DNA of 64,000 bases from Struthio camelus (Eukaryota; Chordata; Aves; Struthioniformes; Struthionidae), in the NCBI RefSeq assembly GCF_040807025.1, contig NC_090943.1, forward strand, positions 6,248,356 to 6,312,355. Direction: 5' to 3'. The notes under the pieces are model-generated. The model saw only the letters and a program-made list of their open reading frames with translations, was not told the DNA's origin and ran no database searches. A program made the translations under genes and the position numbers. Shown here piece after piece: positions 1 through 64,000 of the stretch. Position 1 is the first letter of the stretch, and every line of letters starts with the position of its first letter.

Positions 1-886
1 AAATTAGGCAATAAACACGTTGAGGCCTTTTATATCAACATCTGCAGGTTGTTCTGTTACTTTTACTGTGATGTAGGGTTTAAATACAGCAATTTTTAAC
101 CTCCATTGACTGTGGTCCCATTGGAGACATGGAGATCTTTATAAGTTCCATACCCATGCACTGCTGCCCAGCTGTATTTTGTTCACATGATAGAGGCCAC
201 AGAGTCTTTCCAAACCCACTTTCACATACGATCCATGGCTCCATCCTACTCTTCTCATCAGCCTCCTTTTCCATACGAAGAAAAAGTCAAATGCTTCAGC
301 AGAAGTACAGCAGTTAGCTACACATCTGGCGAAAAGTGCCCCAGGGCAATGCTGACTGAGAGTCCATGAGGTTTATCCGAGACCAAAGCATGAAGAAAAA
401 ACAGAACAATTTTGTCCCAAGTTCCTATGCCATATCCAGTTGTTTTTCCCTCAGATATTGCAGCCTTCTGTCCTACCCTTAAGAGAGAGCTCCAAGTACT
501 TCAAGACAGCCCTAAGAACAGATAGTAGCATCAAGTAGACATGGCCATGATGATGTCTACACACCGTGACAGGACATGGCGCCAAGGACCCCTGCTCAGG
601 CTGTCTGCAAGCTGGCATGTGCGGAGATACTGTCTTCAACCCACAATGGCAGAGCAACCTGTCTGCAGTCCTACGATGCCACCGCTACAGAGGGCTAGTC
701 CAAGCAGCCCTGCATTGCAAGGTACAACCCAATGAGTATGTCAGAGGTGGAGCCCACGGAGAAGTCAGAAGTTCCCACTTCCCACCCTGTGGTCTTCATG
801 CAAGGTCATGAAACTTCGCTAGAACATGTCCAGGGGTGAACAGCGCTACACTGAGTGGATTACAAACAGGATCCTAGGGAGAAAGG

Positions 887-934
887 CAGACCTGGAAGGG
901 ACCTCAGGAGATCACCTAATCCAACACATCTCCT
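887..934. repeat. CR1-type LINE 3'-end fragment
   Basis: The segment reads CCTGGAAGGGACCTCAGGAG followed by ATCACCTAATCCAAC. It closely matches the reverse-complemented 3' end typical of sauropsid CR1 LINEs (wGGAAGGGACCTcaGGAgaTCATCTAGTCCAAC). Only about 50 bp is recognisable, so it is an old, truncated copy. Confidence 0.6.
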
Positions 935-3900
935 CTGTGGTCACAGAAGGGCTTCCAGAAGGGAAGCAAAGAAACGACTCCAGATTTCCTGCTCTTCCCA
1001 TGAAAACACTCCCCCTTCCCATTACGTAAAGAGGAAGCAAGCTCACACAAAGTGAGGGAAATGAAAGTAAAACGTTCAAAATTCAGCTAATTCTTTTGTG
1101 CCTCAGCAAAACTGCTGCAGTGATCCTTTGATTAACAGACACCAGTCAGTAACACTGATCAAGTCTACCCGCCTTTGACTCAAAGCACGGTCAGCTCTAT
1201 GAAGCACTGTCCTTCACCTCTAGGAATTATCATTTTTGCAAAGGATCTGGAACAAAAACCCACAAAAATCCCCAAAGAGAGTCCTACCAAGCCACTATCA
1301 CGGCCTGGAAAACAATCTCTACATTAGACCAAAAAGAAAGATAGAAAATCCACCTGCACTGGACTAAACACCAATAAAATATTTGACACACTGCCTTCCA
1401 CCACGCTGCAGTCTCAGGGCTTCAGCAGATACATCCACTTACCTGTCTCACCCCAACAGGCAAGCTAGAAACTGGGATCAGACAGATCCTTTCACAGTGT
1501 GGCCTGGCAGATCTGAGCAGTCCCTACACGCGCAATGAAGCTATTTAACAATGAGCTACAGCAACGCTGTGAGCGACGAGATTTGCGAAGGCGACATGCG
1601 CATATACACAAATGTAAGCGGAACTGTAAATCTGCACAACAGGCCCCTAGCTATTCAGCCCGCGTGCCCAAAAACCAGTTGCACGCTTGGAACAGGGTGC
1701 TTATTTCATTATAGTACCCACTGCAATTACAGCTTTATCCAAATATATCTGTTTTATGCTTACAGCAGATGGCTCAGATGCTGCCGAAGGCTCAGCTACA
1801 GCAGCACAGCCGGTTCCTGCATGGGATTTTGCAGCCTGCAGCAGGCTCTGGGCTAGCGGCAAGCATGCAAGATAGCTAGTTTGAAGGTAGCTAGAGCAGT
1901 TTTCATCAGCTGCACTTGCTGCTGCAGACACTCACCCCTACAAGGCTCAAGTTCCCCTTCCAGCCAGAGACTCTAGTGTATAAAAAAGTCACCAAATCAA
2001 CTATCTGATGAGAACTAGACTGCAGTCACCAACTCAGAGCAAGTGAGAATTTTCCTTCTTAAAAAAAAAAAAAAAACAAACAAAAAACTGCTTTGACAAA
2101 ATAGTGGCTTTCACCTTCAAAGTGAAAATTTCCCTAAAAAGTTTTGAGTTTTCCCACCAGGGATTTTTAAGTGAAAATTGTCATTGTGTATAGTGAAATT
2201 TTTCCTTCAGGTTTAGACTTTCTCCTCCCTCCTTTTCTGCTTTATTTCACTTAGAGTCAGCTCTCTCCCTGCCCCCAAAACATCTCTTTAGGTAATGGAG
2301 AGAGAACAGCAAACCAGAGATGTAAATTAGGATAGGGGAACACTGCTTAACTCCTATCCTCCTTTTTCCCATAGGGGAGGACAAACAGTGGCAACGCTTC
2401 AGCATTTCTCATTTTTTAATTCAAACCACCACCAAACACTGCATCCCTTTCTTACCAGGGCTGGAGGATGATCCCTGAATTTATTGAGATATATGGATTT
2501 TGGTTTTTTCCAGCTGTGTTCCCAGATGTGTGACAGATTACAGGCACCTTAAGCAGGGCACAGCTGTTCTTCTGCAACTAATGTAGGATCTTGCAAGGGT
2601 ATTGCAGGGAGCTCAATGGCCAACCGCATGATAAGCCCAAGGGCACTCGAGCCTCACGCTTATCACCCGTGAGACACACCATCACCATTCTGGTTATTCA
2701 TGCACTAAAACCGAGCCAGTCCAGCACTTCCAAATGGTCTCAGTTTCTGCTATAATAAAACTTTTCTTCAGCAGTAGAGAAGAACAAGATTACTATGTAC
2801 CTCCAGAGCTAGAGATAATCCCCACTTCACGAGAGTCTCCCTCACCACTACAGGACTTCTGATATACAACTACTCTCTTACTCCAGCAGAAGAGGGCAAA
2901 AGGTGCAAGCAAACCAGATCACCATTTAGAGAAGCAATATATATAGGGACTCTGTTTGAAATTGAAGCATCCTTGGGAGAAGTGATAAAGGGAATGGAAG
3001 ATGCCCTGCTCAGAGATACAAAGCAGAGTTGGAAAACGACTGCAGTTTCCCCTTAGAACATGACCCACCAAACCACGCTAAGAAGAGAATTTGTCCAATT
3101 CTGTCACCACTGGAATGAAAAAAAAAAACCACTAGAAAACGATATAATATTTCACCAGGGCATTGCAGCAGCAGCATCTCCCGCTGTGTTGTCATGCTTT
3201 GCAACCCCAACCGAAATAAGCAGGCCGGACAGAATTAATTGCTTCAGGGGAATCCAGTTCTTACCCATCTTTCCATCTACATCAGGCCTCCATTCCACTG
3301 GTCCCAGACACTTGTACTTTATCCTCCACTCTCAGGCATCCACCCTGTAATAACAAACATGCACAGAGTTTAAACAGGAACATGGCAACTGGCATAGAGA
3401 CTGAACAGGACAGGACCACCCTTAAAAAAAAAGAACGTTTCCTCACCATCACTTGGGCTGGGGAGAAAGAGGACAGCCATTTCTCTAGGAACTGAGAACA
3501 GCAGTCCGACCTCCTCTGCACACCCCAAAGATAATGCAACAGCTCTATCAGGCTATCAACCCTGCACCCTTTCGTATAAACGTACTCTGGAGTAACGAGC
3601 TTATAATTGTGCCATAGGTTTCCTTTTTTTTAAGGGGAAGACAAAGAAAACTTACCTGGTTCAAGAATAAATTGGGTTTACGGAGGGAAGCAATGCACTT
3701 TCATCAACGCTACTGTTACAAAACCATACCATCTTTAACACACGGCATTTTGCAGCAAGCCTATGGGGTAACGCTCATTTGGAGAACAGACAGACGGCAG
3801 AAATGGAAAGCCAGCCTCAGGGGCAGCCTATGTCAAAGTAAAGACCTAAATTTAGGCCTTCCAAATTCCAGTCAAGGTTCCCAAAGGCTAGATCAGCCTT

Positions 3901-5814
3901 TCTCTAACTCTTATCTCCTCGTGAAAAAAACAAAACAAAACAAATCTGGGCAGCTCTCAACAGCAACAAATGCCACGTAGGTCCCTCGTGGCAGGCAGCA
4001 TCCCTACAGCTCTTCCAGATACTTTGCCTGTGGCCACCACGCTACTTTTGGCCCTCCTCTAGTTCACCAAGGCCAATGCAGAACAGGATTCAGTTTATCT
4101 GCCAGGCTGCACTTAGCCGAAGCTCAGCGTACTGCAAAGGGTTGTCTTTGCTCACTGAGCAATTTAGACTATTATCCTGACCCGTAAGCTCCTGCTCCTA
4201 TGTATGCTAGCTGAAAACCTCTTTTTAGGCTGAACAAAGGCAGAGCCTACCTCCAGACAGGCACCCTTTAAACAATAGTGTGCTAGAAGTCATCAGCAAA
4301 GACCAGGTCAGTTCCACTGGCTGATAAGCACGCAGATTTTTTTAGCCATAAAGCTTACTTCGTGATTACATGACCGAACAGAGAGATGTCTCAGATACTT
4401 GATGAAGCTTGCGCTGAGAGCGTAAGACGCTCTTGCTCTGCAGCCACTGCGGGCAACCCTGCCCTGCAGTCAATGAGCGGCACGCGCCAGGGTGCACACA
4501 CAAATTCTGCAGCATTAAGCACCACGTATTGTGCAGAAGCAGGACAAAAAAGCAATTCCAAAAGATCCCAGCTCAGCTAAATTGATCTAAAAAAAAAAAA
4601 ACAAAACCAAATCTGAAACAGTAAAGTGCACAACAAATGACTGCAAGCGCAGATTAAAATTTTTAGCGATTCCAGAGCCTTCGTGCTGGCAAGCGGGAGG
4701 ATATTTTTCCAACCTATTTTGAGAGAGACGAGCAGGAAGGGAAACTGATAAGCAAGCAGCACAGGCGGAGAAGTACATGTGCCATTAAGTGCGTTGTTCC
4801 TTTTGCTGCTGCAGCTTCCTCTCAGAAGAGCACCAGTTAACCCAAGAGTGTAAAGCCACAGGGTGCTCAGCGATGTCCACTTCAGGAGAAATGAGGAGGC
4901 AAGGAAGCAACTAAGAGGCTGGGAAAGGTTTAAAATCCTATCTTGAGAAAAAGAACTGAATGGATCAAGAGAGCAGAAATCCACAAAAGCAAGTTAAAAA
5001 CTCCCGTTGATTACAACGAGAACAGGAAACAGCCCAAACCTTCACTGTTTTTGCTTTCAAAATTAATGTGACACTTCCAGCAATTAAGCCGTGCACAGAG
5101 GTTGCACGAAGGGCCACGTGCAGATAGCCTAAATTTGACCCCAAATTCCTGGGCTAGCCTGGGTTAACTGTCCCATCAGAATCAGGCTTTTTTGAATGGC
5201 TCTCTGGAGACTTTTCAGAGACCTCTAATGACAAGGCAAAGGCACTGGACAGAATTTAGGCAAGCCAAACACAGCTCTCTGTTCCATCACTGCATCTATG
5301 AACTTGCATATTTGTAGTCTGAAACAGCCAGGCAGACATGCAACAGGTTACCCGTTTTGGGATCTGCATCTAGTCACAAAAGCACGTGCCCGAAGGCGAA
5401 CCACGCAACCAAACTCCAAAAAATAGGTTATTTTTTTCCTTCTGCAGAATCCTATTTCCCTCTTTCTTCATCATCTCTGCTATAGCAAGCCCCCAAGACC
5501 TCATGGCCCGGCTCTCGTCATCGAACCAGCCCCACAAAATCTCCACAAATACATGAGATAAAGTTTTGTGGTTTTTTTTTTCTTTAGGCAAGTTTTTTTT
5601 TAATCCTGAAGACAGCCAGCTTTCAAACTGGATCACGAACGCTGGCGATTTCCGTGGCTTCCCAAAAATACATACCAGAAGCTTCCTGTTACAGAAGGAC
5701 AAATTCCTGTTTCTAGTACAAATTCTGCCCTTTCATTATCTCCCTTAAAAAAAAAAAAGGGAAAAGCCTGTTTCTACTCCGATGCACTTCAAAGCAGCAT
5801 CTCCCCACTCCCCC

Positions 5815-6045
5815 CACCGAGCTCCCTGGCCAGAGCTTTCAGGCGCCGGCAGGTCACGACGCAAGTATCCGAAATAGGGCTCCCGCTTCCCGCTCCGACG
5901 GATGGCGAAACCCGCCTCTGCCGTAAATTTCTAACAAATTACTGCCCCGGGTAACCTCGCCGTACAAATGCCTCCTACCAAACGACAAAAGCAAGAGCTC
6001 CACGAAACATCAGCTACCAGGGATGCCGGGGCGAGTCAGTACTCA
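5815..6045. promoter_or_regulatory. Small CpG-rich patch
   Basis: About fifteen CpG dinucleotides occur in some 230 bp (CGCCGG, ACGACGC, CGCTCCGACGG, CCTCGCCG, GCCGGGGCGAG), against a CpG-poor surround. It could be an intragenic CpG island, alternative promoter or enhancer. No exon, TATA box or open frame is tied to it. Confidence 0.3.
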
Positions 6046-8156
6046 TGTTTCAGGTCAGCGCGGCGCATGCAAGAGGCTTGGCCTGCTCCTGCTTAGAGCC
6101 TGTCTGCCCAAGAAACTCCTGGAGGTTAGTGAAGCTGCAGGAAACACCGATATAGATGCTCTCACATGAAATAAAAGCAGCTTTGATTTGATCGAGCTGA
6201 ATACACTTCTGCAGCCAAAGTGGCTCAAACCTTGATGGCTGCTTCACTGCAGCAGGAGTGTCCACACAGGGGTTATGTGCACGGTCATAAACCCACTTCA
6301 AAAATTAATTCCAGTGCTTCCCCTTTCTCCAAAGGCAGGAGGGGATTAGCCAAGACTGAGTTCAAGGAAGACAACGGCAAGGTCCTGTCTAGCTAGATAT
6401 GACTCCAGTGCCTGTGTGCCAAAGGTGAGGAACGCAAGACAGGGGAGGAGGGGATGGGGAAGAGGAGTTTCATCTTAAATTTGAGGGGAGACACAAAAGT
6501 ATCTGCAAGGGAGTTACTGGGAAGAAGGATGTAGGACAGGGGGTTAGGGAAGACTGCAGCCCAACAGCGAGAGCTGGCATCCCTACTGGTCTACCCACCG
6601 ATTCGAAATAGTATTCACAGCATCCCATCTCTCCAAGAAAGGACCGTTCCCATCCCACACAGGCCCAGCGTCCAACATAAAACACGGCCTCAAAGCCAGG
6701 GTGTCTTGTCACGTCCGTCGCACAAACAAGCAGCATCTCCCACTGCAGAGTATCACCCACAGGTTTCCACTGACCTATTCCAGCCTGAACACCACTTGCA
6801 CTTTGCTTTGAAGGTGCAGGGATACGCTACCATTAAAAAAAAAAAGGAAGCCACAGTTGCCCCTGAAACGTGGCTCAGCTGGAAAGCTACTCAAACTAGT
6901 GTTGCTAAAATTGGGACTTTCCTTGTTTTTTCCAGCAGCAGGGAACAACATGTTGGGCTCAGAGAGTTTAACAAGCAAGAGTCAAGCGGAAAAAATCTCT
7001 CCTTTTTAAGGGTTGACCACATTAACTTTCAGTAAGTTTCCGGGAGTCCTGCCAGGGTGCTGGAGAGTTGTATACTACGGAACTGTTAAAAATATTATTG
7101 TAAATGTTATTTTCAAAAAGCTTCAGAGGCCAGGGCTGGGGTAGTGTTAAAAACAACAGCAAAGCAAGTGAGATTGTTTTAACTGTGAGAACTCAAACGC
7201 ATGCATGGTGATAGCTTAGTCAAACAGCCTGCAGGCTTGGCTTGGCAAAGATGAATTCGAATGCAAAGAAGAGTGGTTGAAAGATTACAGGTTTGCTATG
7301 ATCATCTCAACCTCATCCTTACAGTTCTGTTCTAGAAACTACAAGACATTCGACCCTGTGCATATACAGGTGCCCTGCGCAAGGGATCCATACTTAGGGG
7401 CTACTCAAAGGAACAGATAAATTTTGGCTTCACTTCAGAGATGTAAGACCTTATTCTCAGGGCAGTTTCTGCTCAGGTTATCCTAGGCACCCACCACACA
7501 AGGGTGGTTGAAAAGTAGTCATTTAAGCCACCAGGCCAGATTTGCAGGCTTAACTCATAAGCAGGCTTAAGGGGCCAATCACATGAGCCATGATGAAAAG
7601 ATAAAGCTCTTTCTGAAGGCACACTGATCAGGCTGCTGAGCAAGAAGTGACATTCATGCATCACCACAGCTCATGTAAGGAGCAAGCCAGTGCTCCGAAA
7701 ACTACATTGCATGAAAGCCAACAAGCAGTTCTGTATGAGCATGGATCAGTTGAAGGGTTCCCCCTCCCCCCCGTTTACTTGCGCACCACATCAAAATTGA
7801 TTAAGGAGTTTTTGTGCAACCTCACAGTGTGATGCTGAGAGAAGACTGCTGGCTGTTAACTTCCATGACAGCCCTTTATAAACAAAATGTTGCAGACGGC
7901 ATGCTCCAAGAAGTTATTTTCAGTTAGTTTTTTTTTTTTTTTTGCGTTACAGTAATAATCTTGCCTTCGACCAAATTTAGTGGTCAATAGTCAGCAATTT
8001 GTACTGGCACATACGATAGCTTTGATTTTGTGCCGCGATCATAAACTTCTGGAAATCCACAAAATAAGAAAATAATCAAAAGGATGAGAAAGGACTCTCT
8101 TCTACCAGCAACAAACAGATAACACAGCCCTATCAGGCCAAGGCTAATCTATTTTA

Positions 8157-8180
8157 CATATATATATATATATATATATA
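8157..8180. repeat. (TA)n microsatellite
   Basis: A run of about 12 uninterrupted TA dinucleotides in unique, AT-rich sequence. Confidence 0.9.
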
Positions 8181-11100
8181 CGCCTAATGCAAATTTTTAA
8201 ATCAGGCACTGAAACAATGAAGTCTAAAGGGCTCAGGTCCTCATCTCCTGCAAACTGATACAATCATCTCACTGAAGCCAACCAAGCTAGGATTATTTAA
8301 ACCCACAGCCCTCTCTGCTGAGGATGAAGGTCTCCAGCTTGAGGAAAACTGTTCTGCATCCTTTACCCTTTCACAAGGCAAAATCTTGTCCTCAGATAAC
8401 TTTTTGTGCACTTACAAAACAAAGACAGATATAAACTCTGGTGCAAGTTACAACAAGAGAAACCCTCTTCAGTTTCCCTGAACGCACCCCACTAAACGGA
8501 GACAGCAAGGGGGAAGGAATAGCTCTGTGTATATAAGATAAAAGCAAAGGCAGAAAAGCATTCAGATTTCTTCCTTCACAGGTTTTTGTGGCCATTTTTA
8601 AGCTTCAGCTCAAATGACAAGAGACTTTGTGGGGAAAAAAGTTCAATTAAGAAAATATTTTCAGAAAAGTGAACTTTCAGGCCTCTTTCTTCTATGTCCC
8701 TGGAATAAAGCGGAAGAAGGAGCAGAAACCATAAAGCAGGAACAGATAAAAAAAAACATTCACACAAAGTATGTCCTCAGAAAAGCATTTGTCTCAGAGT
8801 GAAATCTTTCCTAGAAAAGCAACTAGTGTCTATGCAGCACCAATTTCCCACCATCTGGCATCAGAAATGAAATATCTCCATGAATGAAGCCCTGCTCCAG
8901 GAACTGCGAAGCTAGTGTGGTGCAACGAAGAATCCAACCCAAGAGCTGGCTTTTGCTCCGGGGACTCGGACACCAAATTTCTCCAGAGGTGAGGACAGCC
9001 AGGAACCAACACCCTCTCTGTAGCTTTGATCTCTAAGAGCACCAAAATCATTAAAAAGTTTATGACTGGCCCAACACACTCTAACGTGGAGGTTGTATCT
9101 AACTGACCAGGCTTTGGACGAGGAAGGAGGGAGATCCATCCCACTGCCTACGTTAGCAGCAAGACCTCGCAGCAGCTGGCACGGGCCATATGGTGTTAGC
9201 AGTAGCCCTGCTTAGATGGTCCTCAAGGCTTTGAGGTCACTGTGCCATCTCCCACGATCAGCCCGCTTGCTAACTGACCCACTTATTCTCACTTGCAATA
9301 TCCCACTGACAGCACACAGATTAGCTCCTGCATTTCCTATCATTCGTCCTACGAACCTCCTGCCTCCTCATGTACCACTGTGTACCCTCAACCACCTGCG
9401 ATCAATAGTCCTTCTTGCAGCCATCCCGCTTCACAGCATCTTCTTTAATGAGTTCAGCTTCACCCCCCACAGCCCATTTGGATTTGATTGATCGAAACAC
9501 AACTTTCCAATCGACTGCGAAGGAGAGACTTATTGACCACTTCCTGCTCAGCACCTCTCTAACTAGTGACGTGATTATTTTATTTCTTCCTGCAGATAAG
9601 AAACACAAGGCCCACGGCGCACACAGAGACCAGGACCTGAGGAACAGCCTTGGAGAGCGCCACAGAATTTGAGGTCCTTTCCTTGCTCATGGCACTTCTG
9701 TCATCTAATTCTGAATTAATACTAGACCAAGTGAGGAAGTAACATAAGCCATCAGGTAACGGTGACCCGCTACCCTCATGCAAAGCAGCAGAGCGTGGCT
9801 TCTGCACTGGCTCTCCTTCATTCCTCGAGTCCTGAATAACAACAGAGCGACAACACTGCCTGTGCTTCTCTATGTGTGCACCAAGAGAGCGCCATGGAAG
9901 AAGCGCACAGGGAGGAAAACATGGGAAAAACACAGATCTTGCCTCTAAATCCAACTCAGGGCATTGCACAGCCTAGGGCTGGTCCTGACAACTCACTAAT
10001 GCTGAGTGCGGTCTACAGAAGAGGCAGAGCAATGCGTAACTTCCTTTCCTCCGGCTTGCCAGCCCCGGTGCTGTGCTGTGCAATGGAAAGTCATAGCCAG
10101 TAGGAGATCGAGGGTCTTCAGCCACCTCAGAGGAAGTCTGACCCAAAGACTTTCAGAAGAGAGAAGCCTATCACCCTCTGGAGACCACAGACCAACCCTG
10201 AATTGTCAGCGCAGCCACACAACACCTCCAAGCTTGAGGATCATGACAGCAGTAGTTGCTCAGCTGCTCCAAAACCAGGTCACTTACTAGGCACAGTGGG
10301 GAAACGGCCAACTACTTTTAGAACAGAGCCCTGGAGAAATACAGTTTTCTTAGTACAATTTAATATTGATTCCCACGGCCCTGTTACAGACAGACAGAAT
10401 TAATCTCCAGGACGGAAAGAAACATATGCCTGAGTATCACAACAACACACAGAAGCCTTTCCAGTTCTTCAGCTGCATTTCAATGGAAACCAGAAGGCTG
10501 TCAGGATGGAAAGATTTTATTTTTCTAATTCATTCTCCCTGCTGAGCATTTAATGCTGTTAATTGATGAGAAGAAGTGGTGCCGAGACAGCATTTGCAAT
10601 TGCTTTTTACATTTTCAGACAGAGATTTCTCTCAATTAAGTAATAATAAGGCAGATTTGCTCCCTGCTTGCACTGTGCCCTGATCCAGCTCCCTCCTCCC
10701 TAGAAGATTTCTGGCTGTGGAGAAGGAGGCAAAGCGCATCTCAGAGCTCATTTACAAGCACTGGAATTTTTCCTGGAAAATGTCATCTGCCACACTGTCA
10801 CTCCCACAGAACATGCCAAGAGAAAGACCATCACTGCCAGGGATACCGCCTGTACCACGAAACACCCAGCCCATATCTGCTGCGGGTTTAGGGAGTAGCT
10901 TCTCAACAGAGCAGTCGGTCAGCCTGGTGAGATCCCATAATATCTGCAGAAAATGACACAAAACGCACTGCAGTGTCAGGAAACAGATCATCAGGCCAGA
11001 GCACAGCCCCAGGGGCCCACCACCAGCAAAAAACACCTTCACGAGGCAGTAGCCTGGTTGCTCACCTGCACCACAGACCAGGCCTGGTTTCTAATCCCAA

Positions 11101-11701
11101 ATACTGATCTCATACCAGTGTTAGCAAGGAGACACCCTTGGAATCAGTGGAATTGTCCAAAGTGCAAAAATCACCAGTCTCAATCCAGGAAGGCAGGTCA
11201 GCACGTGTCCCAGGAGGAAATCTCTGCTCCAGCCCTCTGGCTGCGTTCAGCACACGCTCCAATTCTGCCCTGAATCGGGGCCCAAGCGATGACAGAATCA
11301 GTCCCTTCACCCTCAAGAGTCAGTGATTTCAGTCCTGGGAGGTGCCAAGCGCTCTCAGCCACAAATTAAATCAGAAGGAAAGGGTTTTTTTTTTAAAAAA
11401 AAGTATATATGCCTGAGGCCACGCTATGGTTACATATTCTGAGGAGCAATAAATGAAGAAGTGCTGATGGTCCCCGAGCTGCCTGAAATTCCAGCACTGC
11501 TCTGCTTATCATAGCAGCAGCATTTCCACCTGCACCTTTCTGACACCGCCATCATAGATCCCAGCGCAGTGAGCCCAAGCCAGCTGCACAGATGTCTAGC
11601 TGGCTGAACTCTCCTTACCAAAAGGCTTCTCATTTTCTTCTATTATGATTGGGTTTCGAATCACCTACTCCATCATAAATATAAAGGCAATCCTAGAATG
11701 T

Positions 11702-11722
11702 TAAAAAAAAAAAAAAAAAAAA
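11702..11722. repeat. poly-A tract
   Basis: An uninterrupted run of about 20 A residues. No SINE or LINE body is recognisable 5' of it, so a retroposed tail is possible but unsupported. Confidence 0.7.
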
Positions 11723-11995
11723 GACAAGCTGACGCCTGCACAAAACAAGTTCCAATAAGTCACCAGGAAAGCTCCAAGCGCACAAGGAATGTCAAGTCAA
11801 GGGCTTTCAGCTCTTTTACTGTGAAATCCTGTTGCTGCAAGTAATTTTGCATGGCAAGTTGAGTCACACACACACACACGTTCCTCACCTGCACAAGCTG
11901 CCTGCTAGTCCTGCATAGTGCCCTGGGCAAACTACTCCCTTCTGCCCCGCAGCATATTCAGAAATATTCTCCAGGGAGAAAAACTACATGCCAGC

Positions 11996-12040
11996 AGGGA
12001 GGTGGACCAGATGATCTAATAGGACCTTTTCCATCTCTCA
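11996..12040. repeat. Possible CR1 3'-end fragment (opposite orientation)
   Basis: The stretch GGAGGTGGACCAGATGATCT followed by AATAGGACCTTTTCCATCTC resembles the sense 3' end of CR1 elements (GGACTAGATGATCTnnAGGTCCCTTCCA). It is short and diverged. Confidence 0.45.
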
Positions 12041-13599
12041 ACTTTTGTGCTTAGTCACAGAATAAGCACCTCCCACATTGTAAAGAAACGTGCTGGCTTT
12101 GCTCGCTCGTTCAGGTGGGGAGAGCGTTGCCCTCTGAAGACATTTTGTTCTCCTGCTCTTATTTTACTCATGCTAACAGGACTTGCCCAAGGAGAGTTAA
12201 GCAAAGAAGAGCTCACGTTTGCCTGGCCTTCAGCTTCGGTGAGCTCAAAGGCACCCAGCCAAGTCACCCAATTCATGTCCCAGCAGCCACAAGCAGCGGA
12301 GGAACCTCATTTCCGTATTATCGTAGCATTTGTACTTTTCTGAACAGTTAGACCTGACCTTGCCCAGTGTGGAGAAGTACTCAGGATGCTTTTGCAGAAA
12401 GCAGGCTGGCAAGAGAACAGACAAAAGCTGCTCCTCCATCAACCAGCCAGGGCTAGTCTCCTGAAACAGTCAGAAACCCAACTCAAAAATTAAACACGGG
12501 TGCAGAAAGGAGAATCCAACACAACTTACACAGCATAACTTATATTGCAATTTGCATTGGCCTTGATTCATCAGCGAGGCCCTTTCTTAGTTTTAAAATG
12601 CAAAACTAGTGCAGTCACACAGAGAACGGCAATCCAGCAGATGCGTTACTCCACCATCTCCCAAATCATGTTCAAGCAAAGCACGCAACAATTTGCAAGA
12701 TTCCCACAAGAGACCACCCCAAACGGCCCTAAGAGCAAACAAAAGCTTCAGCATCACAGATCTGCAAGTTTCATCATGGAAGGAGAAAAAGCTTTCTATC
12801 ATTTAAAGGGAAAAAAAAAAGTACCCCAAAAACCGAAGCCACACAATCTTTATCTCTTCTTGCAACAGGACAGACATCCACCACTGGGGAAGCAACGTTC
12901 ACTGGAAAGGAGAGTCAGGAGCGGATGGTTCTGCTTCTATTTCTATTTTTTTCGGCTGCTGGACCACAGGATGACCCCAAGTATTGCTCATTCTCACATA
13001 ATTGGGAGCTTTTCATGAAGTACCCAGCTCCTGGAGTCACATGATTACATCAGAATCCCACTTCCTTTTTTTTTTTTTGGTTTCCAAAAAAAAAAGGACT
13101 GGTAGATGTTGAAGTTCAGTGAAGAAGTGTAAAAGCCATGAGGTCTAAAATGATCAAATAAAAAATAATAATATTTTAAATTTAATTACTAATTTTTTGG
13201 AGGAAGGAATGTGATGACAAACTCTGCCCAATTACACATATTGCAAACCTTAGACTGGGGGAGGGAATGACTTCAACATCCCCATGTGTGAGTTACAGAT
13301 GAGAAAAATCTACCTCTTCTTAGTAATTCCTGCCTAGAAGTTACAAGGCCCCGGGTGATGGCCTAATTCATTGCACTGTGTGTTGGAGGGCAAGATGAAG
13401 GCACAACAGGAAGAAGACAAGAAAGAGAGGGGGAGGGGGAAGAAAAAAAAAAATGAAGAAAAATAGCTTGCCAATTTTTGCTCTCACTTACTTTATCCAG
13501 CACCGTATCAGGTACAGCCCTGGAAGTCAGCTACTCTGGCTGACTCCAGCCCTCCAGCTGGTCTGCTGGCACCCTCCGTCCACCACAACTACCAGATTT

Positions 13600-14460
13600 A
13601 CACCCGTTGGCGGGTCTCGCCCAGCAGAAACTCTGCCGAGAGCACAGAAAGGCAGAGCTCAACACAGCAGTGACCCAGCGCCCAGGGCGGCCAGCCCGGG
13701 AGGCAGTGAACACTCGGCGCCCAGCCATCTCCAGCAAGAAGATCGTCCCGTGCTAAACCCACGTAACACAAGCGGGATGTAACGCTGCGGCCACCCACCG
13801 CCTAAGAGCGGCGAACTTCAGCCCCGCAGCCAAATAGCCACAAGCACCATTAACGCGAGCAGGCTGCAGATCGCCTTTGTTTCCTTTTCTGCATAAAAGG
13901 AAAACATCCAGGCCGATAAGATCAGTGGGGTTCACCCACCCTGCCCCAAAGCCAACTAAACGAGGTTAGGGAGGACCCGAGAAACGGGCAGGACCCGAGA
14001 AACCACAGCGCGCAGAGCAGCTGCGGGTGGCGCGTACTTCCGCGCGCAACCACCGCAGCGCCAGATCCGAAGGGCAGGATGCATCGCCGCTGACTTCAGC
14101 CGCGTCGCGCTGCTCCTCGAGCAAGCAGAGTTTGCTTTCCGTTAGCGGCGCGGCCAGCACCGATACCCAGTCGGCTGTTCCTGCCCCGCGCGACACGCTC
14201 GGGGCACGAAAAGGAAGCCTCGCTGTTCTCGCCGGCCAGTGTGTCGCCCTTTCTATAGTATCTCATCTCTGCAACTACAAGGAAGCGAGCCCGAACCTGT
14301 TCGGTGACATCGCTGCCCGCTCGCAGGCCAGCCGGTTACGCGTCTGCGTCGCTGCGGTTCCCTCCGCAGCCCCGGGGCTAGATCTCGTCCGCGGGGACGC
14401 AGCCGGGAGACCTGACTACAGCCGGAGCGCTAGCAGGGAGCACGCGCACGATGACAGGTC
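13600..14460. promoter_or_regulatory. CpG island inside the left region
   Basis: This is a dense CpG block, for example GCGCGCAGAG, GGCGCGTACTTCCGCGCGC, GCCGCGTCGCGCTGC, GTTAGCGGCGCGGCC and CCCCGCGCGACACGCTCGG. It lies about 10 kb downstream of the leftward promoter near 24.2 kb, so it could be an alternative promoter of that gene or the start of a separate transcript. A plus-strand frame of 155 codons (14027-14494) overlaps it, but it has no recognisable domain and is probably a GC-driven chance frame. Confidence 0.55.
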
Positions 14461-17400
14461 AGTCTGCGGCTATGCCGTTCCTGAAGTCAGCTGATACAGG
14501 TGTATACACCAGGTTTAACAAGCCTAGCCCTCGCTCCTACCACCACCTGCAAAGCACAGGCGCGTTCAACCCAACGCTGCGCTTATCTCAAATGATTACC
14601 TTCTGCCTACCGAGGATTTCCTCTCTCTCTCTTCCCTGCCTGCTCTCAGGCGCCTGCATTCAGCGGCTAAACTTGGGCAAGGAAAAAACGCTCCACCGGA
14701 AAGGCAGCTCTTCTGCAGAGGCGGCTGCAGCCTGGTTGCAGAGGCTGTAAAGCACTTGGGAACCTTCTCCTTATCCGAAGTCGCCATGCGGCTGTTAAAG
14801 ATGCGAGCCTCCTCCAGGCAATGTCCTTTGGCCCCTGCAAATACTGCTCCTTTTAGACTAAGCAGACATAACCAGAAAGCAAATCAATGGTCTCCAAAGT
14901 TGCACTGAGCAGACACCAAACCCCTCTTGCTAACACTCTACCGTTCTGTAGCACTGTGCGTTCAAACGATCCTGTTGGAGCAAACTTTAACAAACAAAAA
15001 CAAAAAAAACCTACACACTTATGGATTTGTTTGCATAATTTTTCTCTGCACCTCCCTCCTCCTCAAAACGGATGTGCTCTGAAAGAAAAATGCCACCCAT
15101 AATGTTTCTCTGCCTGTTTATTTAAGAGGAAAACACAGCGTGCCCTCCTCTGTAATGTTATTAGTCCTTCCCTCTGTAAGGCAAAACAAGACAGGCTGCA
15201 AAAACTAAACAGACATGAAAGTCACACGTCTTCTTTTTCCCCCCTTCTTTTTAAATGAGTTCGGTATTTTATTCTAGGAGAGCTCAAAAATCCAGATCGC
15301 ACATACAAAGAAATAAGTTTGGAAATCCCCTCCCTCCACCCCCACTGCTATTTGCTAAGGAAACCAGATGCTCAGACCCGGCCAAAAAATGATCTCAGCC
15401 ATTCTTAAGAGAGCCTACGGTGCATTTTCATGAGTCATGGAAAGCAACAACTCGTTGCTTTGGCAATGCTAGGTAAGCAACCGCTCACCCATTCAGAACC
15501 ACACTTTCAGCAGCAAGTCAAAGATCAGACCATTTTTTGAGAGATTACATCAGAGACGGGCCCAAAATAGAGCCTCGTAGCAAGATTAGCTCTCAGCAGG
15601 TTGCACGGGACATGCCACAAGAGCAGGATTTACCAGCCCGGATCCCCGTGGTCCCGATCCTAGTGCGGCAGAGATGTCTCTTGATGCCCCATAGCGCCAG
15701 CCGGGGCACTCAGTGAGCAAAGACAGACGCGACAAGCAGCCATCCTCAGGAATCTGCGGTGACTATATACACATACATGGCTATGCACATATGCACACAG
15801 GCACGTGGAAGGCATACTTAGCTTTCATTAATCCCTGACCGAAATATTTGCTCTTCTCATTTCTCAGGGACGGTGAGCTAATAAAAAGGATACAAGCATG
15901 AGGCGAAGCACACCACCACCATGTACCAACACCTCAAGACTCATGTGGTACATGCACATGTGATTTTATTTAAGCGCTGCTAAGGAAAAAGCAGTCCATC
16001 TCCGTCTCTTTTTTTAAGATTTCTCCACCATACCCACCAGCTTCTGGGTAAGGGAGGCTGAGGCAGAAGCGTCAAAGACCCTCGGTGACACTCCTGAACG
16101 TAGCCACAAGGACAGCAGCAGTTGGTGATACAACCCTGGACCCTTGAACCAAATCTATGGTAACTGTCCGTCAACACCCAGGGCTGAATTTTTCAGAAAT
16201 CCAGCCCAAGATATGTCGGGGAGGTGGGAGGTTCCTCCTGCAGTGAAGAAAGACACTTTCCATCACATGCAGTTAGCTTGGAGGCTCCTGCATTCTTTCA
16301 TAACAACCTCACACCTTTGTCACCTCCTGACAAGTCCCTGCAGCAAATAAACCGCCACTACTGTCTGAGAAACTCCAGCAGAGGCGAGACACTGAAACGG
16401 ACCTCTCTGGCAAGGCACACCGCAGGAGGCATGCTGGCTTCCCATACAATTACAAGCTGGGTACAGAAGGTCTCGCTCCTTCTTTTGAAGTCCCCAACCT
16501 CCTTGGCACTCAGCAGCAGTCCAGGATGAAAAGCACAGTTTATTACACCGTCTCCCCGGGACAGCAGTACTTGCTTTCTGCACAGGATTTCCTGGACATT
16601 GACCAAGACTGAAACAAGCTCATCCTCAACCTTCGCTCAAGAGACAGAGGCAGTTGCCATCTTCAGTGCATTTCACACTAGATCCAAAAGCCAGTCTTTT
16701 GATCTTGTCTCCTCCAACACAAATTGCAAACAAAAGCACACGTCTTTACTTCATATCATCACATCCCAAAGGCGAGTAGACACGCACGTGATGTTAGCAA
16801 GTCACTGAAATACTACAATCATTAAGTATTTTCTCTCCTTTTCTCGAGTCATCAGCCGGGTAACACAGTGAAGGAGACACAGGCGTTCTGTAGGGCGCTT
16901 CAACATTTCAGTGCTATTGGGAGAGCATCAAGGAAAGCCCCAGCAAACAAAGCATTTCGTCTCCTCACTGCAAAAAAAAATAAGATCTTCAGATCCTCCA
17001 CACTTCAGTCAGGGGAGGTGAGGCCAAGCCAGTCTGCAGACGGAGACCTTCATCACTGAGTTATGCAGAAAACAACACAGCTGTACTTTCTTCGGAGCCA
17101 CCCATGACTCAAGTCAGCATTCAGGAGCACTCCACATTCCCCAGGCAGCACAGCCAAAAATGACTGTATTGCAGAGGGAGCATGCAGGCATCAACCCAGT
17201 CCCATTGGGGAAACAGGTCCTCCCAGCCAGCAAAGCCAGTTTGAGCCATCCCATCAGAAAACTGAGGATGGAGAGATGAAAAGAGCATCAGGCAGCCCCA
17301 ATGGTCCCTGCAGCCACAATATCCAGCAGGATGCAAGAAGAGACAGGGCTACCTGAGGCTGCCACCATCAGATGCTGGCTCCTGCCAAAGAGCAGCTCCT

Positions 17401-20400
17401 CAGGATCAGCAGGAGCCAAGGGCAGAGTTTTTGAGCACCAGCCCAAGGGAGAAGCATGACAGGACCTGCCCCATTATACTTCTTCAAAGGTGCCGCAGCT
17501 GGAGCCCTGTGGCCACCACGAAGCACAGCGCATGCCCAGAGCAAGCTCCTGGGACCAACACCAACGCAAATGCACCTAGCCACTAATCCAACTGCCGGCG
17601 ATCAGGAGGTGGGCAGAGCAGTGTAGGAGAACTATGTTCCGATGTTTCAAAAAGCACACACATTCAACCTCTCTCCTGGCTTTTGCATCCAGGCACCTCT
17701 TCGCAAGGTCTCTCAAATTCCCCGAAGCACAGTGCCATTCAGAAGGAATACACAGTGAGAGCCGTAAAAACGACACTCTTTCCCTACCCTGATCCCCTCC
17801 CGGCGAAACACGGCATGACTCAGGAGCAGCTTGAATGCACCCTGCTGTTGGGTTTACCCCAGGCAGCAACAACATTCAGAACTGGACCTTGAACCTTTCA
17901 ATAAAACCAATGATGCAATAAGCTAAGCACAGCTCAATACAGTCTCTGTTTATCTCTTTTATTTGCCACCAGCACCCTCCGACCAGAAATAACTGAAATA
18001 TCTTGCATATTTTTCAAATGACTCTTGCTACTCGGTGAGCACTGACATTGAAGGAGTAAGACCAAGGAGCAGCAAATACATTCCTCTGGTTTATTACCCA
18101 GCTACCTAGGTTTCCAGAAGCCACTCTCCAAACTGGAATCCAGCAAAAGGATTGTAATAGAGGGATCAATACCATATTTCTGCACTGAAACTCACACAGA
18201 AGACGTCAAGGTTGCAATTGCTGGAATCTGAGACTCCTCTTGGGCCAGCCTAGGTAGCAACTGCAAAGCAATGCAGTTACATAAACAAATGTGAGCACCT
18301 TGCATCAACAAGGAAAGCTGTCCAGGAGCTTGGACCAGCCTGGTAGCTTTACTGCTTTTTTATTTTACATTTCAGCAGTTGAGCAAAATAGGCCCTACTT
18401 CACAGCTCCACAGTACATCAGTGCATTCATCAACCTAAAAGGAAGCAAGGCTAAAAAATCTGATCTCTGATTTCCAAGTAGTGCTTATTCATCACTTAAA
18501 TCTTCACAGACTGCTTAGATCCACCATCCCAGACTGCATACCTCTGTCCAGCCACGCACTGCCACATCAGCCACAGGATTTCTGTTGCAGATCCCAAGAT
18601 GAGTTATAACTCTGCCACTGGTTGCAATGACATTGCACTGAGCCAGCATGCAAAAAAGGGACAGTCCTCAGCACCACCCATGACACTCTCGGGATGGTGA
18701 CAGACAGGAAGAAGTGAGAGGCTGGCAGGAAAAGAATAAAATAAGACTCTTCTGCACACATGCAGCGCTTTCCTTCAGCTGACCTTCACCACTAGCTTAA
18801 ATGGAGCTCTACACCTTCTTCCCAAGCCTCCCTTATCGCAGCACGTGGGTTCCCCCAGCACAGTGCACGCTCCAAATCGTTAATCTGGATCCACCTGTTA
18901 ACAAGAGCCAGCAGAAGCGAGCATGAGACAGACATGCCCATCCACCTTGTGCCTGTCACCTTTGTGCAGGGTCCTCGCAGCTCGGGCTAAGCATCTCCGC
19001 TGCAACCTTGCGGAGTAAAAGGTGCAAGAGCACCCTGTAAACATGCTGAATCTCAACTAGATTTCGTAGGCTTTTATCATTGTGGAGGGCGCTCGGCTAT
19101 TGCTGATTTACATCATCTATGATCTGGCTCCTGCCCTGTACAACAGCACTAAGTAACCCAAGCTGTCCACCATCTGCATCACAAAAGCTCACTGCTCAGA
19201 CTTCCATGCGCAGGATCCTGCCAGGTCTCAGCAGATATCCCAGAGAAGATGCGTCTCCCTCCGAACCTCTGCAGTAGGACTGGCAGGAGCAGAACTTGTA
19301 ACGCAAGACAAAAGTCATTTTTCTCCCCCCGCAAAACCTGATGTTTGGGCTAACAGTAATTGTTACAAGCAAAAATTTGAATAGTCCCTCGGGGATTTAC
19401 AGACACTTGGAAGCCTCTGCGCAAGAAATACCTCCACGTGGACGAGACAGCCACCCAAACACAATCACTCCAGGACAGTCCTAGCTCTAGGTGTAGGGCA
19501 GGAGCGCTCAAAGCATCTCAGAGGTCACAAACACCCTCCAGAGAGCTGGATTTAAGACTTTCCTCTCTCCTCCGCAAGAACTTTTCATCCCACCAGACAC
19601 CTTCCCAGACCAATTCTACCCAGTCTTTTTTCCCTGAACCATCTAGTTATCAATCAGGTCACACTGCTACGTAGCATGGAGGCTCCTGGCCATAGCAGGT
19701 TTGCACAGTAGGCTGAGCTCCACCCAGCCAGGGCGGTTTTTTCAAGCTATTTCATCTTTAAGCGCTACCTGACCTCTGTCCATCCACCCATCCCTCCGAG
19801 GGCTTGGCCCGCATGCCCGCTGTTTGCGCAGCATCCCACGCAGGAGGTTGGCCCGCTCCTTCCAGGATCTAGCCGTACACGGCTCCAGCCTGCCTTGCTG
19901 GGCACATTACTCGCTGGACTTTGTCCCACGCAACTTCTACGGCACCGAGCCAAAGCCTGGCTCGACTCCACCCTCTGGTTTCACTGCTTCTGTGGCTTTT
20001 CCTCCCTAGGCTGCCCCAGAGCCTCTGCCAGCCTGGATGTACGGAACGGGGGGGGCTTTCATTGAAATGATAAAATTTCGCTATCCTTCTGCAGGTGAGG
20101 TCCACTCCTCCTGAATCCTCCTGCAGAAACATCCGTGCTTCATAAGCGAGGGGTGTAAAACAGAAGCCAACATAGATTTTAACTCAGGAGAGCAGGAAAA
20201 GCTCCAGCCCACTGAAGGTTCTCATTAAATTCAGAGTTGCTTGGTCTTCACTAACGTTTATTTGGGTTTCTTCCAGGGAAGGAAGAAGGGTTTGGGGAAT
20301 GGGTTTTGGAGCTGAATCCCCCTCTTTTTGGCAGTACAAGCGCACCTTTCAACCTTGACTTCCAAGAGCCTTAGAAGTCCAGGTCAAATGCTCTGGGTAA

Positions 20401-20490
20401 CCCCACTGCTGGTCATCCAGCCCCACCGGCAGCCTCCTCACTAGCAGCTCCATTAAGATGCTTCAAACACACGCTGGCACCTGAGACCTG
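14461..20490. other. Unique non-coding DNA
   Basis: No exon, RNA gene or clear repeat is recognised here. All frames are short, and none shows a domain or a paired splice-site context. Confidence 0.5.
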
Positions 20491-22586
20491 ACGCAGTGAT
20501 GACATGCAACAGATCACCCACAGCCGATCACAGAGAAGGGGAAGCAGAGGTGAGGGCTGCTAGAAGACGCCGAGCTCACTGCGAACCCACATGCCGCCAG
20601 CTCAGTGACCACTTCTCCCCATGGCTGCTGCTGCTGAGGGTGAGCTGGCTTTGGGCCCAACTCCTCCAGTTTCCCCACCGTGGGCCACACCGATGCTGCA
20701 GCGTCCAACCCCACGGGCTGAGCCGGGCTTCCAACCCAGCGCCCTTCCCAGGGGACGGCGGCGCAGGCTCCGAGCACCTGGGAGGGCAAGAGGCATTCAG
20801 CCTTCCAGGCCAACTATGCTGCCCGAAAATCTTTTCCCCATTGGAAAAAAAGGCAGCGAGCCAGAGGCAACGACCCTGCCAGCTGGGGAACACTCCTAGC
20901 ACAAAACAAAGCCGGTCTGTGCTGCGCCGGGAGAGGATCTCACTGCCGGAGCGGCAGCACCGCAGGGTCAGATGTGGCTCAGCCAGTTGCACGCACAAAA
21001 CTGCTTCTCCTCTCTGTCCGGAGGCTCCACGCTGTCGTGCCGGGACCGTTAGCGAGATGGATTTGGTTGGACATCAGGGGTATTTTCACGGTGATTAATA
21101 GTAACATTGCTCGGCCAAAGCGGATCACAGCTGCAGGGACAGATGGAAAACAAACCAAAACACGCAGGCACACGTGCTCACACGACAACTCCCTTCCCCG
21201 ACAGAAGCGCGCTCGCCTGGTCTCTTTTGGGGAAAAGCAGCAGACGTCAGATGCTAGCCGCCGTGTTTGCATCAGATGAGGACTCGCGCAGCGTGGGGTA
21301 CTGGCCAAGCCCACGGAGACGGCGCTCCAAGCAGAACTGGGATGATACTTGGCACTTGCGTCTCGCATCTGGCAAAGTCAGAGCATCCGACGAGAGCGGA
21401 CAGTGTCCTACAGCTCCCCCAACACAGACAGCCACGGAGCGTGCTGCAGCGTGGCAAGGGAAGACACCCGGGAAAAACAACGAGAAACCACGCAACTAGC
21501 GTAAAAAACACGCAGAAACTAAATCCAGAGTCAAACGGGAACCTGCACATCCCGACTCCAACCTTCAAACTCAACCAAATGGGTGAAAAGAGCCCGGCAC
21601 GCAAGAGCACAGAATCACGAACCGCAGTAGCGCCCAGGTAGAGCATCACGGACTCGCCACCCGCCAGCCACCGTGGGAGCCGGGATACCGCGCTCCCCAC
21701 CGGTTCCTATGGGAGCGTTAAGCATGGAAAACCAGACCCTTGGAGAAGACAGAAAAAGGCACCAGAAAGAAACACGACTTTGATCGGTGCGCGCGGAGCA
21801 GGAGGAGCCGCAGAGCTGGCGGAGCAGCAGGTGGGAAACGAAGCAGCCGCCCGGGAGAGCTCGGGCCCCACAGCTGCGAGACACATTACTCCGTCGATGC
21901 TGTCCTGAAGGCATTCACAGAAACTGCCTCATCACTTGTTTCACCTTGCGGTGCTTAAACGAGGAAAAATAAATAAATAGAGTCTGGGGATTCGTGGTAA
22001 ACCTGCCAGGTTCGAGATCAGTGGGCCATTTATAGCTTTTCCGAGAAAATCGTGTCTGAAGGCTAGTGGAAAGGAGAAAAAAAAAAAACCCAAGTTGAAT
22101 TCCATAGTCCCCTTTTTGTGGCTGTGTAATGTATTTTCCATCTCTCCGGGGCACAGCTGACAGCGTGCACATTTCTGCACGTTGCACCGGGCCTGCGATA
22201 GGGGCAGAGACAGGAGTGAAAGCAACGGAGCCCAGCAGCCTCCGGCTGATGCCCGACCACGGCCAAGCCCAAAGCCGGGGTGCCCTGACCTCCTGCCAGC
22301 AGGAGCTCGGCCGCGGAGGACTCTGCTCTCCCCAGGCAGAGACAGGACACAGGATCCAGGTTTGAGGATCTAAGAGGGTCTAGGTCTAAGAGAGCCTTGG
22401 TACGGGACGATTCGGAAAACATGCCAAGCCCGAGCAGTGCGCTAATACCACCAGCACTATTAAGCAACATCAATGTTTCGGAGGGGACGGCGAGAGGATG
22501 GCGTTCCCCAGCCTGCTGTAACTGCTGGCCCTCAGCAGCTCTCTCCTGCTTGAGCATCCAGACCCTCCTGGTCTCCAGCAGCCAAA

Positions 22587-22628
<42 letters not shown>

Positions 22629-23100
22629 AAACTTGGAGGTACCAAAACTAGTTTAGAGAAGGAACACATGAAAAAGCCTTTAAGTCCTCATCGCACCAGG
22701 CTGGCTGCCCATCCAGCCATGCATCCTGTCTCCAACAGAGCAGCTTTTACAAGTGGCAAACCCTTCAGAAGGCAAAGTCTGCGCCTGGCTGCAGAGGGAA
22801 GCCTCGACCCTGCAGGAGCCTTGGGAAACCTGGAAACCCTTGCTCTCATTCTGTCTAAACTCGGGGTCTGAAAACGTAGCCCCTCGGACACAACTGTCAC
22901 AGGACAGACAGTCGTGTGCGAGTCTGCAAACGAAGCTGATCTCTTGCACAAGTGAGTTTCCTGTGCACAAGCCGTGCACAGAGCTGCATCAAACTGCACT
23001 TGCCGGACTGGAAAAATTTGCAAGTCACCACAAAAGGAAATTCAGTCAAACGGCTTTCAGGCACAGAAGAGGCAAAAGGGCTTGAGAGGAGATCCCTGGG
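20491..23100. other. CpG-enriched shoulder, no exon recognised
   Basis: Moderately GC-rich sequence with scattered CpGs (notably 20.55-21.9 kb) leads into the main island at 23.1 kb. Several overlapping frames of 90-200 codons exist on both strands, as expected of GC-rich DNA with few stops. None matches a family I know. Confidence 0.4.
22584..22626. repeat. A-run joined to (TA)n microsatellite
   Basis: About 12 A residues run directly into about 16 TA dinucleotides. This is a common product of expansion at the tail of an old retroposon, but no element body is visible 5' of it. Confidence 0.85.
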
Positions 23101-24134
23101 ATCACCCGAACTCTGCACAAACCCCAGCTCTCCAGAGAGGACCCTCCTCCTCTCCCAGCTTCCCGTTCCCAGCCCCGGCCTCTCCTCCGCGCTTGCCGGC
23201 GGCGAGAGAGCCCTGCGTTTTCGGTCTGTGCACCGATGCATTCAACACAGCCCCCGGCGTGCTCTGAACCAGAAGCAGGTCTTCGCAAAAAAACCCCACT
23301 TCTTTCTAAGGAGCGTCTGGCCGAGGAAAGCCACCCCTTGGGCACGTTACGTGGCCTTCACCCCGGCACGCGACTTCCCCCTCCGCTCCCAGCGCTGAAG
23401 TTCGGTGTTGGCCAAAAAACCTCTCCGGTAGCATCAGCACGGCTTTGGCAACACCCCGCACCAACGGCTCGCTCCGTCGGGGCGCAGGGAGAGAGCCGGA
23501 CCGTCGCCCCACGTCCGACGCCACCGGCCTCCGCTATCGCTCCCGTCGCACACCTGCGCGGCGAAGAGCCCGGCCGGCCGAGCGCGCGTCGGCTCCCGCT
23601 CCGGCGACGGCGGGGCCTTCCTCCCGGCAGCCTCCCCGACCGGTGAGGCTCACGCCGCTGGACTTTGCTCGCCGGGCGAGCTCGGAGGGCGAGGGCTCCC
23701 GGAAAACCGCGCTTTCCCGGCGCGACTCGGACACTTTGCGTCGTGACAGGACCCAAGCGACCGCAAAGGGTAACATAACCGCATCGCACCTGACCTGGCA
23801 CGTTAATGCATCCTGATTATGGGACAGTATTTTTTTATATATATATATATGCATGCATATGCATTTGGGGTGCAGCGCTGGGGTGACGGTAACGCAGCCG
23901 CCGCAGGCAGCCTCGCGGGGCGGGCGACGCTGGGGCAGAAAACTCGCAGCGGACGGAGCCCAATGCCCGGACCACCCGGGAAAAGCGGCTCCCGGAGGGG
24001 CGCCCCCGGCCGCCCCCAGCCGAGCCCCCGCGACGTGCGCGGCCCCACCGACCGGAGACGGCAGCGAGGGGCGCAGCGCAACCGGAGCTCGAGGGGGGAA
24101 AAAAATGAAAAGAGCGAACGAGAGAAGCGCTTAC

Positions 24135-24300
24135 CCGCTCCGACGGCGCGGCTACCGGCGCGGAGCCATGCCCGGCGTCTCGGCTCGGAGCACCGTCCGG
24201 GCTCGGCTCGGCTCGGCTCGGCTCGGCACACACCGTCCGGGCTCGGCGCGGCAGCGGCGGGGCGCGGGGCGGCGCGGGGCGGTGCACAAAAGCGGGAGGA
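24135..24300 (-). other. Candidate non-coding first exon (5' UTR), leftward gene
   Basis: On the minus strand the sequence ends GAGCGG|GTAAGCGC, a good splice donor, at 24135. The only ATG in the exon (24169-24167) opens a five-codon frame, MAPRR then stop, so this exon is best read as 5' UTR carrying a tiny upstream ORF, with the true start codon in a later exon. The right boundary (transcription start) is a guess based on the CCAAT box. A (GGCTC)n run lies within it. No downstream coding exon is recognised in the window. Confidence 0.4.
24198..24226. repeat. (GGCTC)n pentanucleotide run
   Basis: Five or so copies of GGCTC/GCTCG lie in tandem inside the CpG island and candidate 5' UTR. Confidence 0.8.
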
Positions 24301-24474
24301 AGCGGTGACGCGCGGTGCTGTTGCGGCCAATGGGCAGCGGCGGCGGCGGCGGGGGGTGGTTTTGGGGTGGGGGGGGGACAGGCGCCCGGCCCGCGGGGGG
24401 CGTCGCGCTGCCGCCGCGGGGAGGGGGGGGGAGAAGCCTCTGCCCCCCGCCCGCGTCGCACCTAGGGGACCCCT

Positions 24475-25600
24475 CATCCCACAGCCCGGATCGGACCCAG
24501 GCGGTCCCGTAGTCCGGATCGGACGGGGGGGGTCCCGCGGTCCGGATTGGACCAGAGGGACCCCCATCCTGCCACCCGTATCGGACTGAGGGGCTTCCAC
24601 AGATTGGATCGGACCGGGGGGTCCCGCGGTCCGGATTGGACCAGAGGGACCCCCATCCTGCCGCCCGTATCGGACTGAGGGGCTTCCACAGATTGGATCG
24701 GACCGGGGGGTCCCGCAGTCCGGATTGGACCAGAGGGACCCCCATCCTGCCGCCCGTATCGGGCTGAGGGGGTTCCACAGCCGGGATTGGACCAGGAGGT
24801 CCCACAGTCTGGATTGGACCAGAGGGACCCCCATCCTGCAGTCCATATTGGAGTAAGGGGGTTCCACAGCCTGGATTGGACCAGGGGGTCCCGCAGTCCG
24901 GATTGGACCAGGAGATCCTGAAGTCCGCATTGGACCAGAGGGACCCCCATCCTGCCGCCCGTATCGGACTGAGAGGGTTCCACAGCCTGGATCGGACCGG
25001 GAGATCCCGCAGTCCGGATTGGACCAGGGGGGCCCTCATCCTGCAGTCCGTATCAGACTCAGGGGGTCCCACAGCCAGGACTGGACCAGAGGGACCCTCT
25101 ATCCTGCAGCCCATATCGGACTAGGGGGTCCTGCAGCCCGGATCAAACTGGGGGGACCTGCTGTCTTGCAGCCGGATCAGGCCTGGGGACCCCCCCCCAT
25201 CCCACGGCCCAGGTCAGACGGAGGGGGTCCCTCAGGCCGGATGGGACGTGGGGGGTCCTACAGCCCAGATCAGCCTTGGGGACCTCCCATCCTACAGCCT
25301 AGATCAGACCAGAGGCAACCCCATCCCACAGCCCGGGTCAGACCCAGGCGGTCCCACAGATTGGATCGGACCTGGGGGTCCCGCAGCCCGGATTGGACCA
25401 GAGGGACCCCCCATCCTGCAGTCTATATCGAGCTCGGGGAGTTCCACGGCCTGGATCGGACCAGGGGACCCCCTGTCCTGCAGCCCATATCAGCCTAGGG
25501 GGTCCTGCAGCTCAGATCAGACCAGGGAGGGTCCCACAGCCTGAATCAGCCTGGGGGGTCCTGCAGCCTGGATCAGCCCTGGGGACACCCCTCCCCATAC
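24475..25600. repeat. Hierarchical minisatellite, 29-30 bp monomer in about 89 bp triplets
   Basis: The core GGATTGGACCAGAGGGACCC recurs at about 24543, 24632, 24722 and 24811, a spacing of 89-90 bp. Between these lie two related 29-30 bp monomers, one of the type CGTATCGGACTGAGGGGCTT and one GGATCGGACCGGGGGGTCCC, so three diverged monomers make one higher-order unit. Order is clean at 24.5-24.85 kb and decays rightward to about 25.6 kb. Long frames on both strands (up to 375 codons) arise because the monomer is near 30 bp and stop-poor; they are not genes. Confidence 0.9.
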
Positions 25601-28600
25601 CGGCTCGGCTTTCGGGTGCTGTTAGTGGCCTTGCACTCGAGAAAGATGGAGGCTGCCCCATTGCTGTTGAGGCAGCTTGCGCACTTCCCATCCGACGGCT
25701 GCTGGGGTTTGCTGAAAGAGGGAGACCGGGACAAAGCCACCCCGTTGAGGGTTGACTTGAAAAGCTAATGAACAGTGCAACGTGTTCAAATCACCCGACT
25801 CCCAGAGATGCAACTTTACCAGCTGAAACGTTGCAGAAGTTGGCGAAACTTTGCCTCGCTGCAGCCTGCTGCAACGCCCTGCTTTCTGCCTGCAGCAGAC
25901 ACGTGAAGAGGGCGTGAAGGGATTGCTCGGACCGCTCGGTTTGGTTTTGGAGGGACCGAACCAAAAATAAGACACGCTTAAGACGCCAGGAGGTGGTGGG
26001 AGGCTGTCGGCTGCTCCCGGGCTCTGAGCCGTCGTTGCGGCTCGCCTGCCCAGTCTGCTCAAGGCTTCGTGGGTAGCTCCCGGCGGGGGGAAGTAGAGCA
26101 GCCTCCGCGCTGCTCTGATTTGCACCCGCCTGTCCCAAGCCTCCCTTGTGCATCCAAGTCCCTTTAATGTGGGGAAAGCCCACCACAAGGCTTAAAGGCA
26201 AAATTCACACAAGCCTTGTGCCCCGAAGATGGGTGGGAGCGGGGCCTCGGTTTTGTACCAGACTGATGGGAAAGAGAGAAGAGGATTCATGCAGAGGGTG
26301 GAAAGAGTTAGAAAGAAAACCTTGCTAAACATGTTGTAGAGAGGAACGGGGATGAGGTCAGCTGAAGATTTTGCGGGGGAAAGAAAAAAAAAACGAATCC
26401 TAACCCCAGGCCCATTCCCCTCCAGCTTTTACGGACTTGCTGCTGCAAGAAAGTTTGAGCCGTTGCCTGTAAAGGCAACAGAAACCCCAACCAGGGACCC
26501 CTCCTGAGAGATTCAGCTCTCACATCCCCGTATATGATCGCGTGACCTATTAATAAAATCCATAGAAACCAATTCTGTGTACCAAATAACAGCAGATGGC
26601 TCCAGCCCAAACCGCTCCGGGTTCCCTCACTCCATAAATGATTTTACTAGGCCAGTCGTGAGCTCGATGTAACTGAATAGGTTTCGCTCTCTTCGCTCTC
26701 CCTCCCCCTCCCCAGAATATTTGTGCAGCTTTCGGAGAGGCATCCAGAGGGACCGAACTGTTACTGGAAGGAACCTCTGACTCTGGCTTGCCTCATCACT
26801 TTGGGAAGCGGCGTAAGTCTATCCTAAGCCACCTGGCTTTGGGAAGGAGGTTGCCTTTCTCTGCACCTTCCCTCCAGCTCTTGCAGCGTTTAATAACAGT
26901 CTGGTCACTTGGCACATTGGAAATGTTTTGGCTCCTACCCATCGGGGATGGATGTAATGAATTCTTGCGCTGCAGATGCGTTTAGGAAATAAATCATATG
27001 TGTTTACCTTGGGAACCAGGCACAGAGCCCCAGTATTTCAGGCTCAAGTTTTTAAGACACTAAGCGACAAGCAGCTCCTTCAAAACCTCCCCGTTTTTAA
27101 TGACAGTCAGTTAGGCAAGTACCAATTGCTGTGGAAAACTCCGTCCAAGCATCTCTTTCCCGAGCCTCTTTGATGCCCCGGAAATCCAGCTACAGGGATT
27201 TCATTTCCGGCGTGTTCCCAAACAACGAATGATCGTCCATGTCTGTAAAACACGTTTCCACTGATGTCAACAGCACTTGGCTGATGTGTGCGCCGAGGAG
27301 CCGGCTCTACGGCTCTGCCTCCCTCGGTGGCTCTTGAAGACGTTTATAAAGCTTGGAAGAAGGATGAACGGAGACGTATGGTTTTGTGTGTAGTTTCATG
27401 TTGTCATGGTACAAACGTGCTGTAGCAACCCTCGCCACGCTTCTGGAGAGAAGCGAAAAGCTGGCAGAGAGCGCACGGCAGAGAGCGATAGCAAAACCAG
27501 TGTGATGCAGACAGCAGTTGTTGTGGATACACATGTGCTGGGAAATAGAAGAGACACAGGGCTATTCGCCATCCCTAAAAACAACAGGCACGGCATACCC
27601 TTACAGCCAAACCCCCGTCTTTTCCAAACCGGCATGCCCAAACTGCCAGCAGAAAAGTTTAATGACACAAGTGGGTAACAGTGATCTCTAAGAAGCGTTG
27701 GCAGCTCATCCGCAGACCAAAAGCTTTGCAAATCGTAGCCCTAAGCTGTTCTATTTATGCTTCTCTTTCTCCGACGTAAGCGGTAGTATTTGCTGTGGGG
27801 AGAAAAGGGAGAAGATACTTGGCTTTTACCTAGCTGCTACTATTTTGGGCTGTGTTAGGGTTCCTGCAGGAAGTGAACACAGGTCCCTGAGCGCCGACCC
27901 AATTCTTAAGTGACTAAGTATGCTCTGTCTAACCTGCAATTCTCCCATGCCTTCTGTTTGATATAATATCCTTTCTTGCTTCCTGTCCTAAACGGCAGCA
28001 TAAAGCTCTTGTGTGCTGCGAGACATGTGGCAGCCTTTCTCTCCCATAGAGATGGCGGTGCATCAGCGGTGGGTGAAATCATTGCTATACTTAGTTTGCA
28101 ACCTGTAAAGGAATGATGCCATCTCAATGTAAAGGAAAGAAACTAATTATTCAGGGTGGAAAAAGGGGCTGCAGCCATCCTATGTCCGTCTTAGTGATTC
28201 CACCTGGGCAGAAGCCGTGTTTATTCTACTTAAATGTTCTCCCATTTCCCATATGTTTTGAACCACTGCTTGCCAGGCTGAGTGATTTGGGGCCTACCTG
28301 AGGCGTAAGACCGGGCAGGACCTACAGACTGTCCGTGGCTGTGTCAGCGTTCCTGCAGAGGCTTTTGCTGCTCCCAGAACATGGCTAAACACGGCCAGAG
28401 GTGCTCTGGGGACAAGCATTTGGGGACAGCATTTCACCTCTGCCTCTGCTCCCGTTTTACAGGAATGAAACCCCACCTCGCCCCAGCAGCTATGACTATA
28501 TACCGGGCAGAGCAGGCGCTCAGATCTGCTGCCCGAACTCACGGGCAAGAGCAACATGGGATCTCTCTGGCTCATCGGGCTTTGACATTTTTCCTCTGCC

Positions 28601-30135
28601 GTGGCAGGAAGCCGTTCCCCGCCATCAGCCGTTAGCACCTCCCGTGCCCCGTGATGGGTCAGCCCCGTGGGTTAGCGCGGTCCCCCACAAGTCGGGGTTA
28701 TTACCCGCCGGGTTGAGTAGGAAATCTCAGACTCCTTCCCAGACTCTGCAAACAGGGTGTTTCTAGCACCCACTTTGGCATAAAAGGTAGGTGGCAGCAG
28801 CAGCAACCACATTTTGAAAGGGAAGGGTGACTCCTGCACTTGATAGTGAGCCGCGCAAGCCTCGTGCGGGAGGAGAGATCGACCGTGAGGGAATGCAGCA
28901 GCCCCCCATTTTGGGGGGGTTTGAAAGCTGCTACGTGATGGGGTCCGAGTCGCAGCCCTCTCTGTGGCTGTGAGCTTCGGTGCAGCATGTGTCTGTGTCC
29001 GCCTACCTAACCGCATCCCGCTGACGGGAGATTTTGCAGATCTTAAGAAACAGACACAGAGGGCTGAGTGTGACACACAGAGGAAGGCAGCAGCATGCAA
29101 CAGCCAGCAGTCTTGATCAACCAAAACGCTCAGATTTGAACTCATAATCCATCCAAACTGGGTGTGACTGCAGCGAGATTAGTTGTGTGGATGAATTTTT
29201 TTTCCTGGTAGTTGTTGCACTCGTTTTAATGGCTGAATGTAACTTTCCACGCTGTCTTTGTTCCATGACTCACCTTCTCTGCCCAAACAAGGGGAAAAAC
29301 CGCTCCAAAAGCGACAAAGTGAAAGTGGAGAGGGCCTAGTTTCTGGGCAGGTTGTTAAGCAAACATCACCAGAGAGCATTTGTCTGTGATGCATTTGCAC
29401 GTATGCAAGGAGCTTAGAGCTTGTATCCTCCAAAGAATATTCGCTAGGTGACACTACCTGTCACGCTGGTGAAAGGTGTGGAGCTGAAAGCTTCAGGGAG
29501 TTATCATGTCTGTCTGCAAACAGACCCAGTTTAGACTTTCCCAGGTAAGGTCAGAACTATCCCAGAATATTTATGGGCTCATGTGGTGTCTGAAACAAGG
29601 TGGGAAATAGCACAAGAAATATTGTCCTTGTGGCATTCGCAGCTGAAACTTCAAGAAAGCCAACAATTGCAAGGGGCATCCTTGGTTTCCATCTCAAGTT
29701 CCCAGAAAGTTCAGAGAAAATCTTGATAGTTTCCTGGACAGAACCAAGATTCTCCAGCCTGCAATTGGCCCCTCTCTAGTAAAGTCTAAGGGATAAGAGG
29801 ACTGAAAGAGCATGGTCCAGACTTGGGTTGAGGTACGTGTATCCAGCCTGCCCTGTTCTCTGACTCCACTGGCTTCACTGGGATTTTGCTCCCTGGGAAT
29901 ATGACCCTATTTCTCTAATCCCTCTCCTCATTTGAAAGGTAGTCAATCTACTGCTCTATAGTCAAAGGCACCCGTTACAATCACAGCTGCCGTTGCAATC
30001 AGTATTTTGTACTCCTTGCTGTATTCTTGATGAAGAAGCTGCTACCAGAAGCCTTCAGGCATATTTGTACTCTTACAACTGAGAGCGAATCATTCTCGCG
30101 CACCCATTGAGCCTGAGTTTCTTTGTATTTCTTCA

Positions 30136-30165
30136 CATACACACACACACACACTCACATACGCA

Positions 30166-30206
<41 letters not shown>
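30136..30206. repeat. (AC)n microsatellite, interrupted
   Basis: About 70 bp of CA dinucleotides is interrupted by CTCACATACGCACGCG in the middle. It is long enough to be polymorphic. Confidence 0.95.
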
Positions 30207-30209
<3 letters not shown>

Positions 30210-32529
30210 GCTGGATTTTGGCTGACAGAAATGAAGGGAAGTAGAGACTGATTTACTGCAACTGGGATCTGTCCCATTAGCCATAAACTTATCGGCACAC
30301 ATCAAGTGGAAACCTACAGTTTTTCCTTTACATCTGTCACGAGGGGGAAGAAATCACAGAAACAATCAAAACCTGACTGTTTACACATGTTTTGTTTTAT
30401 AAATGGACTTGTATAGAAAGTTGCAGCACTGTTGCACAGACAGCTCACATAAATCTCTTATCACAAAAGCCATATGTCCTCATTTCCTCATCTGCAGTAA
30501 AACACAAGCAGCAGCACTTGGATAATTAGGAAGCTGGAGGTAAACGACTCAGCATCCAGCACTGGGAAAGCATATTTGGGTGAAGGTTACAAAACACAAA
30601 ACACTGCAGTTTGCTTTTGAGCAGTGTCACTTGTCTGGAGAACTTTCCGTCGTGCCATCGTAGCTGGTGCGTTAACAACCTAGTTCTTCCTGGAGGGCAC
30701 GCTGGAGAAACTGGAAATGTCTGAGACATGCCCGATCCTCCACTGTCAGGTTGCTCTGAACTGATAGCCAGATCATTCAGATTTAATGACCATTAATCCT
30801 TCCCTTGAAAATGACTCAAATTCAGGCCACAAAATGCAGCGAAGTGACTCACTCCTGTTTAGCTCCCTTTGATAATCTCCAGACACATAGAGGTGGAGGA
30901 GGCTGCTCAGGAACGGTCCTGGGAAAAGCTTTCCTACGGGGCACACGCGGGAGCCGCTGCTCCCTGCATGGAGCTCGTATTGTTCCACCTGGGAAGACGT
31001 AGTGCTGAGGGAAGAGCAGAAGGATCCTGCAGGGCCACTCAGATATATTTTGGCCTCTCCTTTACTCAAAGGTTGGGCAGCTGTCATCCGTGGGCCTTGT
31101 TCAGCACCGTTAGGCCAACAAGCCAGTGTCACTCACTAACTTCACTTCACCCACTTGTTTCCATAAAGCTGCTCTGAGATGGATAAAAATTAATAGAGTG
31201 CATACAATTAGCTCATTGCAATGGCACAGCTGCCATTATGGCATGTCTGCGTCCTTCCAATCTTTTTTTTCTTTTTTTTTTCCCAAAAGAGAGACATTTC
31301 CTAAATTTCGGATCAGCCAGAGATCGTGAAATGCCCTTTTGCCCAGCTTGGTGTGCTTTGTGTAAAGGGTATTTATTTAATCCATCTGAAACTACATGAG
31401 AAAGGAGAGAAATATCCCGGCGGCGAGATAAGATGATTATCTTCCTGGCAAACAATAGGAACACGGTCAAAATTAAAAATAATTTGATTGCAAATAGGAA
31501 GCCTAGTAAAGCAGCAGGAATAGAGGAAACATGACTAATTTTTTTTTTAGCTTGTCTGAACTCACACAGCAGAGTTTTGCAAGAGCCGTAACTTTGAAAT
31601 ATAGATCTGTAGAAAACCCATGGGGGGAGAATGGCAACAATCCAATTGCAATAGTACAATAGGGGCAAATTAGTGCAGCTGGTAGATCTAACCTAAATAG
31701 CTAAATAGCAACAGCCACAAGCTATTTTAGGTATAGTTTGGTGGGGACCATAATAAATACGATTTGGGGAGGAGTGGCGAAAGTGAAGGCTTTCTTCTTG
31801 ATTCTTTTTTGGTTTCCGTTCGTTTGCCCTTCTCCTTAGCAATACGCGGCCAAATCACGATGCCAGCATCTTCTGCCTAAGGGCCAGCTCTTGACATCCT
31901 TGGTCAGTGTTGGTTCTTCCTGTCTCCAGCAAAGAATCTTACTTTCCACAGGGGAAGGAGGAGGTGGCTGCAAGACTACGATGGCCTTGGGATTTGTCTC
32001 CAAGAGAAAATTCTAATAGATGCGAAAACAATATAGGGGTTCTAATAGAGGCATTTCCTCCAGATAATGATTACCTGGCAAAACTGATCCTGTGATTCCC
32101 AGAAATGTTGCACACAGAACTATTGCTGCCTCAAAATGAAAGCCAACATGAATCAACTTCTATCTAGTGGGATGTGAAGAAGAAAATGTATGGGACAGCT
32201 CTTCATCACCATCCACACTCTTAACATCTTCTGGCCCATTGAGTGCCCATCTGTAGTTTAGATGTGCTGGTGAGCTGGATGGACCTTGGGACTCACCTGG
32301 GCTGCAGTCGCTGTTGTCCTTTCATCACAGCCTGTATGTCAGAAATGCTCTGGTGTCTATTGATTAAATCCAGTCGACAGTACAATTCGGATCTGTGTTT
32401 TTAAATGTCTAAGATGATTTGACTGTATTTTTCTATACATGTTATTGTCCAAAACATTTTGCACTTCTATTAGTTAGGGTGAGTCTCTAATACAATGGCA
32501 GGCAACGCTCAAAATGACCTGTACAGTAA

Positions 32530-32585
32530 AGAAGTGATATTACATCCATTTTACAGCAGAATCAATTGAGGAAGAGAGTAGAAAT
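32530..32585 (-). repeat. MIR-like SINE remnant
   Basis: The stretch TATTACATCCATTTTACAGC followed by AGAATCAATTGAGGAAG resembles the antisense of the MIR core (CCATTTTACAGATGAGGAAACTGAGG). It is short and diverged. Confidence 0.35.
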
Positions 32586-34592
32586 GATCCATTCCGAGAA
32601 CACAGGAAGCACGGACCAGAATACAGCAAAGATATGGCATTCCAAGGCCTGGTTTATGACCACAAAACCGTGATTCCTTTTTTTGCTTTAAAAGCCTTTT
32701 ATACTGAGCTTTCTAGTCAACTGTGGGTTGAAGCAAATCTTTGGTTAGTTCCGCTGCAGCCATGTTGAATTACATCAGCTGAGCATTTGATTGTACTTCA
32801 CTGATATTAAGCCACTTCAGTTGCCGTTATGCATGTCTGATCCTTCCCCAAGGTAGATATTTTTTCTAGCATTTTGAGGGCATAGCATAAGTCAGGTGAG
32901 TGTGTTGTGAGCCCCTGTGACAGCCATAAGCAGTAGCTGACATTAGACGTTAAAAGGTATTTAAAGCCACTCAGATAGGTCCAGTCATTGTAGGTGGATG
33001 AGAGCTTGCAGAAGGTCATTAGGTTCCTGATGAAGGAAATGCCTCTGAAAGGCAGAAGAGGAAACGACAGATTTAATGAATAGTAGTCACAAACTGAAAT
33101 ACAAAGAGCAACCAGTCTGCATGCTTTGCTACAAGAATAATTATGGCAGAACCAAGATCAGACAACTCTCGTGCAGTACTTGATGGCAAGACCTCTCCAA
33201 ACCAAAAAGCATGACAGGTGACACCGAGGAAGAGTCTCTGGCCAGTAAGGAGAGTGGCTGCATTTATGCAGGCAGTGAACGGAACTCTTTGAGAGGTGCT
33301 GTGTCCTTCTGTTTCCACCACGGAAAAGAATGTCATGACTTCTGCAGCCAGAACACCAGAGCATTGTCTATGGAATGGGAGGTCTCAGTGTCAAGGGCAG
33401 GTTGCCACTGTTATCAATGGTTCAAAAAGCTGATAGATAGATCTAGGTGGAATATCAGATATGCATGAAAAGAAAGAGGCATTTCATGCAGGCGGACAGC
33501 ATTCACCATGCTGCTCAGATCCAAGGAAATGAGACTGCACTTGTCGTACCCAAGGTGAGGCATTGGAGCATATGCTTGGACACAGCAGGTCTGGTAACAG
33601 AATCATTACAATCTGTCCTTGAGCAATGCTGCTCTAGATGTTGATCATAGAGGGTTTATGCTTTTCTGGAAACAGCTAATGATGACATGATTCAAGAGGT
33701 CTGTAAAGGTCTCAGAGGGAGACTCAGTAAAACATCAAATAATTATGTCAGTCTTGTCATGGATGACAAACTAAATGCAAAAGCATCATTCTCACGGAGA
33801 GTTAAAAGAAGCAACAGTTGGAGCTTGCTTCCAAAATGGAAAAGGAAATTATTCCTGCCAATTTTGTTACTTTAGGCAGTTGAAACACCATCTGAATTGA
33901 GATAGTGCTATGCATCAAGAATGAAAGTGGTCACAGATGCTTATAAAAGTGGACATTGGTGGAAGACGTGACAAAGATTGTAATCAGTGATGCAATGAAC
34001 AGCAATGCTGGAGGCAAACTGTCCAGTGGACAAAAGCTTTCTTGTCTTGGGGGAAGATCATCAAGTGTGAGCCTTTAACATGATCAAAAATACACAAAAG
34101 AATACACAGCCCACGTGTGACAGCCACTTTCTACCTTACTGTTTGCAGTGCTATTCAGCACACAGGTGGACCTGCTGTGGTATCCACTGCCTTCAATGTT
34201 ATTTGTCTTCAACAGGATGCTGTCACTACTGAAGACGACTTCTGCCTTCTCTTGCCTCTGTGCTTTACTGCAGCCTGTTTCTGGGTAGGAAATCAAAAAC
34301 GTTGGTGTTTTGTAACTGTGTTGTTGAACTTCCATCACAACAAGCCAGAATCAAAAAGGTAGGATGAGGATGAGGGGACAAGGAGAAGAAAGCAGAGAAG
34401 AGCAGAGAAGGGGAAAGAGAAAGAAGGATACTTGGATCATCTCCAGTTCCTCCCTTACAAGACTGGCTGTTTTGCTAACAGATTTGCTCTTAGTCAGCCA
34501 TAAATGGAGGGCTTGCTGCAGGAATGATGAGGTGTTAATTCTATGGCTATGTTACCCCCAAGATGCGTACAACAGACATTGTTGACTCTAAC

Positions 34593-34645
34593 ATTCACAG
34601 AATGGTTGAGGTTGAAAGGGACCTCTGGAGATCATCTAGTCCAGG
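34593..34645. repeat. CR1 LINE 3'-end fragment
   Basis: TTCACAGAATGGTTGAGGTT followed by GAAAGGGACCTCTGGAGATC and ATCTAGTCCAG is a near-canonical avian/archosaur CR1 3' terminus in reverse complement. This is the clearest lineage clue in the window. Confidence 0.85.
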
Positions 34646-37600
34646 AATAAACAAAGAGATGTCGAATGGCTTTAATGACTGAAAAAGGACACCTAAACAG
34701 CGACAGGAAGAGTACAGCAAAATGATTACTGACTTGAAGTTGGGGTCTGCCCAAGACCCAGTGTCCCATGAGGTTATCTCTGAGGAATGAACAGATTGCC
34801 TTGCAAGAAGCAGTTGCTAGATATTGGCTAGTCTGGTCCTAGTTTTCCTGGGCTCTGGATAGTCCCTGGCTATCCATTTTCTCTAAAGTCTCCAGTGTAA
34901 CTTCACCAAAGTGTGTTTGGTAGGATGTTGTGCTCCCTCTGGTCTGCAGGGCTGAACCTTCAGCTGTGCGTGGCAGGTGCTCCCTGAGAGACTGGGAGAG
35001 CAGTGAGAAATTCAGGACATCCCACAGGAGTGCAGAAAATATCATGCGTCCAGGAGCTTGCTGAGGTCCAGGAGAAAATGCATTTTCAGTTTCAGTTCAG
35101 GCCAGGGTCTATCATTTGAATCTGTGTTTTGTCACCTATTCTGGCAAATGTTTACAGCTTGTTCCCAGTCTGATCTGCTCCCGTCTGAGCTCTGATTACT
35201 GGATCTCTCTGAAACTTTTCTCATCCAAGACTTCAGAGCCTGTTGCTATTAAACTTTTTTCCTGACAAATATATTTATAGTTTGTGATAAGTTCTCTTAA
35301 TTTTTTTTTCTATTTTTCAAACGCTAATATTAGGACTGAAATATACTGAAACACTAATATTAGAACTGCTACCTGGAAATGTCCTATTAACAGCATTTCC
35401 AGAGGTACAACCACTTCTCTACTTCTCTTCAGTGTTACCTTCAGTCCTACACACACTGCATCTACACTCCACAGTGGACCTCACATATGATGCATTCATT
35501 ACAATTGGCTTGAGATGTTGATGCCCCAATCTAAATGATTTGGTCAGCCTGGCCAGGGCGAGGAAGATATACAGCACCCTTACGGGTGCTGCACTCATCT
35601 GTATATATTTTCAGGTGTCAGTTCATCCTGACACATCCCTGAATGCGCTTGTGCTGCTCCAGGATGCTTTTCTAGGCAAGTTGCAGGAGAATTTGCCTGT
35701 GCTTATGGGCCCATGGCAGAACTGTGGGAAAGCCCTGGAGAGCAGTCAGCATGGAAATGGCTCTCTCTTCTTTTGTCCTCTCCACAAAGAGAGGCCAGCT
35801 GAAGTGGAAAGCTGGATCTGGACTCTGATCCCAGTCAGATTGATTAGTGTCAGATTGAACGTCAGGAGAAAGAGGAGCAACAGCAAGGCAGAAGCATAGT
35901 TGATGCCACAGTAATATCTGAACTATGGCTTAACGTGAGATTGCAGTCCCTTCTATAATTTTCGTACCTGTGTTGTAGAGGGCAAATCTGAAAATCAGAG
36001 AGCATTTCTCCAGCCCCTTGGGCTGGATGGGACCAGTCTGATAAACTTTTTCTCCACAGAGTTTATTTTGCTGCTTGTCTAGAGGAATTTTTCTTTTGTC
36101 TACCGTTGGACAGAATCACTCTCGCAGGGAGGTCCTTGGAGCAGAATAAGATTCACCCTGCAAGGGTATCACAACGCAGCATTAGAGACACCAGCCCTGT
36201 TGGCAAAGGTGCTCTGCTTTTAACAGGGAGAACGGAAAGCTGGAACACCTTCTTGGAGTAAAGAGGCAGGTGTCAGTGGAAAGAAAAAAGCTTTTGTTCT
36301 CATTGGCTGTGCTTGTCTGAATGGAAAATCCAGGCAAGGAGGGTTTAGAGTCCATAGTTCACAATGCCAGTTCTCTTGATTTCTAATTTTGGAACAAAGT
36401 GCTCCTCACCACTGCTTTTCCTAAACACCCCTGATACACACGTTTTCAGAGTGTGTTTTCATAAGGGCTCACAAAAGCAGGGATGGACAACATTTACATG
36501 CAGAATCTAAGAAAGAAAGAGAAACAACTGTATAAATAATAAAAAAAAAAATTAACTGATCCAAATACAAGCCTTTATTATCCAGCTGAACTAGAGGGTG
36601 GGAGCAATCAGCACTATATTAGAAAGCATTAGTTTGAGCATGCAACGGGATTTGCGTTCTCTTGCAGAAGGTCAAAGGAAATAAAACTAACCTCCAGTGA
36701 TGTAACAGGAAGGTACTGTGCTGGGAATAAGGAGGCCCGGCCTTCTGGGCTTGAGCAAACTATTTGTCTTGCCACCACTGTAGTATGAATTGCAGTAATA
36801 TTGTACACCTTGCATCCATCTACACAACACAGAAAGCTAGCCTAGGCTCATTTGCTTTTCCCCTGCTTTCGTTTCGTGCTTGGCATATCAAGAGTTTCAA
36901 ATCTTCTCTCTTCTGTTTATTGCTGTTGCAGAGGGTTCTGTTTGGTGGAAACCAACCTCCCTTGCCAATGGGAAATACACCCTCAGCCCTTTCCAGACTT
37001 TTCAGTAGGGCTCGCACGCACATTAAATAAGACCTCTTTAAGTTGCAGTGCAAGTGGGTGGCTGTCTAGCAGCTATGAGTAAGCTATGAGAGGATGTTAT
37101 TACTGCAAGACTTGGCTCAACTTAATGTCAAGCGAGATACTATGTGGGGGAGAACCTGACTGCAAACAAAAGAGAAGTCAACCGCATGGTTTGTCCTTCT
37201 CCAAATGAAGGCAAAGGTAATCAAGGAAGATTTGTAAACTGGATTCACAAAACCCCTTCATTTTTGATATGATAAAGGGAGATAGATGTTTGTTCCTATA
37301 GCATGTGCATTGTAAGCTAACAGTGTTTTCCCTGGGTGCTAGTCAAAGTTTTGGCTGAGCTTTTCTTTCACCAACCATGAGCCCTCTGAGATGAGTCACT
37401 GGTTCTTATAGAGGTTGCAGTCTGGTGAGCCAGGAAAAGGAGCCCTTGTAACATAAGGAGGGAATCAGGAGATTGTGTGTCATGTGAGTCACATGGGAAA
37501 TCAGCATCATTTCCCTTAGCCAGCAAACGCAGATTGCATGCAAAGGACCTGCAGGCCTGGAAGACCAGGACTCCCTGTTTAGTGGGGTTTGGGTACCACA

Positions 37601-38879
37601 GTCTCTGATGAGCATCTAAGAGTCAGAGTGCGGTTCCACCAAAAGCAATGACTCTGGCAATGCAGATGCTTAACTGAGCTGCAGCAATTCACTTTCATAA
37701 ACCTCAAGCCCCAAATCATCACCAGCTCTCTGCTGTAACATGTTAACCCCTTCTCCATCCTCCCACACCCCAAGAGAACCAGTGGAGTTACACAAGGGGA
37801 GGATGTGGCTAGAGACCTCTGCGAGGGAGCCAAGCAGTTTTTTGCATTTCCTCTTATTATGAGAGCGGTTAAATGGAAAAAAAAAAAAAAAAGGATCCCC
37901 AAGGACAATTCAGTGAGTAATCCAGACTGAGTAAGGGGAGGTATGATCATTGGTGTTTGAATTAAGGAAACTATAGGCTGAGGCAAGCCTTTTCACTTCA
38001 AGCACTGCTCCTAGTGACGGGAGTCAAAGACATTGCTGCCACTCTGAACTGGAAACTCACCTTTTGTTAGTCAAATAACAGCTGAGTAAGCTACCTGGAA
38101 GGCTGGCTTGCACACGACTTGACAAGGGTGCAGCTATATTGCACCCTTGGCATTTACTGGATAAATAATACTCAGAGCCAGACCAGCAGGGCTCAGTGCA
38201 CAGGGGTAGCTGTTGCAGAGGAGGGGTGGATTTACTGTGGTCGCATGAAACTACCAGCTGTTGCCACCTGGGAGAAAGCAGCTCGGCGGCGTTTCCCATT
38301 TCATCCTGCTCTGAAGGGCAGTGCGCAGGCTGTTGGGCAGCAGGGTGGTAGAAGAGAGCTGCCAGTGCAGCGTAGCACGGCACTTTTGAGTGAAGTGGCT
38401 CCCAGCAGATGTTATTTGGATGATTTAAAAAAAAAAAAAAGAGAGAGAGAGAGATTATGGAGATTAAAAAAAAAAAAAAAAAGCAGGGCTCTGGTAAGAG
38501 AAGCTGCAACGGAAAGAGACTCGAACCAAGAGAGAAAAACTTGAGCTTTGCCGCGCAACTGGGGGAAGCGGAAACCTCCTTTGGACTGGAGGCTCTGCAG
38601 CCTCTCTGCTCCCTGGGGTCAGGCCACGGGGTGAAGGCTCCTGCCCTGCTCCGCACCCGCACAGCCCCAGGGGCCCCCAGCGTCACTGGGGGCAGGACCC
38701 CGGGCTGGGGCAGGCCCTGCCGCCGCCGGCTGCTTCTGTGCTCCGTTGGCAGCTGCCTTCTATCGGGGGCCGCTGCCCAGAGGAGGGGGGACTGCACCCC
38801 TTCCCTCAGGCACAGCCGGGGGTCCTGTGCCCCGGAGGCACCTGCCACGCCAGTGGCTGGGAACCAGGGCAGGGCCCGT
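34646..38879. other. Intergenic DNA upstream of CRY-DASH
   Basis: No gene is recognised. A 119-codon plus-strand frame (35540-35899) has no identifiable domain. There is a poly-A run at about 37879-37893 and two A-rich runs with a short GA repeat at 38425-38482. Confidence 0.5.
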
Positions 38880-40200
38880 GGGGAGGCAGCAGGGAGGGCT
38901 GGGGGGACCGGGGAGGGCTGTGGGGATTGGGGAGGGCTGAGGGGATCGGGGAGGGCTGAGGGGGGCCGGGGAGGGCTGAGGGGGCCGGGCAGGGCTGAGG
39001 GGATCGGGGAGGGCTGAGGGGATCGGGGAGGGCTGAGGGGGGCCGGGGAGGGCTGAGGAGGACTGGGGAGCGGGGAGGGCTGAGGGGGGCCAGGGAGGGC
39101 TGAGGGGGGAGCGGGCAGGGCTGAGGGGAGCTGGGGAGGGCTGAGGGGAGCTGGGGAGGGCTGAGGGGATTGGGGAGGGCTGAGGGGGGAGCGGGCAGGG
39201 CTGAGGGGATCGGGGAGGGCTGAGGGGAGCTGGGGAGGGCTGAGGGGGACCAGGGCGGGCTGAGGGGGGCCGGGGAGGGCTGAGGGGGGAGCGGGCAGGG
39301 CTGAGGGGAGCTGGGGAGGGCTGAGGGGAGCTGGGGAGGGCTGAGGGGGACCAGGGCGGGCTGAGGGGGACCAGGGAGGGCTGAGGGAGCCGGGGAGGGC
39401 TGAGGGGGGCCAGGGCGGGCTGAGGGGGGCCAGGGCGGGCTGAGGAAGCCAGGGAGGGCTGAGGGGGCCGGGGAGGGCTGAGGGGGGCCGGGGAGGGCTG
39501 AGGGAGCCAGGGAGGGCTGAGGGGGACCAGGGAGGGCTGAGGGGGACCGGGGAAGGCTGAGGGGGGCCGGGGAAGGCTGAGGGGGGCCGGGGAGGGCTGA
39601 GGGGACCGGGGAGGGCTGAGGGGGGCCGGGGAGGGCTGAGGAGGACTGGGGAGCGGGGAGGGCTGAGGGGGGCCGGGGAGGGCTGAGGGGGGCCAGGGAG
39701 GGCTGAGGGGGGAGCGGGCAGGGCTGAGGGGGGCCGGGGAAGGCTGAGGGGGGCCGGGGCGGGCTGAGGGGGGCCGGGGCGGGCTGAGGAAGCCGGGGAG
39801 GGCTGAGGGGGGCCGGGGAGGGCTGAGGGGAGCGGGGAGGGCTGAGGGGGGCCGGGGAGGGCTGAGGGAGCCGGGGAGGGCGGAGGGGGGCCGGGGAAGG
39901 CTGAGGGGGGCCGGGGAGGGCTGAGGGGACCGGGGAGGGCTGAGGGGGGCCGAGGAGGGCTGAGGGGGACCAGGGAGGGCGGAGGGGTCCGGGGAAGGCT
40001 GAGGGGGGCCGGGGAAGGCTGAGGGGGGCCGGGGACGGCTGTGAGGATTGGGGAGGGCTGAGGGCAACCTGACAGGTCTGAGGGGACAGGGCAGGACTGA
40101 GGAGGACGAGCCAGGGCGGGTGAGGCGGGAGCGGGCCGGGCTGAGGGAGGAGCCGGGCGGGCTGAGGGCGCCGGGCCGGGCTGAGGGAGGAGCCGGGCGG
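38880..40200 (+). repeat. G-rich minisatellite abutting the CRY-DASH promoter
   Basis: Roughly 60 tandem, length-variable units of the type GGGCTGAGGGGGGCCGGGGA fill about 1.2 kb, with a degenerate tail to about 40.2 kb. The plus strand is strongly G-rich. Most units contain four G-runs of three or more separated by 1-4 bases, so they fit the G-quadruplex pattern G3+N1-7. The antisense unit has no stop codon in any frame, which explains very long Pro/Ser-rich minus-strand frames (757, 611 and 545 codons) that I reject as genes. The array ends within about 80 bp of the CRY-DASH ATG. Confidence 0.95.
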
Positions 40201-40600
40201 GTCGGCGGAGGCAGGAACGGGAGCGGGAGCGGGGCCGGTGCGAGGCGGCGGCGGTGGCGGCGGCCGCGGCACCATGTCGGCGGCGGCCAGGACGGCGCTG
40301 TGCCTGCTGCGCAGCGACCTGCGCTGCCACGACAACGAGGTAGGGGCCCGGCCGCGGCGGGCCAAGGGGCGGCCGCGGCCCCCAGCCCAGCCCGGCTGCC
40401 GGCGCCGCCCCGGCGCCTTATGCAACCGGGAGGCAGCAACCATCCCCCTGCCCCGCCGCCCTCCGTCTTTCCTTTCTCCAGCAATACCCCGGCCTCGGCC
40501 CCGCTCCCAGGTGGGCTGCGGAGAAGCTCTGCCGCCGGCCCTGCCCTGCCCTCCCTCCCGGGGGGAAAAAAAAAGTGCCCCCCAAATAGTGTCACGGCCC
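40060..40600 (+). promoter_or_regulatory. CpG-island promoter of CRY-DASH
   Basis: GC- and CpG-rich sequence (GGCGGCGGCGGTGGCGGCGG just before the ATG) covers the 5' end, exon 1 and intron 1. It has GC-box-like elements and no TATA box. The transcription start is not determined, and the upstream half merges with the G-rich minisatellite. Confidence 0.6.
40274..40339 (+). CDS. CRY-DASH: CRY-DASH exon 1
   Basis: Codes residues 1-22 ([20 protein letters not shown], then NE). The ATG has A at -3 (GCACCATGT), and the start matches the conserved N-terminus of the family. Donor GAG|GTAGGG, phase 0. An in-frame GTG lies upstream at 40238, but the ATG is preferred. Confidence 0.93.
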
Positions 40601-43600
40601 TCTCTGTGTTTCCAGGTGCTGCACTGGGCTCAGAGCAACGCCGACTACGTCGTCCCCCTCTACTGCTTTGATCCCCGGCACTACCTGGGCACCCACTGCT
40701 ACCGCTTCCCCAAGACGGGGCCGCGGCGGCTCCGGTTCCTGCTGGAAAGCGTGAGAGATCTGAGGGAAACCCTGAAGAAAAAAGGAAGGTAGTCGAGAAA
40801 GTGGCCCACGAATAACGTGTCCGGTTTTATTTGCCGTGTGTTTTTCAACACGCGTCTACGCTCGAGGTCAATCCCGTCAGATACTCCGGGCTCTGACGGT
40901 GGCCCGTCCGTCCCAGAGAGCAACGGCCCTTGTGTCGGACGCACGCCGTCGCACGCTGGTCTCTCGCTGGCCGGGTCTTCAGGTGATCTGTGGCATCCAC
41001 AGGGGAGCAGAGGGCCGCTTGCCGCTCACGGGTTTGCTTTCTTGACTCAGACGCCACAGATGGGTTTCCGCGTTGAGTTTTTTGCCCAGAGTCCTGCAAA
41101 ACGGCGACATGGACTGCAGTTTTTCAAGTCCTCGGCAGCTACGCTAACCTGTGTGGCGTCCTTCCTTCCGTATCCCTAGCAGGGTTTCCCTAGGAGTTGA
41201 TGTGATGCGGAGGCAGGCCAGCATGGACCCTGGCGTATGAGACTAGAGAGTTAAGTTTGTTCATCTGTCCCACTAAACGTATACCCTTTGATAGGCTACA
41301 CTGCAGGAAGGAGATCTTCAGGGATTCCCCTTTCGTTATGCCCTGGAAGACTTCAGGAGCCGCAACTGGGTAGACCAAGGCCTGAAAGTCTACATGTTAA
41401 GGAATCCCATTACCAGATAACATTTGGCTTTGCTTAGCAGAAGATGCATCAGCCAGCCTGTCTTCAGGCAGGGCAGCACAACAGTGGTAGTAGAAACAAG
41501 AGAAATGGCTCTGGATGTGCAGTGCAGTGTGGGTTGTGTAGATGGCGAGTGCTATGGGAGACTGGGTGAAGCAACTGAGCAGTGCGTATCTACACCTTCA
41601 CCCTCCGGTGAACAGAATTGGAGCTGCTTTAATGCTCCAATTAATTAGTGGCATGGTTAATGATAAAGCCACTGATAAGAGATTGGTCTTCCCAGTGAGA
41701 GAGACGTGTGGTGCTGAAGAGCCACGCTAAGACCTATGCTCCACCTTCATGGCCGTGAAGTGTAATCTCATTGCAGTGATAGTAACAGCAGAAAGAAATC
41801 TCCTCCACTGTGGTGCTCCTTATAGGCAGTTTGATCTCTGCTTTCCTATGGGAAGTAAGGGGAACAGCTGCCCACACAGCACCCCTCGGTCCTGCCCTCC
41901 TCAGACCCACCCTGTCTTTGAAGAAACCTTTCAGTCATGGTTTAAATTGTCCTGACATTTTATTAACCTCTCCTGCAACTCCTTCAGGACAGATCTCTGT
42001 TGGATTGCACCATAGTTTGTGTGGCAGAGAAGGGGATAGAGTCTGGTGTCAGGCTCCTCACAGGACTCCATGCAACCAGCTCTGACCAGCTTTCTCACTG
42101 TGGCCTCTCTTTTAGTCTGGGCCCTTGAGTATACAGCTGGGCAGTCTCTGGGGTTGTAAAGGGCAGACAAGTTGTGACTCTGTTGCTAATCATGAAGAAA
42201 GAATCCCCCTGAATACTCCCACATGGAAGCGGAGGGGGATCTGCCCACAAGGCACCACTACCTGTTCACGGGATTGAGACAGTAATGAGCTCTTGAATCT
42301 CAGCCTCAGTATGTGAGGCTGAACAGATCTAACTTTAACTCTTAGGTAGCAGCCCAGCTTTGCTGCCCAATCACCCATTGTAAGGCTCCTGGAGGGTTTG
42401 AAATGTACTCAGTGCAAAGTGCCCCAGTGGCTTAGAAACTCTGTTCAGTGCATCCTAAAAAACGCGAGCTAGATGCAAAAAAATGAACGAATTGGACAAA
42501 GGTAAGGAATAAGTAATAGAAGCAGTCAGATCCTGTCTGTCTGCTTCCACATGCTGTCTGTGCTCTGTAGGGAACCTAGTACATGGGTGTCTGGGCCAGG
42601 GCTTCTGTACAAGGGGCTTCTGTACAAATAAATAACAATAGTATCAAACCTAATTCAGGCCAATCTTTTGTGTCTGCAGTACGCTAGTGGTGAGGAAAGG
42701 GAAGCCGGAAGATGTGGTCCATGATCTAATTACTCAGCTGGGCTCTGTGAGTGCTGTGGCTTTCCATGAAGAGGTAAAGGAAAGTTTTGAGTGACGTTGC
42801 TTAAAGATAGAATTTGTGAGGTTTCTTCCACAACCAATTGGCGATGCTCGTTTTGTACGTTCAGAGCCTTCCTTGAGCGTGGCATTGTTAACTGTAGGGG
42901 AACTGGCCAGTTCCTGGGAGGGGGGAGTGTAGATGTCAGTTCTTGCTGGATGGCAGCAGCGTTTGTGATCCCAACGATGGAGAATTTGGGACAGAAGGGT
43001 AAGAAAACTTAATTTGACAGCTTCCCCCATGAAATTTCTACCTAAGAGATGTCTCTTACAGAGAATCAGAGGCCTCCCAAGGCAGTGGTGGCCCTTTAAA
43101 CTGTAACTCAGCCTCTGTTCACTTGATTTGGCAGAAAGAGAGTACCCAGCAATTGTTTGCATGCAACTTCCTCTGAGTTGGTGAAGCTAAATGTGGAGAT
43201 GAGGGAGGAGGGGAGGACCAGAGTCTGTGTGCGTGAGGGAGCTGAGGTCGTGTAGCCATGGTCTCGCTGCATGTTGTTCTTTCTAGGCTACAAAGGAGGA
43301 GTTGGATGTCGAGAAAGGGCTGTGCCAGGTGTGTAGTCAGCATGGAGTGAAGATCCAGACGTTCTGGGGATCCACTCTGTATCACCGGGATGACCTTCCC
43401 TTCAGGCCTGTTGCCAGGTGGGATGCTCCGTGATGTCCTTCACTCCTCTTCTGTTTCATTTATTGCTTACTCCACTGAACCACTCAGGACGGATCTAGCT
43501 ATCCAGTTCTGCTGGGAGAGGACCCATTTGTCCATCTACATTTATGGAGCAGTGCTGTCATATACAGCAAGGGGAAGGGGCATGTTCATCCCTCTCTACC

Positions 43601-46600
43601 AGTAGCATTTACTCAACAGTATGTGTCAAGATGAGCGACTTGACTGATCATCGATTGAGGGGCTGATTTCTCTTTCTCCTTCCCCCACCACAGTTTGGAT
43701 ACTCAGTCTGCAGTGCCCAGAGACCCTGTGGCATTGGACTGGATAGCTCCATCACCCCATCTGGCTAAATGCAGGTGCTTATGAGAGTAGACCTTTGCAT
43801 GTGGGCTCTTCACCTTGGCTCCCGCAACAATCATTAGAGATCTAGTTGGTGGAGCTGAGTGATTCGTGTTATCCTATAGAAGTTCTATAAAATAGGGCAG
43901 AGGAATCAGGCCATAAAAATGTCTATTTCTCTCCATTGAAGCCTGAGGTTGCATACTTGTATATTGAGGTCAACCCTGTGGGCAATCTAAAGTTAGGTGA
44001 GATAAACCTTGCCCTCGTGGATTGTCCCATCAGGACACTCCATAAATCCCCCTTATTGAAAAGACACCATTTTGATCAGAAGCAGACAAAACCTGGGTGA
44101 AGGGCTGAATTTCTGATTGCTGCTATTCCCAAGGGAATCTACCTCTTTTGTGTCAGCTGATGTACAAACATGTACACCGCCCTCAGGAGAGCGCAGTCTG
44201 AAATGCTCATCCTCCGTCAGCAGAAGCTAACTGGTGCTGTGTGGAGGGGCCAGGGTAGCCATCCCCAGCATTGTAATCTGTGCAGATTGCCGGATGTCTA
44301 CACCCAATTTCGAAAAGCCGTGGAAACCGAGGCGAAGGTACGACCAACGCTACACATGGCAGATCAGCTAAAGCCTCTGCCTCCAGGGATGGAAGAAGGA
44401 TGTATCCCTACGATGGAGGATTTGGGACAGAAGGGTAAGAAAACTTAATTTGACAGCTGCCCCCATGAAATTTCTACTTAGAGATGTCTCTTACTGAGAA
44501 TCAGAGGCCTCCCAGGGCAGTGGTGGCCCTTTAAACTGTAACTCAGCCTCTGTTCACTTGTTCATCAAATCAGACGAATGACAGGCTGAAGGTAAACTCC
44601 TTTCATGGAGAAGCTGGGGTGGCAAGCCCTGTAGCTGAGTGGAAAATATCCTTTTAATCAGCATTTTTGAATGTGTTTGATGTGGCCCTTCTTGTTTCCA
44701 GGGATCACTGAGCACAATCATTTATTTCCCCCAAGCAGATAGCCCTAATGATGAACTCCCCTAGTTTTTATGCTCCCTGCCTCTGAGCTGCTTCTCGGGA
44801 CTAATTTTTCTTGATAACAAGCTGATGGTTATTTTTTATGGCAGATTTCATAACTGATCCACGAACAGCCTTCCCCTGCAGTGGAGGAGAGACCCAGGCT
44901 TTAATAAGGCTACAGTATTATTTCTGGGACACGGTAACTCTTTACATTTCCTTGTCTGCATCCTTGGCTGTGCAAGTGGGTGAGGCTGCAATTTCATTTC
45001 CTACTAATATTTCCTTAGCTCCTGTATAGCACTTTACGAAGGAGAGAATTAGCATTATATCAGTTTTTCAGAGAGAGAAACTGAGTCAAAAAGAAGTCAC
45101 CCAGGCCCTGGGATTGTAATCTAAGTTACTGGGAACCTAATTTAGTGGTTGACAGTCTTAAGACTTTTTTTTCCACCAGCTTTTGGGAATCGATACCATC
45201 TTTTGGCTCCTTTACCTTGATTTGCCCTTTCTACTCTCCCTCCCCAGGTCAGCAGCAGTTTAGTTCCTCCTCTTTGGAGGAGTGAGAAGTGGCCTGAAGG
45301 GCTGCAATTGTGACTGAGGTGAGGAACAACTGACCCAAGCTGCTCCCCCGGTGCCTCCATTACCATGCCTTCAGGGAGCGTATATAGTTCCTAATCCTGG
45401 CCAAGCATTAATACAGTCAGTGCTGGAAAACCTGTTCCCTTTTTGTGAGGCAAATGTTATCAGCACCTGATGATCTAGAAAGCCCGTTAGCAGTTGTAAC
45501 CCGTGCAGTCAAGGGGATCAGGGAGAGATCAGGCTTCCCTTTAATGTCCTTTGCATTGGCAGTGGAATGTCCAGAAAATGGAAAATCTGCACCAGTCTGT
45601 GAGCGGGGGTGGCCCAGACATAACAGTGGTCAGGATTCCTGCAGATGAATGTTGGGTGCTGCAGGACACTGTGGTGGACCTAGCCGCCAGTCCCAACCCG
45701 GCTGCATGTGGTGCCTCTGAGTGGATTATTGATCCAGAGTGAGATCTGTGCAGGCAGGGAGCAGCATGCATGGCGCCAGTTGCATGGCGCTTGTAGAAAG
45801 CAATGTGCCACAGGCTGAAGAGGAAAGCATGGCTTCTGACACACATCCCGGAGCTAAAGGGAAAACTGGTGGCCTGATTAATTCCAGTGTGTTGGAGGCA
45901 ATAGTTCGGCAGCCCTGTAATCCTTGCAGGCGGCCATGAGAGGGAGCCGGTGTCTGCCAAATTGCTCTGGCTCCGCTGAGAGCATGAGAGAAAGTGTGTT
46001 CTCCACGTTGCATGTTTGCTATTAACATCTTTTGTTCTTGTTGCTTGCACAGAACCTGGTTGCCTCTTACAAGGAGACAAGGAACGGACTCATAGGAATG
46101 GATTATTCAACCAAATTTGCACCATGGTAAAAATCTTTTGTTGTGAGACTTTAGGTTCCCTCTCTCCCCCGCTCCCAGATTAATGTTACCTCTCGGCTGG
46201 ACACTCATATGGTATAGATAGGGGTCTAGGTCTCATCCCCTTGTCCTGAGCTTTTTGTTTAGGGTGGAGCAATCTCAGAGCTGCTCTTTATTGTGCTCCC
46301 AGCCAGCAGTTCCCTGGGAACGGTCTTCCAACTAGGAATTTCTAAAGTGTAGCAGTGCCACAGCCAAGCACCCCGTGCGCTGTGAGTGGGCATGTGGACA
46401 GGGCACTGCAGAGACATGCAACTTGTCTTTGACTTTGCGCTGCTTTGTGTATCAAGAGTGGTTCAGAGCAGGCAGGGAAGAAGAGCAGCTTCACAAGCAG
46501 CATGTTGACTGGGCTGCAGCAGAACTAAATCCAGTCCTGATTTGCCGAATGTTTTGGGGCAAGTCACCTTGCCTCACTGCTATTCTGTTTTTCTGTGGCA

Positions 46601-49600
46601 ACGAAGGGTCACTTCTGATTGTTGCTATTGCAAAAGGAGCTCTCGCTTGTGTAAGTATCGTGACTTCTGATTACGGGTTTTAGTCTCCAGTGCTGGAAGG
46701 GACAGGGTTAATTCCAGGCTGAACCTGCTGCAGGAGAACTCAGTTTAGCCTAATGCTGAGAACATCTGGAGCATTTCCCTGACAGAATTGCAGTGTGAAA
46801 CAATTTTTTCTGGGGCTGTTTACTGGTCAGGGCTTCTTATTTTCAAGCAGCCTGTGTTTCAATGGCTGCAGTGGATGGCTCCCCCTGGTGGCACTGTGGG
46901 GTCCCAGGACCACTGGCACTACAGGAAGTTCTTTTTCTGTGGTAGCTTCCACTCCTGCTTTTGTGAGCTGGTGATTTATTTACCCGGAGCCAACAGTCCT
47001 GATGTGTCTGCCCCAAAGTGTTCTTCTGTCAGAGAATCAAAATCAGACCTTTTCAGGTTGCAACCAGTCATTCACATCTCATACTGGCCATTTCTAAATG
47101 TTAGAGCTGGTCAACAATTAAGGAAAAGCTTTTCAGACCCTTCCTTCCTGTTTTCCATAATTCATCAGAACGTTCAGAATGTTTCTGTGAGCTTTAGTGA
47201 GAAGTGGCTTTAAAATACATTGCTAGGAAAATCAAAGTAAACGTTGTTTCTTGGATCTCCCTTTGCAAAAGGTTAGAATGTACAAGCTCTCGCCCGTCTT
47301 GCATAGCAGTGATCTGGAACGAGTGGAAGGAGCCCCGTGGGTTGAAATGCTAGGGTTGGGTTCAGTTCCCTGCTTTTCCTAGCCTGTCTGAGATTTTCAG
47401 CAAGTCCTTGGCCTTCTGTGAGTTATGGTTGCTCAGATGAGACGCTCAGATACTGCAGCAATAGGAGCTGTAGACATGATAAACAGGTTTGTAGCAGAAG
47501 GAAGGCTGTTCAACAGCTAAAGCAGACAAGGGAGAAGTTGATGTTTGGGATCCGTTTCTGGGTTTGTCATTGATACACCAAGTCCCTGGCTGATAGGAGA
47601 AAGTCTTTTAGGCGAAAGTTGTCAAACTTCTGTAAAATGATCTGTCTTGGTAGCTTGGTGTCTACCATAATAGTCATCTAAAACAGGAAGGAAAGATTGT
47701 AATTTTTATTTTCACTTGGAGTTGCAAAAATGTCATATGACTTGACAAAAGTTGTTCGGGAAGTCAGTGGAGAACAGCAGACTGAGCTAAGGTTTTCAGA
47801 CCGCAACTCTAAGCACAAAACTGCCCCTCCACTCCCTCTCTGCAGGTGTCCAGCTGTCAGTCCCTTCTTGCATTTCAGCCATCTTCCTTCTGCTTTCAGG
47901 CTGGCATTAGGCTGTATTTCACCTCGATACATATATGAGCAGATCCGGAAGTATGAAAAAGACAGAACGGCCAATCAGAGCACATATTGGTATGACCCTG
48001 CATGATATCTGTGGCTTGTTTTCTCTGAAAAGCAAACTGGCTTCTCATGCACAGGATAGAGTGATTTGTTAATTTTCTCCTTAATTAATGTTTGGTTTTC
48101 CTGTGCCTGCTGCCTTGTTCCTCTGCGTTGCGTTGCCCTTCTGTTTCAGTATGGATTTATTAATCTGCCTTTGGCATCCAGAGGCTTTAGGTACTTTATA
48201 AGTCAAGATTATTAGTGCTAGTTGTCATTATTATTGCTGGGAAATCGTAGTTCATAATTTTTAAAAATGATCTCTGTAAATCAGCACCATCCCTCTCTGA
48301 ATTGTTATAAGGAGCTAGATTAGAAGGGGGAAAAATGACTTGAAAATAAAAGTTAAAAGATTTCTCATCACGATGATATGAGCAGAGTTTCACCCAATAT
48401 TTAGCATCTCAATGACTGTGCAACTTGTGCAAATCGCACAGTGTCAGAAGCACCGCAGGACCTCTGGCCACAGTCCTGCAAACAGCCCTGCACTTATTCA
48501 GCTGCCTGGCCATGATCACAGCTCCATAGCAAGGGGAAGAGCAGACTTAGAAGTGGGCTTAATGCATCCAGCCTTCCCGTGCACTTCCTTACCCCACTGC
48601 TGGCTGCTCACCAGCCTGTGGGTTGTGCTGAAGGAGCCTGCACTGCTGAGGGAGGGACAGTTGAGGTCAGTGTATCTGTCTCGGGGCTGGCCTGTAGCTT
48701 GCTCGTATGCTCCTGATCCACACAGACACAGCGAATTAAAGCGTGGACCTAGCTAAAGCACTGAGCTAAGAATCAGCTCTTGTAGCAGTTAGGGGAAGAG
48801 AGGTTGGGGCAGCCTGTTAGTGCAGGCTACGGAGATGGCAGTGAATTGGGTGTTGAGGATATGCTCAGATGCACACTTATCTGGCAGTGTGGCTGAAACC
48901 CCCAAGAGATCACTTGTACTTCAGCACGGAGCTATTATGGAGAAGCAGGTTCACATTAGAGCCTGGACTAATACTAGACCTCCATGGAAAAAAACAGAAC
49001 AGAAAGTCTGTGCAAATTGTAAAACTGTGTTTTCATATTGCTTTGTAACATTTGCATCATGTTAAACAGCACAAAGGCTGGGGAAGAACAGGCAGAACAT
49101 TGGCAACGGTTGTGGCCAAAATACTCAGTTTCATTGAAATCCAAATAACAGACAAAATATTGACCTGTTTGTGTGTGTACTTTCTTTTTCTTCAAAGAGA
49201 ATTAAAAGAGGAAAGATTTCAAGAAATGAACATACTATTTTTTTTCCATCTAACATCCAGCTAGCCTGTCTGCAGCCTGGGCTCCATGGTGATCTGAGCA
49301 TTTTAAAGTGATAAATGATTATTAAAAAGAACCTGTTAAGACCGCAGGCACTCCTGTCAACGTACAGACAACACAGTGAAGCCCAGGTCTTTGGTGGCTG
49401 CTCACGAGGGGCTGATTGAATCTCTGTCTCAGGACTGTGGTTTTCAGCATTTGGGACAGTTTGTTTTATAGTCAGGATTTCCAGAGCTGAAACATGAGCT
49501 GAGCAGCATATTCCCAATATCCCAAATTGCTGAAGCAGCTCTCAGAGGCTGAGATGCCATGACTTTTATAAAAATTCTTGTTTATATAAATTGTTTTTAT

Positions 49601-52600
49601 ATATCTGCCTATTTTCTGCAGGCCTAGCACCTGATCTCATGAGGAAGGCCGCTGTAAGCCCAGTTCCGAAAAGTGCCTTTAAGTCCCTTTATTGCTTAAA
49701 TCCCTGCAGAGCTCTTAGGAGTGTGCTGACATGCTTGCCCATGCGGAAATACAAAGCTGAATCAGGCCCCCATCCTGCTCTTTGCAGAATTATATGCCAG
49801 GAGGGATGAATCAGAAACCGTTTTCCTGAAATTCTGCTCTTGCACTAGAGCTAAGAAAGGCCTCCCAAGTGATCCACATAAAGTGTGCTTTTCACCACAA
49901 TCGTCTAAGTGCAAGCTAGATTAATAGGTTTGGGGCAAGAATCGGTAGCAGGGCAAGGTAGGCGAAGCTGCTCATTGTAAATAAACCTCACGGTGCTGTT
50001 AACGAAGGGCGCTATAGAGACAAAATCCTAATTCAGTAATTTTCTGGTCCACAGTGAAGATAGATAAAGACTTGGCTCTGTGTTTTAGGGTCCTATTTGA
50101 ACTGCTGTGGCGGGATTACTTCCGATTTGTGGCCCTGAAGTATGGCAGAAGGATTTTCTCACTGAGAGGTGTGTATGGATCACTCTGTTTGCAGGGGAAA
50201 GGGGCAATCATACAACAGGGAAAGGAAGAGAAGAGTCTGTGAGCATTGCGTTGTACAAACGCTCTTCTTCTAGCACTTGCATCACTACCTTAGGATGTTA
50301 CCAGGGTTGGAGCAAGAGGGGAGTTTGCATTATGTTATCAAGTCCCCTTATGGTGAGTTTATTTGAATACTCACCAGTGTTGCCATTTTAATGATACTGG
50401 GCACTACCCAGTGGCAACAGCTGTTGTCCTTCATTTAGTGAACTTCTGATTAGCAGAGAAGTGCCTGAACACCGTGATGCTGGGTGATGTGTAGACACTG
50501 AGAGCGTTTCGCCCCCAAAACTGATTAGACAAAGGGAATGTTTTTAACACGTCAGTGGGAAATGGCAGCACGATAAGAATAAAGACGCTGTTTGCGGAGA
50601 CACTCTGGAGCCTTTGGAGAGACTCAGGCTTCGGGACTTGCCAAAATTCACCAAAAAGTTTGGGCAGAGCACGAACTGACCCAGCAGTGTGAATCCCAAG
50701 ACACTGGCTGTCTTTTCTGCTTTGTGCTACTTAGGAATCAGAGTGGGATTCAGCACGAGACCCAGTCACCTAAATGCTGGTATCTACAACCGAAATGGGA
50801 GTCTGAACTCCCAATAGAGCAATGGTTATCCAGCCCGTATATAGTCAGGAAGCCTTACAGCCGTGTTGAGTTAGCTGCTCTCCATGTGATTTAGCTGCTC
50901 ACACCTAAGCATTTAGCATTCTTCCTGGCAGCCAGCTGTTGCTCCAGAGGGATACAAGTCTCTCTCAGGGCCTGTGTCACATCTGTCAGGCCCATGTGAC
51001 TGTCTTAGATGCCATAGGGCATCTCACGGGGCCCTGGATGCCTAGAGTCAGCCTAAACTTAGGCCCTTAGAGCCAAACCTGAGTCATCCCTGCTCTTTCC
51101 CTGCAGCTGTACAGAGAGGTGTAATTTCCAGATAAGACTTAGAGCCCGCAGCACGTGAAGACGTATTTTGGAAAAGCAGTAGCCTTATCCTTCATATCCT
51201 GGCTAGAATACAGGATGGAAAATCTTAAACTGAGTACATTTCTTCTGCAGTTTCAGTGGGATGTAAAAGATAGCTGATACCCTGCTTGCGTAAAGCTTCT
51301 GATGAAGAAGGCCAGTAGGGGCTGCATTTCAGCATGGATGACATAGCTCCTGTAGACTAAATGCACTGCGTGTGGCACATGGTGACCCTCCAGAAGAATG
51401 GTACACCGCTGCTGAGGAACACACACAAATGTGCAGGCGCATCTGCCCATGCCTGTCCTGCAGAGTGAGCCACTAGGACCATTTTGAATGGTTTGTAATA
51501 TGGGGCTTTTGATGGCGTCTATCAGCTATCTTTCAGAGCAGTTACAAAGGTGACTCCATTTCACAAAAAAGAACGCTTGATGCCTGTGAAAGTGGGCCTC
51601 TTACTCAAGGCCACCAGTGATCAAGAGTTGGCCATCAGGAACTGAGGCTGCCGTTGGGCCCCTGCAAACACAAAATCTTTCCCTCACCCACCCCTACTCA
51701 ACTGCAAGAGCAAGGTGTTACCAGGAACTTCTGGCAGGTAATTCTGGGCTCAGCAGTTGATACAGATAGGAACTTCATATCAATATTGTCTTGGAGTAAA
51801 ATTGAACAAGAAAACACTAGCTTGGGCCAGGGTGCATCTCCAACTTGTGAGGTCTGAGTCATTTTGGAGTTAACCCTCCCCTCCCCCCCCCCCAATAAAT
51901 CAAATAGTCAAAGTCCAGCAGAGTTTTAGCATCTTCGGTGTGCAGGCACCCCTTTGCCATGCTTGGAAGGAGGAGCAGATCTCTAAATCCTTGTAGAAGG
52001 AATCTGGCTTTTTTTTAATGTCACTGAGACGGCTAGCTGCATCCTAAAGTCTTGTGTCAACGAAGGTGCCTCTTTGTCGTCCTTGTTTTATTTGTAACTG
52101 CCTGTGTCAGCACTTGTCTTCATTGGCAGTTCATTTCTTTCTTCAACAGGGCTTCAAGATAAAGAGGTCCCCTGGAAGAAGGACCTTCAGCTCTTTGACT
52201 GTTGGAAAGGTCAGTGGAGATTACAGGTTCGGTCAGGTATGCTCTCGGTTTGCTTGTGTCTGTATGCCAACACATACCCGAGTGCTAACTCAGAGTTACA
52301 CAGGGGGAATTGCCAGCGTGAACAGGCACTGTCATTTAAACTGTTCTCACCAAACAAGAATCCAGACCCTCAGTTCAATGTGAGTGCAGGATGCTTAGCT
52401 TTCCTTCTGGGACTGGGCACCACATAGGAGCAAGCCCATAGTTATCACAAATGGCCAAGCTCTGGCTTCTACACACATTATGAGAGGCACTGCGGTTAGA
52501 TTTTCCTGCTCAAGTGGAAGCGTTTATGGCCCGTTGGTCCCTTCTGCCTAGTCACACAGGGGCCAGCTTGCGCTTTTTATCACTACTAGGTTGCCATGCC

Positions 52601-55600
52601 TGCTAAGTTTTGTTCTTCCAAAGGGTTCTGGTTGGAAGGTTAAACAGTCTCTAGAATAAAGCCCATCTTCCATTATGCCCCACAGGTCTTTAATATTCTT
52701 GCTTTTATTTAGCTTTTATAACTTTGTTTTCACAAGAATAGCAAAGATAATACCTCAAAACTAGGAGGGACTAACAGATTAATGTATCAGGATCTGAAAT
52801 ACACAGCTATATATCCTTCTTCGCTTTAATGTCATATGTATCCATTTGCACACAGGTACAATAAATCTTTTTCTCAACTATAGAAAAAGTTTGCTGCTCC
52901 TCATTTACTAACCCTTGGGGATTTGTCCGTTACTTCCCTCTCTATTATTAGTCACCTCTCAAGACTCGTCCTGTTCTCAGTCCATCTCCCTGTTGTTTGT
53001 ATATTTATTTTGCTCAAATTCCCTGCAATCCACCTGAATCATTGTTTTCCATTCTGATGATTTTTCTATGCCTTGTTCTTGCCAAAAATTCTCCTTGTTT
53101 AATTTCCGATTTAATTTCCTATTTAATATCCAGTGGATCTTAATGGCTCTATCCCAGCTAAACCCTACTGAAATCTCCCCAGGAAAATGCTTTTTTCCCT
53201 CCTGCTGCCGGTTGGCACTGTCTTTCCTGCTTGGATGGCTGCAAATGCGCAACCACAGGTTGGTTACGAGTGCCTGCCCGATAATGTCATCGCGTCCCAG
53301 CACTGTGTCTTTTGTCTCTGCAGAAGGCAAAACAGGGGTTCCTTTTGTCGATGCCAACATGCGAGAGCTGGCCGCAACGGGCTTCATGTCTAACAGAGGG
53401 CGGCAGAACGTTGCCAGCTTTCTCACCAAGGACCTGGGTCTCGACTGGAGAATGGGGGCAGAATGGTTTGAATACCTGCTGGTAAGAGCGAACCCATTGT
53501 GCGTCCGGAGTCGTTTGTGCTCTCTAGCCTGGGCGACAGACAGAAGGGCAGCTCTGCCTGATAAGGATACAGAAGGTGGTCAGTACTTTTCAGGATGATA
53601 TAAGTGCATGTATATAGTACTTGCATTTTATGTACCTCCCAAAGCTAATGTAAGAAAAGCGAGTTTTGCTGCTGTGAAGTTGCCATCAGCCAAGATGTAG
53701 ATGTAGCTAGGAAGTTTGCAATGATGTTTTTGTTCTTCCCATGTAGGCTTTTAGAGCCACTTGAGAAAACTATAAAGCACTTGAGAAAACTATAAAGCAT
53801 AAAATATCTTAACAATGCTCTGATTTGCTCACCCCAGAGGCTGGGCAGGAGGATAGCCCAGAAATAGAACATAAAAATGAGTACATTTTGGCCATGAAGC
53901 CCATGTTGGCACAGCATCTTTCCATTGATCGCTCTGGATAGGGAAGTCTTCTAGCCAAGAACAGGCAAGTATGGACAATGGCTGGATCAGCTTCCAGAGG
54001 TCTCCACCCTGGTTGGAGGCATCCTTCTTCACCCTGGTGAGTCACAGGCCTTCTTGCCAACTGGAGCACCAGCTCGACTTGTTTCTCTTATGCCAATCAG
54101 CAGGCATGCAAGCTCAGTTAGATAGCAGGGCTGCTCCACCCCTGGCCTCCACAGCTCCTTCCCAGGAGGGTCTGAACAGGCTCACAGTCCCCAGTTCAGA
54201 AGCCTGGGCAGGACTGTGTATGTTTGCTTGGTTGCCATTATCTTCTCTTTCTTTTAGTATTACCAAGCTGTGTTGTGAAAACTGATGCTGAGGAGCTGAA
54301 GTTCTTCACCAGAATGGTACAGATGTAATAAGACCAAATATTAGTGTCAGCCTCACATTGACTTTCTGGTCTGTGAGGTACAAGAGGCTGTTGATAATCA
54401 GGAGATTTTCCACTCACTGGTATGGCTGGAGATACAAAGCCCAGTCACCTTGCCAGTGCCTGCAATTAAAAGATCCCTTTCATTAATGTAACAGTTTTGA
54501 GCTTCCTTGGAACAGCGCTCCGACACGGCTTTGGCTGCAGAGATCCACAGTAAGACCTGGCTGCTCCTCCCATTGCTGTGACTCACACTAGTGCAGTGAG
54601 CAGTGGTGGGTTTGCACAGTTGCACAGTGTGGTCAGGACTCCTCCAGGATCCTCCAGAAAGTGGTATTGGTAGCTCCACACAGTGATGCTTTTCCAGATA
54701 AGACTTAGAGCCCGCAGCACGTGAAGACGTATTTTGGAAAAGCAGTAGCCTTATCCTTCATATCCTGGCTAGAATACAGGATGGAAAATCTTAAACTGAG
54801 TACATTTCTTCTGCAGTTTCAGTGGGATGTAAAAGATAGCTGATACCCTGCTTGCGTAAAGCTTCTGATGAAGAAGGCCAGTAGGGGCTGCATTTCAGCA
54901 TGGATGACATAGCTCCTGTAGACTAAATGCACTGCGTGTGGCACATGGTGACCCTCCAGAAGAATGGTACACCGCTGCTGAGGAACACACACAAATGTGC
55001 AGGCGCATCTGCCCATGCCTGTCCTGCAGAGTGAGCCACTAGGACCATTTTGAATGGTTTGTAATATGGGGCTTTTGATGGCGTCTATCAGCTATCTTTC
55101 AGAGCAGTTACAAAGGTGACTCCATTTCACAAAAAAGAACGCTTGATGCCTGTGAAAGTGGGCCTCTTACTCAAGGCCACCAGTGATCAAGAGTTGGCCA
55201 TCAGGAACTGAGGCTATGCTCTCACCAGCAGGCAGCCTCGCCTCCCTCAGATGGGAGCTTTGCTCACCGCACAGTCAGACCCAGCGGGGCATAGGAGATT
55301 CAAGGTCCTCCTCCCCAAGTGAGAAAGACCTGGATGGTCTCACACAGAAAAGATGCTCAGTGAGTTACTGTTATTCATACAGGCATGAACGTTAGCAGCC
55401 TTGCTGGAAGCCTGATTTGGCTCTCTTTGCATTAGACCTTTCAGAAAGCATCTCACTGCCTCTCTGCAGGTGGGCCTGGCACTGGCTGGTCCTTGTGTCC
55501 TTCCATCCCTTCCTTTCAGCTTTGTCACACTGATTGCTAAAGAGCTCTGGTTCTTTAACCCAGTGGCTCACCCAGAGTGACACGCAGGGGGCATCAGTTT

Positions 55601-58600
55601 GACAAGGAGATACAGCTATAGAACAGTACAGGCTAGCACAGAACTGAAACTGGGGTCATGTAGCTCCAAGCAGGGAAAATGATGCATTTTCTATCTCTGA
55701 CACTTTCACCGAAGGCTCACAGAGTGTTTGCATATGCCTGCAAAGGAGAGGATGTTTGTCATCCACACAAGACAGGCAGCGAGACGAAGACAAGCTCTCC
55801 AAAACCTGTCAAAGCCAGGGGAAAGGCTGGATCCCTCTGGCATCCAAAACAGAGAATATGTCTAGCTCTGATTTCATTCATAGGGTCAGTCCCCAAAGAA
55901 AGAGAGAGAAACAAACAGAAGAGAATTGCAGGAAGGGGCAAGGCTAGGGGGGAAATGAGCCTGCCTCTTCCAGTCCCCCTTGGGTTTGCCCTCACCTCCC
56001 ACATACACTGTTTCCTGCATGTTAATCGCGCAGTCGGGCCTCCGATGGCATCTCTCTTCCCTTCCTTATCTTACTAGCTGGAGGAAGTGCTGCTGAGAAA
56101 GGGAAGCCTGCACACAGCGAGCACAACTAGCTGTCGATCAGCCTGTGCCCAGCTCTTGGCTGGCTTTGCGAAGAAAAGGGAAGGGAACTTGGCACAGTCT
56201 GTTCCTCTGCGCCTTCTACTATGTGGGTGCGCTGATCTCCCCGCTCTGAGGAGCGGCTGTGATTTTGGAAGTATCGCTCTGTGGCCTGGGCGTCGCTGTG
56301 GCTGCAGTGAGGGGAGCAGAGAACAGCCCTGAACCTGTCTTGCAAGACTCTGCAGACTCTTTGTGCCAGGCTTTTGCAATGTGGACATCTCTCCTGGGAG
56401 TGCACAGAAATCCCACACCCGATGTGCTATCACTGCCGCACCCCTCCTGAGCTAGGTTTAAATTGCTCTACGACTGTAAAGCTTTTGATGTTGGATTTAA
56501 GCCACTGAGCCCAGCTGAAAACCACTGAGTGGACGGTGTTCTTCTCTCCCTGTTACAGAAACCTTGTTCCATTTTACACAAGCATCTCTGAGACTCTTTT
56601 ATCTGTTTAGATGTTAGAGAACTCTAGTGTTTCCCATAGTAAAGCACCTCTCGCTGCCAAATCCCTGTGAGTTGAAGCTAGTGGCCTGATGAAAGTCGAG
56701 TATAGCAGGAAAATGGCTGCTGTGTTGGTACTGTTTGCATCTTCATACCCTCTGTATGGTCACTCTGTATAATCTGAGTTAGACTTTTCTCCAATCTGTC
56801 TAATAGGATCTGCAGAGATGATTTTGCTAGCCCGTGGTATCTGGGTAACAGGCCAGGAAGAATTTTTCTATAGAAATGTACTGGCCTACTGATTCTTGAA
56901 TATGAGCACTCAAAAGCTAGGGATAGTGGTCAAATATCTTAAAGTCCGCCAGATGACTCTGCCAGCAGAAAGAGAAGGATTAAAAAAAAAGAAAAGAAAA
57001 TTGAGAAAGACAGGGACTTTGGTTGGACTTTACCTATCCCATTGACTTAAGGACCATGAAGAGAAGTAGTCTGGGAAGCTCTCCCAGCTGTGCAAAACGG
57101 TCATGCAGCCTGGTCCTCTTCAGAGGCAGATGGTTCTATGTGGGAGTGCTTTGACACTCTCACATGGAGAGTGCAGACAGATTAATTCCCATACAAGCAC
57201 TTCTCCCTTTGAGAGAAGAGGTGGACGGGGAGAGGAGGGTCACCAAGGGCAAGCTCATCTCTTCATACTATTTTCTTCCTGTGTGCTCAAGGTGGACTAC
57301 GACGTTTGTAGCAATTACGGGAACTGGTTATACAGCGCTGGTATCGGCAACGATCCAAGGGACAACAGGAAGTTTAACATGATCAAACAAGGCCTGGATT
57401 ATGATGGCAATGTAAGTCCTTTTTGGCTGCCTTACAGTGAATAGCACAGCAAAGCACCACACGAGTGAAGCTTTCTGAAGGTTTCAACAGAGTGCTCATG
57501 TGAGAAATGTCTGGTGACGGCAGCAGTTTAGAACCCTAGGGAAGTGACTACATTAGACAGAACAGCTAAATCTCAGTTACAGGTCCCTGTTTTGTGTTAG
57601 AGTCTTACAGGGAGCATGCAAGGATCTCTTTACATTCGTATGTGATAGTCCCATGGAAGAGAGACCAATCTGCTGTGTGGATACTGTTTCAAGAAAAGTT
57701 CTTTGATCTCGCCAGTAGTCAGGCAGGTCTCACTGTTGTACAGGAAGATCTGACGTTTACAATCTGCTGCTGTCCCCAAAGAGGGTGGTGCTTTGTAATC
57801 CTTCCTTGCCATTGGGCTGTGTGGTTGGTGTTTCATCACCATTTCTTCTGGGTAACAGCCACATCCCATCAATATCTCATGCAACCATTTCCTCAAGTAC
57901 AGAGCAGGTTCTTGAAGCACTCAGATGTGATGAACAGGAGAGAGCGAGCAGCTCACCTGGCACTGAGGGAGGGGCTGGAGATTAGATTAATGCCTATGAC
58001 TTGTCTGACTCTGCAAGTGGTGCGAGCAGATAAATTGCGCTTTCCATGTGCTTAACTGCCGTTTATGTACTGGGTTGTGTACTGGAACCTGGTTACTGGG
58101 TTCTTAGCTTCGTGGCGAGCTGGCAGTGTTGCCTCCCTGCAGTGTAGCTGACAGAACATGGGAAGAAATCAAAGCTTGTCCTAGCTGGGGACACAGCAGT
58201 GGAGTTTATGGGAGACATTTAGGGTTGAGGGCGTTTCATCTTGTTCAAGTACACAGGTGTGCAGCTGAGCTAGTCATCCTGGTGTCCTTCACAGTCACTG
58301 GAAAGAAAAAACAACTTCTTGGGAGTGATTTCATTTCACCCTATCCTAAATAGCGCAGGTCGACCGTACCCAAAAAGCAGCTCTGTGTCTCTCCATTGCC
58401 TGCAAAGGGAGCTTGGGAGAGGAGCCCCAGCCTCAGTGTCTCTGTGTTTCGGCGGCACTAATTCTGGGTTGAGGAGTTTAACAGGAGGGGCTAAGGCTTG
58501 ACAGAGGTAACTGAAGCTGTAGTGCATCCGCTTCTTCACTTAGAAATCAGGCTTCTTTCCTTCATGTTAAGGAAGACCCTTGCTGGGAAGCATGTACAGA

Positions 58601-60747
58601 TCACTACTGAATGGATGCCATCGCTGTGGTTGTGTTTGCAGGGGGATTACGTCCGGCTGTGGGTGCCAGAACTACAGGGCATAAAGGGAGGAGATATCCA
58701 TGCACCTTGGGTACTGAGCAGCACCTCTCTCTCTCAAGCGGGAATAACTCTAGGCGAGACCTACCCACTACCAGTTGTGACAGCCCCGGAGTGGAGCAGA
58801 CATATCAGCCAGAAGCCTGTGAGTACTGGGAAGGTTTGGGGGCAGAAGAGGGGCAGGGGTGCAGGCAGTTGCTCTGTGTGAATTCGACTATGTTGTTCAG
58901 ATATAAAGGGGAAAAAATGGTTTAATCAAAGTCACATTACCTCACAGAAGAGGGTGGTCCTGCTCTACACAAGGACTGTGCAGCCAGGGTTATTGAGGTG
59001 TGTCTGTGCTAGTAAACTAAATACACCTGAGGCACAGGTCCAAGTACTGACCTGCTGTCACCCAAACTGTTAAATTGTTAGTGTATTCCCTGGCACTGTT
59101 TTAGCCAGGGCTAACCAGCACCTTCCAGGACCATGTCAGGGCGGTTTGAGGGTACCACGTGCCAAGGAGTGTCAAAAAAGACAGGCTTGACAAAGCCACT
59201 CTATGCCATATGGGCAAAAGCTGTACCAGGCTAGTTGGCTTTACAGCTATAGAATGGACCCATTGTGCTTTATTTCTGTTTTGTGTATAGCTTTTATTAC
59301 TCAGGTTTTTTCCTCCTGCATATACATGTTGCCAGATATACCAGCTGTGGTGACTGATGCAGATTTTAGCTGCTTCTTTATCCCATCGGCCCTGCAGACC
59401 TAGCAAAGCTTAGAGAGAGCATGTCTGCCACTGCATCCTTCCCTGCCCTCCAGACACCACCAACCCTGGCAGCCCCATGCCAAACCCCAAGGGGTCGGAT
59501 ATCTGTGAAGGCTTCCACTGGCCTAACTACCACCTTACGCGCACAGACAGACGGGAGCCCAGCATGATGCTCAGTTCCCACTCTCTGTGTACGGTGGGAA
59601 GTAAAAACAACTGACTTCTTAACATGCTTGTGTGCATCCAAACTGGAGTTACTAAGAGCACTGAATATGGGGACTGGAGGCCCTTGGACTTGGCTTTTGG
59701 GGTCCTGGTCCTTTATAACGAGAGCAGATTAAGAACTGCATCCTGTAAAGTGTCAAGCATGTCAGACTTGCATCTGTTAAGTGGATTGCTTTTCTTGGAG
59801 GAGATGGATAAGGAAGGAAAGTGCTCTGTAGGTCTGGGTAGGGGTCAGTGGTGGTGGAGGTGGAAGGGAAGAAGGAAGGGGAGAACCAACACTATTGTTT
59901 TTTTCAAGGGGTTTTCAGCATTTTGTCTTTCCTCATGCATACTCCCTGCTTCCTCCCAAGTAAGGCTACTTTGTGGAGACTCAGATGTAGTTGTCATACT
60001 ATGTTCAGTGAAGAATGAAATGAGTTTCCATGTGGGGTTTTAATTCCAAGGCCCAGTTCCAAAGTTCTCAGGCCAGATTCCTTTGACATGAGTGGAAAGT
60101 TTTACTGAAGCAAGGATGTCCACTTCCAGCCACGCTGTTGAAGAGCCTGGATTGTCACTCTTTGTTTAAGGGGGAAGGAACCCCTTGGTGAGGCACTAGT
60201 TTAATGCAGTGATGAAACTTGAATCCAAAAAGCTCTTCAGTCCAGCAGGAATTTCATGCTTATCAGCTTTCCAGCTCACCTTGGGCTCTCTGTGGTTTTC
60301 ATTGCCGCACTGTGTTTGTGAAATCCTAACGCTCTGGGGAGGGACTGTTGGCCCAAGGTTACTGAGGTCTGGAGAAGAACCTCCATCCCTGTCTGCCACC
60401 CTTAAATTAAGTATCAAATCCCTTTGAAATGACAGGCCCATGTCTTACTGGAAACCATACTTTCCTAAGTCCCAGACTAGAACTGCGTCTATAAGACCTC
60501 CCTTCCTTTTTGCTGCTCAGCGGGGTAGAAGCACCACTTGAACATTTTTCTGATTAATACTGTCTGTTGAGGCTGCTTGTGATCAGATTCGCCGTCATGG
60601 GCGATGAATTGGACCTCACCATTCATCTTTCATTTGCAGCAGGGAAGAGGCCACCATCCCAAGGGGAGGAAAGGTCCTGCACACACACCAACACAGCACA
60701 AGGACAGAGGGATAGATTTTTACTTTTCTCGCAAGAAAGATATATGA
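40274..60747 (+). CDS. CRY-DASH: Cryptochrome DASH, complete gene of 14 coding exons
   Basis: Exons: 40274-40339, 40616-40788, 42680-42773, 43287-43417, 44286-44434, 44845-44933, 46053-46126, 47900-47989, 50089-50168, 52150-52209, 53324-53481, 57292-57411, 58642-58818, 60640-60747. All junctions are GT-AG with matching phases, giving 1569 nt (522 residues plus stop), the usual family length. The N-terminal photolyase alpha/beta (antenna) domain covers about residues 5-170 and contains [10 protein letters not shown] and [14 protein letters not shown]. The FAD-binding helical domain follows, with [22 protein letters not shown] (about 286-300), [13 protein letters not shown] and [17 protein letters not shown] (358-374). 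By alignment with photolyase, W324, W377 and W400 fit the electron-transfer Trp triad. The C-terminal [12 protein letters not shown] is a CRY-DASH signature. Family members bind FAD and a folate antenna and repair pyrimidine dimers, mainly in single-stranded DNA. No break is seen. Confidence 0.95.
40616..40788 (+). CDS. CRY-DASH: CRY-DASH exon 2
   Basis: Acceptor TTTCCAG, donor AAG|GTAGTC, ends in phase 2. Codes residues 23-80, including [10 protein letters not shown] and [13 protein letters not shown] of the antenna domain. Intron 1 is only 276 bp. Confidence 0.95.
42597..42627. repeat. Short tandem duplication GGGCTTCTGTACAA
   Basis: Two adjacent near-identical copies of GGGCTTCTGTACAA lie in intron 2, just 5' of exon 3. 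Confidence 0.85.
42680..42773 (+). CDS. CRY-DASH: CRY-DASH exon 3
   Basis: Acceptor TGTCTGCAG, donor GAG|GTAAAG. Codes [20 protein letters not shown] and [10 protein letters not shown], residues 80-111. Confidence 0.95.
42968..43125 (+). repeat. Partial duplicate of CRY-DASH exon 5 plus intron 5, in intron 3
   Basis: About 158 bp matches 44404-44560 with about six substitutions and one single-base indel. It carries the last 31 bp of exon 5 (ACGATGGAGAATTTGGGACA then GAAGG) and an intact GTAAGA donor, but lacks the exon's acceptor and 5' part. It lies upstream of exon 4, so it is a potential decoy donor. Reading ATG GAG AAT TTG GGA CAG AAG G gives MENLGQK, against MEDLGQK in the true exon. 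Confidence 0.93.
43287..43417 (+). CDS. CRY-DASH: CRY-DASH exon 4
   Basis: Acceptor TTTCTAG, donor CCAG|GTGGGA. Codes residues 112-155, including [17 protein letters not shown]. It is flanked on both sides by the two copies of the exon-5-derived duplication. Confidence 0.95.
44286..44434 (+). CDS. CRY-DASH: CRY-DASH exon 5
   Basis: Acceptor CTGTGCAG, donor AAGG|GTAAGA, ends in phase 1. Codes [18 protein letters not shown] and [11 protein letters not shown], residues 155-205. Its 3' 31 bp and the following intron are duplicated at 42968-43125. Confidence 0.95.
44404..44560 (+). repeat. Source copy of the exon 5 / intron 5 duplication
   Basis: It overlaps the last 31 bp of exon 5 and the first 126 bp of intron 5. 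It is taken as the parent because it joins the complete exon. Confidence 0.9.
44845..44933 (+). CDS. CRY-DASH: CRY-DASH exon 6
   Basis: Acceptor TATGGCAG, donor ACG|GTAACT. Codes [20 protein letters not shown] and FWDT, residues 205-234, the GGET motif of CRY-DASH. Confidence 0.95.
45030..45115 (-). repeat. MIR-like SINE remnant (CRY-DASH intron 6)
   Basis: Sequence such as GCATTATATCAGTTTTTCAG followed by AGAGAGAAACTGAGTC and AGTCACCCAGGCCC resembles the antisense MIR core (ATTTTACAGATGAGGAAACTGAGGC ... AAGTGACTTGCCCAAGG). Diverged. Confidence 0.4.
46053..46126 (+). CDS. CRY-DASH: CRY-DASH exon 7
   Basis: Acceptor TTGCACAG, donor CCATG|GTAAAA, ends in phase 2. Codes [20 protein letters not shown] and APW, residues 235-259, the TKFxPW loop at the FAD site. 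Confidence 0.95.
47351..47420 (+). repeat. MIR-like SINE remnant (intron 7)
   Basis: GGTTCAGTTCCCTGCTTTTC and later TTTCAGCAAGTCCTTGGCC recall the sense MIR/CORE-SINE pattern (GGTTCGAATCCC ... GGGCAAGTCACTT). Weak. Confidence 0.3.
47900..47989 (+). CDS. CRY-DASH: CRY-DASH exon 8
   Basis: Acceptor TGCTTTCAG, donor TATTG|GTATGA. Codes [20 protein letters not shown] and TANQSTYW, residues 259-289. Confidence 0.95.
49985..50030 (+). repeat. SINE 3'-tail remnant (intron 8)
   Basis: AACGAAGGGCGCTATAGAGA resembles the GAAAGGCGCTATAnAA terminal motif of old amniote SINEs. Short. Confidence 0.3.
50089..50168 (+). CDS. CRY-DASH: CRY-DASH exon 9
   Basis: Acceptor GTGTTTTAG, donor AGAG|GTGTGT. Codes [20 protein letters not shown], residues 289-316, the highly conserved core of the FAD domain. 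Confidence 0.95.
51125..51649 (+). repeat. 525 bp direct repeat, copy 1 (CRY-DASH intron 9)
   Basis: It runs from TTTCCAGATAAGACTTAGAG to GCCATCAGGAACTGAGGCT. Every base compared by eye is identical to 54691-55215, and both copies are exactly 525 bp. It contains no recognised element. A 65-codon minus-strand frame (51253-51450) is simply present in both copies and is not taken as a gene. Confidence 0.95.
52150..52209 (+). CDS. CRY-DASH: CRY-DASH exon 10
   Basis: Acceptor TTCAACAG, donor AAAG|GTCAGT. Codes [20 protein letters not shown], residues 316-336. W324 aligns with the surface Trp of the photolyase triad. Confidence 0.95.
53324..53481 (+). CDS. CRY-DASH: CRY-DASH exon 11
   Basis: Acceptor GTCTCTGCAG, donor CTG|GTAAGA. 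Codes residues 336-388, including [30 protein letters not shown] and [14 protein letters not shown]377 is a probable triad residue. Confidence 0.96.
53759..53798. repeat. 20 bp perfect tandem duplication
   Basis: Two head-to-tail copies of ACTTGAGAAAACTATAAAGC lie in intron 11. Confidence 0.95.
54691..55215 (+). repeat. 525 bp direct repeat, copy 2 (CRY-DASH intron 11)
   Basis: Identical to the intron 9 copy as far as I can read, same orientation, 3566 bp downstream, with exons 10 and 11 between. Flanks differ: CAGTGATGC before and ATGCTCTCACC after. Confidence 0.95.
57292..57411 (+). CDS. CRY-DASH: CRY-DASH exon 12
   Basis: Acceptor TGTGCTCAAG, donor AAT|GTAAGT. Codes [20 protein letters not shown] and [15 protein letters not shown], residues 389-428. 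W400 aligns with the FAD-proximal triad Trp. The preceding intron, 3.8 kb, is the longest and holds one copy of the 525 bp repeat. Confidence 0.96.
58642..58818 (+). CDS. CRY-DASH: CRY-DASH exon 13
   Basis: Acceptor GTGTTTGCAG, donor CCT|GTGAGT. Codes [20 protein letters not shown], then an APW motif and [13 protein letters not shown], residues 429-487. Confidence 0.95.
60640..60747 (+). CDS. CRY-DASH: CRY-DASH exon 14 (terminal)
   Basis: Acceptor CATTTGCAG, tandem with a second CAG (NAGNAG). Codes residues 488-522: a basic Gly/His/Lys-rich stretch, then [17 protein letters not shown] and TGA. The final DRGIDFYF block is the conserved CRY-DASH tail. Confidence 0.93.
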   Translation, partial: QGRGHHPKGRKGPAHTPTQHKDRGIDFYFSRKKDI

Positions 60748-61260
60748 GGATGGCAGTCCATGTGCTTGCTGGAGAAGAGCTCAATGGCTGATGAAGACAC
60801 CAAGATAATGGTTAATCTCCTCGAGCTACACCTATGCAAGGAGTCTGGCCACAATACATAGGAACCTGCCTCATAAATGTTTCCAGGAACATCAGCTGGG
60901 CGTAGATATTGGGAAGATCTGTGTTAGCACTGATCTTGATATGTTACCCAGTTTTCCCTTCAGCACTTAAATTGCTGCTGTGAGCTCTTAGACAGCTAGC
61001 GGGTTGCACTCCAGAAGTGGCTGAGGGTCTGGCGTCAGTGCTGAGGGTCTGATTCCCAAATATAGTATATCACTCTCAAGTCTGTAAAATGCTTTGGCTG
61101 AAAGGGGCTGTATAACTATTATTAACGAAAATGGCGTGGTCTTTCTGTTGTGAGGTGGTGAGGCTGCTCTTCCAGTGCCTTTTGCTTTGCGGTGCTGTTT
61201 ACAGCTATTAAAACTAGGTTTCTACCTCTCGTAACAAACTGGGGAAGATGGTTTATTTGA
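60748..61260 (+). other. Probable CRY-DASH 3' UTR with ATTAAA polyadenylation signal
   Basis: The stop codon is at 60745-60747. No AATAAA occurs in the next 1.6 kb. The first common variant signal I find is ATTAAA at 61207-61212. A SINE-like tail (TGTAAAATGCTTTGGCTGAA followed by AGGGGCTGTATAA, 61081-61113) lies within this stretch. The true cleavage site is unknown. Confidence 0.4.

Positions 61261-64000
<2,740 letters not shown>

Follow-up and report, generated by a model that had tools for sequence, protein, structure and literature searches.

Two identical 525-bp direct copies around exons 10 and 11 of a predicted CRY-DASH gene: a probable recent proximal duplication

Introduction

Two direct copies of a 525-bp unit, identical to one another, lie in two introns of a CRY-DASH gene and bracket its exons 10 and 11, which raises the question of how the second copy came about and why the two are still the same. 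A preliminary description of this stretch of DNA (64,000 nt, hereafter the window) had put forward three options, namely a very recent duplication, ongoing gene conversion and an assembly artefact, and had pointed out that recombination between the copies would delete the enclosed exons. The structure of the pair, its copy number in the genome and its breakpoints are the focus of the present analysis.

The repeat pair

As the preliminary description had reported, positions 51125–51649 (copy 1) and 54691–55215 (copy 2) of the + strand are direct copies of each other, identical at 525/525 positions (a maximal exact repeat); they are 3566 bp apart from start to start and enclose a spacer of 3041 bp (51650–54690, + strand) which holds exons 10 and 11. 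The match ends sharply on both sides, the neighbouring bases differing immediately and the flanks being unrelated. When the window was scanned for exact repeats of at least 20 bp, the runner-up among the 40 longest direct pairs listed measured 76 bp, the shorter listed direct repeats belonging either to the minisatellites at ~24 kb and ~39 kb or to an older pair within CRY-DASH (45 and 39 bp; see below), and the longest inverted exact match in the window was an AT repeat of 32 bp. The 525-bp exact match is beyond chance. A further small change is located between the two copies at 53758–53799 (intron 11), where a perfect 20-bp tandem duplication is present.

The host gene

The gene model was built from the best 80 of 550 bacterial CRY-DASH relatives, 77 of the 80 giving a frame of more than 400 aa with one of three motifs; the bacterial proteins align to the + strand in 12 clusters, from 40559 to 58866, with 29–77 alignments each. 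Joining the exon peptides by hand yields a rough protein of 474 aa, which scores 634.7 bits against the DASH cryptochrome model TIGR02765 of NCBIfam (cut-off 317.05), the next of the five profile models compared giving 217.9 bits, and among the five solved chains that match this joining best, three are named cryptochrome DASH. On this evidence, the gene around the repeat pair is predicted to be CRY-DASH, TIGR02765 being matched above its cut-off and ahead of the other photolyase models.

Copy 1 is found in the intron following exon 9 (50089–50168, + strand, edges placed by eye from the sequence), and copy 2 in the intron preceding exon 12 (57292–57411, + strand, edges placed by eye from the sequence and the alignment). 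Between them, exon 10 (52150–52209, + strand) and exon 11 (53324–53481, + strand), both delimited by AG/GT edges and protein alignment, measure 60 and 158 nt, so that the earlier assignment of the copies to introns 9 and 11, with 218 nt of coding sequence in between, holds. Exon 10 contains W324 and exon 11 contains W377, a numbering that, read off the alignment, is correct for the rough 474-aa joining; we take these residues to be two of the three tryptophans in the photoreduction chain. DASH-CRY has been reported from turtles and most birds, and the crocodile list given in the same source does not include it (PMC9498864). The host of the present gene is probably a bird.

Copy number and correctness of the assembly

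The unit was searched for in its own genome (1,451,902,618 bases, 1.45 Gb, in 262 contigs), repeat counts in this search being lower bounds as very common words are skipped. Two places were found, corresponding to copies 1 and 2 (both candidates were scored), and the 3041-bp spacer was found at one place; a second contig carrying the spacer, such as an alternative allele would give, was not seen in the same search. The preliminary description had proposed that hundreds of copies would make the unit an ordinary interspersed repeat: with two places in the genome (a lower-bound count), a young interspersed repeat is rejected and the duplication is left unrefuted. In viral contigs, no exact match to a 30-base pattern of the unit was found. 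An ancient SINE tail of the MIR type, considered as a possible marker of donor and acceptor, is likewise not supported, the unit giving a Smith-Waterman score of 23 (one strand) with a hand-typed MIR consensus, when 300 random 605-mers of the window, scored on the better of both strands, gave a median of 25 and a 95% point of 36.

The search also bears on the possibility that a single real copy was written twice by the assembler, by polishing or by gap-filling. The perfect identity would agree with such an error; false duplications, which resemble the present case in being identical local copies, persist in modern assemblies, making up 2.3% (zebra finch) and 0.5% (hummingbird) of those of the VGP, and 61–92% of the VGP false duplications lie on the same scaffold (PMC9516828). 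Gaps between the members of a pair are, however, described as a hallmark (PMC9516828), low read depth and discordant reads being further signs, whereas the CRY-DASH copies lie between unique flanks, have no gap between or around them, and are surrounded by 260 kb in which, as in the window itself, there is no N; moreover, the spacer was found once, and the flush 5-bp target-site duplication described in the next section would not be expected of an artefact. Such an error is therefore considered unlikely.

Target-site duplication and direction of copying

The pentamer ATGCT abuts copy 2 flush on both sides (54686–54690 on the left and 55216–55220 on the right, both on the + strand); copy 1 has no flush target-site duplication, even if a shift of up to 5 bases is allowed at its edges. 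In the window, 91 of 63445 positions show a flush match of 5-mers spaced 525 bp apart, as do 274 of 200000 random position pairs, which gives a chance of ~0.0014 per copy and ~0.003 for two. Because the flush ATGCT is found at copy 2 only, copy 1 is read as the donor and copy 2 as the insertion; the breakpoints thus suggest that the intron 9 sequence served as the template. The reverse direction, with copy 2 as the source and copy 1 as the insertion, is at odds with a flush target-site duplication that only copy 2 bears (at the low chance given above), and it is very unlikely.

A short target-site duplication could also be the trace of a reverse-transcribed transcript fragment or of a transposable-element insertion; indeed, among the templated sequence insertion polymorphisms described by Onozawa and Aplan, those of class 1 (LINE-mediated) combine a non-templated poly(A) with a target-site duplication measuring 5 bp or more (PMC5110952). 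Neither end of copy 2 carries a poly(A) or poly(T) stretch of at least five bases: the ends read ATGCT/TTTCC and GAGGCT/ATGCT (the slash marking the junction), with a longest T run of 4, so that the CRY-DASH copy falls outside class 1. The position of the donor, just 3 kb away and in the same orientation, also speaks against this origin, and the two genome places argue against an abundant element family; a reverse-transcribed or transposed fragment is accordingly quite improbable.

Age of the pair and gene conversion

With 0 differences in 525 bp, and assuming a bird host and no conversion, a mutation rate of 1.01e-8 per site per generation, given as the mean of the bird species studied (PMC9995274), puts the 95% upper bound on the age of the pair at ~283,000 generations. 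If yearly rates between 1e-9 and 3e-9 are assumed, the bound is 1–3 million years, and by simple arithmetic it rises to ~18 million years at 0.16e-9 per year, the rate of the slowest bird in that source (PMC9995274). How recent the event is depends on the species: it hinges on the mutation rate of the host, and the age bound is loose if that rate is slow.

Identity alone does not separate youth from an old duplication that is held identical by ongoing gene conversion. Direct copies 3 kb apart are able to exchange sequence. In the present case, however, the identity reaches the very edges of the unit and stops at the 5-bp target-site duplication, whereas conversion over a long period should have left the margins diverged, and the other local pair of the gene, with its copies 1279 bp apart, is only 95.6% identical. 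Conversion is not needed to explain the identity, and maintenance of an old pair in this way is quite unlikely.

A proximal repair-mediated duplication

Among the three options listed at the outset, a very recent duplication is, as far as can be judged from the sequence, the best supported, because the whole unit is identical, its edges are sharp, the target-site duplication is present at copy 2 only and two genome places were found; the artefact has become unlikely and conversion superfluous. In particular, the pair is probably the product of a recent germline proximal repair-mediated duplication from intron 9 to intron 11, a mutation class that is ordinary and already known. A staggered double-strand break would have occurred in intron 11; a nearby template, the 525 bp of intron 9 located ~3 kb upstream, would have been captured or synthesised in direct orientation; fill-in would have left the 5-bp target-site duplication ATGCT; and the event would be recent enough for neither copy to have changed a base. 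The direction, the repair pathway, the youth of the event and the correctness of the assembly at this locus are all points that we infer. No function of the duplicated unit is indicated.

Proximal repair-mediated duplications have been described by Pace, Sen, Batzer and Feschotte (2009; PMC2671141) as intrachromosomal copies of 50–619 bp whose donor lies less than 5 kb away at one other place, without poly(A), often intronic and present also in chicken, all of which resembles the CRY-DASH case. Indeed, the ~3041 bp between the two copies exceed the 50 bp required and stay below the limit of 5 kb; the unit, at 525 bp, lies between the minimum of 50 bp and the published maximum of 619 bp; its ends are free of poly(A) and poly(T) stretches of at least five bases, and poly(A/T) is likewise absent from all the examined proximal duplications (0/39; PMC2671141); and a copy number of two (a lower-bound count) also fits the class. 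On the other hand, the CRY-DASH copy would stand at the long end, the 824 human duplications with a donor within 5 kb having a mean length of 162 bp, and its 3041-bp distance would exceed that of most, 753 of the 824 being under 3 kb apart (PMC2671141). A target-site duplication (4–21 nt) is present in 6 of the 39 examined proximal cases and absent from the other 33, and in 0/39 is it the sole feature, another always being present (PMC2671141); at CRY-DASH, ATGCT is the only visible breakpoint feature, which would be unusual for the class, although the others (microhomology, filler or a small deletion) can be scored only against an empty site. In chicken, six proximal repair-mediated duplications are reported, i.e. 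they are rare (PMC2671141).

Other known systems fit less well. Templated sequence insertion polymorphisms are similar in that a unique genomic piece is copied and the donor stays intact, but they stem from distant regions (PMC5110952), whereas the CRY-DASH donor is 3 kb away; in particular, class 2 insertions have a distant donor and no target-site duplication (PMC5110952), and a near copy flanked by ATGCT is not of this kind. Segmental duplications share the low copy number and near identity, but by definition they exceed 1 kb at more than 90% identity (PMC2671141), a length that the 525-bp unit does not reach. If the proposed origin is correct, the pair would be a clear-cut case of proximal duplication, without mutation so far, in which an apparent target-site duplication separates donor from acceptor.

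An older local pair elsewhere in CRY-DASH

CRY-DASH contains another local pair, in which 42948–43125 (intron 3) matches 44387–44560 (running from the 3' end of exon 5 across its splice donor into intron 5), with a core of 158 bp at 95.6% identity. The intron 3 copy retains the splice-donor sequence of exon 5, which may act as a decoy splice donor. The presence of this older local copy would be compatible with the process proposed for the 525-bp unit; against a common process stands the lack of a flush target-site duplication at the older pair (0–1 base).

The frequency of such pairs was estimated on 260 kb around the gene (the window is 6248356–6312355 of contig C2, of 173.7 Mb) and on 50 kb of contig C1 (225.6 Mb), with BLAST at E up to 1e-3 and a distance of 50–5000 bp between copies. 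Of the 8 rows obtained from the 260 kb, two are the direct CRY-DASH pairs, four are direct and overlap with tandem arrays, and two are inverted pairs at ~82%. No pair came from the 50 kb of C1 under these conditions, nor at E 1e-8 whatever the distance. At identities of at least 85% over at least 80 bp and at any distance, two further pairs, far apart, were found in the 260 kb. Apart from tandem arrays, the 310 kb thus contain no direct proximal pairs other than the two in CRY-DASH, which lie within about 12 kb; this is no more than a hint at a clustering of local copies in CRY-DASH, in a sample that is small and centred on the finding itself.

Possible loss of exons 10 and 11

As computed from the coordinates, a crossover between the two copies would remove 3566 bp together with exons 10 and 11. 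The consequences that had been predicted for it (a loss of 218 nt, a frameshift and the removal of both W324 and W377) are correct on paper, according to the exon lengths, the translation and the alignment: exon 9 would be joined to exon 12 out of frame, with six codons (GGLRRL) followed by a stop, as read by eye. Since the apparent minimal segments for human meiotic crossover are 300–500 bp (PMC2583991), 525 bp is long enough on paper, and the pair might be a crossover substrate for the loss of the two exons; if real, it would mark a site in a vertebrate CRY-DASH gene where recurrent deletion with loss of function can be tested. The more far-reaching proposal that repair-mediated local duplication has a hot spot in the CRY-DASH gene of this lineage, and that the young pair drives a recurrent 3.6-kb deletion segregating in the population as a natural null allele, is very unlikely.

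Surroundings of the gene

At the gathering score, Rfam gave 0 matches in the window. Two minisatellites precede the gene: one is GC-rich (24466–25584), its nested periods including 27, 62 and 89 bp, and the other is G-rich (38892–40201), with a 20-bp unit in ~65 copies, and ends ~70 bp before the likely start codon of CRY-DASH, placed by eye at ~40274. Downstream of CRY-DASH, the first exon of MYD88 is located at ~62445–62798 on the + strand, with matches to the Death domain and to MyD88 chains.
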